Source: Oegoconia quadripuncta (taxonomy: Eukaryota; Arthropoda; Insecta; Lepidoptera; Autostichidae). From it: DNA of 64,000 nucleotides. Positions 1 through 64,000 of this stretch are shown here, piece after piece; the first letter of the stretch is position 1; every line of letters begins with the position of its first letter. The notes beneath the pieces were generated by a model. The model made no database searches and was not told where the DNA came from. It saw only the letters and a program-made list of their open reading frames with translations. The stretch spans positions 14,045,731-14,109,730 of the forward strand of contig OX438758.1 in the NCBI GenBank assembly GCA_949316235.1. Direction: 5' to 3'. A program made the translations under genes and the position numbers.

Positions 1-1
1 T

Positions 2-2623
2 CCTCGTCTCGTTAGAAATCAAGTAACCAGTCATCATGGAAAATTATATTTTTGCGAAACCTGTTTCTTGTTTTTTCCGAAAGAAGTTGAACTCGAGAAC
101 CACAGTTGTGGTGGCGTTGTTACCGTATTACCTCAAAAAGGTGCTGTACTTAAATTTAAAAACTATGAACGAAAACAAAATGTGCCGTTTGTTGTGTATG
201 CGGATTTCGAGACTATGTTACAACCGATTTACGGCTGCGAACCTGATCCGAGTGTTGCTAGTACTTGCGATTTGCAACGTCACATACCTATCGCATTTGC
301 GTACAACATCGTGTGTAACGTTGATGACAAATACAATCGATTTGTGACTTATCGGGGTAAAAATTGTGTTTCGAAATTTATAACTTCACTACATAATGAC
401 GCCAAAAAAATTCAATCAATCTTAAATTCTACTGAGCCTATATTGTTTACTGAGCAAAATTCTAAGGATTTTGACAATGCCACACGATGTCACATATGTA
501 ATCACTTGTTGTGGAACGATAGAGTCAAAGATCACTGTCACATCACGGGGCGTTTTCGTGGTGCAGCTCATATGCATTGCAACTTACAATACAAAGTTCC
601 AAAATGTATTCCTGTATTTTTTCATAACCTTTCGGGATATGATAGTCATTTATTTATTAAAGAATTAGGTGAACTCCCTGGGAACATTAAAATTTTACCA
701 AAAACTAAAGAAAATTATATTTCTTTTTCCAAGTTCTTACCCGTTTCGGATAATAAATATATTCAATTGCGTTTTACTGATTCTTTAAAATTTTTAGGAA
801 CGAGTTTAGATAAATTAGCTAAAACTATGGCGAAATCTGATTTAAAATATCTTCGCAGTCATTTTCCTGATGACTTACAATTTAATTTACTATCTCGAAA
901 AGGTGTTTACCCATACAATTATATGACTGACTGGAAGACTTATTTAGAGTCTAGTTTGCCTCGAAAATCACAGTTTTATAATACATTAACTGGTGAACAC
1001 ATTTCTGATGATGATTTCGAACACGCTCAGCTAGTTTGGTCCAAATTTAACATAAAAGATTTAGGCGAGTATACTGATCTCTATCTTAAATCAGACGTAT
1101 TGTTACTGAGCGACATCTTCGAACATTTTCGCGATACATGTAAACAACACTATAAATTAGATCCATCATTTTACATTACTCTCCCAAGCCTATCCTTCGA
1201 TGCAATGCTTCTAAAAACTGGCGTTGAGTTGGAATTAATAGCGGACTTAGAAATTATCCGAATGATTCAAAGCGGCATAAGGGGGGGAATGTGTATGTGT
1301 CCGCATCGTTATGCTAAAGCAAACCATAAATATATCCCTGATTACGACCCTACACAACAAGATTCATACATAGCATACATCGATTGTAATAATTTATATG
1401 GTTATAGTATGTGTCAAACCCTTCCTCAATCAGACTTTAGATTTTTAGAATATAATGAAATAGAAAATTTAAATGTACTAAACATAGAAGATGAATCCGA
1501 ATACGGCTATATAGTCGAAGTTGATTTGCTTTATCCAGACTACTTACATCAATATCATAATGATTTACCATTCTGTCCAGAGAAATGTATCCCACCCGGA
1601 GGCAAAAATAAAAAGCTTGTGCTCAATTTATACAACAAATATAACTATGTGATTCATTATGTTCACTTAAAAAAGTGTTTAGAGCATGGTTTAATACTGT
1701 GTAAAATTCACAGAGCAATTACTTTCAAACAGAGCTCATATCTTAAGAAATATATTGAATTAAATACTCAACTGCGTCAAAAAGCAAAATCTACATTTGA
1801 ACAAGATTTTTTTAAACTGTTGAATAATTCAGTGTTTGGAAAGACTCTTGAGAATACTGAGCGTAGAGTTAGTGTACACTTGGTAAATCAATGGCATGAC
1901 ACCCTCAACAAAACAAAAAAGAAAACTGGTGCAGATAGTTTAATTGCCAGTCCATATTTTCATAGCGTTTCTGTTTTTACCGATAATTTGGTGGCTGTTC
2001 AAATGAAGCCCGAACAAATTATCTTGGATAAGCCGATCTACATTGGCTTCACGGTTTTAGAGTTATCTAAAACACACATGTATAATTTCCATTATAATGT
2101 TATCAAACCATTTTATGAAGATCGTGTTCAATTGTGCTATACGGATACGGACAGTTTTATTTATTCCATTAACTGCGCCGATTTTTATAATGACATAAAT
2201 AAATATTTTTTAAATTACTTTGATAGCAGTAATTATGGAGACGAAAATATATATGACATTCCTCTTAAAAATAAAAAGGTTCCAGGATTGTTTAAGGATG
2301 AAATGGCAGGACAAATCGTATCAGAATTTGTAGGACTCCGGTCAAAACTGTATTGTCTAAAAACTAAAGATGAAATTGTTAAGAAAGCAAAGGGGGTGAA
2401 GTCTTACGTAGTTCGCGATTTGGAGTTATCGGATTATAAGTCGGTTCTTTACAATAAAGAAATAATACGAAAAAAGAATATTTTATTTCGATCAATAAAA
2501 CACGAGATATTTACAAGAAATGTTAATAAAATCGCTCTTTCTGGCAATGACGACAAAAGATTCATTTCAAATGACAAAATATCCACTAAGGCATGGGGTA
2601 GTTCGTGGATTTTAAAATGTTAA
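2..2623 (+). CDS. polB: Protein-primed family B DNA polymerase, 5'-partial
   Basis: Replicative polymerase of the element, expected to start synthesis from a protein primer. The frame is already open at base 2, so the true start is left of the window; a TTG at 68 is not a start. A Cys/His cluster (about 53-115) lies at the visible N-end. Exonuclease motifs follow: Exo I 'YADFET' near 200, Exo II 'NLSGYD' near 625-650, Exo III 'YTDLYLKSD' near 1070-1100. Polymerase motif A 'DCNNLYG' is near 1382, motif B 'NNSVFGKT' near 1826, motif C 'YTDTDS' at 2138-2155. A CHIC...HCH...CN zinc segment resembling endonuclease VII/HNH folds (about 488-595) sits between Exo I and Exo II. All catalytic acidic residues of the motifs are present. 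It is intact to its TAA stop. Confidence 0.93.
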   Translation, partial: PRLVRNQVTSHHGKLYFCETCFLFFPKEVELENHSCGGVVTVLPQKGAVLKFKNYERKQNVPFVVYADFETMLQPIYGCEPDPSVASTCDLQRHIPIAFAYNIVCNVDDKYNRFVTYRGKNCVSKFITSLHNDAKKIQSILNSTEPILFTEQNSKDFDNATRCHICNHLLWNDRVKDHCHITGRFRGAAHMHCNLQYKVPKCIPVFFHNLSGYDSHLFIKELGELPGNIKILPKTKENYISFSKFLPVSDNKYIQLRFTDSLKFLGTSLDKLAKTMAKSDLKYLRSHFPDDLQFNLLSRKGVYPYNYMTDWKTYLESSLPRKSQFYNTLTGEHISDDDFEHAQLVWSKFNIKDLGEYTDLYLKSDVLLLSDIFEHFRDTCKQHYKLDPSFYITLPSLSFDAMLLKTGVELELIADLEIIRMIQSGIRGGMCMCPHRYAKANHKYIPDYDPTQQDSYIAYIDCNNLYGYSMCQTLPQSDFRFLEYNEIENLNVLNIEDESEYGYIVEVDLLYPDYLHQYHNDLPFCPEKCIPPGGKNKKLVLNLYNKYNYVIHYVHLKKCLEHGLILCKIHRAITFKQSSYLKKYIELNTQLRQKAKSTFEQDFFKLLNNSVFGKTLENTERRVSVHLVNQWHDTLNKTKKKTGADSLIASPYFHSVSVFTDNLVAVQMKPEQIILDKPIYIGFTVLELSKTHMYNFHYNVIKPFYEDRVQLCYTDTDSFIYSINCADFYNDINKYFLNYFDSSNYGDENIYDIPLKNKKVPGLFKDEMAGQIVSEFVGLRSKLYCLKTKDEIVKKAKGVKSYVVRDLELSDYKSVLYNKEIIRKKNILFRSIKHEIFTRNVNKIALSGNDDKRFISNDKISTKAWGSSWILKC

Positions 2624-3420
2624 TTCAATTATATTTAAGAATACTTGTCAGTGAAATGTTTTTTTTTTTACAATAAGATTATTAATGTAATAAGTTAGTA
2701 TTACTAAATATATATTTTTATTACTATTATGTATATTTTTAAAGCGACATAAACCTACATGATCTGTTACATCATATTTACCTATTCTACTTGTTATGTT
2801 GTGTACCTACCTGCCATGTATTGTAGTTAGAACTAAGTGATTTAATATACTACTGCTCACTGTGTAAAGAATGTGAAATAAATAATTACCAACATGATTT
2901 TATGTTTACTTTCTTTAACCACTTTTTGGAATTGACTAAGTACCTACTCTATACGTGTGCAAGCCAACGGTGATTCTGATTATGTACATAGATAGATAGA
3001 TGTTATCATAGGTCCCTTAGTAGCCTTATACAACACCCTCGCAGAGAGAGGGGAAAATTTAATTACGTAGTAAATACTGACAAAACGTGTATAAACTTGT
3101 TGCAATCATGTCAGCAGAATGTGACACTACAACAGTTTAGCGGGTTACGTAATTGTAAAATATTTTTGATGACATGGTTAACCTAAATTTGCATTATTGT
3201 CGATGTGTACTACACATACAATAGTCATTCAATTGTCTGCACCCGAGAGTCTTGGACGATCATCTCTTACATAGAAGCCGACAGCATAGTGGTACCACAA
3301 AAAATTAAAATAATCAGAAAATCTTTGACATATTGGTAAGTTTATATGAATCTGGGTAAATTAATTAAATCAGATGCTTTAAATACCTATTTTAAACTTA
3401 ATAAATTGTTTGTTACAGAA
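2624..3420. other. Intergenic, PolB 3' region and leader of next gene
   Basis: No gene is recognised. A polyadenylation-type AATAAA lies at 2877-2882, about 255 bp after the PolB stop, and fits a PolB transcript end. An ATG at 3346 is in frame with the following gene, but the ATG at 3421 is the more likely start. The rest is AT-rich with no repeat I recognise. Confidence 0.5.
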
Positions 3421-3846
3421 ATGTCTGACGGATCACCTTCATATTCACCTGCATATGCCTGCGAGCAAAATGTACAAGACTATTGGGTTAACTTCGATGA
3501 ATCGTTTCCAGATTTAACTAAACGTCAACGAGAACCTAAACAAAAGAAAGTCAAGCGTAGTGCAAGCAGTAAGCCGCATATAAAGAAAACATTACATCAA
3601 CATTCCTTGTCGTATGTAATTACAAAAGAAAAACTACAAGGATTAAAGTTGATTAAAGTAAAGGTATTGGACTTGTCGAATCCAATACCGAGGAATATTG
3701 ATAGTGATGCTGATAATAGCAGTGACAGTGATGTTATGCTGCGTGCGCAGTATGTAGTAAAAGACGTTTATGATGATATAATGGATCATACGGAAACATT
3801 GATCAAAAGTATATCTAAAAAACTATGTGCTCATGATTGTGTGTAA
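3421..3846 (+). CDS. Small unknown protein of the element, basic then acidic
   Basis: I do not recognise this 141-residue protein. I take the ATG at 3421 (MSDGSPSYSP...) rather than the in-frame ATG at 3346, because the 25 extra residues look like translated leader. The product has a strongly basic stretch 'KQKKVKR' that could be a nuclear localisation signal, then an acidic Ser/Asp run 'DSDADNSSDSD', a possible casein kinase 2 type region. There is no signal peptide or membrane segment. It follows PolB on the same strand and converges on the capsid cassette, so an early or regulatory role is possible but unproven. An AATAAA at 3872-3877 lies just after the stop. Confidence 0.6.
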   Translation: MSDGSPSYSPAYACEQNVQDYWVNFDESFPDLTKRQREPKQKKVKRSASSKPHIKKTLHQHSLSYVITKEKLQGLKLIKVKVLDLSNPIPRNIDSDADNSSDSDVMLRAQYVVKDVYDDIMDHTETLIKSISKKLCAHDCV

Positions 3847-4194
3847 TTATTTGTGTATAATTGTGTTTGTAAATAAATAGTACTTAAGCATACATGTAAA
3901 ATTTCTTGTACATAGAATTGTAAAATTTCTTATTAATATATTTCTTCATTGTTAAATACAATTTGTTTATTTTACTTCACTTTCTCAATAAATTCAAACT
4001 AAAAAATCGTTCAGTTTTTTTATTTCATAGTGTGCTTTAAAACTAAGAGGTAGGTTATAAAAATGAAAGAAAATATTTTGTAAATATGACAAACTTTATT
4101 TAAAATCAAATCAATGTCGCTAAATAAATTTACAGTAATTCAAGATAATATTTTCTTAATAAAGTAGATATCTGTAAAATAGTTTTAATCTAGT
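3847..4194. terminator. Convergent transcript-end region with polyadenylation signals on both strands
   Basis: The + strand gene ends at 3846 and the - strand cassette ends at 4195. AATAAA occurs on + at 3872-3877, and on - at 4100-4095, just past the last - strand gene. The spacer is AT-rich and noncoding and is the natural 3' end zone for both transcription units. Confidence 0.5.
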
Positions 4195-4692
4195 TTAATT
4201 AATATAATCATAAATATGATTGTCAATATACCATTTTTTTATTAATAGAACATTACTTAATGCACATTTTTTTGTATGTTCAATACAATTCAAATTACCA
4301 TCACTTTTACAATAATTTTCACGCAACCTTAAAAAATTTGGACAGCCTTTCTCTCCAATATCTATTATTTCACAATTTCCTGACAATTCCTTGATCCATT
4401 TCATTTTTTCAAAACCTTTTGTTAATATTTTTTTATTGCTTAGGTATGGAATAATTATGCGTTTAAACTCGCGGAAGTCAATAAATCCTTCACTCCAATA
4501 TATTCCATAATTTTTTTCTATCCACCTGACTTGTTTCTTTTCCTCTTTTGATAAGTAATTAAAACAGTAAGGAGGTTTGACCAAAAATATTTGAGTATAT
4601 TCTTGAGTCCCTATGGCTAATTCTTTGACAATAAAATTGTTTTTTAAATCCTTAAATCCTTGGACATCAACAATAACAGTTGTAGCATTCAT
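4195..4692 (-). CDS. Conserved small protein, possible RNase H-like/exonuclease fold
   Basis: A 165-residue protein opening with hydrophobic beta-like 'TVIVDVQGF', then 'NNFIVKELAI', 'IFLVKPPY', 'YWSEGFIDF', 'ILTKGFEKMKWIKEL', a 'IIDIGEKGCPNF' segment and a Cys/His-rich tail (NCIEHTKKCAL). The opening 'DVQGF' and the alternating strand/helix pattern recall DEDD-type nucleases, and I know similar unnamed proteins from arthropod genomes beside Polinton genes. The exonuclease suggestion is inference from pattern, not a match I could compute. It is the last gene of the - cassette and its ATG overlaps the major capsid stop as ATGA (4692-4689), which points to expression coupled with the capsid gene. 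Confidence 0.6.
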   Translation of the reverse strand: MNATTVIVDVQGFKDLKNNFIVKELAIGTQEYTQIFLVKPPYCFNYLSKEEKKQVRWIEKNYGIYWSEGFIDFREFKRIIIPYLSNKKILTKGFEKMKWIKELSGNCEIIDIGEKGCPNFLRLRENYCKSDGNLNCIEHTKKCALSNVLLIKKWYIDNHIYDYIN

Positions 4693-5900
4693 GATATTTT
4701 CTTCACGATGTTGCTCAAAGGTTTATATTCAAATAAACAGTCGTTTAATATTAGGCAATACGCTGATGTTTGATCAGGTATATCTTTATCACTTTCAAAT
4801 TCTACTCTAACGTCGACGGATCCTCCTGACTTTAAGTTCTCTACTTGTCGAGAACAATCAATCACAAATAATGGTGTTTTAATTTTAAAATCTTTGTAGC
4901 TCAACATTGGTTCCGGTCGGCGTCCATAATAAGACTGTTGAAATTTTGCATACTGTTCGTATATTAAAGCATAGTTATTATTTTTAAAATTTAAATTTAG
5001 GTTTTCATATGGAAAATAGGTAGAGTTAAGATATACTTTGACATTTCTCAAATTACAATGATCAAATTGCGTCATATTCCTATTTACATGATTCTTACGA
5101 CTAGTTTGAAATCCTATAATTACGTATCTAGGTTTTTCTATTTGAGACGATGTCTTTATAGACCACGTATGTTTTGAAGTCCTAGGAAGTACTGGATATT
5201 CATAGAGATCCCAGTTTCTAAACATAATATTTAATGCACGGTCTTTTTCCAAATAACGTAGTAAATTAATTCTTTCACGATCAGAGACTTTTACGTGAGG
5301 TACACGCCAAACAATTTTACTGATTACAATATCCTCTACACTTTCATTTGGCTCTAGTTTCACTGCATTGACGTTCGTATTACTTCGCAATAAAATAAGT
5401 TCATGTTTGCAATTTAATAAAATTTTGTTGTAGTCTTCTGCGAATCCTAAAATCTTATTAAGCGGTATGCTTGCTGCGAAATAACCATCCGTGCATGGGG
5501 TTCCATCAATATCCCATCCCCAATGCTTCGACATTTTTGATTCACCTTCATTCATAGACAAGAGGGATTTCATTGTTGTAGTAATACCTACATTTTTAAC
5601 TTTATCAATTTCAACTCCGTTAATTTCATAGCGAATATCTTGAAACAAAAAAAGTATAGGATTGTTTGTTAAATGGAAATCTGTTACCTTTATTTTAGGA
5701 TCACTATTAACAATCTTAATATTTCCCTCTACGTATAATGAACTAGCCGATGGCAATACATATAAATCTTGTTGATTTATTGGTATTCGTATCTCATCGT
5801 TGACGTTAAAACTTGTTACGTAAGGTTTGTAGGTATGGTATTCAAAGCTTTCAATAGAGTTGTCGTATGTTACAGGATCTGTTACGTTCAAAATATTCAT
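4689..5900 (-). CDS. Major capsid protein, double jelly-roll (hexon-like)
   Basis: A 403-residue protein that builds the icosahedral shell. Its N-terminal part, 'FNVNDEIRIPINQQDLYVLP' followed by 'SLYVEGNI', is the pattern seen at the start of Polinton and adintovirus major capsid proteins. 'FLFQDIRYEINGVEID' and 'RVPHVKVSDRERI' are further family-like strands. There is no signal peptide or membrane segment, and the protein is rich in Asn and Tyr with predicted beta structure. It lies beside the minor capsid gene, as expected. The start ATG (5900) overlaps the preceding small gene's stop as ATGA, and the stop overlaps the next gene's ATG in the same way. No break is seen. The assignment rests on family pattern and position. 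Confidence 0.85.
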   Translation of the reverse strand: MNILNVTDPVTYDNSIESFEYHTYKPYVTSFNVNDEIRIPINQQDLYVLPSASSLYVEGNIKIVNSDPKIKVTDFHLTNNPILFLFQDIRYEINGVEIDKVKNVGITTTMKSLLSMNEGESKMSKHWGWDIDGTPCTDGYFAASIPLNKILGFAEDYNKILLNCKHELILLRSNTNVNAVKLEPNESVEDIVISKIVWRVPHVKVSDRERINLLRYLEKDRALNIMFRNWDLYEYPVLPRTSKHTWSIKTSSQIEKPRYVIIGFQTSRKNHVNRNMTQFDHCNLRNVKVYLNSTYFPYENLNLNFKNNNYALIYEQYAKFQQSYYGRRPEPMLSYKDFKIKTPLFVIDCSRQVENLKSGGSVDVRVEFESDKDIPDQTSAYCLILNDCLFEYKPLSNIVKKIS

Positions 5901-6085
5901 TTTAATAGTCCAATAATCTTGAGGAATTGTTGATTTTCTTTTGTTAGTTTGTTCTTGGCGAAATACTTTTTTTTTGTTGATTTAATTTTATGACTAAAAC
6001 AGTTGCACGATGTTCCTCCTTCAATGGTAAGATTAGTTCTAATACTTGATAGTTTTGGTGTCGGATATTTATTAAAATCTAACAT
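5897..6085 (-). CDS. Small basic Cys-containing protein between the two capsid genes
   Basis: A 62-residue protein with a Cys pair (SCNC), a lysine-rich middle and the end 'NQQFLKIIGLLK'. I recall short proteins with a similar 'FL..LGLK' ending in arthropod Polinton loci, but have no function for them. Its coding region overlaps the minor capsid gene's end by 7 bp and the major capsid start by 4 bp (ATGA). This tight packing supports a real gene despite its size. A structural cement or core peptide is one guess. Confidence 0.6.
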   Translation of the reverse strand: MLDFNKYPTPKLSSIRTNLTIEGGTSCNCFSHKIKSTKKKYFAKNKLTKENQQFLKIIGLLK

Positions 6086-6753
6086 TTTCTTTTCAGGTGT
6101 AAATAGATTTGAATTTCTTCTTCTCGTAAATTAACCAGGCTATTATTTACATCTAACACTCTTATATTAATTGAAGTGATGCTGTTTTGATTTACAGGAA
6201 AATATATGATATTTCTTGGTATTTCTATTATCCTGTAACCCGGTGGTATATTAGGAACAAATTCATGAATTATGTGACTCGGTTTTCCGTTTACAAATGA
6301 ACCACTAACAATGTCACATTCGATTCTTAGCACGGATGTTGATAGAATGTTGACTGGATAACGCGACTCGTGTAATATATTGGCCTTTAACAATTCTTTT
6401 CCAAAACCTAATATTTTCCCAATCGAATCTTGTTTTTCGAAATGAATATCTTTTGAACACTTAATTGTGATTTTTAGCGTATTGTTGTTACACGATATTT
6501 TCAAAGTACAATCTAACACGTTCTTTTGTAAATAATCACTTATGTCCAAAAGTTCGTAGGATCCTTCAGGTATTTCTATGATTTCATTTTCACTGTAATA
6601 GAACTTATTATTTCTCTTATCTACGTTTGGTATCGAATTAAACGTAGAAAAATATAAAAGACCGCACTCATATTCACCTTCTAATTGTAAAGCAGGCGAA
6701 TAATTTGTCAACAAAGACGATGTAGTATCAGATATTGACAGCGTGAATGTCAT
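6079..6753 (-). CDS. Minor capsid (penton-type) protein, single jelly-roll
   Basis: A 224-residue protein predicted to form the five-fold vertex of the capsid. I use the ATG at 6753 (MTFTLSISDT...), because the upstream in-frame ATG at 6840 would add 29 residues that overlap the protease end and look like read-through. 'LEGEYECGLLYFSTFNSIPN', an 'IPEGSYELLDISDYL' segment and 'IPPGYRIIEIPRNIIYFPVN' match the pattern I know from Polinton/adintovirus minor capsid proteins: the central part describes a ligand-like beta sandwich. It is preceded by the protease (35-bp gap) and followed by the small protein and the major capsid gene. It is intact. Confidence 0.8.
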   Translation of the reverse strand: MTFTLSISDTTSSLLTNYSPALQLEGEYECGLLYFSTFNSIPNVDKRNNKFYYSENEIIEIPEGSYELLDISDYLQKNVLDCTLKISCNNNTLKITIKCSKDIHFEKQDSIGKILGFGKELLKANILHESRYPVNILSTSVLRIECDIVSGSFVNGKPSHIIHEFVPNIPPGYRIIEIPRNIIYFPVNQNSITSINIRVLDVNNSLVNLREEEIQIYLHLKRKC

Positions 6754-6788
6754 TTTGGTAATAAAGTAGATATGAATTTTGCAGCAAT

Positions 6789-7157
6789 TTAAATATTCTC
6801 CCAGAAGTTCTTTAGATATTTTAAACATAAATGTCCGCAATTGACGGAATCAAATTTTTGATAGGTGTGATAATTATAAAATATATCTTTATTATTCATA
6901 TAATTAGAAAATTCTACAGGAGGTTTTAAGTCCCCAAAACTATCAAAGTATTCGCAATAATTATTAAATTTTACGTAAGCTACCCAATGAGTTCCCTCAT
7001 TTCTATCACTGTCTAAATTAACTATACCGCACTCAATTTGTTTTGGCTTTTTCGGTAACTTATCTCTCATAAAAACACCTCGAAAGTATGGAATGTTTCG
7101 AGCATGTTGAATAATGTCTAAATTGCTTAGAGCACGTTTGGGTAGCCGTTTATTTAG
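6789..7157 (-). CDS. Adenain-like cysteine protease, no own upstream ATG (probable -1 frameshift product)
   Basis: Maturation protease for capsid proteins. The catalytic set is visible: His in 'GTHWVAY', Asp in 'YFDSFGD', Gln and Cys in 'QKFDSVNCGHLC' (Cys codon 6839-6837). The only ATG in the frame is at 7070 (MRDKLP...), yet the frame stays open upstream and encodes 'LSNLDIIQHARNIPYFRGVF', which looks like the conserved N-terminal part of this family. Starting at 7070 would remove it. The open frame runs without stop from the slippery heptamer at 7163-7157, on the stop of the preceding phospholipase gene. I therefore infer expression as a -1 frameshift extension; proteolytic release would follow. 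Alternatives are a non-ATG start or a lost start codon. Confidence 0.85.
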   Translation of the reverse strand, partial: LNKRLPKRALSNLDIIQHARNIPYFRGVFMRDKLPKKPKQIECGIVNLDSDRNEGTHWVAYVKFNNYCEYFDSFGDLKPPVEFSNYMNNKDIFYNYHTYQKFDSVNCGHLCLKYLKNFWENI

Positions 7158-7882
7158 TTTTTTGAAGTCGACAAAAATAAACCATTGCCTTTTTTGTATG
7201 GCTTCATGTATAACCCCTTGCCTAGTGCAATGGATTCCATCATCTTATTATGTCGATTATTTTCTTCAAAATTTTTCTGGGCTGATTTATAATCACTTAT
7301 AGTTTTCGCGATACCTGCTGCACCACCAGCCAATGATCCCAATGCAGATAATCCTGCAAAAATTGGTATCAACGGCAAAATCCCTCCCGTTTTTGGAACT
7401 GGTACAATACGCGGTAAACGAACTTTTACATTTTTAGGTAGCAGTTTTTTAGCAGCAATGTATGCAAATTTTATAGCTGAAGCATTACTTTTCGGTTTAT
7501 ATTTTTTTAGTTGAGAGCGTATTTTAGAAACAATTGTCTTAAAACCTTTAAATCCTGCTCCAATCTTTAACTTTGTCTTCATTACTTTACTGACCAACCA
7601 AGACGCAAGTTTTTCGCCGGTTCTTGTATTTTTTGCTTTAATTCTTTTTCTTGCCATATTTAGCAGCTCTAAATCTGCTCTATGCCGATTTTGGAGGTCG
7701 GAATTATTTGAATATGCTATGTCGTGTTGCATACAAGCGTTATCCAATTCATTAATACCTTTGTCACCTCGTAATAAACGTTCTCGTAATCTTGTTCCAG
7801 GTCCACAGTAACTATATCCAGGTAAATGTAATTCAAACGGGAGATTGTTTATTGCACTGTTGAGAAGTCCTCCGCCTATCAT
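7154..7882 (-). CDS. Phospholipase A2 / mu-like capsid-entry protein
   Basis: A 242-residue protein with two parts. Residues about 21-60 form a parvovirus-type phospholipase A2: calcium loop 'YCGPG' (25-29), 'NELDNAC' and the catalytic pair His53-Asp54 in 'CMQHDIAY'. In parvoviruses this enzyme opens endosomal membranes during entry; the same role is inferred here. Residues about 75-160 are highly basic. Residues 166-195 are a Gly/Ala-rich hydrophobic run starting GGILPLIP, like the GGxLPxxxP motif of adenovirus core protein mu (pX). Adintoviruses carry such PLA2 proteins. Its stop codon lies on a slippery heptamer leading into the protease. It is intact with catalytic residues kept. Confidence 0.87.
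   Translation of the reverse strand: MIGGGLLNSAINNLPFELHLPGYSYCGPGTRLRERLLRGDKGINELDNACMQHDIAYSNNSDLQNRHRADLELLNMARKRIKAKNTRTGEKLASWLVSKVMKTKLKIGAGFKGFKTIVSKIRSQLKKYKPKSNASAIKFAYIAAKKLLPKNVKVRLPRIVPVPKTGGILPLIPIFAGLSALGSLAGGAAGIAKTISDYKSAQKNFEENNRHNKMMESIALGKGLYMKPYKKGNGLFLSTSKN
7157..7163 (-). promoter_or_regulatory. Candidate -1 ribosomal frameshift site, A AAA AAC
   Basis: Read on the - strand, the phospholipase frame ends TCA AAA AAC TAA. The heptamer A_AAA_AAC is in the correct phase (X XXY YYZ) and is followed at once by the stop. Slipping back one base leads into the protease frame, which is open from here to 6789. A 7-bp stem with a 10-nt loop (arms 7102-7096 and 7085-7079) begins 55 nt downstream, farther than the usual stimulatory distance. 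Confidence 0.65.
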
Positions 7883-7945
7883 ATCTTTGCAGCCAATGAC
7901 TGATTTGAGATATTCAGTAATTAATATAAAGAATTATTCCTTCAA

Positions 7946-8875
7946 TTACACAACTGCCTTTTCGTCAATCCAACTATTTTCGTTTTCATTAAAACCTAAC
8001 CATTTAACAAACAGCTTGTTACCTTTTCTTTTTAAAACTTTTTCAACTAAATAAACATCTGAATGTTTGGTTTTTTGAAGTTCTTGTTCATAAAATGATC
8101 CTGATATAATTTGATCTCTTTGATCTTTAATTTGATAAGTGGTTGGATTCGTTTTATTTACTTTTGTAATTTTAAATATTTCAGCAGACCAATTGGGAGT
8201 ATACCCTTTTTCGAATTCGCTCTTGTGTTTACTAATCCGAACATAATCACTTTCATTAAACTTTTGATTTCTTGTTGTATGTTTTTTATACGATTTTGTA
8301 ATATTATTTAAAATAATTAACTCGTTGTTAGAACAAACTTCATTTGGTTTACATTTTATGATCCGATGTAAAGTATCGTTATAAGAATCAACAATAGTTG
8401 TCAAAGGTTTACCAACCCATTTATAGTTACCTGTAAGACTAAAATATTTATAAAGTTTGGTTTTCAAAGTTCTGATCACTCTTTCAACGATTGATGCTTT
8501 TTTTATAGAATACGTCGAGTAGTGATTTATTTTATAGGAAGACATTAATCTTCTAAAATCATCATTGTAAAATTCTTTCCCTAAATCTGTTTGCAAGTTA
8601 CGAGGACTTCGAGCAGTTTTGGCAAGGATACCTTGAAACGATTTAGTTATTTCAGATTTGTTTTTTCTTTTTACTGGAACAGTCCAAACAAATTTTGAAA
8701 ACGTATCTATAATTACCAAAATGTAATTAAAACCCTTATTGACTTTGGTAACACCTTGCATGTCTATTAAGTCAGCTTGCCATAAATCATCTATGCCTTT
8801 TAAAGTTACAGAACGACGAATGAAATTTTTTCTTGCTGCTCTATGAAGTTCATTAACAACCTGTAACTTACTCAT
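7946..8875 (-). CDS. Retrovirus-type (DDE) integrase with C-terminal chromodomain
   Basis: A 309-residue enzyme for inserting the element's DNA ends into the host chromosome. The core has Asp35 in 'LWQADLIDM', Asp97 in 'NLQTDLGKEF' and Glu131 in 'ASIVERVIRTLK', a D-x61-D-x33-E arrangement. The tail (about 270-309) 'VYLVEKVLKRKGNKLFVKWLGF...SWIDE' is a chromodomain, which in retroelement integrases binds histone marks and steers insertion. The usual N-terminal His/Cys zinc finger is short or absent: only 30 residues precede the core. The start ATG overlaps the stop of the fibre-like gene as ATGA (8875-8872). The frame is intact and all three catalytic residues are kept, so activity is possible. 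Confidence 0.92.
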   Translation of the reverse strand: MSKLQVVNELHRAARKNFIRRSVTLKGIDDLWQADLIDMQGVTKVNKGFNYILVIIDTFSKFVWTVPVKRKNKSEITKSFQGILAKTARSPRNLQTDLGKEFYNDDFRRLMSSYKINHYSTYSIKKASIVERVIRTLKTKLYKYFSLTGNYKWVGKPLTTIVDSYNDTLHRIIKCKPNEVCSNNELIILNNITKSYKKHTTRNQKFNESDYVRISKHKSEFEKGYTPNWSAEIFKITKVNKTNPTTYQIKDQRDQIISGSFYEQELQKTKHSDVYLVEKVLKRKGNKLFVKWLGFNENENSWIDEKAVV

Positions 8876-9351
8876 TGCTTGTTAACAAGTTCAAAATCAA
8901 CTTCAGACTTAGTGTAATAGTTTTGTAATTGTTTCTCAACTGTTGACAATATGTCAGTTTTTAAAATATTCAGTTTAGTAGTGATATCTTCTTTGCTATA
9001 AAATTTGTCAATCACGACATCAACATACTTTTTATTCACCGCTTCATCAGCAACTGTGGGGTATTTAAGTCCTTTTAATCTTGATAAATTTAACTCAAAC
9101 TCCCCTTTCTTCGTTTTAAATAGTAGCTTCTTAAGATCTATTAGTTCCTCTTTTGTACTTAACAATTTATCAACGTAATCTTTATTTACAGCATCATCTG
9201 CAGATGATGGAGACTTTACTCCTCTCAATCTCACAAAATGCAAATCAAAATCTCCGTTTTCTGATTTAAATAATACGACCTTAGGATCAAAATATGATTC
9301 GGATCTCCGTAAACGTTTATGCACGTGGTGTCCAAATTTATCAATATTCAT
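8872..9351 (-). CDS. Fibre-like protein with phage tail-fibre type repeats
   Basis: A 159-residue protein with an internal 35-residue duplication spaced by 50 residues (27-61 and 77-111). Each copy ends in the pattern 'P..ADDAVNKDYVD' / 'P..ADEAVNKKYVD'. A further 'YYTKSEVD' is at 145-152. Both patterns are typical of trimeric phage tail fibres and collar proteins ('tdAvnKxYVD', 'YYTKxEVD'). I infer a trimeric attachment fibre or spike on the capsid, with heptad-like 'LLSTKEELIDLKKLL' between the repeats. It sits directly before the integrase with an ATGA overlap. Other possibilities are a scaffold or coiled-coil adaptor. The resemblance is by eye and no search was possible. Confidence 0.65.
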   Translation of the reverse strand: MNIDKFGHHVHKRLRRSESYFDPKVVLFKSENGDFDLHFVRLRGVKSPSSADDAVNKDYVDKLLSTKEELIDLKKLLFKTKKGEFELNLSRLKGLKYPTVADEAVNKKYVDVVIDKFYSKEDITTKLNILKTDILSTVEKQLQNYYTKSEVDFELVNKQ

Positions 9352-9420
9352 TATTTTTGAACCGCACTATGGAAAGAATGAAATAAAACTAACGGAATCA
9401 ATGAATTACTTGGCTTATAT

Positions 9421-10407
9421 TTAACTAATAATACCATTTTCTTTTAACTCTTCAATTATAGAGATTATTTCATTATTCACACCAGTATTACCCGCATCAC
9501 GTGAAGCCCATAATAATTTTAGTCGATATACTAATTCATTAGGATCATCCCAATAAACATAATCCACATCTTTTTTCCACTTTTTTATAGTTGGTAGACC
9601 CGCCCCTTGAATATTCAAGTTTTCATTACTTGAGGCGTCATAAGTTTTAGAAAATTTGAACAGTGGTTTTATTATTTGTGTATATTTTACACCTTTATTA
9701 CTTTTTATAGGTTTAGAAACATCATAATCTCGGTGATGAACATTTGTATCTATCAACATTGTTTTATAATTTATTTTGTCCTCTTCAGTGATCGTGTTAA
9801 TGTTAGGAGATTTTTTAAATAATAATTCCATTAAACCGTCTGTTTTCATGTAAGTACGTCCACCAACAACAAGACTATGATCATAAATATTTACCCTTGA
9901 AGTTCCCATAAAAAGTTTACCTCTTTCTCTTCTTACACCAAACGGTATATTTTCGATCGTTTCGGTAGACATTGACCAAGAATTTCCAGGACTAACATTA
10001 TTAGGTGTTCTAAAAGATGATCCACTTGTATTATATTTATCATCATCCTCGGACTCTGTTGTTTCAACTGTTATATCATTTGTACTGACGTTATCATCAG
10101 TTTCTTCGACGTAATCACTTAGTTCATCATCGTGTGAATCACCAGAGCTTAGTTTAAATTTTTTAATGGTACCTGTGTGCTTAAATTTTTTTATATTTTT
10201 TTTACCGTTTGATGCAGTGTTTATATTAGGAATGTTATTTGGCACATCTTTGATAGCTATGCGGCTGAGTGGTTCTGTTATAGGTTTTAGTACAGACTCC
10301 ATAAGAATATCATTGTTTGTTTTAATATCGCGCATCTTTTTAAGTTTCTTTTTAACACACTCAGCAGATTTAATTATTTCTCTTTTTAGCTGTTGTTCGT
10401 TATCCAT
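9421..10407 (-). CDS. DUF8207-like conserved Polinton-associated protein
   Basis: A 328-residue protein of unknown function. The N-terminal third is charged and probably coiled coil, followed by an acidic Ser/Asp/Thr-rich linker. From about residue 175 there is a conserved-looking domain: 'DHSLVVGGRTYMKTDGLMELLFKKSP', then 'YKTMLIDTNVHHRDY' and 'KYTQIIKPLF'. The end is 'YWDDPNELVYRLKLLWAS...NEIISIIEELKENGII'. I recall this domain and this C-terminal signature from many uncharacterised arthropod and cnidarian proteins, probably under the name DUF8207, and associate them with Polinton-type loci. A DNA-associated or structural role is possible. It lies between the packaging ATPase and the fibre-like gene with about 70-bp gaps on both sides. 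Confidence 0.7.
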   Translation of the reverse strand: MDNEQQLKREIIKSAECVKKKLKKMRDIKTNNDILMESVLKPITEPLSRIAIKDVPNNIPNINTASNGKKNIKKFKHTGTIKKFKLSSGDSHDDELSDYVEETDDNVSTNDITVETTESEDDDKYNTSGSSFRTPNNVSPGNSWSMSTETIENIPFGVRRERGKLFMGTSRVNIYDHSLVVGGRTYMKTDGLMELLFKKSPNINTITEEDKINYKTMLIDTNVHHRDYDVSKPIKSNKGVKYTQIIKPLFKFSKTYDASSNENLNIQGAGLPTIKKWKKDVDYVYWDDPNELVYRLKLLWASRDAGNTGVNNEIISIIEELKENGIIS

Positions 10408-10477
10408 GTTTGTACCTTATGGTGATATAAATAATAATGAAGTGAAAATTGAAGTACCTGTGGGTCTTATTACATCG

Positions 10478-11164
10478 TTAATCTAATATTACAAATGTGT
10501 CGAACTTCATTCTATAGCATCCTTTGTTTTTTTCACAATCTTTGTCTATGACTAAATAACTGTAACGCATATTCCATATATTTGCACACATGTCTCGAAA
10601 CTGCTTCCAACTCATATCTGTATTAACATGTTCATCATAAACATGGCGTAAGTTGATATCATCCTGCTTAAAAAGAATGATAAGGTTTGCATTATCACGT
10701 ATTAATTGTTTGGGAATTTTACTATATGTCTGATTTAAATAAAAACAATCGATATTCTTATGTCTACCCATTGCAAAGTAGTTTCGAATATTATTCTGAT
10801 TTTCACCAGCAACATCATCAAAAATCATCACCGAATCAGGAGCTGCATTTTCAGGATTAAGGACTTCCTCGTTTTCCCGATATTTTGTAAAAGATACGCT
10901 TGGGACTTTTTGAAACACTTTTTCTAAAAAAATGTACTTCGGTTGAAACAAAGTTTTAGAGTATAGGTATACATGTCGATAACGTAATCCATTTTCATGT
11001 AAAAGCAGACCAATCATTAAGTTTGTTTTGCCACAGTTAGAAGGACCAGAAATAATACACCGTATCGTATCCGGTAAGAGGCTTCCATGTCGAGGATTCT
11101 TCTTAACGGTATCAGAATAAATTTTCTCTACATTCAGGGATCTGGACTGTTTAATAAATTTCAT
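10478..11164 (-). CDS. FtsK/HerA-type genome-packaging ATPase
   Basis: A 228-residue motor expected to pump the element's DNA into the capsid. Walker A 'GPSNCGKT' is at residues 40-47 and Walker B 'VMIFDD' at 112-117. A sensor-like 'YFAMGRHKNIDCFYLNQTY' follows, typical of A32-like packaging ATPases of Polintons, adintoviruses and large DNA viruses. The length is normal for the Polinton group. It is the first gene of the - strand cassette, so the cassette promoter should lie just right of 11164. Intact. Confidence 0.9.
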   Translation of the reverse strand: MKFIKQSRSLNVEKIYSDTVKKNPRHGSLLPDTIRCIISGPSNCGKTNLMIGLLLHENGLRYRHVYLYSKTLFQPKYIFLEKVFQKVPSVSFTKYRENEEVLNPENAAPDSVMIFDDVAGENQNNIRNYFAMGRHKNIDCFYLNQTYSKIPKQLIRDNANLIILFKQDDINLRHVYDEHVNTDMSWKQFRDMCANIWNMRYSYLVIDKDCEKNKGCYRMKFDTFVILD

Positions 11165-11385
11165 ATCTATTTACTGATCATAACTTATTTGCTGAATGGA
11201 GAAATCACATCCCGCAATTAGTTTATATAGTTTGAACGACAGCGTTGAAACAAACCAGTCAGCTGATTTGAATATAGAAAACTACAGGCGCTCTGTAATT
11301 AAATTAAGTCTATTCATTCGTGGTTAACACTACGTTGGATTACGTATATTTGAAATATCTCTAATCACAAATAAATGGTGGCATA
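11165..11385. promoter_or_regulatory. Upstream region of the - strand cassette
   Basis: Noncoding and AT-rich. By position it should contain the promoter of the capsid/packaging cassette and perhaps the inner part of the right terminal repeat. No specific motif can be supported. Confidence 0.3.
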
Positions 11386-11464
11386 TATTATTGGGCAGGC
11401 TGACACACCTTAGCGAGGACGAGACATCGTCCGAACTACAGGTGGGACAGCGTGCCCAATAATA
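11386..11464. repeat. 79-nt two-tier hairpin sequence next to the viral element
   Basis: Arms 11386-11410 and 11440-11464 pair at 22 of 25 positions, beginning TATTATTGGGCA. Inside, GGACGA (11417-11422) pairs with TCGTCC (11427-11432) around a 4-nt loop. It could be a terminal or replication-related hairpin of the element, a small MITE, or a miRNA-like precursor. None can be decided here. Confidence 0.6.
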
Positions 11465-11969
11465 CCCTACTAAAGACTTATGTTACAAATTGTTGTTGGA
11501 CATTATTGTACTCAGTTATTATGTATTCATAATGAATACCAAACTTTTCGAATGGTTACTATTGGTTCAGACTCCTTTAAAGCTCCTAATTATGAACATT
11601 TAATTTTATTCACGAAACTTTGTAATATCTATAGCAAACTTTTCAACTGACGTTAAATTCTGAAAGATATAAAGTTTTCTCATGGATTAAGACGCGATTA
11701 ATAAACTTGGCGAGTTTGTCCATACAGATTAGTACAATATTGTCAATGTAATTACCGACTGAGAATACTGAAGAAACTGTTTGAATTTAAGTCTGTGCAA
11801 ATCGTTAACAAAAGTCAAATATTGCCGCAAGGAGAGAGACTATGCGCTACAAAAAAGTTGCTAACATCGAATGTTGAACTGAAAGAAGAGCTAGTTTAAT
11901 TCTGGACCCAAACTATTATATTAATTTCAATTTCAAGTGAAAAAAGTTGCATTGAGAAAAATATAAAAT
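11465..11969. other. Unassigned AT-rich DNA
   Basis: No coding potential or recognised repeat is seen. It may include the right end of the viral element and the junction with the host. Confidence 0.4.
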
Positions 11970-12229
11970 ATCCTTGGACATATACAGACAGCGCCATCTA
12001 GTTCCACAGTAAGCAACTAGGCTTGTGTTGTGGCTACCAGATGGTTGATACACTACACGAATATATTTTTTTTGTAAATAAATAAATAAAATATATATAT
12101 AAATGAAAAACATCCGTAACTCGGGTACACATGTCCGTATTCATCATACAAACATATGCCCCTAGCGGGATTCGAACCCGCGACCTTTTGGTCATAGCAG
12201 CAGAGTATCTAACCAAAACAAAAAAAGGT
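11970..12229 (-). mobile_element. SINE family B copy
   Basis: Reverse copy of the tRNA-derived SINE. The B-box-like GGTTCGAATCCCGC lies near 12165-12180 and the head is at about 12229. The 'ggcgctgt...' tail near 11985-12010 is the same as in copies at 40877 and 52048. Confidence 0.85.
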
Positions 12230-12445
12230 CAGTGATATTGTAAGGATTTGCGTCAAATAATTTGGTTTTTAAAGATGGTCTTGTTAAAAGAACAAAAGTT
12301 ATTTATCAATCATTATTGAGAGAGCTTTTTAAAATCACATTTTACAAAAACATACACCTAACACTAACTAACACTAATAGTCCTTAATATGGTATTGTTA
12401 TAATGGATAAGTATAAATAGAACATTTACATAACCCCCGACAAAT

Positions 12446-12640
12446 GTGGAACAACTTCATAATGCGAACAGCCAAGGTATGGAACTCCCTTCCGGCGTCA
12501 GTCTTTCCTGAATCCTACAACCTTGGGATCTTCAAGAGCAGGGTGAATAGTCATCTACTGAGATCGCGTGCTTCATCTTCGGCCATACCGTTACTTCCCA
12601 TCAGGTGAGATTGTGGTCAAACGCGTATCCAGTTAACTAT
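12446..12640 (+). mobile_element. LINE 3' end fragment (same lineage as 57.8-58.5 kb)
   Basis: Translates to 'FIMRTAKVWNSLPASVFP' and 'YNLGIFKSRVN', the extreme C-terminus of a LINE reverse transcriptase, followed by its 3' tail 'atcaggtgagattgtggtcaaa'. It is 5'-truncated. The - strand fragment at 57790-58480 encodes nearly the same end. Confidence 0.75.
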
Positions 12641-12819
12641 AAAAAAAAACAAAAGATTCTATCGCCTACGTAGATTAAACCAAAAGGTTAAAAGCTAAAT
12701 ACGAAACAGCTAAATCGATTTCCATCAAACATGGCTAAGAGCGTTTTCTCCAGTTTGATCTTAAACAAAAAAAAAATTAACATTCAGATAACCCACGAAA
12801 AACTACAATATCATTGAAA

Positions 12820-12965
12820 TACTTAGCTAAGTAAATAAGTAAGCTACTTAGCTTGGACATTCTGACTGACAGATAAATGCAATATGCCCTTTTATTATTT
12901 CTAGTAGATAATTGAATATCTTTTACCTTACGTTGAAATAAATTGTAAAAGACCAAACCAAACCT
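12820..12965. repeat. Short interspersed repeat also found at 41938-42081
   Basis: Shares 'gactgacagataaatgcaat' and 'ttacgttgaaataaat' in the same order with a segment inserted in a SINE at 42 kb. Class unknown. Confidence 0.55.
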
Positions 12966-13143
12966 AACCAAACCAACTGTAACCAAAAAACTATGTTATA
13001 AGATAAATATCATCGAAACGGCTTAACCGATTTCATCAAACATAGCTAAGGATCTAACGGCCTGTTCCCTCGTTGAGTCTTTCATATAAAAGAAAACCGG
13101 ACTCAAATAGGACCACGCATTACTAAGATACAACCGGACAAAG

Positions 13144-13164
13144 AGACGACACACACACACACAC
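13144..13164. repeat. (CA)n microsatellite
   Basis: About nine CA units in a row. Confidence 0.85.
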
Positions 13165-13287
13165 TCAACGTTGTCAAACGCTCGTTTCACGTTGCGGGTT
13201 AAAAACAAGAAGCCTTTACTCCATAAAGCATCTAACGCAAGCACAGATATTATCTTCTAGTTCGATTAATAAAGTAGTTGTAGAGTG

Positions 13288-14040
13288 CGTGAGGCAGGGT
13301 GCTTAGGGAAAAAACATACTAAAAATCCTAACATCTTTTTTGCTAATATCTCAAAAATTCTGCGATATAGCGAAAAATGTTTTAAAATGGAATGAAAGCT
13401 TATAAAATTCTCTATAACTTTGATTCTATACAGGTTTTCCATATTCCCATCCGTTTTCGACCACGTTTCCGTTTTGTACGCGCTCTGGAAAAGTGCAATC
13501 TATAATATAAAGAGTCTGGTGCTCACTGACTGACTGATTCATCAACGCACAGCCTAAACCACTGAAGCTAGAAACATGAAATTTGAACAGTAGGTTTCTA
13601 GTGTGACGGGAGCACCCATTAAGAAAGGATTTCTGTAAATTCAACCCTTATTGGGGTGAAATGGGGGGTGAAAATTTGTATGAAACTTTTTATTCGTCTT
13701 ATCGATTTGCTTGAAACTTGGTACAAATAGTCTACAATATAAATAATGAATTAAGTATTTCAGGATTTTTCAAAACTCAAAACTTAAGGTGGTGAAAATT
13801 GGTGGCAAAGTGTGTATGGGCATCATATAGCCTGAATAAGTTTTATTTCTACATTTCTGGAGCGTGTAGTTCAAAAACGGTTGGGAATATCGAAAAAGTA
13901 TATAGAATCAAAGTTATAGGTAATTTTATAGTCTTTCATTTCATCTTAGAACATTTCTTGCTACAATGCACCGTTTTTGGGATATTAGTGAAAAACCTAA
14001 AATTGAGATCATCTCCCTCCGCCTCGTATCCTAGACGTCA
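13288..14040. mobile_element. Old fold-back (inverted-repeat) element
   Basis: The stretch 13338-13480 matches the reverse complement of 13840-13990 with many scattered differences: shared blocks include 'gctaatatc', 'aatgaaag' and 'aactttgattctata'. The arms may extend outward to 'gaggc(a/g)gg'. Between them, 13488-13700 looks like Helitron- or MITE-type sequence common in moths. Open frames here are chance. Confidence 0.55.
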
Positions 14041-15665
14041 GGATTTTTATTATGTTTCCTCTCTAAATACTCTGAATAAGTTTCTGATGAAATCGCTTAG
14101 GTTCCCGCTAACACACTTATTAATCGGACTATTCGTCACGCCACTCATGATTCGAAGCTAAATTTAACGTCGTACACAGAGGCGTAGCTCTCGGCACTAC
14201 GCACGAAGCGATATTACACGCGTGTCCCGATTATTTAATAATCACCAAACAAACCTTCAAATAATAGATACTGGCCACTATAAATAACATTACATAATCC
14301 CAAAAAAATATGAAGTGTGGTCTCCTACCAGGTAAGCACACAGACCATGAATCTCTAATTTAACTAATTTAAACAAGTTACATAATTATTAAAAGTTCCA
14401 CTGATGTTATACCTATTCTCATTAAACTTGGAAGTTGAGGCTGTATTTAAAATTTATATTAAGTTAAATTTATATTCTGCCCGTAAAACAGATTCTTATG
14501 TTTAATTCAGATTGTGGCTTCTTGAAAATACAAAATGTTCTCGAGGTTGTTGTAATGTAAATAAACTGAAATTATCCAAATTATGTCCTTGAGGTGGTAT
14601 TATAATAATATAATTTTTAGTAAATATACAAATTGGATACAGTAATTTGCCAGATGCAAATGAAAAAACAATATGACCTTCAATTCACACAGTAGATAAG
14701 TTTACAAAAAACGACGCTCCGTAAGCAAAGAACAGTTAATCATACATTCAGTTTATATTTACGAAATAACAAGATTAATCCCGCGGCCTCGCTCGCATGG
14801 TTATTGAAGGAGAAATAACGAGGTATTTCTGAAAGCAGATGGCATTGACGATATTGATTAAATGAATAGCTTTGATATGAGAAGGTTCAGACTCGAATGC
14901 CTGTGGAATGAAAAAAATACGCATGCAAATCTCGTCGAGATAACTTTGTGACCTTGGACCAAACATCATATCAGGCACAGGACGTACATTAGCCTATGGG
15001 GGACCATAGAACTCCAGAGCGACCGCTTGGAAGCGGCTTGCATCCAGCGATTTCACGCAACCTTGTGAGTAGATGTATAACTCTGCGCTTGCCGATGCGT
15101 GGTGTCCACTGGAGAGCTTTAATGCCCAACCGGTGATAAGTTCTTCGAGCTATGTGGACCAATCATGTGACGTTATTTTTCTCAATCTACCAAGTTGTGC
15201 TAAGAGATGACAAGATACGAGAAACTTTGTCGAGTCTTGTCTGTTAGACAATTATTTGTTATCATGTGAATGCAAGCAATTGCATCAGCATGCTATATTT
15301 TCAACCCATCTCTGCAGCACACACCAGTGATGAACAGCAGTTCCATTGGCCGGTTCTCAGGATTCTGCAATCGCCGTCCCGCCTGCCCAGCGTGACGTTA
15401 GGGTAAATCTTCCCTTGGAAACTGATACCAATCACGCCATGGAAGAGGCTCGACATTCAGGAACGTGGACTTTTTCAACTTTTTTGTTTAAAGTCAAAAC
15501 AGATTAATGGCCGAGTACAGTAGGTATAATTATTATGGTATGTACTACAGTGTTTGATCATTCAGGTTATTACTTATGTAGGTAGATTTGCCCAATTGCA
15601 AATTGCAAATAAATCCTGTACCTCATCATACACAAATTGACTCACATAAATTGTATTATAGCTAT
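14041..15665. other. Unassigned intergenic DNA
   Basis: No gene is recognised. A 'cccgcggcctcgctcgc' stretch near 14780 resembles the reversed 3' end of moth Helitrons. 15000-15420 has more balanced composition and could be decayed retroelement, but no motif survives. Confidence 0.35.
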
Positions 15666-15777
15666 CCCAGTACGCTCAGTCAGTCAGTCAGTACGCTTCC
15701 ACTTTCGACCTCATCTTCACTTAACATCAGGTGTGATTGAGATCAAGTAACAACCTGTTGTGCACAAAAAAAAATTA
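15666..15777 (+). mobile_element. SINE family A 3' fragment with (CAGT)n
   Basis: Ends like other family A copies ('cttcacttaacatcaggtg', then 'gttgtgcacaaaaaaaaa'). A short CAGT tandem array sits at its 5' break. Confidence 0.75.
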
Positions 15778-17019
15778 CAAACAAACTAGAAACACGTTTC
15801 CACCTTATAAATCTCTCAAAAAGTCAGTATTATAAATATTTTTATCGAATGTCGATTGAAATATCAGACTGGTGGATGGTGCAATTTCCTGTTCTCTCGA
15901 TAAAGCCCGATCGATCGCCCGACCGATCGGTCGATTCCTTTGATCTCCCTCTATGCTTAAGTGGGGATTTCACATTTCAACAGCGACATTTTTATTTTTC
16001 AAACGGATTCTCTTTTCAATTTTTCCTTCAAATTACTCTTTCCGCGCGGCTGAGCTTTAGGGATCAGCACAGTATTGGAATTTTGATATTCTTGAGTAGA
16101 CTGCGCCATGTAATTTAGAAGTCTTTTTCGTTTTTCACAAGATCATGGTTATCAGTGACTTCTACTTTGATTCAAGAGATGAGCCCAAACATGGAGTTAG
16201 ATTATTCTAACAGTGTATCGAATTATAAAATTAATGTTTCCATGTCAAAATTACTGTAGATCTGTAGACGTACAGAATGATGTTGATGTAGATGTGCAGA
16301 AAATGGGAAAATAGTGGGAAAAATTCAGTGTTAAAAAAACATCAAAGTACAGTTAATATATAATACTCGTATATTGGCCAAAGTAATTAGTCAGATTTAG
16401 ACATAATATCGGCTTCATTTTATAGATGGACACAAATTATCTAGCATGAGGACAAAAATTAAGGCTCGACGTTCCGTTTCTCCGAATAGACTGCTCGGTC
16501 AAGAGAGTTACTATTATTGATTATGTGAATAATTTATTCTTATTGTTTTACAAAGAACAAGTCGTATATATAGAAGTTACACAAGTTACACTCAATTTGA
16601 ATTAGTGTAGTTTTTATGTGATATTACAGTATTTTAGTTGAGTACACAGGATCCAAACTACATGACACATGCGTAAAAGATTAATTTTTTATTACCTACA
16701 AAAAGACATTACCGTCCTTTTTGGAAGCGAGTAAAAAATATAGCTATCATTTCGGTGGCAGAACGCGTAATTTCCTTGGACATATTTTTCTCGTAGTGAG
16801 TATAAGTGCGACGTAACAAATTAGATTTGGCGCCGCCGTTCATTTGACGGGAAAACGGCAAAATGGCCGTTTTATGTGTTTTATTTACAAACGGCAGGAG
16901 GACACGTGATTTACGACAGCGTCCGATATTTGTTGTGGTAATTGAAAAGGGCACCTTTCGAAGGTCGGCACGGGATCAGCTTTATTGGTTTCTCCAATAG
17001 TTTTTGTCACGCGTCAGAA
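15778..17019. other. Unassigned intergenic DNA
   Basis: No coding motif or repeat is recognised. Open frames are short and lack similarity to families I know. Confidence 0.4.
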
Positions 17020-17304
17020 ATATTTTTTTTACGCACAACGGGTTAGCACTTGACCTCAATCACACCTGATGTTAAGTGAAGATGAGGCCGAAGGTGGAAG
17101 CGTACTGACCCGGAAACTCAAATATTTAGGGAACTGGCTATCTTATCTCTGACGACCGGAACACAACAATGCTATTAACATTGCTGTTTGGCGGTAGATT
17201 TAGATAAGATAGTGGTAGCTAGCCAGGCGGAAATAATGCCCTACCACCAACCAAACCGAGTACTAAATCCTATGTTGTTTACATTGAGCCACGGAGGCGG
17301 TTAA
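17020..17304 (-). mobile_element. SINE family A copy lacking the B box
   Basis: Reverse copy from the poly-T end at 17024 to 'cggaggcggtt' at 17302. The stretch that holds the B box in other copies ('ctggggatcgaacccgc') is deleted. Flanks 'aaatat' and 'aaaatat' could be a target-site duplication. Confidence 0.8.
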
Positions 17305-17480
17305 AATATGAGTATAGGTAGTTGAAATGGAAACTCATCCGGTATAGAAAGTTTTTGGTGGAGAGTCCCATAGTCGCCGTTTACGACACCTACAGGAAGA
17401 AACTGGTTGGTTCTACTCTTTATACGTGCCGAAACACTTTGATTTGTCAATACTCTTGGCTTACGTCATCGTATTGCTTA
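17305..17480. repeat. Fragment of repeat family C
   Basis: Carries the 'gtcccatagtcgccgtttacgaca' type stretch also seen at 29.4, 34.6, 41.3 and 49.9 kb. Confidence 0.5.
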
Positions 17481-17724
17481 GCTACATCAACTGCAAATAC
17501 CACTTCAGTTCCTGTACTCTCATCAATTCCCCTGGACTCCGATAAAGCATGCACTAATTCCACAGCCGTTGGCGGAAACGCTAAACGTCCCCAATTTCCG
17601 TCAGAGTGCTGGTATGCAGCGGTTAAGCGGAGTATTCGCTAGGGACATGTAGGTTACTATGCCATAGAATATGTAGCTCTACTGAATTATTAGACAAGCT
17701 TCTGTTGAGTCTACTTTATATAAT

Positions 17725-17985
17725 ATATATTGACGACCGATTAGTGTAGTGGATAGTGACCCTATCAGCAAAACCAACGGTTGCGGGTTCGAATCCCGCG
17801 AGGGATAAATGTTTGTGTGATGAATACGAACATTTATTCCCGAGTCTTGGATGTTTATATAAATGTTTATGTATGTTTATCCGTTATCTAGTATCCATAG
17901 CACAAGCTTTGCTTAGTTTGGGACTAGATGATTGGTGTAAGTGTCCGAAATATTTATTTATTTATTTATTATTACTATTTATTAT
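17725..17985 (+). mobile_element. SINE family B, variant subfamily
   Basis: tRNA-like head 'gacgaccgattagtgtagtgg', B box 'GGTTCGAATCC' and the body 'gaacatttattcccgagtc'. The tail is 'ttagtttgggactagatgat' followed by TTTA repeats. The same subfamily is split at 34.8/36.8 kb. Confidence 0.85.
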
Positions 17986-18059
17986 TAATTTCATATTATA
18001 CGGCTAGAGTAACGATAATATGAAGGCAATAAAAAGAAATTCACAAATCTGTCTAACCT

Positions 18060-18345
18060 TTTTTTTAATGAATAAATATCCATGGCATACATGTTTGGTG
18101 TAGTGCTTAGAAACTCAGCTGCTATACCAAAAGGTCGCGGGTACGAATCCTGCAAGGGGCACATATTTGTATGATGATTACAGCCATGTGTACCCGAGTT
18201 TTGAATGTTCTTCATTTATATACGTATTTATTTACAAAAAAAAATGTATTGTGTGTATCAACTATCTGGTATCCAAAATTCAAGCCTAGTTGCTGGCGCT
18301 GTGTGTATGTGCAGACATATTTATATTATACAAAGCGCTATCTAG
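18060..18345 (+). mobile_element. SINE family B copy
   Basis: Contains 'aaaggtcgcgggtacgaatcc' like B-box sequence, the body 'gtgtacccgagttttgaatg' and the tail 'atccaaaattcaagcctagttgc'. Confidence 0.75.
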
Positions 18346-18600
18346 TTCCACACTAAGCAACTAGGCTTGTATTATTACATGGTTTTCTTTTGGAATAAAA
18401 GCATGTAAACATCCGTTACTCGGGTACACATGTTCATATTTATCAATACATTGTAATGTCATATTATACGGCTACAATATCGAAAATATGAAGCAATAAA
18501 AACAAATTTACAAATCTACTTAACTTTTTCTTAATAAATAAATATTCTTGGACATATACACAGCGCCGTCTAGTTCCACACAAGCAACTAGGCTTTATTT
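18346..18600 (-). mobile_element. SINE family B fragments, reverse
   Basis: Two reverse 3' pieces ('agttccacactaagcaacta' near 18345 and again at 18570) flank a head-side piece ending near 18445. A stretch around 18455-18500 repeats 17990-18040, so the area was partly duplicated. Confidence 0.6.
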
Positions 18601-18616
18601 ATACATAAATACATCT

Positions 18617-18951
18617 AAACCGCCTCCGTGGCTCAATGTAAACAACGTTGGGTTTACGATTCGGAGGTCGCGGGTTCGATCTCCAGCGGGGTACATGTTT
18701 AAGTACTCGGTTTGGTTGGTGGTAGGGCATTTTAAATGTCCGCCTGGCTAACTACCACCATCTTATCTAAATCTGCCGCCAAGCAACAATGTTAATAGCA
18801 TTGTTGTGTTCCGGTTGTCAGAGATAAGATAACCAGTCCTCCAAATGTGTTGGGGCTTCCGGGTCAGTACGCTTCCACCTTCGACCTCATCTTCACTTAA
18901 CATCAGGTGTGATTGAGGTCAAGTACCAACCCGTTGTACATAAAAAAAAAT
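18617..18951 (+). mobile_element. SINE family A, near full length
   Basis: Reference-quality copy. Head 'accgcctccgtggctcaatg', B-box-like 'GGTTCGATCTCC', body with 'gtactcggtttggttggtgg' and 'caatgttaatagcattgttg', then 'catcttcacttaacatcagg' and a poly-A tail. About 330 bp. Confidence 0.9.
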
Positions 18952-18954
18952 TAT

Positions 18955-19085
18955 ATGTATGCATGTAAACATCCGTTACTCGGGTTGTGTTCGTATTCAT
19001 CAAACAAACATATTTATCTCCCTGTGGGATTCGAATCCGCGACCTTTCGACCGCGAAACACTGCACCAAAGAGGTCGTCAAACAG
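18955..19085 (-). mobile_element. SINE family B 5' part, reverse
   Basis: Reverse head with 'gggattcgaatccgcgacct' and 'accaaagaggtcgtc'. It abuts the poly-A tail of the family A copy. Confidence 0.7.
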
Positions 19086-19169
19086 GAAATGTCAATGTCA
19101 TCGGGCGGCATGTATTACTAACATAACTAGGTAATTGAACTTTAAAAAATTTTGGAAATAACTTCATCG

Positions 19170-19265
19170 ATTTTAGCTATGTTTGGAACACCCAAATACT
19201 ATTGTTTGGGATATCTCTGACCACCCCATTTGGGATAAAGGTCTTGATGTTATGTATGTATGTAC
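19170..19265 (-). repeat. Repeat family C end fragment
   Basis: 'gaacacccaaatactattg' and 'ggatatctctgaccacccca' match reversed ends of the copies at 34.4, 41.4 and 49.6 kb. Confidence 0.65.
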
Positions 19266-20240
19266 CTATATTTCTATAACTACCATTTCAATTATCAACT
19301 TTCAAACGAAAGAGAACTTTTAGTGATTCATCATTCTTTTCAACTTTTAGGAAGGGAATTTAGGATTACGGAATAATAAAATTCATGCGCATTGCCACCT
19401 TATTCACACTGCAAACGTCTGTAGTGTCGCAATGTCACCGGCAATGTCTGACACTAGGCGTCAGGAAACAAATAAGCCGTGATTTATATGATAAACAACG
19501 TTACGAATGCGAATATATGACGGATACGGAGACAAATTAGACAAACGCGTGACACGTTTAAGCTGACACCAGCTACTTTTCCAGCTTCTTTATTACGACG
19601 GGTGTTGTGTTTGTCGGCATCGGCATTGTGTGTGTTTGTCCAATCTTTGTCCGTGTTAAACCTGCATGGTTTCTATTTTCGTTTTACTTTATTCTTTTTC
19701 TAATAGAACACCCTGTCATTTATTAAGAAGTATATTTTAAATATTTTTTGATATTCTTTTGCCGTGTCTCCTTGTGTACACATTAAATGTCACTGCTTAC
19801 CACACTCTGTGATTTCTTTTCTTTTAGCGAATCAGAGGAGAAATAGAAGTCCGGATATATATAGATATAGAAGATTGCAAATTGTGATAAACATAAAGTA
19901 AAAATATAATATTCACCTTATTACAGGAACACACAAAAACAACATACGTAAAAAAGGACAAAATACACACTCAAATAAATACTACCTACCTATACAAATA
20001 TTTTTCTTAATCTTTAGATTGAATAACTAAAATTAACACAACTAACTAACCTACTACTATTTTATACTACTACTTTCTGAATTGTATGAATGTTACATCA
20101 ATTTCCAACATTTTTTTTTTGATTATACAGACTATTTATAGTCTAGTTAAGGCATCAGTCTCCCACAATTCTGTTGATGTGTGACACATTCGTCTTGTAT
20201 ACTATTTTGTACCTATGTAATTGCGGAGAGAATAAATGTT
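19266..20240. other. Unassigned intergenic DNA
   Basis: Nothing recognised; AT-rich with a few homopolymer runs. Confidence 0.4.
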
Positions 20241-20399
20241 ATATTTGTCGGAGATTGGTGTCCGGGATGGTGCCAGTCGCGTGGTAAAGAGTAGCTCGGG
20301 CAATGGCGATATTATTGCAAGCTACTATAGGCGAATAGACAACGTATTCACATTCGCTGATCAAGAAACCTGGGATGCTTACTGGTGAATAGTAAACAT

Positions 20400-20770
20400 T
20401 TGCACGCCCCTCATGCCATACAACTTGGCCCTCGCGTGCACTCTGTGGAACTCAGCCGGACCTAGTATTCAATTCCTCCTTGCTCAAATCCCCTGATCAA
20501 CTTCTTATTAACTAACTACTCACCGGATTCTTCCACGCGTCGGTAATAGTAGGTAATCAGAATCACTTACAGTCGTTGATGTGTTCAGTAGAGCTCCGAC
20601 TCTTTTGAAGGCTGGTAGCAAAGTCCCTCTCATTTTCGATGTGCAGACCTAATGTTACTGTTAACGTCGTCACCGCGCCATTTGCGGCGATACCCGCGCC
20701 ACCAAGTTTAGTTCCCATAGCAAACCGTGTATTATGATAGTCAGCTTACCGTTCGAATAATGAATTCTAT
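20400..20770. repeat. Dispersed repeat D, copy 1
   Basis: 'caacttcttatta', 'cggattcttccacgcgtcgg', 'gtgcagacctaa' and 'caccgcgccatttt/gc' recur in the same order at 27890-28120. Its class is unknown. It may be the 3' part of a retroelement. Confidence 0.65.
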
Positions 20771-21750
20771 CGCTAATTTATCGCTATCTACATTATTCAT
20801 TAACTGATCTCAGCAATGCGTGGTCCGATTTGAGTTCTGTTTTTTTTATATATTAAAGACTAACGCCCGGAACAGTTTATTAGCTAAGTTTGATGAAAGT
20901 CGTTCAGGCCGTTTCCCGGATATTTAGCATTTAAGAAAGTTGTTTGATGTATTTAGATGATATCCTTTCGGAGGCTTGCTAAATTCATAATAATTCATAA
21001 TTCATATATTTATTGCATTACACATGTCATAGTTACAATACATAGGTAAGTACTAACATACACATGTAACCTTGTCAGGCATGGCAATATGGAGGAAAGG
21101 GATATTTATGTTAATAATGTTGTTTCAATTACCAATAGTTATAATTTTTATGAAGCTACATAAATGTATGTTGTAAGTTTAAAGAAAGTGCTCCAATTCC
21201 ACAGTCAATCAACAATAAACAAAAAATAACAAATTAAAAGTACGCCCTGTCCTATTTCAACGAATATAATAAGATGTCAATAATATTAATAATGTCATGC
21301 ATAAATCCATTTTAGAATGTCAATTAAATTAATAATATCATGCGTAGGTAACTTTCCTCTATGTGTCTATTTCTATGTATGCAATTTTATCTTTAATTAA
21401 TTTGAGAATTATTAATATTATAATTTTAAAACATCTTCCTGTTAGCTGAAAGGTGTCCTATCCAAAAAGTCGGATTTTATGTCATTGGTATTATCATGGT
21501 TCTTTTAACAAACTCTTTCCCTCGTCGCATAAAATGCAGGGGTTGGTTATTTTATAGGAATATTGAAAAAAGAGCAATTCGAATCTATTCAGTTTCCATT
21601 AGTGGTATTCCGGAGGATTCTATTTGGTACAGTTGCCGTTATAATTATGCATACAGGTCTTATTTACATGATCAAGAGTAACAAGCTGCCCTCAATTCTC
21701 TGAAATAATCTTTTGGAGTAGGTGGTTAATTTAAATGACTATGGATTATT
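20771..21750. other. Unassigned intergenic DNA
   Basis: Includes a short duplication around 21265-21350 ('atgtcaataatattaataat' and a diverged second copy). No gene is recognised. Confidence 0.4.
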
Positions 21751-21754
21751 ATTT

Positions 21755-21900
21755 ATTTTTTTTATATGAGAGGGCGGCAAACGAGCATGCGGGTCACCTG
21801 ATGGAAAGCAATCACCGCCGCCCATGGACACACCAAAAGGGTCACAGATGCGTTGCCGGCCGTTGAGGAAGGTGTAGGCTCGTTTCTTGAAGGTTCCATT
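21755..21900 (-). mobile_element. LINE-tail fragment of a common moth family
   Basis: 'tatatgagagggcggcaaacg' and 'catgcgggtcacctgatgg' equal the reverse of 40745-40800. The piece reads as the 3' end of a retroelement in reverse. Confidence 0.6.
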
Positions 21901-22089
21901 TCATACTAACTTTATGAATGCAACAGTTTGTTTGACTGTCTGTTCAGCTTTGACACCTAAACTGCTGAACCACTCGTATTACAATAACAACAACATAAAG
22001 TGTATGAAATCAATTATGCAAAATGAAAAAAAATCAGCTTTTTACAAAAAAAGTTAAAAATTAAAGCAAAAAGAAAACCACTGAAATAG

Positions 22090-22345
22090 CCTGGGACACA
22101 TTTTCTCCACGATATGGTAGGTAGAAAAAGGGCCCAAAACAGTGGCAGCGTAACCTCACTGTATAGAAATGTTAATATGCTGCGCGAAGTAGCTGCCAGC
22201 TCTTTAGTCACTAGAGAGAATAAGCACGAAAAATCGTCGCGCTCCCGACTCCACGCGCCTAAGGTCTCCACACCAATCAATGGGCACAAATACGTAACCA
22301 GTGATGCTACCATGAGTTTTGTCACTGTCATTCGCACCGGCAACG
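22090..22345 (-). pseudogene. Decayed LINE C-terminal fragment
   Basis: On - the translation 'YLCPLIGVETLGAWSRERDDF' resembles the 'VGVETLGPWG' tail found on + at 44.1 kb. The rest is degenerate. Low certainty. Confidence 0.4.
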
Positions 22346-23040
22346 AACAGCACGTGTACTCAGACTTGCGTATTAGCGTCGCTTGGAGTTCTCAGTAAGT
22401 CGCAGCCAGGACCGCACAGCTTGAAGTTTCTTGGAGATGGGACTGAGCAACGATAAACAACAATCTTGGAGTTTCTTAGGTTTCTTTTCAAAGGAAGACT
22501 GTATGTAAATTCTGAACGCCTATAGTAGCTTCAGAAAACTATTAAGTGTTTTAGCTAAGAAAATAAGAAAGATAGGTTTGATAGAGAGGTAGCCTGGGAC
22601 CAGAATATAGGCTACTTTCATTCTGAAAAGTCAAAGATAGTAATTAAAAGGAAAGCTAGTAACTTTTACAATCAGGTTGGATGCCACCATTAATCAACCG
22701 TGTATGAATAACTATGATACCCGACTGTACCACCCTTTGCTTGATGTTTGTTTTATTTAGTAACCCCCTCCGGCCTATTAAGTATTCTATGTAAGGCCTA
22801 GGGTTATTTATTACATGTCAGATAAAATTGCCTATCCAAAATTTGAATTGTGTGGTAGATTAATTGCTAGGTTTGGCCAACGGTGCCAAGGGGTTAATAC
22901 AAGACATACAAATACTACTTCTTACCCCAAACGTATAAATTCTCCGTTCTGTCATAGGTGCAAATAAGGAGTTCGTAAATGAACATTCAAATACAATCAT
23001 CCGAAGAACTGTGGTTCGAAAGATCGCAGTACCGATACTC
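22346..23040. other. Unassigned intergenic DNA
   Basis: Nothing recognised. Confidence 0.35.
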
Positions 23041-23042
23041 TG

Positions 23043-23682
23043 TTGATCGACATATTGATAGATAGATAAAGCATTTATTTACGCCACAGCGTTCACACAA
23101 CTACACAATTTTTAAATTACAAAGAAATATACATACAAATAAAAATAAAGAATAGAAAATACAAAGAGCGAGTGAGTGCCGCAGTAGCACAAATGGGTTA
23201 TAACTCAGTGTGGCACATCACTCAAAGAGCGAAACAACCAGTGTTTCAGTTACAACCCCTACAAGTACGAGTGAATAAAAGTACGCGCATGTTCCTGTCT
23301 GCGTGTACATTTGTGGTCAATCGCGAGTGAAAAGTGTCCTTTGTTGATACAGCTAGTGTTGAGTAGTAATTATGATAACTAGTTAAATAAATGATAATGA
23401 TGTGACAAAAGGAAAAAGAGAAGTGCATAGGAAGTTTCACTACAGGTAACGCTTTGGAATTCCAATTTTTTGTTTTTCCATTAAATGTGCCCTAAGGTGT
23501 TTTTTGAACAAGCTTAATGATCCGATATGCCAGTGGTATATTATTCCAGCACTTCGTTGCCTGGTAGCGGAAAGAGCCAGCAAATGCGACGGTCTTGTGG
23601 TTATGAAACGTCAGACATGATTTAATCGGCCGCATCTGGTACCTAGCATGGAACGATGAAAATTTCAATTTGTTTATTGCTT
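23043..23682 (-). pseudogene. LINE 3' part with GATA-type tail, reverse
   Basis: A 'gatagatagataaagc' tail is at 23048, followed by a 3' UTR shared with 45600-45795 ('gagcgag...gccgcagtagcac', 'actcagtgtggcacatcact'). On -, 23480-23640 gives 'NHKTVAFAGSFRYQATKCWNN' and similar, the C-terminus of a reverse transcriptase. 5'-truncated. Confidence 0.7.
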
Positions 23683-23897
23683 GTGCGATTAACCATACAG
23701 CGACAGAATACTTCTACAGCGAACGCTAGTCCGAAAGAACTCCCCGTTAAGTTGAACATGTTCAACCTAAAAGCTTTAACCTTCTGAACCTAACCAGCAG
23801 TGTCGGGATGCGCCGACTCATCTTGGTCCGTCGCTACACACGCTCACGCTCTAGCTTTCGTCGAAGAAGTAATATGTCGCTGTATGGTCTATCGCAC
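23683..23897. mobile_element. MITE with about 45-bp terminal inverted repeats
   Basis: Left end GTGCGATTAACCATACAG and the reverse complement of the right end GTGCGATAGACCATACAG match. The match continues through 'cgaca..attacttct' into 'gctag'. About 215 bp, no coding capacity. Confidence 0.75.
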
Positions 23898-24804
23898 TTA
23901 ATTTTAATGAAGTTAATTGACCCGGGTTATGTAAATACCTAATTAATTTTATTTATTCATTTCTCCTAAAAAAAAATCCTAGCCAGGAATCGAACCCATT
24001 CATTTTGTAAAAAAAACACATACACTGTATTATTACACCATTCGATAGGGTCGCTAATAAGGAACGAATTCTGGGAAGTATGTCATACGGCAATATAATG
24101 AGTTTTTAAATAAAAAAAATCGGTAAATTAGGTTAGTGACATAGAAGTTATTGGCATAGGTAGTTCAAATATTTTTTTCGAAACCATCATCGATTAAAGC
24201 TTTGTGTTATTTGACGCGTTTCTAGCCTCTTCCACATAATTACGTCATTAAATTAAAAAATCTATATTATACATTACCTCTGCCTTTTCTATCGGTCTTA
24301 ACCAAAATATTTGAACCAGTATAAATGATTTGGCTCTTTATTGACAAAAGGAACCTGTCAAATATTCCGAGACGTGCCGATCAAAAACATCGCTTCCCAC
24401 TCAAAGTATTTGTGGCATCTCCATAAAACAGGGAAAATATTTCAACTCTGACGGCCCCTTCGAATTCCGTTAGTTTCTGGGTAACCAAAGGTAAAATGCT
24501 TTCACTGTAAATAAGCAGACGCGGATCGAGATCCTTAAGCCGTCTTATCTATCAAAAAGATTTCAATAGAAAATATTTTGTTGGATATTGTGGGTATACT
24601 TTAAGGGTTAACTATTGGTAACCAGTTTTCGTACAAATTAAATAATCGACCAAATCTAAAATGAAGTCGGTAAAAATATGCAATATTATCTGTATTTTTG
24701 TAATAACAGTGATTGATTACTAGTTTCCGTGCATGTAGAGATGTGTTTGACCGCGTCGTGTACGTACCTATGTGTTTGTGTGTGTGTACAGATGAAATGT
24801 TATA
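23898..24804. other. Unassigned intergenic DNA
   Basis: Nothing recognised apart from short TG runs near 24770. Confidence 0.35.
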
Positions 24805-25540
24805 TACAGGGTGAAATTGAATTAGTGTAATTCCTGTTTACTGGTGACTCCACTCCTGATCACGAACAACTTTCCCCAAGGAACCATAGTCGAATTCGAT
24901 AAAAAAATTTTAGGTTACCCCATACAAAGTAAACCATTCTGAAACCACCTTCAGTATGGAAAAACCAAAATTTTTCGGCTGAATTCGGCTATGGTTCCTA
25001 GTTGAAAGTTATTCTTAACCAGGAGGGACGTCACCAGCCGAAAATTGTTGGGCTTCCGTACTAAAGGAAGTTTCAGCAAGATTTACTTTGATATTTTTTT
25101 AAACGAAGTCGACTATAGTTCCTTGGGGAAAGTTTTTTTTTTTTTTTATGCACAACGGGTTGCTACTTGACCTCAATCACACCTGATGTTAAGTGAAGAT
25201 GAGGTCGAAGGTGGAAGCGTACGGACCCGGAAACCCCAACATATTTGGGGGACTGGTTATCTTATTTCTGACAACCGGAACACAACAATGCTATTAACAT
25301 GGCTGCTTGGCGGCAGATTTAGATAAGATGGTGGTAGCTAGCCAGGCGGACATTTAAAATGCCCTACCACCAACCAAACCGAGTACTTAAACATGTACCC
25401 CGCTGGGGATCGAACCCGCGACCTCCGAATCGTAAACACAATGTTGTTTACATTGAGCCACGGAGGCGGTTAAAGTTGTTCGTAATCAAGAGTGCCGTCA
25501 CCAGTTAATGGGAATTACACGAATACAAATTCACCCTGTA
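24805..25540. mobile_element. Inverted-repeat DNA element, right arm split by a SINE
   Basis: The left arm starts TACAGGGTGAAATTGAATTA and the right arm is its inverted match ending CACCCTGTA at 25540. Shared blocks include GTGTAATTCC, ACTGGTGAC, CGAACAACTTTCCCCAAGGAA and ATAGTCGA. The right arm is broken between 25135 and 25475 by a reverse SINE A. Flanking TA or TATA could be the target duplication. No transposase is present. Confidence 0.85.
25136..25474 (-). mobile_element. SINE family A, full length, nested
   Basis: Reverse copy from a poly-T run to 'cacggaggcggtt'. AAAGTT occurs on both sides as target-site duplication. Restoring one copy rejoins the right arm of the surrounding element, which proves the insertion order. 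Confidence 0.9.
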
Positions 25541-27505
25541 TAGATAGAATGTACCCTGGATTAAGATATAAGATTATTTTTATCCCGATTACGTGAGTGT
25601 TTCCCGCGGGATAAACAAATTAAATATTTCAGCGATAAAATTAATCCACGCAGGCGATGCATATAAATTTAAACCTATTTCAATCACACCAACTAGACTA
25701 GACCGTAGCAATTTTATATTATATTTCTTTTACTTTTGGTCGGTTATACTTTGTATGAAATCTAGTTAGGTACTACCGTATACCCAATTAAAATAATGTA
25801 AAACATTAGGTCTTACTTATGAAATTGTATGAAGAATTTCATTAAGACTGTTTTCTCCATACAAACATTTTTGTTTTTTTTTTTTGGGAACGGCAATACT
25901 AAATTTAGCTAAACTTTGTGTGTATTATCGGATAACATTAAGTTAAGTATAGGCAGCGTTAATTTTTAAAAGTAACCGCTTTATAAAAGTTTCAGCGAAT
26001 CTAAGAAATGATTATGGGAAGCACATGAAAAGAGCTCTGTTCAAATTTTTTTATTATGTGATTTAGCCCAGAAATTAAAAAATATTTCATGTGAAACCTT
26101 GAAATAATATTCCATTTTCCAAATAAAAAACAAATTTCGATATAGCTTTGAAAATCGCAGGAATTGATACATATGTTTAACGAAGAAATAAAAGTCCAAA
26201 AGGTAAAGACCCAATATTTTACTCCTTGATTCAGTGGGCCATAATGAACTAACTAATCTGTCTGTCAAACTTATGATTGGAAAATGAATCGGCAGGCTTT
26301 GTCTAGAATTTGAGTGAGTGAGTTTTTTGTCTGCGAATTGAAAAGCGAACGACCCAAAAGTCGCACCTCAGCACTCTTAAACTAATTTGATGCTCTATTT
26401 TCTTTAATAGCCTGCATAAATACTTCGTTCAAAACAACTCCAGGGCTACTTCCGTAGTTCTGAGCAAACTACAGCGAAAGATAAGGAATGATTTAAATTA
26501 AACTGCTGAAGTGCACTCCGCGTCGCGCGAAAGCTCTTTTTATTTCACACTTTTAATAAATATGCTTCATCTTTTGAATAAATTTAAACGTTTTTTAAAA
26601 TTAGATGCTGGAAGTTTTAAAAAGGAAACAGTTTTCTTTTTTTTTTAATTTTAGTTTATTTTTAGGGTAGAGCGTCAGGCAAGGGCAGATCCAGTCTAGC
26701 CTTCTGGGTAGTCATATGTTTGTATGAGGGCCCAATCGTCACACTAACTACACTTTTTTTTGAATATATGAGATAAATTATTTTTGTTTCACCATCATCA
26801 TATTTTTTTAGTTAATTTTCGATAACTCATTTCATTTTCGAGATATCATTATTTTAGGGCCGAAACCGGGTGTGAGGTGTGTCACGATCGTAGTAAGTGG
26901 AAGTCTGTGGTCTCTGCCTACGCCTACGGGAAATAGTCGTGACTTTATCTATGTATGTATGAAACGACCACATTTTCACAATTTTGGATTTTCAAAAATA
27001 CTGTTACTACTGTTTTTTCCAATTTTTTTTTTGTATTTCGTAGCCCTCATCAAGACGCGTCTTTGGACATTCCAATCAACTACGTTGTCCTAATACTAGG
27101 GCGATGTCGCACGTTCGCTGAAAATCGGGGCTATACCAAAGCGATAAAAGAACATTTTCAATGTTAAATGCAATATAAAGGATTAAAAAGGCATTACAAC
27201 ACTCGCCTGCGTCTCGCTTCATAAAATAGCGCTCGTAATGCAATTGCATATAACCTATAAGTACTTATAATAAAACATAATATCCATCGTAATCTTCGAA
27301 GCTCCTTAAAATAAGTAATTTGGATTCCAGCCACTCATGAAGAAAGATCTGCAAGTCGACTCCAAAACAAATCACAGACCGGCAACATTAATAGGATAAG
27401 AACCAGGCGAATTAACAAAAGCTTACGTAATCTTTTCGCCAACAATTTAGTTTAATTGTGACTTGTGTCTTGGTTTTACCATAAGCCATAAACATCCCAC
27501 AGCAG
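25541..27505. other. Unassigned intergenic DNA
   Basis: Nothing recognised over about 2 kb; short open frames are not supported. A stretch 'gtcacgatcgtagtaagtgg...cctacgcctacggg' near 26880 recurs at 54700 ('gtcaggatcgtagcaagtgg'), likely a retroelement 3' fragment. Confidence 0.4.
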
Positions 27506-27509
27506 GACA

Positions 27510-27822
27510 TATACACAACGGGTTAACACTTGACCTCAATCACACCTGATGTTAAGTGAAGATGAGGCCGAAGGTGGTAGCGTACTGACCCGGAAACCTC
27601 ATCTTATTTGGGGGACTGGCTATCTTATCTCTGACAAACGGAACACAACGCTATTAACATTGCTGCTTGGCGGCAGATTTAAATAAGATGGTGGTAGCTA
27701 GCCATGGACATTTAATATACCATCAACCAAACCGAGTACTAAATATGTACCCCGCTGGGGATCGAACCCGCGACCTCCGAAACGTAAACCCAATGTTGTT
27801 TACATTGAGCCACGGCGGCGGT
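27510..27822 (-). mobile_element. SINE family A, diverged reverse copy
   Basis: Runs from 'acacaacgggttaacacttg' to 'gccacggcggcggtt'. It has several small deletions; the B box 'ggggatcgaacccgcg' is kept. Confidence 0.85.
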
Positions 27823-27884
27823 TTATTATAACTTTAAATTTATTAAAAGAAATCGGATGCAATCTGTGAGATTCAGTCGGAGTA

Positions 27885-28125
27885 GTCTACATTCCCTCCT
27901 GCTCAAATTCCATGACCAACTTCTTATTAAGTAACGACTCATCGGATTCTTCCAAGCGTCGGTGATAATAAGTAATCAAAGTCACTCACGCTCGTTGATG
28001 TGCTAAGTGGTGAACCGTCGCATTTGTGGTTGGTAGCAATATGAATATTCATTGTCGACGTGCAGACCTAACAGTACCTACTGTAAAACGCCACCGCGCC
28101 ATTTTTGGCACTTGTAAAAAACTAA
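27885..28125. repeat. Dispersed repeat D, copy 2
   Basis: Same order of blocks as 20400-20770. The similarity breaks at a MITE (28126) and short related stretches resume near 28530 and 29000 ('gtaatttatcgctatctg'). Confidence 0.65.
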
Positions 28126-28419
28126 GGCCTGTATTAATAAACCAATCTCAATACAAGTTTTGAGGCTGTATCAACCGAGATGTGTTTTAAACAATTGACG
28201 CTATCTCAAGATTCGTGCTAATTTATAAAGCAATCTTGAGGTCTACTCAGCTGAGATCACTTCTCAAGTACTCGCCTCAGCGGCGAATGAATGATAGTCT
28301 ATACGCGCACCTGCAAGCACGTGCTTTTCAGTACAAGTTCGGTTTATTAATCAACACGTTTACTTGAGCCCGGTAACAAGACTGTTCTCAATCTTGAGAA
28401 TGGTTTATTAATACGGGCC
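28126..28419. mobile_element. MITE, 26-bp inverted ends GGCC(T/C)GTATTAATAAACCA
   Basis: Ends 28126-28151 and 28394-28419 are inverted copies with two mismatches. It is inserted in repeat D. CTA on both sides is a possible 3-bp target duplication, as in PIF/Harbinger-like MITEs. Confidence 0.8.
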
Positions 28420-29325
28420 CTAGAGTCTCATGGCACCTATGAGTTCCAACTTTTTTACACAATAACATTGATGTACGAGCCCCGTGAATCGAGCGTTCGT
28501 ATAAATCCGTGAGCGATACAACTTCACTTTTTGTAGCAAACCGTAGATAGAGTACTATACTAAACATTAGCATAACCAGATACATATTTAATCATAGTAC
28601 TATTCTGATAATAATACAATATATATACAAAACTGCTGACACAAATAATATAAACGCATGCACATACCCTTTTAAGATAAATATTTTGTACTTTCCTTTA
28701 AAATTTAGATTACTAATATTGTTTTATCGTATTTTTCTCCATACACTGTAAACACAACGAATGGCAGACGCGTCATACCAAGTCGGCCATTTTTGAGAGA
28801 CAGTGGTACTATCCTCCCGCAATACAGTATTTTTACTAGTGCGGAGGTTAGTTTGTCATTGTTTTTCACTGCTAATAAGTGATAATTGCTAATAATAATT
28901 ATAATAATTAACCTAAACAAATGTTGTAAATTAGTCTGTGCAAAAACAATATTTGTATTTGTATTTGTATTTGTAGATCATGATAGTCATACAATAATCT
29001 AAATTATAAATTTTGTCGGTAATTTATCGCTATCTGCGAGATATTCATTGAGCTTACAATAAAAGTATATGAAACTACATACGAGATATACATTTTTCTA
29101 TCTACTGCAAGGCTAAAATACCACCGAATGGCATATTTCACTGTCTCATCGGACGTGTTGGAACTCGCCTGGGGAATATGAATAGTGAATACATCACCCT
29201 ACAAGGTACTGGATGAGCCATGGGAAAGTTACTTTTATATAGCAGAATAATGCCATGCAAACCTTTTAGGATCTAACACGCGCCCGCGCAAGCCTTCCCC
29301 TTCTTCTAGTCTTCTTTCGTTCATC
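28420..29325. other. Unassigned DNA with (TTTGTA)n
   Basis: A short TTTGTA tandem run is near 28950-28973. Otherwise only scattered similarity to repeat D is seen. Confidence 0.4.
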
Positions 29326-29329
29326 CTCT

Positions 29330-29825
29330 CGACTTATTTTAACGGTTTAGTTAGATAAATTGATTGTATGACGTGAAGAAAGGTAGTGGCGTAGTAATCA
29401 ACCCGTCTCTTCCCGTGGGTGTCATAAATGGCGACTAAGGGACTTTCCACTGTCACGTGTGCAGTATGATTTCGAAAGCGGACCGTGGATGATGTTTCAG
29501 GCATGAAACTTTCACCTCGATCGTGCATTTTCTCACCTCAGCAAATTCCATAGTACCACGCTTTTCATTCACTCATACATAATTAGTTCACGTTCGCCCA
29601 TCATACAGTAAACACACATACTGTTAGCATTTTTATAAATAAATCAAGTAATTATTATCATTTATCTTTGTTCCTGCATCATCATATCAGCATCATCTAT
29701 CAAGCTGTATGAATCGAGCAAGGGATCATACAGTTGTAGAACACCCAAACGCTAATGTTTGGGATATCTCTGACCACCCCATTTGGGATAAAGGTTGTGA
29801 TATTATGTTATGTATGTATGTCATA
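29330..29825 (-). repeat. Repeat family C, fragmented reverse copy
   Basis: 'aacccgtctcttcccgtggg', 'ggcgactaagggactttcca' and, at 29740-29800, 'gaacacccaaacgctaatg' with 'ggatatctctgaccacccca'. Confidence 0.6.
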
Positions 29826-30785
29826 AAGGTGCTTCAAGATATTACGCATCCATGGTCGCAGTTGATCTGTAATAGGTGAGTGACGGCGTGACGTGCCCGT
29901 CTTACCCGATGTATTTATTGGTAGATCCCTGGATCCTTTAGGGAAGTTTAGTTTGTTAAGGTCTTAACTATAGTTCGGTTCTGTAAAGACTATGCTTATA
30001 TAGAGATATTAAGCGAACTAAGGCGGCCTACTCTTTGGAAAGTCAATGCAAGTCCATTTGTGCATATTTTTTGTGAGAGTCACGAGCTAATGGAATTTGA
30101 AATGGTTGCGCTAAATCAAAAAGCAGTAAGTAAATGACGTACTGTTGTCATAAATATATAATAATAATAATTGTTAAATAAATTGGGGCCAGGGCATTCA
30201 TCATCATCATCTTATTGATGATGATGATGAATAATTGTTAAAGAACGGCCAATCTTAGGTAAACATTCGAAAAAAAATATTATGAAACCATACTCTCAAC
30301 AAGCGTGATTTTTTCGATAATTAAACAAGGCTAGGAATGCAGGCCATAGACGTATTGCGGGACTATTTTATTAATGATTCCAATGTGTAATTACAACTAC
30401 AATATCGGGACGGTCACGCAGATTCGGGGATGGTTGGTCGCCTTAAGCGAACATCTTAAGATATTTTGCTACCAGCTTTGAGCCTGCTGCTTCTCCCGCA
30501 TGTAATTACTTTATGAAAACTAGCCCTGGATTACAAGCATCGTGTCTGCTAAAATCAATGTGATGAGCTCAGCAGTTTTAGCGTGCAAGCAATGATAAAT
30601 CATCATTATTATTAATATAGATATTTAAATTTTTGTAAAAATACATAAAAGGGAGACTATGTGATTTTCTAAATATGCTTCGCATCGAAGTACGAAAGGA
30701 ATGTTTGTCGTTTGCTGTCATTAATTTAAACCAAAATCCACTCTATATATAGGCATTAGTGCTGGCTTCCAATAATGCAATCAGT
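29826..30785. other. Unassigned DNA with a small ATC/GAT hairpin
   Basis: Near 30197-30232 an 'attcatcatcatcat' run meets its inverted partner 'gatgatgatgatgaat', a microsatellite hairpin that often ends moth LINE tails. The rest is unrecognised. Confidence 0.4.
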
Positions 30786-30789
30786 ATTT

Positions 30790-31090
30790 TTTATGCACGA
30801 CTGGTTAGTACTTGACCTCAATCACATCTGATGTTAAGTGAAGATGAGGTCGAAGGTGGAAGCGTACTGACCCGGAAACCCCAACACATTTGGAGGACTG
30901 GCTATCTTATCTCTGACAACCGGAACACAACAATGCCATTAACATTGCTGCTTGGCGGCAGATTTAGATAAGATGGTGGTAGCTAGCCAGGCGGACATTT
31001 AAAATACCCTACCACCAACCAAACCGAGTACTTAAACATGTACCCCGTTGGGGATCGAACCCGCGACCTCCGAATCGTAAACCCAATCGT
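30790..31090 (-). mobile_element. SINE family A, reverse, head truncated
   Basis: From 'tttatgcacgactggttagt' to 'ctccgaatcgtaaacccaat'. The last 30 bp of the head are missing. Confidence 0.85.
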
Positions 31091-32008
31091 AAATCAGTGT
31101 AACTTTATAATCATAATCAATTTACTTAGGTAGTAATTTATTTAATGTTATTGCCAGCTGAAAACCATGTAGATTGCACTGAATTCTATCATCAAATTCT
31201 ACTGAATGAAAGTTACTCTAGTCAGTGGTTTCCCAGGTGGAAGTCCAATCTAAGAATCTACGTTCTAATATTTGTGCGAAGATATTTACATTTGTTTAAT
31301 ACTTAAGTAACAACAGTAGTTCAACTTAATCCATTATTCTGGTTAATAATTTCAAATAAAAGACCATCAAAAAGTATTCTTGTAGAAATATAATAATAAA
31401 TCATTTATTTTCCAGACAATAAGGTCCATCTTTGTTAGTACAGTCAACTATAACTGAGTTAGTAAACAGTGGTAGACATTGAAAATTTAAAATAAACAAA
31501 TATGATCAAGCTTTGCTGTTGATAAACTATAACACGTTATGATATCTTTTGTTGTGGACAGACAGTGTGATAGACAGATGTCATTACGTTTTATAGTTTA
31601 TCCGTTTTAAAGCCCCTTAGTCGTCTTTTTCAATACCCACGGGAAGAGCCAAAATGATGGTGATGAGATGAAAAAAAATTAAACTACCTATGACAATAAC
31701 TCCTATTTCACTTACCCAATATGCCCTATTTTTTCCTTACGATAAAAAAACCGGTGTAATATAGTCCATTTAAGCTACTGCTATATAATAATGTGCTGTG
31801 GCTGCATCAAGATTCGATATTCCATTTGCCCTGTGGACTACGTAGCTGGGTTGTAATCCATTGAAAGTGCTATTCACAGAATTTGAAGCAAGTTTCCAGA
31901 TGAAGCTTTAATGCAAACGACACGGCTACAGCTGCAACTTACGTACAGATTTAGATCTGCTGTGTCATAATCTAGTTACGAACATTTTAATTAGGAAATC
32001 GGAAGTTT
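31091..32008. other. Unassigned intergenic DNA
   Basis: A short family C remnant ('ccttagtcgtctttttcaatacccacggg' region) is near 31610-31650. Nothing else is recognised. Confidence 0.4.
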
Positions 32009-32122
32009 TAAATGCATAGACTAATTCGGCATACATTGGTTGAAGTAAGGATATTTGAATTAACAGAACCGATGTATGTATGCCGAAGCCCCCAATGTAT
32101 GCCGAATTAGTCTCTGCATTTA
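32009..32122. mobile_element. Small MITE with 31-bp inverted ends
   Basis: 32009-32039 and 32092-32122 are inverted copies with one mismatch (TAAATGCA.AGACTAATTC...). Total 114 bp, no coding capacity. Confidence 0.8.
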
Positions 32123-32184
32123 GGATGGAAGTAGTGCAGTCGGGACCTTCCAATCCACTAAATCGGAATCTAACTTTCTAACTT

Positions 32185-32720
32185 TGATTACACCTTCAAA
32201 GTCAAAGTCAGTCAAAGTCAAAAATGCTTTATTTTGTACTTAGACAGAGTACACTCATAATAATCAATTTTACATTTCTTAAGCTACGAGTACTGCTTCT
32301 TCAAAATGCAACTTTCCCCTGAGAACAAGCAAGAAACTCGAAGGGATGCTCTTTTAAAATCAGGCTTTGATTTTACATAATGGTTTTTATATTTCATTAT
32401 TAATTGTGAAATAGCCTGACATGCGAACGATCTGATTATGTCCAGGGATGATTATCATCTAAATAGTTTGATATTTTGAAATATGCTTTGTTAATAAGTT
32501 TCTGTTTTATAGTATCTTTAAATTTATTGGGAGGAAGTTTTTGTATATCAACTGAAACCTTATTGAAAAAGCGTAAACATAACCCTTTGAATGAATTACT
32601 GACTTTGCGGAGGCGACTTATGTGACCTGCAAGTTTATCTTTATTTCTTGTATTGACATCATGTTTATCAATATTTTTCCTAAATGTTGCTATGTATTTT
32701 TTTAGATTCTTTCTTTTCTA
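32185..32720 (-). pseudogene. LINE J 3' part, reverse copy
   Basis: 'caaagtcaaaaatgctttat' tail, a 3' UTR with 'gcaagaaactcgaag' like 48.6 kb in reverse, then the antisense of the C-terminal codons ('SFKGLCLRFFNKVSVDIQ' type end). Same family as 46493-48750. Confidence 0.75.
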
Positions 32721-32904
32721 TTTCCTAATAGATTTCCTACAAATGGGATAGTGTAATAATCTAAAAATAGGGTAGAATATTAAGTGGGCATTTAGCACAC
32801 CACCATTACTACTACTATTTGGAAAGCTACGTAACATCTTCTCGTCCCAAGCCCTACAATGTGTCAAGACGAAAGTTGTTGATCATAGTGTGTGTTGCCA
32901 TTGA

Positions 32905-33600
32905 TGACATATGGAACTGAAACGTGCTCGCATCGCAAACGCAATTCATATTCCAGGTATATATTTTAACGGAACTTGCATTCCTTATAGTGACAAAGTC
33001 AAAAACCTCGAGGTCATCTTTGATGGCCATCTGTCGTGGTCAACTCATATAAACGACGTAAGCAGGCGCATGCATTACACCTTTCACTCTCTTAAGCGAC
33101 TTCAGAACTTCCTTCCTTTAAAAACTAAAATTATGCTATCACAAACCTTCTTCTCCCCATACTAGACTACGCTGATGTATGCTACTTGGATGTGACTGAG
33201 GAGTTGCTAAATAAGCTTGAGCGCCTACAAAATCTTGCCATTCGTTTCATTTTCGGATTACGTAAATATGACCATGTATCTGCGTTTCGCGCTCAGCTAA
33301 AATGGCTCCCCATCCGACTTCGGCGCAATGTGCACATCTTCTCCTTCCTATATAATATCCTCAAAAATCCCAACTCTCCTGATTATCTGAGTTCCCGCTT
33401 TAATTTACTCCCCCCTCCTGATGTTCCTAGGCGATCCTGCATTACAAAAACACTTGCCTGTCCTAGAGCCACCACAAACTTTCTTTTTCACTCCTTTAGT
33501 GTTCAAGCAGCCATGATGTGGAATAAACAGGACAGCCCTTCAATTGCAGTATTTAAGAAAAGGCTAAAAGAGCATTACCTCTCCCATCTTTCGTGATATT
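32905..33600 (+). pseudogene. CR1-like LINE reverse transcriptase C-terminus, frameshifted
   Basis: First frame 32911-33165: 'GIYFNGTCIPYSDKVKNLEV' and 'LSWSTHINDVSRRM'. Second frame 33186-33596: 'RLQNLAIRFIFGLRKYDHVS', 'LKWLPIRLRR', 'FKKRLKEHYLSHLS'. A frameshift lies near 33166-33185. The catalytic core is missing. The same lineage occurs at 59690-60071. Confidence 0.8.
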
Positions 33601-33930
33601 ATTAGTATGTGTGTGTATGTAGGTTTATAGTATATATATATTTAAATTATGATATGTATATATTTCGCAGTAGGTTTGTGTAATATATTTAGTGTAAGTT
33701 TATTATTCAGTTATCTTTTCTTTTTTTATTTGTTTTATTATTCGTTATAGGATTTTTTCTTTCGCACACAATTTACTGCTAAACCCCAAATTTACTAAGT
33801 TTCCTATTTCAATGCTCAGGTTGACTGGAAGAGATCTCTTAAAGAGATAAGTTCACCTTTGTACGTGACCTATTGTTTGTACTCTGTTATTGTAATATTT
33901 TGGTGCAATAAAGAATAAAAATATAGCAAA
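33601..33930 (+). mobile_element. 3' UTR of the CR1-like LINE
   Basis: Follows the stop of the fragment above and ends 'tggtgcaataaagaataaaa', the same tail style as at 60360. Confidence 0.65.
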
Positions 33931-34139
33931 CAAGTAAAGGGAAAGAGTATACGAATTTTTCAGAAAATCTCAAATGTGTTCGATAGAAAGAAAGCGCTTT
34001 TCTATTAAATCGTGTTCCTTTCAGCACGAATGGCATTTTAATCCTGTTAGCCCAGCGCTGGGACTTGCCATTGTTGGCGCGTTGGATGCGGTTGCATGTT
34101 ATTATTGTCCCAGTTTTAGTATTTTAGCCTAGTAACAGG

Positions 34140-34370
34140 ACATTTTATTAATTATAATGCTGCAACTGACAAGAATTGCCATACTTAATTGGCAGTGGGC
34201 GGGGCACATTGCTCATAGGACCGACGGCCGTTGGGGCGGAAAGGTATTCGAGTGGCGACCACGCACCGGAAGACGCAGTGCGGGCAGGCCCCTCACGAGG
34301 TGGACCATCGATTTGGTAAAGATCACAGGAAGCCGCTGGATGCGGGTAGTAAACTTAAATTACATACATA
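34140..34370 (+). pseudogene. LINE (RTE-group type) C-terminal fragment
   Basis: 'LNWQWAGHIAHRTDGRWGGK', 'WRPRTGRRSAGRPLTRWTID' and 'ITGSRWMRV' are the usual end of a widespread moth LINE protein. 5'-truncated. Confidence 0.75.
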
Positions 34371-34439
34371 CATAACGTCATTCAGGTTGTTAAATCAAAC
34401 ATATCAAAGAAATTATTAAATTTATATACAAATCGTCTC

Positions 34440-34743
34440 GTACTCTATCCCAAATGGGGTGGTCAGAGATATTCCAAACAATAGTGCCAAACATTAAAAG
34501 TTTTATGATTGTAACAACATGCATGCACCCTTATGAAATATACAGAAATGCACACGTGACAGGGGGTGCAGGGAAACGTGCAAAACTATCGATGTTTTAT
34601 GGTTGAAAGTCCCTTAGTCGCCATTGACGACACCCACGGAAAAAGAAGAGTTGATTCTATTCTAACTTAATTTCTGTTTAGACTTTCTTCTACATATATT
34701 TATAAATAAATGCCTGCATCTTTAATTGTGTTGCCGACTGTAC
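34440..34743 (+). mobile_element. Repeat family C, longer copy
   Basis: Runs from 'tcccaaatggggtggtcaga' to 'gttgccgactgtac'. The right end equals the terminal repeat of the element at 41193-41679, so family C is an inverted-repeat element and this copy lacks its left end. Confidence 0.65.
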
Positions 34744-34794
34744 GTAAGTTGACTGTACACAAAAAAGTTTTATTTCGTAAAATATGAAAATAAT

Positions 34795-34960
34795 ATTTGA
34801 ACATGTTTGTGTGACGAACATTTATTCCCGAGTCATGGATGTTTATGTTTGTTCTATTGTGTTCTATTGTTATCATCAAAAATTATTGTAAATTATTTTG
34901 CGCAATAAAGAGTATTTGTATTGTATTGTTCATATAAACATTTATGTATCTAGTATCTGG
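34795..34960 (+). mobile_element. SINE family B variant, left half (split copy)
   Basis: 'tgtgtgacgaacatttattc', 'ccgagtcatggatgtttatg' and 'acatttatgtatctagtatc' match the 17725-17985 copy. A LINE tail ('gcgcaataaagagtatttg', 34848-34930) sits inside it, and the right half lies 1.8 kb away at 36765. Confidence 0.75.
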
Positions 34961-35429
34961 GGGCACGGCCGTGCCCCCACCAAGTCGAGCAAAAAAGCGT
35001 CACGGCCGTACCATCCTTATCTCGAAGCAATTCAGACCATTTTCGACCCCCTGTAACTTCGTTGTGGATAAAAATAGAAGACTGAAATTTTCAGTAACTA
35101 TGCAGGCATTGTAAAGACACGTATATTTAAAATTTCATTCAATTTAAACCAGTATTTTTAAGAATTATAAGGGGTCAAATTTCTTAATTTTGTCAGTCAC
35201 TGACTCACCGATCATCAAAATTCTAAGGCACTTCTAGCAGACCTAGAAGCTTCAAATTTGGAATATAAGTAGTGTTTGGTGTATGAATCAAGGAAAAACT
35301 AAAAAATCTAGAAAAGACAGCAAAGAAAATTAAGCCCATACAGCCAAGTCTTCAGTTAATTAAATTTTTCAATATTTTATTTTACGGCAATTATTATTAT
35401 TGCGTGCGAAGCCGCGGGTTTAAGCTAGT
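34960..35429 (+). mobile_element. Non-autonomous Helitron-like element
   Basis: Begins TC followed by a perfect palindrome (GGGGGCACGG and its complement, 34963-34982). It ends 'gcgaagccgcgggtttaagctag', then T: this is the CTRR-type end with GC-rich hairpin that I know from moth Helitrons. The host bases around it are A and T, as expected. Confidence 0.7.
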
Positions 35430-36070
35430 CCCATATAAATATAGGCGCATGGTAGTGCGCCTGCCAAATCGAGCAAAAAATGGGTATTCCGGTGATGAAA
35501 ACACGTGTATTAAATTATTTATTAATGCAAAAAACGTACCTACGTGCGTATTCGTACTTATTACGAGTGCGTAAGGTTGTATAATTATATACCACGCGCT
35601 GCGATGCTAGCGAGTGAGCGCGGGCCGTTACTACGCGCTGCGCGGTGCTAGCGCGAGGGCGCGGGGCGGGGACAGTGGCGGGGCGCGCGGAAAGGTGAAT
35701 GTCGCCGAGCGAGCAGCAGCCGCGCTCATACGCGCGAGCGACCAAATGCTGTTCGGATGTGCCCAGAATTCTTACCTATAAGTTTGCGATTTTCATTGAT
35801 AATTTCGATTGCTATATTAGTTTGACGACTAAAGGCTACTCTCATTGGTTTACTGATATTATTTGCTTACAATTTGGACGTTGTTCGGATAAATAATTTA
35901 AATAAATTAAAAGAGAAAACGGAAGGCTACCTACAAAAATAAGAAAAGTTCATAAGTCAGAGAGAGGGCTTTAAGAAAATTCGTTGCTGGTAGATATACA
36001 TATATACAATAAGTAGAAGGTACCGAAAAGGAAAAAAGTAGAACTGTCTACAAAATACAAAAAGAAATGA
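35430..36070 (+). mobile_element. Second Helitron-like 5' end with a GC-rich island
   Basis: At 35432-35490 'ggcgcatggtagtgcgcc' is followed by 'gccaaatcgagcaaaaaatg', matching the palindrome plus 'ccaagtcgagcaaaaaag' of the element before it. A CpG-rich block (about 35590-35745) then contrasts with the AT-rich surroundings. No Helitron 3' end is found before the fold-back. Confidence 0.55.
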
Positions 36071-36767
36071 GATCCCATCAAAAACAATACTTGTCAAAAA
36101 AACCAAGTCTCGCAACTCAGTTGTTCTGCGGTAAAAAGTTGTGAGATCCATGTAATACCAAGTCGGTTGTTAATTTATTCAGTCTCTACTTAAGCGACTT
36201 TCTGTCTTAATACGTCCAGTCTCTAAGACCACGATCGTGGTCCATAACAATTGAAAATCAATTGTGTCTGGAATCTCCGTACTCGAAGCATTAAGTTGTT
36301 ACGTAATAATTAACAGCATCTTATAGTGACGCATATCAATATTAAAATTCTTTAATGTTTTATATAAATATATTGAGACTTGGCCATCGCCTGAAAATAC
36401 GTGTAAATTCAATCGCCTGAAAACACATGTAAATTCAATTATTTAGTGCGATGGCCAAGTCTCGATATATTTATATAAAACATTAAAGAATTTTAATATT
36501 GATATGCGTCACTATAAGATGCTGTTAATTATTACGTAACAACTTAATGCTTCGAGTACGGAGATTCCAGACACAATTGATTTTCAATTGTTATGGACCA
36601 CGATCGTGGTCTTAGAGACTGGACGTATTAAGACAGAAAGTCGCTTAAGTAGAGACTGAATAAATTAACAACCGACTTGGTATTACATGGATCTCACAAC
36701 TTTTTACCGCAGAACAACTGAGTTGCGAGACTTGGTTTTTTTGACAAGTATTGTTTTTGATGGGATC
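36071..36767. repeat. 320-bp near-perfect inverted repeat (fold-back)
   Basis: Arms 36071-36390 and 36448-36767 are equal in length; every block I compared matched, with one mismatch found (in 'tattgagactt'/'aagtctcgata'). The 57-nt loop holds a 26-nt direct repeat ('cgcctgaaaa..c.tgtaaatt'). Each arm also contains the palindrome CCACGATCGTGG. A transcript would form a long hairpin. Confidence 0.95.
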
Positions 36768-36845
36768 CATAATTTGCTTTGCCTAGTTTGGGACTGATGA
36801 TTGGTGTAAGTGTTCGAAATATTTATTAAAAAAAAAACAATGAGA
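36765..36845 (+). mobile_element. SINE family B variant, right half (split copy)
   Basis: 'atccataatttgctttgcct', 'agtttgggactgatgattgg' and 'gaaatatttatt' continue the SINE interrupted at 34960. It starts exactly where the right fold-back arm ends. Confidence 0.8.
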
Positions 36846-37589
36846 AAAATTTTCGCTCATTCACACATCAAGTTATCAAAACCGATGCGTTTTGTGACCC
36901 AATCAACGTGGAAATTCTTTAAAAACTGATCGAAATGTGAAGTCGCACGCAAACATTCATCGACGCTTTTAAAACACCCGGTGAAAGAAAGCGTAGTTAG
37001 CGGAAATTGGAACGCGAAGGCGTCGTGTAGGGGGAAATTGGTCGTTAAATGTGTATTCATTCTCGGACATTGCTTTTGTGCTCGATTTAAACGATTTTCA
37101 CTGGCGTCACTTTTGAAAACGGTTTATCTCACACGGCTTTCCGTACAAACTTTTTCTTTTTATTTTATTTTCTTGGGAAAACCAACAGCTGTTTTACAAA
37201 TTATCATTTAAACTAAAAAAACTGAAAGCCAATTAGAGGTTTCCACTGATAGAATAGAATTCCAATCGAAATTTTTCGAAATGAATACATCGATTTTATT
37301 TTATTTATTTGTATAAGAAACAAACAGTCTTACAAATGTTTTGGGTACAATAATTAGTTACTTATGAACTTAAAGTTTCACTAATTAATTACTTACATAA
37401 GTAAGCATTTCCAAACAAAATGCCTTACGTATATTAGGTAACTATACCTGCAATTGCAGTGAAAGTAATAGTGAAATCGAATCAAAATAACGATCGAGCG
37501 ATGAACAACGTAATCGATGACGATAACGATGAAATTATGTTATATAACTCCTGCTCTACTGAAAGTTTTGTGCAAGTTTCTTCATCATC
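36846..37589. other. Unassigned intergenic DNA
   Basis: Nothing recognised. Confidence 0.35.
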
Positions 37590-37908
37590 GCAGCCTCCGT
37601 GGCTCAATGTAAACAACATTGGGTTTACGATTCGGAGGTCGCGGGTTCGGTCCCCAGCTGGGTACATGTTTAAGTACTCGGTTTGGTTGGTGCTAGGGCA
37701 TTTTAAATGTCCGCCTGGCTAGCTACCACTATCTTATCTAAATCTGGGCCAAGCAGCAATGTTAATAGCATTGTTGTGTTACGGTTGTCAAAGATAAGAT
37801 AGCCAGTCCCCCAAATGTGTTGAGGTTTCCGGGTCAATACGCTTCCACCTTCACTTAACATCAGGTGTGATTGAGGTCAAGTACCAACCCCTTGTGCATA
37901 AAAAAAAA
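37590..37908 (+). mobile_element. SINE family A, near full length
   Basis: 'cagcctccgtggctcaatgt' to the poly-A at 37908, with the B-box-like 'GGTTCGGTCCCC' carrying one change. An open frame runs into its head by chance. Confidence 0.88.
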
Positions 37909-39055
37909 CCTACTTGTTACCTTCGATACCTCTTGTTCTCCGTTTTCTGAGTGTCACTAGGTAAATGTAAGACTCGTTAGTAATTTGTGGACAACGTCTC
38001 TGGTTGTATAATTGATTACTCGAACCCATTGTAATACTAGCTTTTGTATAACACATTATACAACTGTTTGTTGTCCCAAATAAAATAGAATACGTCCTTT
38101 AACATAGTATACATATTTTTCAAGTATTTTTCTCAGTATGTACTTCCTCGTACAAAAACAAAATAAGAAAAAATTTAGTTGAAGCCACAGAGTACGTCAA
38201 TAGGCGCTTTCTTATTTTGTGTTTGAAGCAAAAAGCAATGGGATTGTAATTTCATTTTATTTATAAAAAATGCTCCTTGCAATTTCGAACTTGTCAATTT
38301 AAACAAAATATTTTTTTTTTGCATCATAGCCACTGCTGTACTTTAGTAACTTATTAGTAATCTGTGCTGCTGTATCCTACCAATAACCACAATCAATATT
38401 ACCTAGTGACGCGTGAAAGAGAGATCAATTTCCTGAATCAGAAAGCCTACCTTTTTTCTGGTCTGTGACGAATTAATTGTTTTCCGCTCTAATGTATTAC
38501 CGCTATTGTTTGTAATAGAACATTGATTTCTAGTTCGTTGTACTTTTAATTAGTTTTGTAATAATGGTAATGTGTTTTGGGCCGGATTCTACTACAAGCT
38601 AACAATTTTGATATAATTAATATTCGTATTTTGCACAACCCTATATTCAGTTCAATATTTTAAACATTTCTTTTTCTATTAATTCTTTTCTATTAAAACA
38701 GCGCCATCTCTTAGAATCCTTGAGAACTAATAGAACTGCTGTACATGGCCAAAACCACCCTCAACCAAATTTTTTTAATCTGTGCTCATAACCTATGAAT
38801 CGGTCTCATAAAGGTGCAAGGAAAAATTACAATATCGATTAAAATATGACTTTTACGAGTAATACATTATGTTAGTTATACTTTAAAGATACTCGCATGT
38901 CTTTGGTCACTTTCTGTAGTAAGTGATGCATTTTTTTCAACATAAATCAGTATTTTGATACGACAGTTCGCGAACGAAGTCTGTGTATGACTGGGGTTTA
39001 GGACCCGATTTCGAAAGAATGAATACTATTAGACTTAGCTGCGTAGAAATAAGGC
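37909..39055. other. Unassigned intergenic DNA
   Basis: Nothing recognised over 1.1 kb. Confidence 0.4.
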
Positions 39056-39059
39056 GGAA

Positions 39060-39525
39060 TTCATTAAGGTTAATATAGATTGGTAGAAAGAAAAGAAATG
39101 AGAAAAGACAACTATACAAAGCCATAAGATCGAATGTACAGAACCGCACAGAGGCCTCCGAATCCGGTCTAAAACTAGTCAGCATCAACAACATCAGTTA
39201 CGCTGATCACATGGCGTTGCTGACTCCATCAACAGCGCACACAGGAATCTGCAGCAAGCGTGTGAAAGCTACGCTGAAACTCGGGGGTTGAAATATAATA
39301 CCAAGAAGAGCAGCTTGTGGTATACGCCTGGCAGCAGTATACCCCGCTGGTCGTGCCGCCCGTCAAACTGTACGGGACTGTCTTGGCGAGGGTAAACAGT
39401 TCAAATACCTGGCTCACATCGTAACAGATGATATGAAGGATGACCTGGACATTGAGCAGAGTAAGGCGTTGTCGATCAGAAGCAATATGCTCGCCCTCTC
39501 GATGTACAGACCAAGTTAAAATTAC
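39060..39525 (+). pseudogene. Decayed LINE reverse transcriptase (RTE-group type)
   Basis: Reading across frames on + gives 'INNISYADHMALLTPSTAHT', then 'FKYLAHIVTDDMKDDLDIEQ' and 'ALSIRSNMLA'. These match the YADD box, here degraded to YADH, and the 'YLGHIVTDD' block of this LINE group. Several stops and shifts. Confidence 0.65.
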
Positions 39526-39530
39526 CCTTT

Positions 39531-39940
39531 TCAAGGTGCTCCTTCAGTTATTTTACACGAGCAGTCTATGAGTGAAATATACGCAGAAGACCAGCGCCTT
39601 ACAAGTCTAGTACTGTCACGAGACGCCATGCGCCTCGTTGGTTCTCTTGATTCAGTATTCTCCTTGTTTGTTTCTTTTTCGGGAATAGAATTAAGTGTAC
39701 GGCTATCGACGCAAAATCGCCATGTACCGTCTTTCTTGGGAGTTATGACAACAGGACTAAGCCATGGGCTTTCGCAAGATTCGATAACATCTAGTTTAAG
39801 CATGCTGTCGACTTCTTTACAAAGAGCCTTGTGCTTTTCGAAAAAGACGAATAACGCTTTCAGGATATTGTTGGGGCCGCCGTGCTTCTGAACCGCTTCT
39901 GCAATATTCGCCGAGGTTTCACGCGATTATGCATAAGAAA
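39531..39940 (-). pseudogene. Ty3/Gypsy LTR-retrotransposon reverse transcriptase fragment
   Basis: On -, 'MLKLDVIESCESPWLSPVVI' and 'TPKKDGTWRFCVDSRTLNS' are the start of a Gypsy reverse transcriptase. Upstream antisense codons (39804-39900) resemble the preceding linker. It breaks off after 'LNSIPE', and no LTRs were found. Confidence 0.8.
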
Positions 39941-40410
39941 GTGGTGGTGGATGAGTAGAGTGTGCGGCAGCACCAAGAGCATGCTGAGGGTGGTCGGAGG
40001 TAAACACGAGTGTCCTATTGCTAGCTAGTTAGCTACTTTAACTTATCCTACTGTACCATAGCAATCACTGCTACTCTGATATTAAAGTCACGTGCATTTG
40101 CAAACTTCCACGAGCAGTGGCTTTTCTAACATTATCATCATTTAATATAAACGAAGTTCTACTGGAAGTTATTCAGTGGATTACGCTAGTGTGAGTTAGT
40201 TTTTATTAATGTTCTGTATATTCAGCACGGAAGTTTCTCCGTATAAAGTGGAACTTTGGGCTTATCTTTATCTTCCGACATGCAATAAAGAAGACTCTAT
40301 TGAATTGATGTATAAAGTTTTGAAATATTTGTTATTAGATGAAACAACGTAAATTGTGACGTTTAGAAATTCATAAATAAAATACAATTATGAGGTGTGG
40401 TTTTTTCACG
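39941..40410. other. Unassigned intergenic DNA
   Basis: Nothing recognised. Confidence 0.35.
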
Positions 40411-40416
40411 TAAAAC

Positions 40417-40490
40417 AACACTTGACCTCAATCACACATGTTAAGGTGTGATTGAGGTCAAGTGTTAACCCGTTGTGCATAAAAAAAAGA
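40417..40490. repeat. Two SINE A tails head to head, 21-bp perfect palindrome
   Basis: 40417-40437 and 40446-40466 are exact inverted copies of the 'acacttgacctcaatcacac' tail block around an 8-nt loop. The right one continues to the poly-A. It looks like a collapsed inverted SINE pair. Confidence 0.8.
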
Positions 40491-40740
40491 TAGCCCCATA
40501 CTTGTGATCACACAACAATAAGGTACATTCCATTGATAAAGCATCTTAAAAATTGACAAGAGGAAATAAAAGGTCTAAGGAATTAATACAACTACCTGTA
40601 TATAACAAAAAATACAAAAAAATCACTAATTTCCAATGGTATGTAAAATTATCACGTGACAAATTTAATTTTGCAGTTTTCTTCACACATTTCTGCGTAA
40701 CCAACTACCTACTCGTATAAGTTTGTCAGGTTATAGATCT
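40491..40740. other. Unassigned intergenic DNA
   Basis: Nothing recognised. Confidence 0.35.
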
Positions 40741-40744
40741 GTCA

Positions 40745-40806
40745 GGAGTGATGCTTTCCATCAGGTGACCCGCATGCTCGTTTGCCGCCCTCTCATATAA
40801 AAAAAA
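40745..40806 (+). mobile_element. Retroelement 3' tip
   Basis: 'gtgatgctttccatcaggtg', 'acccgcatgctcgtttgccg' and a poly-A: the forward version of 21755-21850. Confidence 0.6.
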
Positions 40807-40874
40807 TATATTAGGCAGGTACAGAACGCTAACAGCAGCAGTGTATTATTATTAAAGACATCATTATTATTATT

Positions 40875-41150
40875 ATTGACGACCTGTTTGGTATAGTGGT
40901 TAGCAACTCTGACCACTATACCAACAGGTTGCGGATTCGAATCCCGCTAGAGGCATATGTTTGTGTGATGAATACGGACATGTGTACCCGAGTTTGTTGT
41001 TTGTTGAGTTGGATGTTTTCATTTATAATAAGCATTTATTTACAAAAAAATGTATTTATGTAGTATATCAACCATCTGGTATTCGCAATACAAGTCTATA
41101 GTTGCTTACTGTAGAACTAGATGGCGCTGTGTGTATGTTTAAGGATATTT
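40875..41150 (+). mobile_element. SINE family B, near full length
   Basis: Head 'gacgacctgtttggtatagt', B box 'GGATTCGAATCCCGC', body 'gaatacggacatgtgtaccc', tail 'gtagaactagatggcgctgt'. The head is duplicated as a short inverted 'gaccactatacca'. Confidence 0.88.
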
Positions 41151-41192
41151 ATTATTTATTTATTATTATATTATTGACAGAAAGAGATGTTG

Positions 41193-41679
41193 GTACAGTC
41201 GGCAACACAGTTCAGGTAGCAGGCCTTTATTTATAAAAATATGTAGAAGATAGTCTGAAGGGAAATTAAATTATGATAAAACCACCCCGTCTATTCCCGG
41301 AGTCGTTAAAGGTGACTAAGGGATTTTTCACCAAAAAACATCTATAGTTTTGCACGTTTCCTTGCATTCACCGTCACGTGTGCATTTCTGTATATTTCAT
41401 GTGGATGTAGTTTCAATCATTAAACTTTTAATTTTTGGAACACCCAAATCTATTGTTGGGAATATCTCTGACCACCCCATTTGGCACCCCACCCCAGATT
41501 TCGAGACGTTATGTATGTATGTTTAGTAATTTCTGTAATATATTTGATTTGACAATCTGTCTGAATGACCTTATGCATGTATATTACACCTATCAAGATG
41601 TAAACAAAATCCAACCAAGACCCTTCAAACAATATCATTAAAATTAAGCCTGCTACCTTAATTAAGTTGCCGACTGTAC
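41193..41679 (-). mobile_element. Repeat family C element with 32-bp inverted ends
   Basis: Ends 41193-41224 and 41648-41679 match as inverted repeats at 28 of 32 positions (GTACAGTCGGCAAC...AGGTAGCAGGC). Inside are the reversed family C landmarks ('ggtgactaagg', 'cacgtgtgcatttctgtata', 'gaatatctctgaccacccca'). A MITE of about 487 bp without coding capacity. Confidence 0.8.
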
Positions 41680-41714
41680 ACATATGTATCCTCTCATGTA
41701 AACACATCTTGCTA

Positions 41715-42205
41715 ATTTGTAACCGCTTCCTAGCTCAAGGTAAACAACATAGGGTTTACGAATCGAAGGTCGCGGGTTCGATCCCCAGCGGGAAACATGT
41801 TTAGTACTCGGTTTGGTTGGTGGTAGGACATTTCAAAATGTCCGCCTAGCTAGCTAAGCACCATCTTATCTAAGTCTACCGCCAAATAGCAATGTTAATA
41901 GCATTGTTGCGTTCCAGTTGTCAGTAATAAGATAGCCGATAGAAGTAGTAGTTTGGACATACCGACTGACAGATAAATGCAATAAACTTTTTTTATTTCC
42001 AGTAGATTTAAAATTGACGTTCAACAAATGATATCATGTGTCTTACGTTGAAATAAATGCTTAAAGTTTGAAATTTGAAGTTAGCCAGTCCCCCAAATAG
42101 GATGGGGTTTGCGGGACCCTTACGCTAACGCCTTCGGCCTCATCTTCACTTAACATCGAGTATGATTGCGGTTAGCAAGAGTTATGCATAAAAAACCTGC
42201 TTTTA
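41715..42205 (+). mobile_element. SINE family A interrupted by a 144-bp insert
   Basis: The head starts near 41718 and the left part runs to 'aataagatagcc' at 41937. The right part resumes at 42082 'tagccagtcccccaaatag' and ends in a diverged tail. Overall diverged from younger copies. Confidence 0.8.
41938..42081. mobile_element. Unknown 144-bp insert flanked by TAGCC duplication
   Basis: TAGCC at 41933-41937 and 42082-42086 flanks it. Part of it ('gactgacagataaatgcaat', 'cttacgttgaaataaat') recurs near 12870-12950, so it is a mobile repeat. Class unknown. Confidence 0.65.
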
Positions 42206-42249
42206 AATATGCATAAAAAAACCTAATTTTAAATAATTTAAGAGCTACG

Positions 42250-42490
42250 GTGCTACAGACAGACACACACATACTTAGGATTAAACTTATAAGCCCCTCT
42301 TTTTGCGTCCGGGTTTAAAAAGCAATAAAGTTTATTCGTTTGTCGCCATCGTAGGGCAAGTACTTCTTATGATTTTCGTATGTACAACGGACAATGATCT
42401 TTGTAACCTTTTCATTCCTCAAGTGTACACTTTTGGCCATGAATTTTTAACTCCCGACGCAAAAAGAGGGGTGGCACTTATCATGTATCT
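42250..42490. repeat. Inverted pair of 'ccctctttttgcgtc' repeat
   Basis: 42294-42310 and 42455-42475 hold inverted copies of a short repeat ('cccctctttttgcgtc') widespread in moth DNA. The first comes with the 'gacagacacacacata' companion. Confidence 0.6.
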
Positions 42491-42789
42491 AAAACCTTGA
42501 CAATAAATATTGAATTTATTCTAATTCAATTCAATTTATAAATATCATTTTGAAAGTGTCTAACTACGTTCTATTTATATTGACTAGTATAAATAAACGC
42601 AAGAGCACAAAGTGCCGCTCGATCTTATCAGTCGGGTAATTAGCTTTCTGCTTGACTGCACATACTACCTAGGTTCTTGGTATACAGAAATAACTATCTT
42701 GGCCCTGTGTAGAATTGCTATTTACTTTGTTAGAGGTACAATTAACTTTACATAATACTAGTAAACTAACTAATAACGTCAAATAACCT

Positions 42790-43715
42790 ACTTCTTAATG
42801 AAAAAAAAAACTAAATGCATAAAATGTTCACTACCTAATGTCAAACAGATAACTAGTACTATTTTAATAAAAAACGAGGAGTTGGAGTTGGTTTGGTTGG
42901 TGGACACTATATTTCTAGGCATTATGTTAGATAAAGGACTACAATGGGGTCCACATATCGAAAGGTTGTCGAAACGTCTCAGTTCTGCAGTGTTTGCTAT
43001 TAAAAAAATCCGCTATTTAACCGACGTGGACACCGCGAGGCTGGTATACTTCAGCTATTTCCATAGCATAATGGCTTATCTGTTATGGGGAAATGCCGCG
43101 GACATAAATTGTATTTTTGTTCTGCAGAAGCGAGCGATTCGTGCGATCTACAAGTTAGGCTCCCGAGTATCTCTGAGGAATAAATTTCAGGAAATCAATG
43201 TATTAACTTTGGCATCGCAATATATTTACGAAATCTTAATGTACGTAAGAAAGAATCTGCATTTGTTTAGGAAAAATAGTGACATAAACAATGTTAATAC
43301 AAGATATAAAAATAAACTTGCTGTCCATAGCAGTCGCTTACACAAACTCACTAAGTCATTCAATTCATACGCTTTTATAATAAGGTTCCGGTAGACATTC
43401 AAAATTTGCCTTTAAATAAATTTAAACGGAAACTTAACTTTCTGACTATCTGAATGATACGAATGCGTGGACATGAACCGTGCGGCAATATCCAGTATAT
43501 TTTATTCATATTTTTCTTAGTCGAATCATAAATTTTACAATTAATTCAAATTATATTTGTATTAACTTATTTAAAAAGAGCAACCCCCGAGTTTCTTGCT
43601 CGTTCTTCTCTGGGAAGACTGCCTAGTGAATGAGCGATAACTGTATGTCATGACGATTTCAAATGATATTCTTATAATTTACGAAATTTTTTGATTTTGA
43701 TTTTGAATAAATAAT
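42790..43715 (+). pseudogene. LINE J reverse transcriptase C-terminal copy
   Basis: 'LQWGPHIERLSKRLSSAVFA', 'ARLVYFSYFHSIMAYLLWGN' and 'LQKRAIRAIYKLGSRVSLR' align with 47.9-48.4 kb residue by residue. It is then frameshifted near 43380, where 'KVPVDIQNLPLNKFK' continues in another frame. The tail is 'ttttgattttgattttgaat' at 43688. 5'-truncated before the FADD box. Confidence 0.85.
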
Positions 43716-44009
43716 ACCGTCTGTCCGTATGGCACAGGCTACTAATTCTTATTCTTAACTTGGCGATCATAACATGAATTTGAATCAACTTTCTCCGAGA
43801 CGGTATTTTATGTTCCCCAAAAATAAATTATGAGGCTTGTATGAACTCAAGAAATGAAAATTTATATTTTTTCCCGCATTCTTTACATTAATTGGGGAAG
43901 TTTCTCTAAGACAAAAAAAAATAAAAAAATCAAAATTATAACACTTAATAAACGTCCACTAGTGTTTTCACTTAATAGAAACATATTTACATCGTCGATA
44001 CCCTTGCTC

Positions 44010-44420
44010 CTTCCCATCTTCCAAGTACAAGCGGTACAGCTGGTTCCGCTGCCGCCTCGGCAGAAAGCGTAAAACGCCGCAAATATGCCGGTCTCAGTGG
44101 AGATCACCTATTGGCGCCGTTTGGTGTAGAAACGCTTGGGCCGTGGGGACCGGGTGCTCACACTCTTTTTAGGGAGTTATCTGAGCGTCTGGTTGATATA
44201 TCGCACGATCGGAGGGCTGGCCAATATGTTGGTCAATGAATCAGCCTTGCTATACAACGAGGCAACGCGGTCAGCCTTCTGGGTACTATTCCACCAAGCA
44301 GGGACTTGGGCCTTTTTTTATTGTATAATTATTGTTTATAAATATTGTACAAATGTAATTTTATGAAGTGTATTGTAAAATTTTTGTGCAATAAAGTGTA
44401 CTTGTTGGCCTTAAAACCTA
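44010..44420 (+). pseudogene. LINE C-terminal fragment with 3' tail
   Basis: Across frames: 'KRRKYAGLSGDHLLAPFGVE', 'TLGPWGPGAHTLFRELSERL', 'ISLAIQRGNAVSLLGTI', the end of a common LINE protein. The tail 'gtgcaataaagtgtacttg' follows. Several shifts. Confidence 0.65.
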
Positions 44421-44654
44421 TAATTTTCAGTAAAATATTATAAATAAATTACAGATCCAATCCAATTTATTTAGCAATTGAAATAAATATTCCGGATCGC
44501 AGAAAGTAGATTATTTCTTCTACCGCACTTGGTTACGAACCTCCGGTTTCATACGCGGCCGAAGGGAAATTATCTAATCACAAACTAGGTAAAGCTTATC
44601 TATGTAATAGGTATGGCATATGAATATGACCATCCATGTACCGTACCGTTGTGT

Positions 44655-44762
44655 GAACAGTTCAAGCTCCAGGGATTCATGTTAGCTAGCAATCTAAACT
44701 GGAAGCCCCACATTCAATCGCTTTGTGATCGACTGAGTGGTGCTGCATTATGATAGATAGTG
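44655..44762 (+). pseudogene. Short reverse transcriptase relic
   Basis: 'FKLQGFMLASNLNWKPHIQS' and 'LCDRLSGAAL' match the 'FLGITLDSKLQWGPHI' block of LINE reverse transcriptases. It ends in stops. Confidence 0.55.
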
Positions 44763-45595
44763 TAACGTTGCGTCTAGCGCCGTTGCGCTTATACATTTAA
44801 AGTTACAGATTATTTCACATATTATACATAATTATTATATTGAAACTTGAAATAAAAACTACAGATCAACCTTATAATAAAAATTTCCTACGGAACCCCT
44901 CAATTATTATTTTATTTAAAAAGGGTCACCACGCTATTGCGGTACGCTAATCTGTCCGGTTGCGATGACGTCTCTAATACGATTTTTAATTAGAGTGGGG
45001 GAACCCGAATCGTCCTCTGTTTGACCGCGATCTTGCTACCGGAAGAACACTGCTTCGGTTGCCACCTGAACCCTCAACCAAATTTTAACCAAACTACGGA
45101 AGATTCCTCTAGGGTGAGTTTCCATAATAATCTGGCTATTTTTAATGTAAGCTGTTTCTGCTTTTGTGCCTGTCAACTGCGTGGTGTTCGTTATGGTTGC
45201 TGAGCCGTGAACACCAGCAGTGGACGAGGATACTAGCCGGCACTGACTAATGCCTGCCTGTGCTCTACAGGATCAAGGTCCGAAGTGACTACCTGTCGGC
45301 GTCGACATCCAGGTCTGCACCTGGGAGACCTTCGGGGTAGATCTACCCTCCCCCGAAACCGCTCATCCAGCTAAGCCCTCGTCGTCTACGAGAGGACTCG
45401 AAGGCTACGTCCACTGCAGCTCCAAGACCTTCAGGCCAGTGACCGTACGGGGAGATTTGCCGAGGGGTGCAAGGGAGTGAGCCTAATGTACAATAAACCC
45501 ACTATATCCAAATCAAATTGGTATTCTTTTTTCTGTTCTACTTACCTGCTGGCGGCTAAACGGGTGCTAAACGCCCGAAGACAACCCTTAACCGC
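44763..45595. other. Unassigned DNA, moderately GC-rich at 45200-45480
   Basis: The GC-richer stretch ('gcctgcctgtgctctacagg' to 'aataaacccactatatccaa') has no preserved frame. It ends like a transcript 3' end (AATAAA-type 'caataaac'). A decayed retroelement or processed sequence is possible. Confidence 0.35.
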
Positions 45596-45599
45596 CGCA

Positions 45600-45795
45600 A
45601 TAGATAAAGCATTTATTTACGCCACTGCGTTCACACAACTACACAATTTTTAAATTACAAATACAAATAAAAGTGAAGAATAAAAAATACAAAGAGCGAG
45701 TGTGTGCCGCAGTAGCACAAATGGGTTATAACTCAGTGTGGCACATCACTCAAAGAGCGAAACACTGGTTTTCAGTTACAACCCCTACAAGTATA
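45600..45795 (-). mobile_element. LINE 3' end with GATA-type tail, reverse
   Basis: 'atagataaagcatttattta' and 'gccgcagtagcacaaatggg' repeat the 23043-23265 copy closely. Confidence 0.75.
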
Positions 45796-46492
45796 TTCGT
45801 TATGAATACCACAGAATTAATATAGTACTAACGTACCACTACCACAGATTACTAATAAGTTACTAAAGTAACCACTACACCAAACAGTCGTTAAAATCCA
45901 TTGAGTAACACCCTCATTGGATAAATTTATACTTCTTTTTAAATACGCCGTATTCAAAAGGAAAAAAAACATAAGGAATGCAATAAATGATTTGAGTTTG
46001 AATTTGAAATTAAAAAAATCGCTCTGAACTGCAGATCTGAGAAGCCTCTGGGATCCAAAAATTTTTAAAATTCGATCGCCACGACACGAAAAAAAAGGAA
46101 TAAATAATGCCTAAATAGGTTTGATGGGGGTTATTTTCCAGAATTCAGTATAAAAGAAAAGTGGCCATTTTTATCAATAATTTGCAATTCTCGAAAATAA
46201 TCGTTCATCAAAACTGCAGTATGTCTGAAGAAGGCATGCAATCAATTATTCATGTACTGATAAATGGAAATTAATGATTTCCCATCAAGGAAACATTTCG
46301 GGGGGCGACATCATTTATATAATTTGCATTAAAAAATCACTTCTTATTTCTGTGTTGCCATATTGTTAACTTCCAATGTCGAAAACATGATAAAAATGTC
46401 TTTCTTTTTTAATAAAAAGATTCTTGCATACAAAATTATGCTATAGATTTATGAAAATGCATGTACCAACACCTGACGCAAAAGAAGTTTGA
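45796..46492. other. Unassigned intergenic DNA
   Basis: Nothing recognised. Confidence 0.35.
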
Positions 46493-48750
46493 AAATCTGC
46501 TAAAATCAACAATTCCCTCGTTTTTAGTGATTGGGCGACGGTGGGAATTCATAAAAGTAGGCAAAAGTTATATGAGCTTTATGATGAAACGACATATAAT
46601 AAGAGCGAAAGTTTTATTGAATATGTTAGGCAATACTCGAAAATATTCAAGCGAGCTTGTGCCACAGCAAAATCAAATTTTATAAATAATAAAATAAAGA
46701 ATAGCGCGGACATAGTAAAGACAACTTGGAAAGTTATAAATAGCGAAACTGGCAAATTTAAAACTCTTAACACTGATACGCGATTAAAAATTAATGATCG
46801 AATTCTAACTTCACAATTAGAAGTTGCAGAAGCTTTTGAAAAATTCTTTACTGATATCCCAATATTAACTACAAATTCTCTGAATTCATGTCCCACACTC
46901 GCTGAATCGCTACTTAAACAAAATGTGGAGATTTGTGACTCCCATTTTAAATTTAATCATGTAAGTCCTATAGACATCTTAAAAGCATTTCGTTCTTTAG
47001 ACAAGAAAAAAACTGCCGACCTTCACGGTTTATCAGTAAAAATTATTAGTGCCGTAATTGATTGTATTTCACCACACTTAGCTTATATCTTTAATAAATG
47101 TACTGATGATGGCATATTTCCTGATCTGATGAAGCACAGTAAAGTCATACCTTTATTTAAAGCCGGTAGTACATCAGACCCCTCTAATTTTAGACCTATT
47201 TCAATACTACCGACTCTCAGCAAAATCTTTGAAAAAATTATATTAAATCAGATATCGAGTTATTTTTACAGTAACAATCTAATGTCATATAAACAATTCG
47301 GTTTTACAAGGGGCCGCTCGACAACCGATGCAGGTGTCGAGCTCTTACAATATATTTTTGAGGCTTGGGAAGATGCGCAGGATGCAATAGGAGTATTTTG
47401 CGACTTGTCCAAGGCCTTTGATTGCGTTCATCACGACACTTTAATCAGGAAATTACGTCATTATGGTGTAACCGGCCGAGCTCTCGACCTTCTGAATTCT
47501 TATTTGAGTAACCGAGTTCAGAGGGTTGATATCAGTGGTAATACATCGTCAGGGTCGACAGTCTGTATGGGCGTCCCACAAGGCTCCATTCTCGGACCAT
47601 TTTTGTTTTTGGTTTACATAAATGACTTGCCAAACCTTGTAAACGATAAACATGAAATAGTATTGTTTGCTGACGATACCTCTGTAATGTTTAAAGTAAA
47701 TAGACTAAAATTAAATTATGACGACGTGAACAATGCTATTTCTCAAATAGTAGAATGGTTTACGGCAAATAATTTGTTACTGAATGAGAAAAAAACTAAA
47801 TGTGTAAAATTTGTACTGCCTAATGTCAGGGAGGTGCCCACAAATATAATGATAAAAAATGTCACTCTGGACCTTGTTGAGTCCACTGTATTTTTGGGCA
47901 TTACTTTGGACGCCAAATTACAATGGGGTCCTCATATCCATAAATTGGCGAAGAAGCTCAGCTCTGCAGCGTATGCAGTCAAAAAAATTAGACAAATATC
48001 GGACGTAAATACTGCTAGATTAGTATATTTTAGTTATTTCCATAGCCTGATGTCTTACGGTATCTTGCTGTGGGGAAATGCCGCGGATATCAATACAATC
48101 TTTGTTTTACAAAAACGAGCCGTTCGCGCAATTTATCAATTGAGACCTGCAGTGTCACTTAGAGACAGATTTAAAGAGTATAATATTCTAACCTTTTCGT
48201 CACAGTACATTTTTGAAAATCTAATATATGTCAAAAAAAATATAGCATCATTTAGGAAAAATAGTGATAAACATGATGTCAATACAAGAAATAAAGATAA
48301 ACTTGCAGGTCACATAAGTCGCCTCCACAAAGTCAGTAATTCATTCAAAGGGTTATGTATACGCTTTTTCAATAAAGTTCCTGTTGATATACAAAATCTT
48401 CCTTTCAATAAATTTAAAGATACTATAAAACAGAAACTTATTAAGAAAGCATATTATAAAATATCAGATTATTTAGATGATAAACAATCATGGACATAAC
48501 CAGCCCGTTCGCATAACCAGGCTATTTCACAATTAATAATGAAATATTATAATATAAAATAATAATTTTGTAATATAAAAACCTTTTTTTTAAAAAGAGC
48601 GACCTCTCGAGTTTCTTGCTTGTTCTTCTCAGGGGAAAATTGCCTTTTGAACAAGCAGTAGCTTTAAAAATGTAAAATCTGACTATTTTAAGTGTACCCT
48701 GTGTACCTACAAAATAAAGCATTTTTTGATTTTGATTTTGATTTTGAAGC
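46493..48750 (+). mobile_element. LINE J, 5'-truncated copy with long open reverse transcriptase
   Basis: Coding part followed by about 250 bp of 3' UTR. The UTR includes 'gagtttcttgcttgttcttc' and ends in tandem 'gattttgattttgattttga'. The endonuclease half is missing; the frame is open from 46493. Related fragments lie at 32.2, 42.8 and 58.9 kb. Confidence 0.9.
46541..48499 (+). CDS. LINE reverse transcriptase (Jockey/CR1 group), partial
   Basis: A 652-codon frame without stops. It copies LINE RNA into DNA at the insertion site. The visible start GTG is not a real start: the frame is open back to 46493 ('DWATVGIHKSRQKLYELYDE'), and the N-terminal apurinic endonuclease is absent. Reverse transcriptase blocks: 'KVIPLFKAGSTSDPSNFRPI' near 47140, 'FGFTRGRSTTDA', 'VFCDLSKAFDCVHHDTLIRK' near 47400, 'MGVPQGSILGPFLFLVYIND' near 47570, and the catalytic FADD box at 47666-47677. 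The C-terminal part has 'LGITLDAKLQWGPHI' and 'SYFHSLMSYGILLWG'. All catalytic aspartates are kept, so the copy is young, but it is dead on arrival through 5' truncation. Confidence 0.88.
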   Translation: MGIHKSRQKLYELYDETTYNKSESFIEYVRQYSKIFKRACATAKSNFINNKIKNSADIVKTTWKVINSETGKFKTLNTDTRLKINDRILTSQLEVAEAFEKFFTDIPILTTNSLNSCPTLAESLLKQNVEICDSHFKFNHVSPIDILKAFRSLDKKKTADLHGLSVKIISAVIDCISPHLAYIFNKCTDDGIFPDLMKHSKVIPLFKAGSTSDPSNFRPISILPTLSKIFEKIILNQISSYFYSNNLMSYKQFGFTRGRSTTDAGVELLQYIFEAWEDAQDAIGVFCDLSKAFDCVHHDTLIRKLRHYGVTGRALDLLNSYLSNRVQRVDISGNTSSGSTVCMGVPQGSILGPFLFLVYINDLPNLVNDKHEIVLFADDTSVMFKVNRLKLNYDDVNNAISQIVEWFTANNLLLNEKKTKCVKFVLPNVREVPTNIMIKNVTLDLVESTVFLGITLDAKLQWGPHIHKLAKKLSSAAYAVKKIRQISDVNTARLVYFSYFHSLMSYGILLWGNAADINTIFVLQKRAVRAIYQLRPAVSLRDRFKEYNILTFSSQYIFENLIYVKKNIASFRKNSDKHDVNTRNKDKLAGHISRLHKVSNSFKGLCIRFFNKVPVDIQNLPFNKFKDTIKQKLIKKAYYKISDYLDDKQSWT

Positions 48751-49115
48751 CTCTGTCTCTCTGTGGCTATGGAACGACGAACCGGCTGAACCGAAAAAAA
48801 ACGAAAAGTTTTCGGAAGATAGTATTTGCAATTTTTGCTTAGTCGTGTTTGGAAATCGGTTTAGCCGTTCTGAAGACATTTAGATTTTAACATAGGAGGT
48901 CTGTTTTTATGACAATTTCTCTCTCACGGGTTTTATTCATTTTCAATATTGTTTGTTACGTCATCCTCTCACTGGGAGAGGGTTTGGACCATGATCCCCC
49001 AAATGGACCAAAAATAATAATAATAATCGCTTGCAAGTCCAGTGCTGATTAGTGGATTTAGGTCACGCTAGTGACCACCCGACAGTCAGTGTTTTAAAAA
49101 TCCCTGTAATCCACC
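48751..49115. other. Unassigned DNA
   Basis: 'gaagcctctgtctctctgtg' and 'aaccggctgaaccg' recall Helitron-derived moth repeats. Nothing firm. Confidence 0.35.
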
Positions 49116-49500
49116 GATTTTCAATTGAAAACAACCACGACGGACAATAGTTACTTTTACTACGTTAATACTTTAATAGTTTTACGTTTAATAAAACGTG
49201 CCCTCTGAAGCACAGAAACACTCGTATTAAAGTGCCACTAGTGGTCACCCAAGAACTGGAAGCGCTAGACAATGGTGTCGATTCGGATGTACACCAACTA
49301 AACTAAACTGAAACCAGTTTTAAAGTAGTACTGTCTTTCTCCCTGGAACAGTATACGTACAGCGACAGTACAGCGACGGCACCACTCCAAAACTGGTTTT
49401 AGTTTAGTTTAGTTGGTGTACATCCGAATCGACACCATTGCTTAACTTCGCTAATTAAAAATGAATAGCAAATGTGACTGCGCCACGATTGCTTTGGTAT
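49116..49500. repeat. Dispersed repeat E, copy interrupted by a MITE
   Basis: 'ttgaaaacaaccacgacgga', 'ctcgtattaaagtgccacta' and 'cttaacttcgctaatt' match 54835-54990 in order. The second copy lacks the insert and shows the empty site. Confidence 0.8.
49270..49440. mobile_element. MITE with 52-bp inverted ends
   Basis: 49270-49321 and 49389-49440 are inverted copies with one mismatch (CAATGGTGTCGATTCGG...). About 171 bp; the paralogous empty site is near 54935. Confidence 0.9.
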
Positions 49501-49539
49501 TGACATACCTACAATAAATTATATTTATTTAAATAAATA

Positions 49540-49610
49540 TATTTTCTGTAACTGCATTATCTTTTCTGTTGTGCAATGAAGTGTATTTGTATTGTATTGT
49601 ATTTTATACA
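49540..49610 (+). mobile_element. LINE 3' tip (GTATT)n
   Basis: 'gttgtgcaatgaagtgtatt' and 'tgtattgtattgtatt', the same tail as 54540-54600 and 34900-34930. Confidence 0.65.
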
Positions 49611-49614
49611 TACA

Positions 49615-50005
49615 CGTATAACGTCACGATCTATCCCAAATGGGGTGGTCAGAGATATCCCAAACTAAAGCGTTTGGGTGTTCAAACGTTAAAAGTTTAA
49701 TGCCTGAAACAACATCCACGGTTCATCTTGCGAAATATAAAGAAATGCACACGATGCACGCTAATACATACATACATAATATTACGACCTTTATCCCAAT
49801 TGGGGTGGTCAGAGGTATCCGAAACATTAGTATGTGGGTGTTCCGAACATTAAGAGATTAATGCTTGAAATAACATACGCGGGTCACTTTATGATATATA
49901 CAGTAATGCATATATGACAGGGGTGAACCTTTCACCATTAAAACGTGTAAATCTATAGCTGACTTTCGGTGTAAAGTCCATAGTCGCCTTTAGCGACACC
50001 CGTTT
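49615..50005 (+). repeat. Repeat family C, two tandem partial copies
   Basis: 'atcccaaatggggtggtcag' at 49634 and 'atcccaattggggtggtcag' at 49793 start two copies. The second continues to 'agtcgcctttagcgacaccc'. Confidence 0.75.
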
Positions 50006-50014
50006 CTATACTTT

Positions 50015-50245
50015 TTAGATAGATAGATAAATCGTTTATTTGTATCTCCAGTCACACACATACCATAAGTTCCATAGCAATTGGATAAACATATTTTATA
50101 ACAATTCATAAAAGTAACATCAGGATACACTAGAGTATGTGTGTGCTACAGCCGTACAAATGGGTCATAGCTCAGTGTGTATAATTGCTCAGAGAGCAAA
50201 ACACTGATTTTCAGCTGTTACCCACGAGGAGACACTGGTACAAAA
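50015..50245 (-). mobile_element. LINE 3' end with GATA-type tail, diverged
   Basis: 'tagatagatagataaatcg' tail, then 'acaaatgggtcatagctcag' and 'gcaaaacactgattttcagc', related to 23.1 and 45.6 kb. Confidence 0.65.
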
Positions 50246-52040
50246 GAGAACAACCAGACAAGCATATTTTACTGTGCGCGTTAGTGAATAATGTCACGTA
50301 AGTATATGTATATTCAAATGCAGTTTAGGTACTCAAATAGATACAGATACACTGTCGGTAGATTGGAATAAATAAGTAAATAAATATGCGAATTAGTTTA
50401 CAAAAGATTGAGACAACGACATACTCGTACATTCATAATTAAGATTCAATAATAAAAAATAAAACTGATCACTAGGTGCTCAGCATAATTTGGTGTGAAT
50501 ACATAAAGTCACGGATTCTCAATTCTTCTCTCTCAACTCTCAATATCTTAAAGCAGCAGCAACCGCCTCACGATCCCTTCTTGACACATTTAGCTTTTAA
50601 CTTACGAATTTTTTTACGAAACCACACAGTAAATATCCTTTATTGACATAAATGATTGTATTTTGAATAGGCATTTATTGCTGAAAATGTAACAGTGCAA
50701 AAACTACCATTAGTCGCTCTACCAATTAGTGACCTAGAAACACGATCTGGGAGACAAAGTTATTTTCAGGCAACACTGAATTTTCTCATCAAAAAACCAT
50801 TACCATTTGGTACATTAATATTCATGACTTTTACGGTCATTGTCAATTGAGCTAATGGTTGTCACTGCCAATAAACGTTGTTTTGTTTTTTTTTTAGGTT
50901 ACCTTGACATAATTTTTCATTAGGTCTGCTGCTCCTTGAACTCCTCGATGCTAAAAATAGCGCGTTCCTCAATTTTCAGTTGCAAAATTTCATAACACAA
51001 TTTTACCCCCACTTCTACTATCTGGAAGTTTATAAATTGGATTTGCTGTAGAGATTCCATGGTTAATAAGGATTGATTACATCTGTACCATACTCAAATC
51101 GTTGCGTTCAAAGAGTTATTAATACTCACAAAAAAATTTTTAAACACATTTTGTTATGCAGTAACAATCAGTAATTATGTAACCTATGTGTATTGAGTTT
51201 ACATAATCCGTGGGTACATACACATATGACGTCTCAACCTTTATCCCAAATGAATCAGAGTATACCAACATTAAAATTTTAATGCTTGAAACAATTTTCA
51301 TTTAGTTATAATTAGTTAAATATAGTTAAAAACATGGATAAGTCAAGTTATTGCTTATGTGAGTGAGTTGTATATGACAGTGGGAACGTTCAGTTAGTTG
51401 AAGATGTGTGTATAGATCCTAACATTAGGTAAGTGCTCCAAAGTTTAACACGACGACCCTCATATGTAGTTACTTAACTGTACTAGATTATCAGAGTACA
51501 TGGCCAGCACTTATAGATGTGCGAGTACATCGTAAGTACTCGACATTCGACAAGCATTGTCTGCTTATCTACAACATGCACGTATACCGGGCATGTTCTG
51601 ACGTGCATATCAAATACGACAGGCGGGTGGACACGATCAAAGGGGTGTCTATGATTCTGGAAAAAAGTTATTTAACTCTATGCAATAATACTCGTGACGC
51701 AATCGCGTTCGCTTTTCGTTTTCGATTAGCGAATTTAAGCAATGACAGGCGCTGTAAGTCCTTTGATAGGTAACAACTATAGTGACATTTTAATACGAGT
51801 GTTTGCGTGCTCACGCGCACGTTACATAGTCGGTTGTTTTCAATTGGAAGTTGTCGTTACGCAAAGTTGGAGGCTTATAGGGGTGTGACACAAATTCACC
51901 AATCAGCACCCCCATTACCTACTACTTACGATCCACCTGTATAAGAGTATAATCACACCTGTATTGTATTGTAATGACATGTACATACATAACTAACGTA
52001 TGTATATTTTTATACCGGGGTTGTATAATTAAAAACTTAA
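50246..52040. other. Unassigned intergenic DNA
   Basis: About 1.8 kb with no gene. A family C remnant ('acctttatcccaaatgaatc') is near 51237-51290. The frame at 51519-51773 has no family signature. Confidence 0.4.
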
Positions 52041-52044
52041 AGAT

Positions 52045-52318
52045 GATAGATATGACGACCTGTTTGGTGTAGTGGTTAAAAATTCTGACTGCTATACCAA
52101 AAGGTCGCGGGTTCGAATCCCGCTAGGGGCATATTTTTGTATGATGAATACAGACATGTGTTCCCGAGTTATGTTGTATGTATAGTTTATGTATTTATTT
52201 ACAATAAAAATGTATTTGTGTAGTTTATCAACCATCTGGTATCCATAATACAAGCCTAGTTGCTTAGTGTGGAACTAGATGGCGCTGTGTGTATGTGCAA
52301 AGATATTTATTTATTTAT
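52045..52318 (+). mobile_element. SINE family B, near full length
   Basis: 'gacgacctgtttggtgtagt', B box 'GGTTCGAATCCCGC', tail 'ggaactagatggcgctgtgt'. Very similar to 40875-41150. Confidence 0.9.
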
Positions 52319-52319
52319 A

Positions 52320-52432
52320 AATGTCCACCAATCCGCACTGGGCCCGTCTGGCGGATTATGGCCTACACTCTCTCTCAGTGGCCGGAAGCTGTGCCCCAAC
52401 AGTGGGGACGTGTATGAAGACTGATGATGAGA
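52320..52432 (+). mobile_element. RTE-group LINE 3' end
   Basis: 'tgtccaccaatccgcactgg', 'gattatggcctacactctct', 'gtgtatgaagactgatgatg' are the end of a widespread moth LINE. Confidence 0.65.
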
Positions 52433-53759
52433 AAAGAGGTAGTTAGTTGTAGGTTCATGTGCAGGTACACCTGTAATTTTAGTTTGTCTATATAAATTTG
52501 GCATATTAGGCAGATTAGTAAGTGAAATAGAAGCTATCATGACAAAATTATGGATAAAACTCTTATGACTTGACCTCAATCACCCATGATGTTAAGTGAA
52601 AATCATGCCAGATATAAATAACACGCCTCTGAGTCTTTTCGAGAGAATTTTTTCCAATTTCTAAATTGTGTGCCGGAGAGTTTCTTGCGTCGCTTCTTCT
52701 CTCCGACTATACACATTACGAAACGATGGTAGTCTGTTAGGTTAAATTCCCCCTTGCAACGCCCTAAGCCGAGGTTCGAGCCCCCGCGGGCACCCTTAGG
52801 CGTCGGTTGCAAACTTGCCTCTCGTGCTGTTGCTCCGCGCAGACTGTCTCTATGCCGCGACTACCAGCAAACGTTCCTGATCAAAAAAAAAAAGTCGGCC
52901 CCACGACCTTAGTTTAGGTAACCCGATTGGTATCTAGTTAATGAACACTTGCATTCTTGGTATATTCACACGAGCTTACGTAAGGTCTATCGCAGACGAC
53001 CACTTTAAATCGGTCAACGATTTCCGTCCGATTTCCGAAGCACGTTTCGTTTCTATACCTTTACCCTGATAGCCCCGGCATTACTACCCGCCACCGATTA
53101 AACATCTCGGCTGCATTAGTACGTGTTCAGTCGTCTGCTCTATCCTTTTCTGTGACATATCACCGACAAAAATCGGATTGGGTCGACATTCTTGCTCCGA
53201 TTTTTATAGGACCGCTTCTCTGCGCTAGACCTTTAGAACCAGTCTTTGAAAGTCAATTATAACTATGGTTATACGGTGTTAAATAACGTGATACATATGG
53301 CTACAAAGTGTCAACTCTATAAGCTCCTTTATGCGTCTCGCATCCGAATCCGCGGCGTGATTTCCAGACCGCAAAGTTCGTAGTCGTTTGAGATCTCACC
53401 GCGGATTCAGGCGTGAGTCAGTCACGCAAAGAAACTTACAGAATAGGTATACTTCACTGCCTTTACTCCTTATCTAAATACTGCAAACACTTCCAGCTAC
53501 ACTTTCCTAACACAACCTGCGCGTCTCCGCGTTAATGGCCCCTTATATATCTAGAATTCCCTAAGCGCAATTTAGCGGATTCCCGGAGCGTACAAAGCGG
53601 CTTACTGATTACCACAATACGTCTCTTGTTTATATGGCAGAAAGGAAATGTCTCAGACAGAGACTCAAGACGAATGGAATATCTGCTACCGGAATGTTTA
53701 TAAGCGACTACCAAAAGTGAAGAATAACAGAAATCTACTATGCTCTAATTTACTTGTCT
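52433..53759. other. Unassigned DNA with LINE-like 3' UTR motif
   Basis: 52600-52880 has 'gagagtttcttgcgtcgctt', like the 'gagtttcttgc' UTR motif of LINE J, and a poly-A near 52882. This suggests another LINE or SINE tail. 53000-53700 is unrecognised. Confidence 0.4.
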
Positions 53760-53761
53760 TT

Positions 53762-53922
53762 TTTTTTATGCACGACGGGTTTGTACTTGACCTCAATCAC
53801 ACCTGATGTTAAGTGAAGATGAGGTCGAAGGTACTTAAACATGTACCCCGCTGGGGATCGAACCCGCGACCTCCGAATCGTAAACCCAATGTTGTCTACA
53901 TTGAGCCACGGAGGCGGTTACT
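53762..53922 (-). mobile_element. SINE family A with internal deletion
   Basis: Poly-T and tail block pass directly from 'gatgaggtcgaaggt' to 'acttaaacatgtaccccgct', losing about 175 bp of the body. Head and B box are kept. Confidence 0.85.
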
Positions 53923-54247
53923 TCTTTTAAAAGTCAAGTTACATGGGGTGGTCAGTTCCAGAGGAGTTGTTTGCTCGTCTTTTTATATACCGGATGATTT
54001 TTTTTATTGCGCGTCGCGTTTGTACCCCATTCCACGTAATTACATCATTAATTTAATAAATTTCCTGGCGCTTTAATCACACAGATCCTTTCTTATCCTC
54101 TCTCTATACCTTAGCACAATCCTGTTGTCGCTTATTATTATTATTTTATATATCAATAAATATTTATTTAGTACATCTATTGCGTTTGTATTTTGTTGCT
54201 ATTTTATATTTGGCTGTATTTTAGGTAGGTAGGTTAGGTTAGGTAAG

Positions 54248-54354
54248 TTTAAGTAGGTATATTTGATATCAAAGTATATGACATGTTATGTTTAAGTAGG
54301 TATATTTGATATCGAAGTATATGATATATTATGTTTAAGTAGGTATATTTGTCT
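54248..54354. repeat. 43-bp tandem repeat, about 2.5 units
   Basis: Units start 'tttaagtaggtatatttg' at 54248, 54291 and 54334. Units 1 and 2 differ by a few bases. Confidence 0.85.
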
Positions 54355-54454
54355 CTCGATCTATGTAAGTATGGTATGTAAATATATGAAATCTATTTAT
54401 GTAGTCTGTATCCGAATCCGTATTTAATACCGCACAACCTGCGTATTTCAAATG

Positions 54455-54602
54455 TACCTACTGTCAATATACCCAAAGGTTGCGTGGAAGAGATCGCTTT
54501 TAGTGATAAGGCCGCCAAATTGTACATTCTATTCTTACCACTTTTCTGTAACTGTATTTTCTTTTCTGTTGTGCAATAAAGTGAATTTGTATTGTATTGT
54601 AA
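54455..54602 (+). mobile_element. LINE 3' tip (GTATT)n
   Basis: 'gagatcgcttttagtgataa', 'ctgttgtgcaataaagtgaa', 'tttgtattgtattgta': the 3' end of a common moth LINE. Confidence 0.7.
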
Positions 54603-54834
54603 ATCGGGGACGTCTTAAAGAAAGGCCGAGTCTAGAGTACCCTAAACCGACGAGCATGTATGAACAACCTTATGAGAGTGAAGGAAGCAGAAGAGGTGTG
54701 TCAGGATCGTAGCAAGTGGAAGTCTGTGCTCTCTGCCTACCCCTACGGGAAACATGTACTCGTATGTATGTATATAAATAAAAAAAACTAGGTAGGCCCC
54801 TGTTGTCCCCAATTTGGCTTAACGACTGCCTTCA

Positions 54835-54990
54835 ATTGAAAACAATCGGGACAGACAATTTAGCATGCCCGGAGCACGGAAGCAATCGTATTAATAAGCC
54901 ACTAGTGGTCATCCAAGGAGTGACCGCGCCAGACATTGCTTAACTTCGCTAATCGGAAACGAATAGCGAATACGATTGCGCCACAAATGA
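54835..54990. repeat. Dispersed repeat E, empty-site copy
   Basis: 'gccactagtggtcatccaag' and 'ccagacattgcttaacttcg' give the sequence of the 49.2-kb copy without its MITE. Confidence 0.8.
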
Positions 54991-56045
54991 TTATAAGAAT
55001 AGGTATGTTAAACCTTAAAGGAAGAAGCCACATTTATATCAGAGGGTACAAGATTAACGTAACAATACAGAAACTTGTTTTCGAACGTTAGCAAATGCTA
55101 ATTCGTATTGTTAATTCTGTGTTCAGTAAACAGGCAGTCTAAATGCATTACCCGGGAAACGAAGCCCGCAAGTTGAAAAGTCAGTCTAATCACGGGCTAT
55201 TGTCCCTTAATTTGCGATGGAGCAGGGAGGCAGGATTTGTAAACTCGTTGGTAAACTCTCATTATGCTCGCACCAATTTATACCAACAATTTTTTATTAC
55301 GTTGTGTTTTTTTTTTATGCACAACGACTTTGTATTTGACCTCAATCACACCAGGACGTTAAGTGAAGTGAATGGTTATTTCAAAGAAAAGAAGATTGCT
55401 GCCTGAAGCAACGCATCATGAATTGTGATGTCAGTACAGTTTTTAACTTTTAATCTGCATGTACTTAATCGTAAGTAACCTGTTTGGAACAAAGGGTAGC
55501 TTCGTAAAAGGAGTAGTACGTTTCAGTAGGTATATAAAGTATTATTGTTTTAAGCGCTTGGTCTTAATCACACCAGCCTGTCGTGCGCAACGTAGGATTG
55601 AGAGTGGGATAGTTGTATATTTCGTCCAAGTGAATGAGCAGGACAAATATTATTTCGCGCGACATAAAGGTTTATCGCGCCTATCATGCTACGGGGGCTG
55701 ATGTTAAGTGAAGAGGAGGTCGAAGGTGGAAGCGTAATTAGCCGGAACCCACAATTTATTTCTATTTTTTCTCATATTCTAATGTTTTGTTAATTATTAA
55801 AATATTAAATAAACAATAACAAAATTAGAAGGTTCTTAGATCACGTGGCGTTGGCTAAACCGATATCGATCAAGATTACCATCCAGGTAGCTTATATACA
55901 CGGTTTGTTAATTAAAGAAAGAAAGAAAATAATTTACTGACTTTATTTTACGCTATTAAATAATATATTTCAAAACAAACAACATAGAAAACACAAAAAG
56001 AACAAACTGCAAAATATATAAAGACACATTAATCGTATCTCCTTG
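54991..56045. other. Unassigned DNA with SINE A tail fragments
   Basis: Tail blocks in reverse are at 55313-55366 ('tttatgcacaacgactttgt') and 55699-55745 ('tgatgttaagtgaagaggag'), and a small piece is at 55565-55595. They look like one broken SINE. No gene. Confidence 0.5.
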
Positions 56046-56049
56046 ACTT

Positions 56050-56215
56050 TCTAACCGCGTTTATGGCTCAATATAAAATATATGGCTGTCAAAACAGAGC
56101 CCACGGGTTTGGTTCCCGGCGCGGTACATGTTTAGTACTCGGTTTGGTTGGTGGTCCACCTGGCCAGCTACCACAATTTTATTTAAGTCTTCCTCCAAGC
56201 AGCAATGTTTTATCT
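56050..56215 (+). mobile_element. SINE family A, 5' half
   Basis: 'accgcgtttatggctcaata', a B-box-like 'GGTTTGGTTCCC', then 'gtactcggtttggttggtgg' up to 'aagcagcaatg'. The 3' half is missing. Confidence 0.8.
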
Positions 56216-56600
56216 TTTTCTCTAAGTTCTCCGGTGTTGTATACAAGGCGTAAATAGGAATAACCCATTTCAGCGGATAGCTGTAACATTTGCATAACCA
56301 AGAGTTAATTGTTTTGGGCGGGCTCGAACCCGCTCGTACCGTTACATTCAGATTTTACAGAACGATATGTGGGTTGTTTACATTTTACACATAACTTGTA
56401 AACTTAGACGAATGGTGTTTATTCCGAAAATTAAGTTCGACTATCTAGGGTACAATCCGAATTGCCCGCATGAGGGCAGAGTTCTACCCGATTTAAATAT
56501 TCATGTAACGTAGTCGACCGCACGTCGACTTTAAGTGATCACTATAGTTAATCACTTGATTTGTGGGTTTCCAATATTTTGAGACGATTTTGGTCTGCCT
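56216..56600. other. Unassigned DNA
   Basis: Nothing recognised. Confidence 0.35.
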
Positions 56601-56619
56601 TGAATTACCTAGTATTCCA

Positions 56620-56890
56620 ATCCTCAGTACTCCAGTTATCCAGTCCTCAGTACTCCAGTCCCCATTACCCCAGTCCCTAATACTACAGACCCCAGTACTA
56701 TACAGTCCCCATTACCCCAATCTGAGTACTACAGACTCTAGTGCTACAGACCCCAGTACTACAGACCCAATTACTACAGACCACATTAATACAGACCCCA
56801 GTACTGCATATCCCAGTACTACAGACCCCAATACTACATACCCCACTACTACAGCCACCAGTACTACTAATCCCCACTACTACAGTTCCA
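56620..56890. repeat. Minisatellite based on 'cagtactacagaccc'
   Basis: About 15-bp units ('ccagtactacagaccccagt') with variants. Because the period is a multiple of three, frames stay open through it (Thr/Asp/Pro/Ser repeats on +), without evidence of being a gene. Confidence 0.85.
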
Positions 56891-57074
56891 TACTACGGAA
56901 ATCCAGTCATCATACCCATTTATTTGTCCTACTGCGGCGCACACGGATGAGGATTATGGATAATTATAAGTAATCATTTTTTTCTTAGTATTATCTTATT
57001 TTACAATGTTTTTGTATACCAAAAAACCGATACACCCCATCAAATTATTTTGTAATCGATATGGCTAGAAAAGC

Positions 57075-57345
57075 TTATTGGAAACTTTTCAGATGTGGTG
57101 CTGGTGGAGAATGGAACGTATCAGCTGGACAGAGAAGAAAACGAACGAAGAGGTTTTAAATATAGTAAAGGAAAAAAGGAAATTGTTGGGAGTAATTGAG
57201 AATAGAAGAGGGAAAATGCTGGGACACCTTATACGACACGATGATTTAATCAAAACCATAATAGAAGGAAGAATAGAGGGGAAAAGAAAAAGAGGAAGAA
57301 CGAGAATGCAGCAGATAAAACTTATTTTATTTCATCATTATTTTT
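57075..57345 (+). pseudogene. RTE-group LINE C-terminal fragment
   Basis: 'RMERISWTEKKTNEEVLNIV', 'KLLGVIENRRGKMLGHLIRH' and 'IIEGRIEGKRKRGRTR' are the end of a widespread moth LINE protein. It breaks off without the final residues. Confidence 0.8.
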
Positions 57346-57625
57346 ATTAGTTAATTGTTACATAGATCTATAGTTTTAACATTTTTATTTCGCTTAAAAT
57401 TACTCAATTCCTTTAGTTTGACTTTTAACACTATGCAATTTGGACTCACTAACATAACGATTCGTATTTTACTGAGGATTGTTTTATTTTTTTTATTTAT
57501 TTTATTTCTTGGTACACAAAACAGATTACAATCGTACATGAGAAGAACTTAAAGTTAACTTAGATTCGAACTAGATTGGAATCCCAAGCATGTATACACA
57601 ACATGGTTAAACAAGAACAAGCTTA

Positions 57626-57675
<50 letters not shown>

Positions 57676-57789
57676 GCGAAACCAGTTTTTAATAAAAAAA
57701 AAAAAAAAAAAAAAAGATAAATAATTTAGGAAAAAAATATAACCCTATATTTTTATAGCCGGAATCGATTAAGTATACAATAAATAACC
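57346..57789. repeat. (TA)n microsatellite and poly-A in unassigned DNA
   Basis: TA units run from about 57631 to 57674, and a run of about 20 A is at 57692-57714. The rest is unrecognised. Confidence 0.8.
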
Positions 57790-58700
57790 TGGTATATCAC
57801 ACTTTTTTTTTTTTATTTAGAACTGGTTTCGCGTTTGACCACAATCTCACCTGATGGAAAGTGACGATGGAGCCGAAGATGTATCACGCGCACCCAGTAA
57901 ATGCCTGTTCACTCTAGACTTGAAGATCCCAAGGTTGTAAGTGTCGGGAAAAACCGACGCGGGCAGTGAGTTCCATACCTTAGCAGTCCGCATTATAAAT
58001 GATGAAGCAAAGAGCTTAGTGCGGATGTTCGGTATGTTGACAACATATGGATGGAAACCCCCCCCCGCGCCTAGTTGTCCGAAGATGGAAAGGGGACGGT
58101 GGAATAAGATCGTACAATTCCATGGCACACTCACCGAAATGTATCCTGTAAAACACTGAAAGGCAAGCGACCCTACGGCGGTGTTCAAGGCTTTGCAATT
58201 TGCCGGTAACCGTTGAGTCATCGCCTTTGAGTCTTATGGCGCGTCGTTCCACAGAATCGAGTGCAGCCAGTTGGTACTTGGCTGATCCATCCCAGAGGTG
58301 ACAGCAGTATTCCATGCACGAGCGTATCTGAGCTTGGTAAAGCTCTAGCAGCTGCTTTGGTGTGAAATACCGCCTGACCTTAGAGAGAATTCCAAGCTTC
58401 TTAGCTGCTAGTTTCGCTTTCGATTCGATGGAGCGCCCAAAATTCAGACTCGAGGTTAACTCCAAACCCAACTTACTTACCAGTAGTTCGGTGCCCAGTA
58501 CTGTAGTCCTCGGAAATCTATCATATCATGGGCGAAGAAAATCGCAGGTAAAGTTAGTAAATAACGAAATTGCTCAATGCTACCTACATAGATGGTTGCA
58601 CTCCATTACATGTGTAACATCAGTCTCATTGTAATGGCAGTCGACACTACAGCCGTATTTGGAGACGAGCCAAACGTTATAGAGGTAAACACCAAGCCGT
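57790..58700 (-). pseudogene. LINE reverse transcriptase C-terminal half, reverse
   Basis: On -: 'KAKLAAKKLGILSKVRRYFT', 'QLLELYQAQIRSCMEYCCHL', 'LAALDSVERRAIRLKGDDST', then after a one-base shift near 58020 'IMRTAKVWNSLPASVFPDTY'. The 3' UTR runs to a poly-T at 57805. It lacks the catalytic core. The same lineage is at 12446-12640. Confidence 0.8.
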
Positions 58701-58935
58701 TCTGCTTCAATAGGGATGGGCTGTATCGAATCGCTATAAGGTTACAAACAGGTATACATTAATGTTTTTCGCAATGTGCGCATAATCTCAACTTTTTTGG
58801 TTGTTGCAAAATTATCAGCGTTGTGGCGTCTCCCCGCGGCACTATGCTGAGTCAGATCCAATTCGTTGGCCTTATACAGGGCGCACATAACTTTATAAAA
58901 TTGTCCGGCTTTTAGTAAATACTAAAACCTTTTGT
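58701..58935. other. Unassigned DNA
   Basis: Nothing recognised. Confidence 0.35.
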
Positions 58936-58937
58936 AA

Positions 58938-59220
58938 ATCAAATCAAATAAAAAATGCTTTATTTTGTAGGTACACAGGGTAAACTTAAAATAGTCAGAT
59001 TTTACATTTTTTAAGCTACTGCTTGTTCAAAAGGCAATTTTCCCATGAGAAGAACGAACAAGAAACTCAGGGGTTGCTCGTTTTAAATAAGTATTCTTAT
59101 TTATGATTCGACAAAGAAAATAATGGACTGGATATCGCTAGCAGTTGATGTCCATGCATGCTTATCATCGAGCTGAATAGAAATTTTATAATCCTTATCA
59201 CATTGTGGTTTAAAATTCAT
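58938..59220 (-). mobile_element. LINE J 3' end, reverse
   Basis: 'aaaaaatgctttattttgta', 'aagctactgcttgttcaaaa' and 'gaacaagaaactcaggggtt' are the reverse of the 48.5-48.7 kb UTR. Only the tail is left. Confidence 0.8.
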
Positions 59221-59689
59221 TTAAAGGCATTTATTCATGCCTTCCTATATTTACAAATGCTAACGCTTCTACTCTCGCACATTGGTTGTCAAACTGTTCG
59301 CGGTTTTAAACAGCAACCACTAAGAAATGAATAAGAAAAAGACCCACAGTGATGAGACAATGGGCCTTACAACACAAAAAACACCGTCTGCATAAAACCG
59401 GCAATTGGCATAGGGCCCAACAATAAACTGCCAACTGATTCAATGAATCAAGGTCAAAATTCGGTTCAATATCAAACTAAAAATGCTTTTAGTAAAGACG
59501 ACCTACTAGACTAAGACTAGTCAGTAAAATCGATCGTATACTATTTATTACATGAAATGTTATTTTTGAATTATTAATTAATGAATGGGAATAATAATTT
59601 ATACAATTTAAATAAGTATGTACTTACATGAAACAACAAATTTATAAAACACAATTGAAAATACCTATATTATATAATATACCATGGAA
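59221..59689. other. Unassigned DNA
   Basis: Nothing recognised. Confidence 0.35.
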
Positions 59690-60385
59690 TAAGCAGAATT
59701 TATGCATACGTTTTATTTTTGGGTTGCGCAAGTTTGACCATGTTTCGCAACACCGATCCGAGTTGAAGTGGCTTCCCATACGACGTCGTTATGACGTACA
59801 TGTTGTATCCTTCCTGTACAATATCCTCAATAACTCATACTCTCCCCCTTATCTTCGTGAGCGATTTGACTATCTTGTTCCCCGAGGTAAACCTTGTAGA
59901 ACAACCACATCCCTCATGCTTAAATGCCCATCACACTTGACGACACGTTATAGTGATTCGTTCACGATTCGGTCAGTGAGATTGTGGAACCTACTACCTC
60001 ATGCAATCCGCGCAAGTCCATCGTTAGAAATTTTCAAGAAAAGAGTAAAAGAGCATTATTTGTCTTTATGATTTCTCCTCAGTATTATACTAATTATTTA
60101 ATTATTTACCATAATATGAGTATTGATAATGTATATACTTGTTTATACTTCGTACTATATATATATGTATATTGGATAGGTTGTGTGGTATACTTATTTT
60201 ATTTTTATTAAATGATCTTCAATTGTTGTGTACACTATCTTCTGCCCAATCTAATAAACACTATGTATCTCTAAGGTTTGCTGGTAGAAAACTCTATCGG
60301 AGTTAAGCTCGCCTTTGTACATTTTATATACAATGCATATTTCTGTAATAATTTTGTGTACAATAAAGATATTAAGATATTAAGA
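59690..60385 (+). pseudogene. CR1-like LINE C-terminus and 3' tail
   Basis: 'IRFIFGLRKFDHVSQHRSEL', 'KWLPIRRRYDVHVVSFLYNI', 'LEIFKKRVKEHYLSL' and stop at 60071. The 3' UTR then ends 'acaataaagatattaagata'. 5'-truncated; sister to 32905-33600. Confidence 0.82.
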
Positions 60386-61015
60386 TAAGAAATAGGATAT
60401 TTTTTATCCAAATAAAGTAGTTCCCGCCGGATAAAAAATATCCGCATTAAAGTTATTCCACGCAGGAAAACGCGAATCTATGTGGATTCACTTTTCTTTC
60501 CATTTCTAGTAACCACGTTCACCTCCCTATTTGGGGATTCCAATATTCTTAACATCTCTCTATACAAGCACACAATATGTTCGATGGACGAATAAAACGG
60601 TGCTTTTTGGAGAAGGTTCAAATTGTTTTTCCTGTGTTCATACGTCCAACTTCGCAGCAGTTTTATTGAATCTCTCTATTTCTTTCCGTAGAAATCATCC
60701 CGCGTTACCAACATAATGGTGTGTAATAAATAACCACAGACATATAAATAAATAGTAGCAGACCGAATATAAACATTAAATAGCGTAGCCTGTTTCCATA
60801 CAAAAGTATTAGTCAAGGTTTTGACGAGTGAGGAAATGTCTAGAAATGAATTTTAATTGTGTGGCTCATCAGATTACGTATTCATTAATACTTTTTATAA
60901 TACCTCGTAAGTATTTTATGCTATCCAGGATAATTGTATGATTGAGGGTTACACCCAGGTATTTAACCGAATTACATATGGAATAAATAATAAATAAATA
61001 AATATTTCGGACACT
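60386..61015. other. Unassigned DNA
   Basis: Ends with a short SINE B-like tail ('aataaataaatatttcgga', about 60985-61012). Otherwise nothing. Confidence 0.35.
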
Positions 61016-61017
61016 TA

Positions 61018-61268
61018 GTTGAAAACAGAAGAGGAAAAATGATAGGTCACTTGATACGACACGATATTTTTTTGAAGAACATAATTGAGGGAAATATTGA
61101 AGGAAAGAGAGGAAGGGGAAGGCCTAGGCGTAATTACTTTGACCAAGTGAAAGAAAAGGTAAATGTCGTGTCGTACCAAGAGGTTAAAACGAGGGCGGAA
61201 AGTAGAGAGACATGGTCGTTACTCCACCGACAAGCTTTACCCTCCTTCCTTAGGCACTCAGGTGAAAA
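61018..61268 (+). pseudogene. RTE-group LINE C-terminal fragment
   Basis: 'VENRRGKMIGHLIRHDIFLK' and 'IIEGNIEGKRGRGRPRRNYF', then 'SRETWSLLHRQALPS', the last residues of this LINE protein. Better kept than 57075-57345. Confidence 0.82.
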
Positions 61269-61382
61269 CTAGACTCACACACAACGCCGTCAAACACATA
61301 ACACCTGTCTTTTCTCGTCCGGGGTTAAAACGCAGCGAAGGAAAACCATAAAATTGTTGTTTATGAAAAATATGAAAGTCCA

Positions 61383-61683
61383 ACCGCCTCCGTGGCTCAA
61401 TGTAAACAATATAGGGTTTACGCATCGGAGGTCGTGAATTCAATCCCCAGCGGAGTACATGTTTAGTACTCGGTGTGGTTGGTGGTAGGGCATTTTACCA
61501 TCTTATCTAAGTCTGCCGCTAAACAGCAAAGCATAGTTGTGTTCCGGTTGTCAAAGATAAGATAGCCAGTCATCCAAATAAGATAGGGTTTCCGGGTCAG
61601 TACGCTACCACCTTCGGCCTCATCTTCACTTAACATCAGGTGTGATTGAGGTCAAGTGCTAACTCGTTGTGCATAAAAAAAAG
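61383..61683 (+). mobile_element. SINE family A, slightly shortened
   Basis: 'accgcctccgtggctcaatg' to the poly-A. The B box is changed ('GAATTCAATCCCC') and about 25 bp of the body near 61495 is missing. Confidence 0.88.
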
Positions 61684-61739
61684 TAGGTGGATCAAAGTCA
61701 ATTCAAAGATTTAAAAGAAAAAAAGACGTAACTGGTAAA

Positions 61740-62060
61740 TCCGCTCCAGTATGGCGCCTCACACACTGGCAACGCGTCCCGCCGCGTAGCGCGGAGCGGC
61801 AGATTCCTCGCGCGGTGACGGAGGAGCATAATATCTGCTTCATCGCGCGGTTTGTTCCGCGTCTCCGCACGGAGCGGCGATGTACGACGGCCCCGCGCCA
61901 AATAAAAACACAAAGGTGCAGTCCTTAAAGGTTCGAGCGACACTGCGGAGCTAGTGTGTTATACTCCGCGGAGCGCCCCGCGCCTCCGCGCCGGTAAGCA
62001 GAATCTGCGCGCGCGACGCGCTGACGCTTTGTCGGTGTGTTGCACTACGCGGTTTTTCGA
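61740..62060. other. GC-rich, CpG-rich block left of the mariner
   Basis: Clearly richer in GC and CpG than the surroundings ('gcgtcccgccgcgtagcgcg', 'ctccgcggagcgccccgcgc'). No frame is supported. It resembles the interior of the MITE at 63394-63625, so it may be part of a similar element. Confidence 0.5.
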
Positions 62061-62070
62061 TACGTACTGA

Positions 62071-63397
62071 TATACTACTCTGTGTAAAAAGTATCGGGAA
62101 TATGTCAATAAAAAGACCCGCGTAAAAGAGGTCGTTCTAATTTTTTTACTGCATGTTGGTAGCACTGTACTGATTTAGCGCGCAAAATTTGAGCGGGATC
62201 TGTCATTTAATTTGTTTTAAACTACACTTTTTGTTGGTCATAGTTTTGAGTCCTCGGCGATTTTTACAATGGAAAATATTGTTGAACAAAGAGTGTGCCT
62301 TAAATTTTGTGTTTCAAATGATATTTCATGTGGTGAATCACTAAAAATGTTGCGAAATACCTACGGCGAATCGTGTATATCGAAAACAAGGGCTTATGAA
62401 TGGTATAAGGCTTTTAAAGAAGGCCGAGAAGTAGTAGTAGAGTTGCCTCGTTCTGGTAGACCTTCAACCGCTACGACCAAAGAAAACATCGACAGAATCA
62501 AGAAGCTAGTGCTCGAAAATCGACGTATGAGTCTGAGAGAGTTGGCTAGTGAGGTGAACATATCTTTTAAGTCCGTCCACAACATTCTCATTGACATTTC
62601 AGGCATGAAACGCGTCGCCGCTCGACTAGTTCCAAAAGAGCTCAATTTTGTTCAAAAAGCGCAGCGAAAGCATGTCGCTGAAGACATGGTTTCCCGAGCT
62701 TCTACGGATCTGACCTTTATGAAACGTATAATAACTGGCGACGAGACATGGGTTTATGAGTACGACATGCAAACAAGCCAACAGTCTTCAGAATGGCGTC
62801 TCGAAAACGAGCCGAAACCCAAAAAACCGCGGCAAAGTCGCTCCAAAATCAAGGTGATGCTGACAGTTTTTTTTGACTACCGTGGTGTGGTTCACTCCGA
62901 ATTCCTTCCAGAGGGAGAAACAGTGAATAAAGAATATTATTTAGGCGTCATGAAGCGTTTGCGTGAGAGTATCCGCCGAAAACGTCCAGATTTGTGGCAA
63001 CACAACTCATGGATGCTGCACCATGATAATGCACCATCACACACAGCCATTATAGTGAAAGAGTTTTTAGCGAAAAATTCAACAAAAGTTCTCGACCAAG
63101 CACCGTATTCACCTGATATGGCTCCGTCTGACTTTTTTTTATTTCCCAAGTTAAAATTACCACTTCGAGGAAAACGTTTTGAGTCGATAGAAGCCATAAA
63201 AGAAAATTCGCTGAATGAGCTAAAGGCCATACCGCAAATTGCCTATGAAAAATGTATGGAAGACTGGGTGAAGCGGTGGAGATGTTGTATTGCAAGCGAT
63301 GGGGCCTACTTTGAAGGCGATAAAATAAATTTAGATGAATAATTTGTATTTTTTGTTTTATTGACAAATTCCCGATACTTAGTACACTGAATGTATA
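62071..63397 (+). mobile_element. Mariner element, apparently complete
   Basis: Left end 62071-62115 and right end 63356-63397 form imperfect inverted repeats sharing GTGTA..AAGTATCGGGAAT.TGTCAATAAAA. TA lies at both outer edges. Total about 1.33 kb, the normal size. It encloses one uninterrupted transposase. Confidence 0.88.
62269..63342 (+). CDS. Mariner transposase, DD34D
   Basis: A 357-residue transposase that cuts the element out and pastes it at TA sites. The N-terminal half carries the paired helix-turn-helix DNA-binding region: 'SISKTRAYEWYKAFKEGR'-type first unit near residues 37-53, then the 'GRPST' linker (63-67) and second helices. The catalytic triad is Asp158 ('ITGDETW'), Asp253 ('HHDNAPSH') and Asp288 ('YSPDMAPSDFF'), with exactly 34 residues between the last two. 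'LVPKEL' (120-125) stands where mariners have WVPHEL. No stop or shift, so the protein may be active. It is flanked by matching terminal repeats. Confidence 0.93.
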   Translation: MENIVEQRVCLKFCVSNDISCGESLKMLRNTYGESCISKTRAYEWYKAFKEGREVVVELPRSGRPSTATTKENIDRIKKLVLENRRMSLRELASEVNISFKSVHNILIDISGMKRVAARLVPKELNFVQKAQRKHVAEDMVSRASTDLTFMKRIITGDETWVYEYDMQTSQQSSEWRLENEPKPKKPRQSRSKIKVMLTVFFDYRGVVHSEFLPEGETVNKEYYLGVMKRLRESIRRKRPDLWQHNSWMLHHDNAPSHTAIIVKEFLAKNSTKVLDQAPYSPDMAPSDFFLFPKLKLPLRGKRFESIEAIKENSLNELKAIPQIAYEKCMEDWVKRWRCCIASDGAYFEGDKINLDE

Positions 63398-63625
63398 GTT
63401 CTCGAGGCGTAAGATCAGCTTTGCATTTGTGTGAGTGCACACAGATAGAGATACGGCTTGTGGCGCAGCGCGTCCCGCGCATTGTTTAAACGCGGCCTGA
63501 GGCGCGGCGTGTCCGCTGCGCGTCGCATCCCTGCCGCGCACATGCCGCACTTCACCTCTTGTACCGCTAGCAGCTTGACGTCACTCACACAAATGCAAAG
63601 CTGAGCTTACGCCTCGAGAACTATA
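63394..63625. mobile_element. MITE with 44-bp inverted ends and GC-rich core
   Basis: 63394-63437 and 63582-63625 are inverted copies with one mismatch (TATAGTTCTCGAGGCGTAAG...). The 144-bp core is CpG-rich. Its left edge coincides with the right edge of the mariner. Confidence 0.88.
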
Positions 63626-63699
63626 CTTGCATACAACGTTAAAATCTGCGATCCCGCGCTACGCGACGGAGCGCGGTGCAGTGGGAGATTCGCCTATAC

Positions 63700-63855
63700 C
63701 AACAATATTCCCAAAGCACCATAGTCGAATTCGGTCGAAATTTTTTCGACTTTTACCTCCTAGGTGGTCTGATAGAACGCTGTAGTTTATGAGACGATAA
63801 ATTTGAGTGAAGTTTTGTTATGGTTACTCAAGGAAAGTTGTTGGTAATCTGCAAG
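63700..63855. mobile_element. Short fold-back related to the 24.8-kb element
   Basis: 'ccaacaatattcccaaagca', 'ccatagtcgaattcg' and the inverted 'actcaaggaaagttgttggt' resemble the inner arms of 24805-25540. The outer TACAGGGTG ends are missing. Confidence 0.6.
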
Positions 63856-64000
63856 CGGCGACAATGCTAGCGGTGATTCACATGCCAGCCTTTTAATACC
63901 TGCCAGGTTCACCGGACGGGAACTAATAATTTACCTACATCAGGGTAAAATTAATAATAACAAAGGAATATTCTATGCCTGTAATATTCTCGCCTTCTGG
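63856..64000. other. Unassigned DNA to window end
   Basis: Nothing recognised. Confidence 0.35.

Follow-up and report, generated by a model that had tools for sequence, protein, structure and literature searches.

A slippery heptamer between phospholipase A2 and adenain-like protease genes in Polinton-type elements of a moth: a candidate for programmed -1 frameshifting

Described frameshift systems and related elements

The closest described systems are the retroviral gag-pro junctions (MMTV, IAP, BLV, HTLV), which share with the locus considered here the heptamer AAAAAAC (PMC3835772, in the sections available) and, as we propose, a minor -1 product in which a particle protein is extended by a protease. 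They differ from it in the partner, which here is a phospholipase A2 (PLA2) protein of a DNA element and not Gag, in the protease, which here has the adenain cysteine-protease fold while the retroviral enzyme is an aspartic protease, and in the proposed stimulator, a long-range helix here rather than a compact hairpin or pseudoknot. By analogy, the element appears to work like gag-pro but to be no member of the gag-pro system.

Within the same broad group of elements, a 2024 preprint put forward hypothetical -1 shifts in adintoviruses, giving alternative C-termini to Penton and a Hexon-Adenain fusion named 'Hexain' (PMC11071296). These proposals resemble ours in invoking a -1 slippery site and in that one product ends in Adenain, but their partner is Hexon or Penton instead of PLA2; they are called hypothetical, and the covered parts of that preprint contain no conservation analysis. 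The original prediction for this locus knew of no such report for adenain, a statement that has to be narrowed in view of Hexain. For the PLA2-protease shift, no description was found in the titles and abstracts listed by full-text searches on frameshifting in Polintons, Mavericks, adintoviruses and adenain.

Sf Maverick 1 and 2 of Spodoptera frugiperda carry the same kinds of genes, namely CAP with a PLA2 domain and PRO with an adenain-like domain (PMC5803895), and a CAP protein (P0196, identified by name) ends in Pro-Lys-Asn. However, CAP and PRO are treated as separate ORFs and, in the available portion of that paper, no frameshift is mentioned for either; the two uses of the word 'frameshift' there both concern errantiviruses. 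The word is also absent from the available text of PMC4028283. Distant pairing in the mRNA that acts on a -1 site is described for the long-distance stimulators of dianthoviruses and umbraviruses (PMC5009743, as far as available), although there the shift region is joined to the far 3' end of the RNA, whereas S1, the helix proposed here, has its 5' arm 7-10 nt downstream of the site in nine families and covers roughly 150-170 nt. The same partial source counts A_AAA_AAC among the most shift-prone heptamers on mammalian ribosomes (PMC5009743). Judged from sequence comparison, the locus presents a conserved -1 signal of known mechanism, the location and the partner protein being new.

Polinton virions have not been observed, according to the covered part of PMC8097293. 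A particle-building virus would need the amount of protease relative to a capsid-associated protein to be fixed by translation, as it may be here in many families. The finding also corrects annotation, in which the protease usually figures as a separate ORF whose start is wrong or absent.

The junction and the element around it

The stretch of DNA analysed, referred to as the window, comprises 64,000 nucleotides of the Oegoconia quadripuncta genome. The parts of the junction are as follows:

7154..7882, minus strand: PLA2 protein, zero frame, 242 amino acids (PF08398, E 1.4e-13), tail TCA AAA AAC TAA
7157..7163, minus strand: slippery heptamer A_AAA_AAC, from sequence reading, common to 10 of 11 sampled families
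7154..7156, minus strand: zero-frame stop TAA abutting the heptamer, from sequence reading
6789..7160, minus strand: adenain-like protease in the -1 frame, beginning at the second of the Lys codons in the slip site and running to its stop, from homologues and a fold match to adenain
7068..7070, minus strand: first ATG of the protease frame, residue 31 when that Lys codon counts as residue 1

The PLA2 frame ends in TCA AAA AAC TAA at 7165-7154 of the minus strand, and the zero-frame codons over the heptamer are TCA AAA AAC; the canonical heptamer that the original prediction placed in phase with this frame and touching its stop is present at 7163-7157. The protease frame lies at -1 relative to PLA2 and is open from stop to stop over 6789-7244 (minus strand), with no ATG upstream of 7070, again as originally described. 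The codon-position pattern is.19/.12/.47 in the PLA2 frame upstream of the site and.22/.15/.52 in the protease frame downstream of it, and coding selection switches frame at the slip site.

Pfam recovers PF00770 on the protease with an E of 0.056, under its cut-off. The predicted protease fold matches adenain, and His58, Gln101 and Cys108 are invariant in a 24-row alignment; the catalytic residues of adenain (peptidase C5) are His and Cys, with a Gln in the oxyanion hole, and by structure prediction the protease has the fold of that enzyme. Its N-terminal segment is conserved as protein in the -1 frame across families, and if translation began at 7070 the predicted fold would lack its first helix and strand, which bears out the earlier suggestion that an internal start would sacrifice a conserved segment.

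On the evidence of their domains, the capsid protein, integrase and ATPase near the PLA2 gene are those of a Polinton/Maverick; they are listed here with a further frame at the left edge of the window:

4689..5981, minus strand: double jelly-roll major capsid protein (PF21738, E 2.7e-114)
7946..8881, minus strand: retrovirus-like (rve) integrase (PF00665, E 8.2e-12)
10478..11170, minus strand: A32-like packaging ATPase (PF04665, E 2.5e-8)
2-2623, plus strand: long frame of 873 codons, truncated by the window edge (Endonuclease_7, E 0.0014, below cut-off)

The element extends past the left edge of the window. For the truncated frame, the Endonuclease_7 match is the sole Pfam hit and no protein-primed DNA polymerase B is named; by position and motif the frame resembles a polymerase gene. 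An endonuclease VII domain is also listed for POLB of Sf Maverick in the available part of PMC5803895. To the right of the element's genes lies an inverted repeat (13336-13460 and 13871-13995) of 125 nt, 81% complementary, with the arms 410 nt apart.

Conservation of the junction and other possible origins of the protease

The genome (622.6 Mb) was searched with the protease, and 150 of the 316 candidate places were scored. Junctions were read at 30 loci of the window's own family (L009-L038, with L031 the window copy) and at 34 further loci (L039-L072) picked so as to cover the families. The junction AAAAAACTAA and an intact PLA2 frame are present in all 30 sampled own-family copies, the window copy included, and 25 of them, that copy among them, are identical to the window over 1094 nt (6789-7882). 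Such identity indicates that the family spread recently, in what these sequences point to as a very recent burst of copying, and its expression may still be detectable. A protease start lost by mutation in a decaying copy, beside a heptamer present by chance, would be in keeping with the decay of 96% of vertebrate Maverick loci (PMC8097293, in the part available). The copies just described and the same junction in ten families contradict this reading, which has next to no probability.

An in-phase heptamer directly 5' of the stop was read at 20 of the 34 further loci, the stop being TAA, but TGA in family J. These and the 30 own-family copies make up ten families, A-J, with protease identities of 49-100%. 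Where PLA2 adjoins the protease, 10 of 11 sampled families have the canonical in-phase heptamer touching the stop, and the alignment of relatives supports the -1 frameshifting that had been proposed from the window's sequence. The exception is family K (L062-L064, 45%), in which the C-terminal half of PLA2 and the protease stand at -1 to each other at a run of 7 A, with no canonical heptamer; in this modified form of the arrangement, the PLA2 domain and the PLA2 C-terminal half lie in different ORFs. Families M and N (L065-L072, 35-37%) have no PLA2 within the ~1 kb fetched upstream, and an ATG precedes the N-terminal segment at 7 of their 8 loci. Two loci (L060, L061) are protease fragments without PLA2. 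At L054, a family G copy, PLA2 and protease form one open frame of 381 codons, so that a constitutive PLA2-protease fusion occurs in nature.

The signature extends to PLA2 homologues, of which 2393 were found at E<=1e-3. Among the best 120 of these the tail is exactly Lys-Asn in 115, with 1-2 extra residues in the other five. A second search, from family I, gave 1461 matches, and 87 of its best 120 were new; 37 of these more distant tails end in Lys-Asn, 38 have Lys-Asn 1-5 residues from the end and 12 are without it. The residue before Lys-Asn allows a codon ending in A in 195 of 195 tails (none without), whereas tail composition predicts 25-27% of residues lacking such a codon, a comparison among related sequences whose nominal p-values are not independent. 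Residues just upstream vary, while Lys-Asn and the preceding A-ending codon are fixed. Lys-Asn tails occur in Spodoptera frugiperda (P0196) and in Molorchus minor, Aromia moschata and Aquatica leii (P0282, P0289, P0316, P0302); the latter three species are beetles, and the beetle-named proteins imply that the tail is not confined to moths. A motif G-x-G-[LIVA]-[FYCLI] lies within the last 24 residues of 119 of the best 120 PLA2 proteins. At the other end, 99 of the best 120 begin with M-x-G-x-G (window 7882-7868), a start that presumably resembles the adenain cleavage consensus.

These tails bear on whether the protease could be started independently, at an ATG just 5' of the heptamer, at a non-AUG codon or by termination-reinitiation near the PLA2 stop, with the Lys-Asn tail reflecting protein constraint in two frames. 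In families B and E an ATG does lie two codons 5' of the heptamer, a departure from the consistently missing ATG looked for in relatives, and Cys or Trp, which a -1-frame ATG would require, occurs in the last 14 residues of 26 of the best 120 PLA2 tails. In the other 8 of the ten families A-J, however, no ATG stands ahead of the conserved N-terminus, and in family H a stop right before the heptamer closes the -1 frame. Nor would an independent start account for the fixed Lys-Asn and A-ending codon amid varying upstream residues, and we consider it improbable. Protease homologues (2205 at E<=1e-3) fall on both sides: in the best 120, 42 are called only from an internal Met and 78 from upstream starts at scattered positions, and in 33 PLA2/protease pairs, matched by equal length of the longest contig, an internal Met alone is called in 21. 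Gene callers may err and accept GTG or TTG, so called starts are supporting evidence only. Outside the group an independent start does exist, as seen in one relative found in GTDB genomes (L193, 47% identity), which has its own ATG, no PLA2 directly upstream and other codons at the S1 arms. The contig with this Polinton-type protease gene is assigned to the MAG of a Balneolales bacterium but is probably eukaryotic or eukaryotic-virus sequence binned with the bacterium. IMG/VR, searched with the protease, the protease alignment and the PLA2 alignment, yielded no relative; the heptamer + TACCCA pattern matches at least 120 stretches there, and none of the 120 listed encodes PLA2 or protease.

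The same fusion protein could arise if the polymerase stuttered on the A run and some mRNAs gained one A, joining the frames. Families J, H and I, with runs of 7, 8 and 10-13 A, are suited to this, but the run is only 6 A in families A-G, which is short for polymerase slippage, and stutter requires neither the exact phase, nor the following C, nor a downstream RNA structure; we regard it as very improbable. The three family I loci (L056-L058) have 13, 13 and 10 bases of A before the C, so that run length changes by steps of three and the phase stays constant. Splicing of an upstream exon to the protease frame is a further conceivable origin. An AG between the heptamer and the conserved Leu-Pro codons is present in 7 of the ten families but absent in A, F and J, which means that no splice acceptor at that place can serve all families, and splicing does not account for the heptamer; its probability is minimal.

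Downstream RNA structure and the proposed mechanism

As far as comparative sequence analysis can tell, the protease very probably arises by programmed -1 ribosomal frameshifting, attached to the C-terminus of the PLA2 protein. The structures considered downstream of the site are:

7138..7147, minus strand: 5' arm of proposed long-range helix S1, 9 nt 3' of the heptamer (cross-family pairing scan, RNAalifold)
6978..6987, minus strand: 3' arm of proposed S1, inside the codons of the His-Trp-Val-Ala motif (cross-family pairing scan, RNAalifold)
7079..7102, minus strand: local 7-bp hairpin, 7102-7096 with 7085-7079, in the S1 loop (predicted; z -0.42)

The 7-bp stem that had been noted 55 nt downstream exists but is not exceptional. 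The 128 nt after the slip site (7157-7030) fold no better than shuffles (z -0.42), nor does 7152-7085 (z -0.50); as a conserved pseudoknot partner 3' of S1, only two 5-bp candidates came up, neither of them convincing. The likelier stimulator is S1, whose 3' arm lies ~150 nt further on.

When families A-J were scanned for helices kept across families, the three top-scoring 6-bp windows proved to be one helix, S1, other windows reaching 9 families with lower scores, and S1 is also the main stem of RNAalifold. It pairs the Leu-Pro codons after the slip site with the Trp-Val-Ala codons beside the catalytic His. The pairing is conserved, with eight pairs kept in 9-10 of the ten families, the next pair in 8 and the outermost in 7. 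Leu CTA, Pro CCC and Val GTA are each used in 9 of 10 families, while the same residues elsewhere have mostly mixed codons, a few other columns being fixed as well (e.g. Arg AGA, Leu TTA). In nine families S1 begins at the distance from the site given above; it is kept only partly in family I, and its arms are absent from family K.

In the window, S1 (7147-7138 with 6987-6978) has a z of -2.0, with 9 of 200 shuffles as good. Its five core pairs have mean probabilities of 0.83-1.00 in all ten families against 0.21-0.63 after synonymous shuffling, the observed probability being reached by 0-38 of 100 synonymous shuffles. For the enclosed region the mean z against synonymous shuffles is -2.54 over the ten families, with the window's own region at -0.95; per 100 shuffles, 0 or 1 are as good in D, F, G, H and J, 6 in E, 15-20 in A, B and C, and 78 in I. 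Control windows (two in PLA2, one late in the protease) give mean z values of -0.12, -0.27 and -0.41, family D being structured in two of them. Sliding the S1 partner along lowers pairing from 94% to 21-54%. Permuting whole codon columns produced a comparable 7-bp helix in 70 of 2000 cases, and in 266 of 2000 it yielded at least three 6-bp windows. Covariation at S1 is no greater than in shuffled columns (58 of 500 for cells paired, 55 of 500 with 12 pairs), and the one two-sided change is G-C to U-A in family F. Taken together, S1 is likely to be real and to act on translation.

We infer that the slip itself, its rate, the stimulation by S1 and the purpose of the fusion are probably as follows. 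Most ribosomes would translate PLA2 and terminate at the TAA, while a minority, with Lys and Asn tRNAs on A_AAA_AAC, would slip one base back and continue in the -1 frame to give PLA2-protease. S1, which closes a structured loop of ~150 nt, probably makes the ribosome pause and thereby slip more often. Through the fusion, the protease would be kept scarce relative to PLA2 and would enter the particle attached to its partner, in the manner of Gag-Pro; it is conjecture that the PLA2 tail is removed by cleavage or acts in cis as an activator of the protease. A PLA2 domain similar to this one is present in parvovirus VP1 (PMC5803895, available part), so the PLA2 protein is likely to be membrane-active, as is adenovirus pVI, and the C-terminal peptide of pVI activates adenain (PMC8537868, available part). 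It is possible, though rather doubtful, that insect PLA2 Polintons evolved a Gag-Pro-like strategy independently of retroviruses, in which the slip site and a long-range RNA domain inside the protease gene set the dose of PLA2-protease, and the PLA2 tail both brings the protease into the particle and serves as its activator in cis, replacing the separate pVI peptide of adenoviruses.

In family J (L059), the codons of the HWVA motif are tandemly duplicated, and the 3' arm of S1 along with them.
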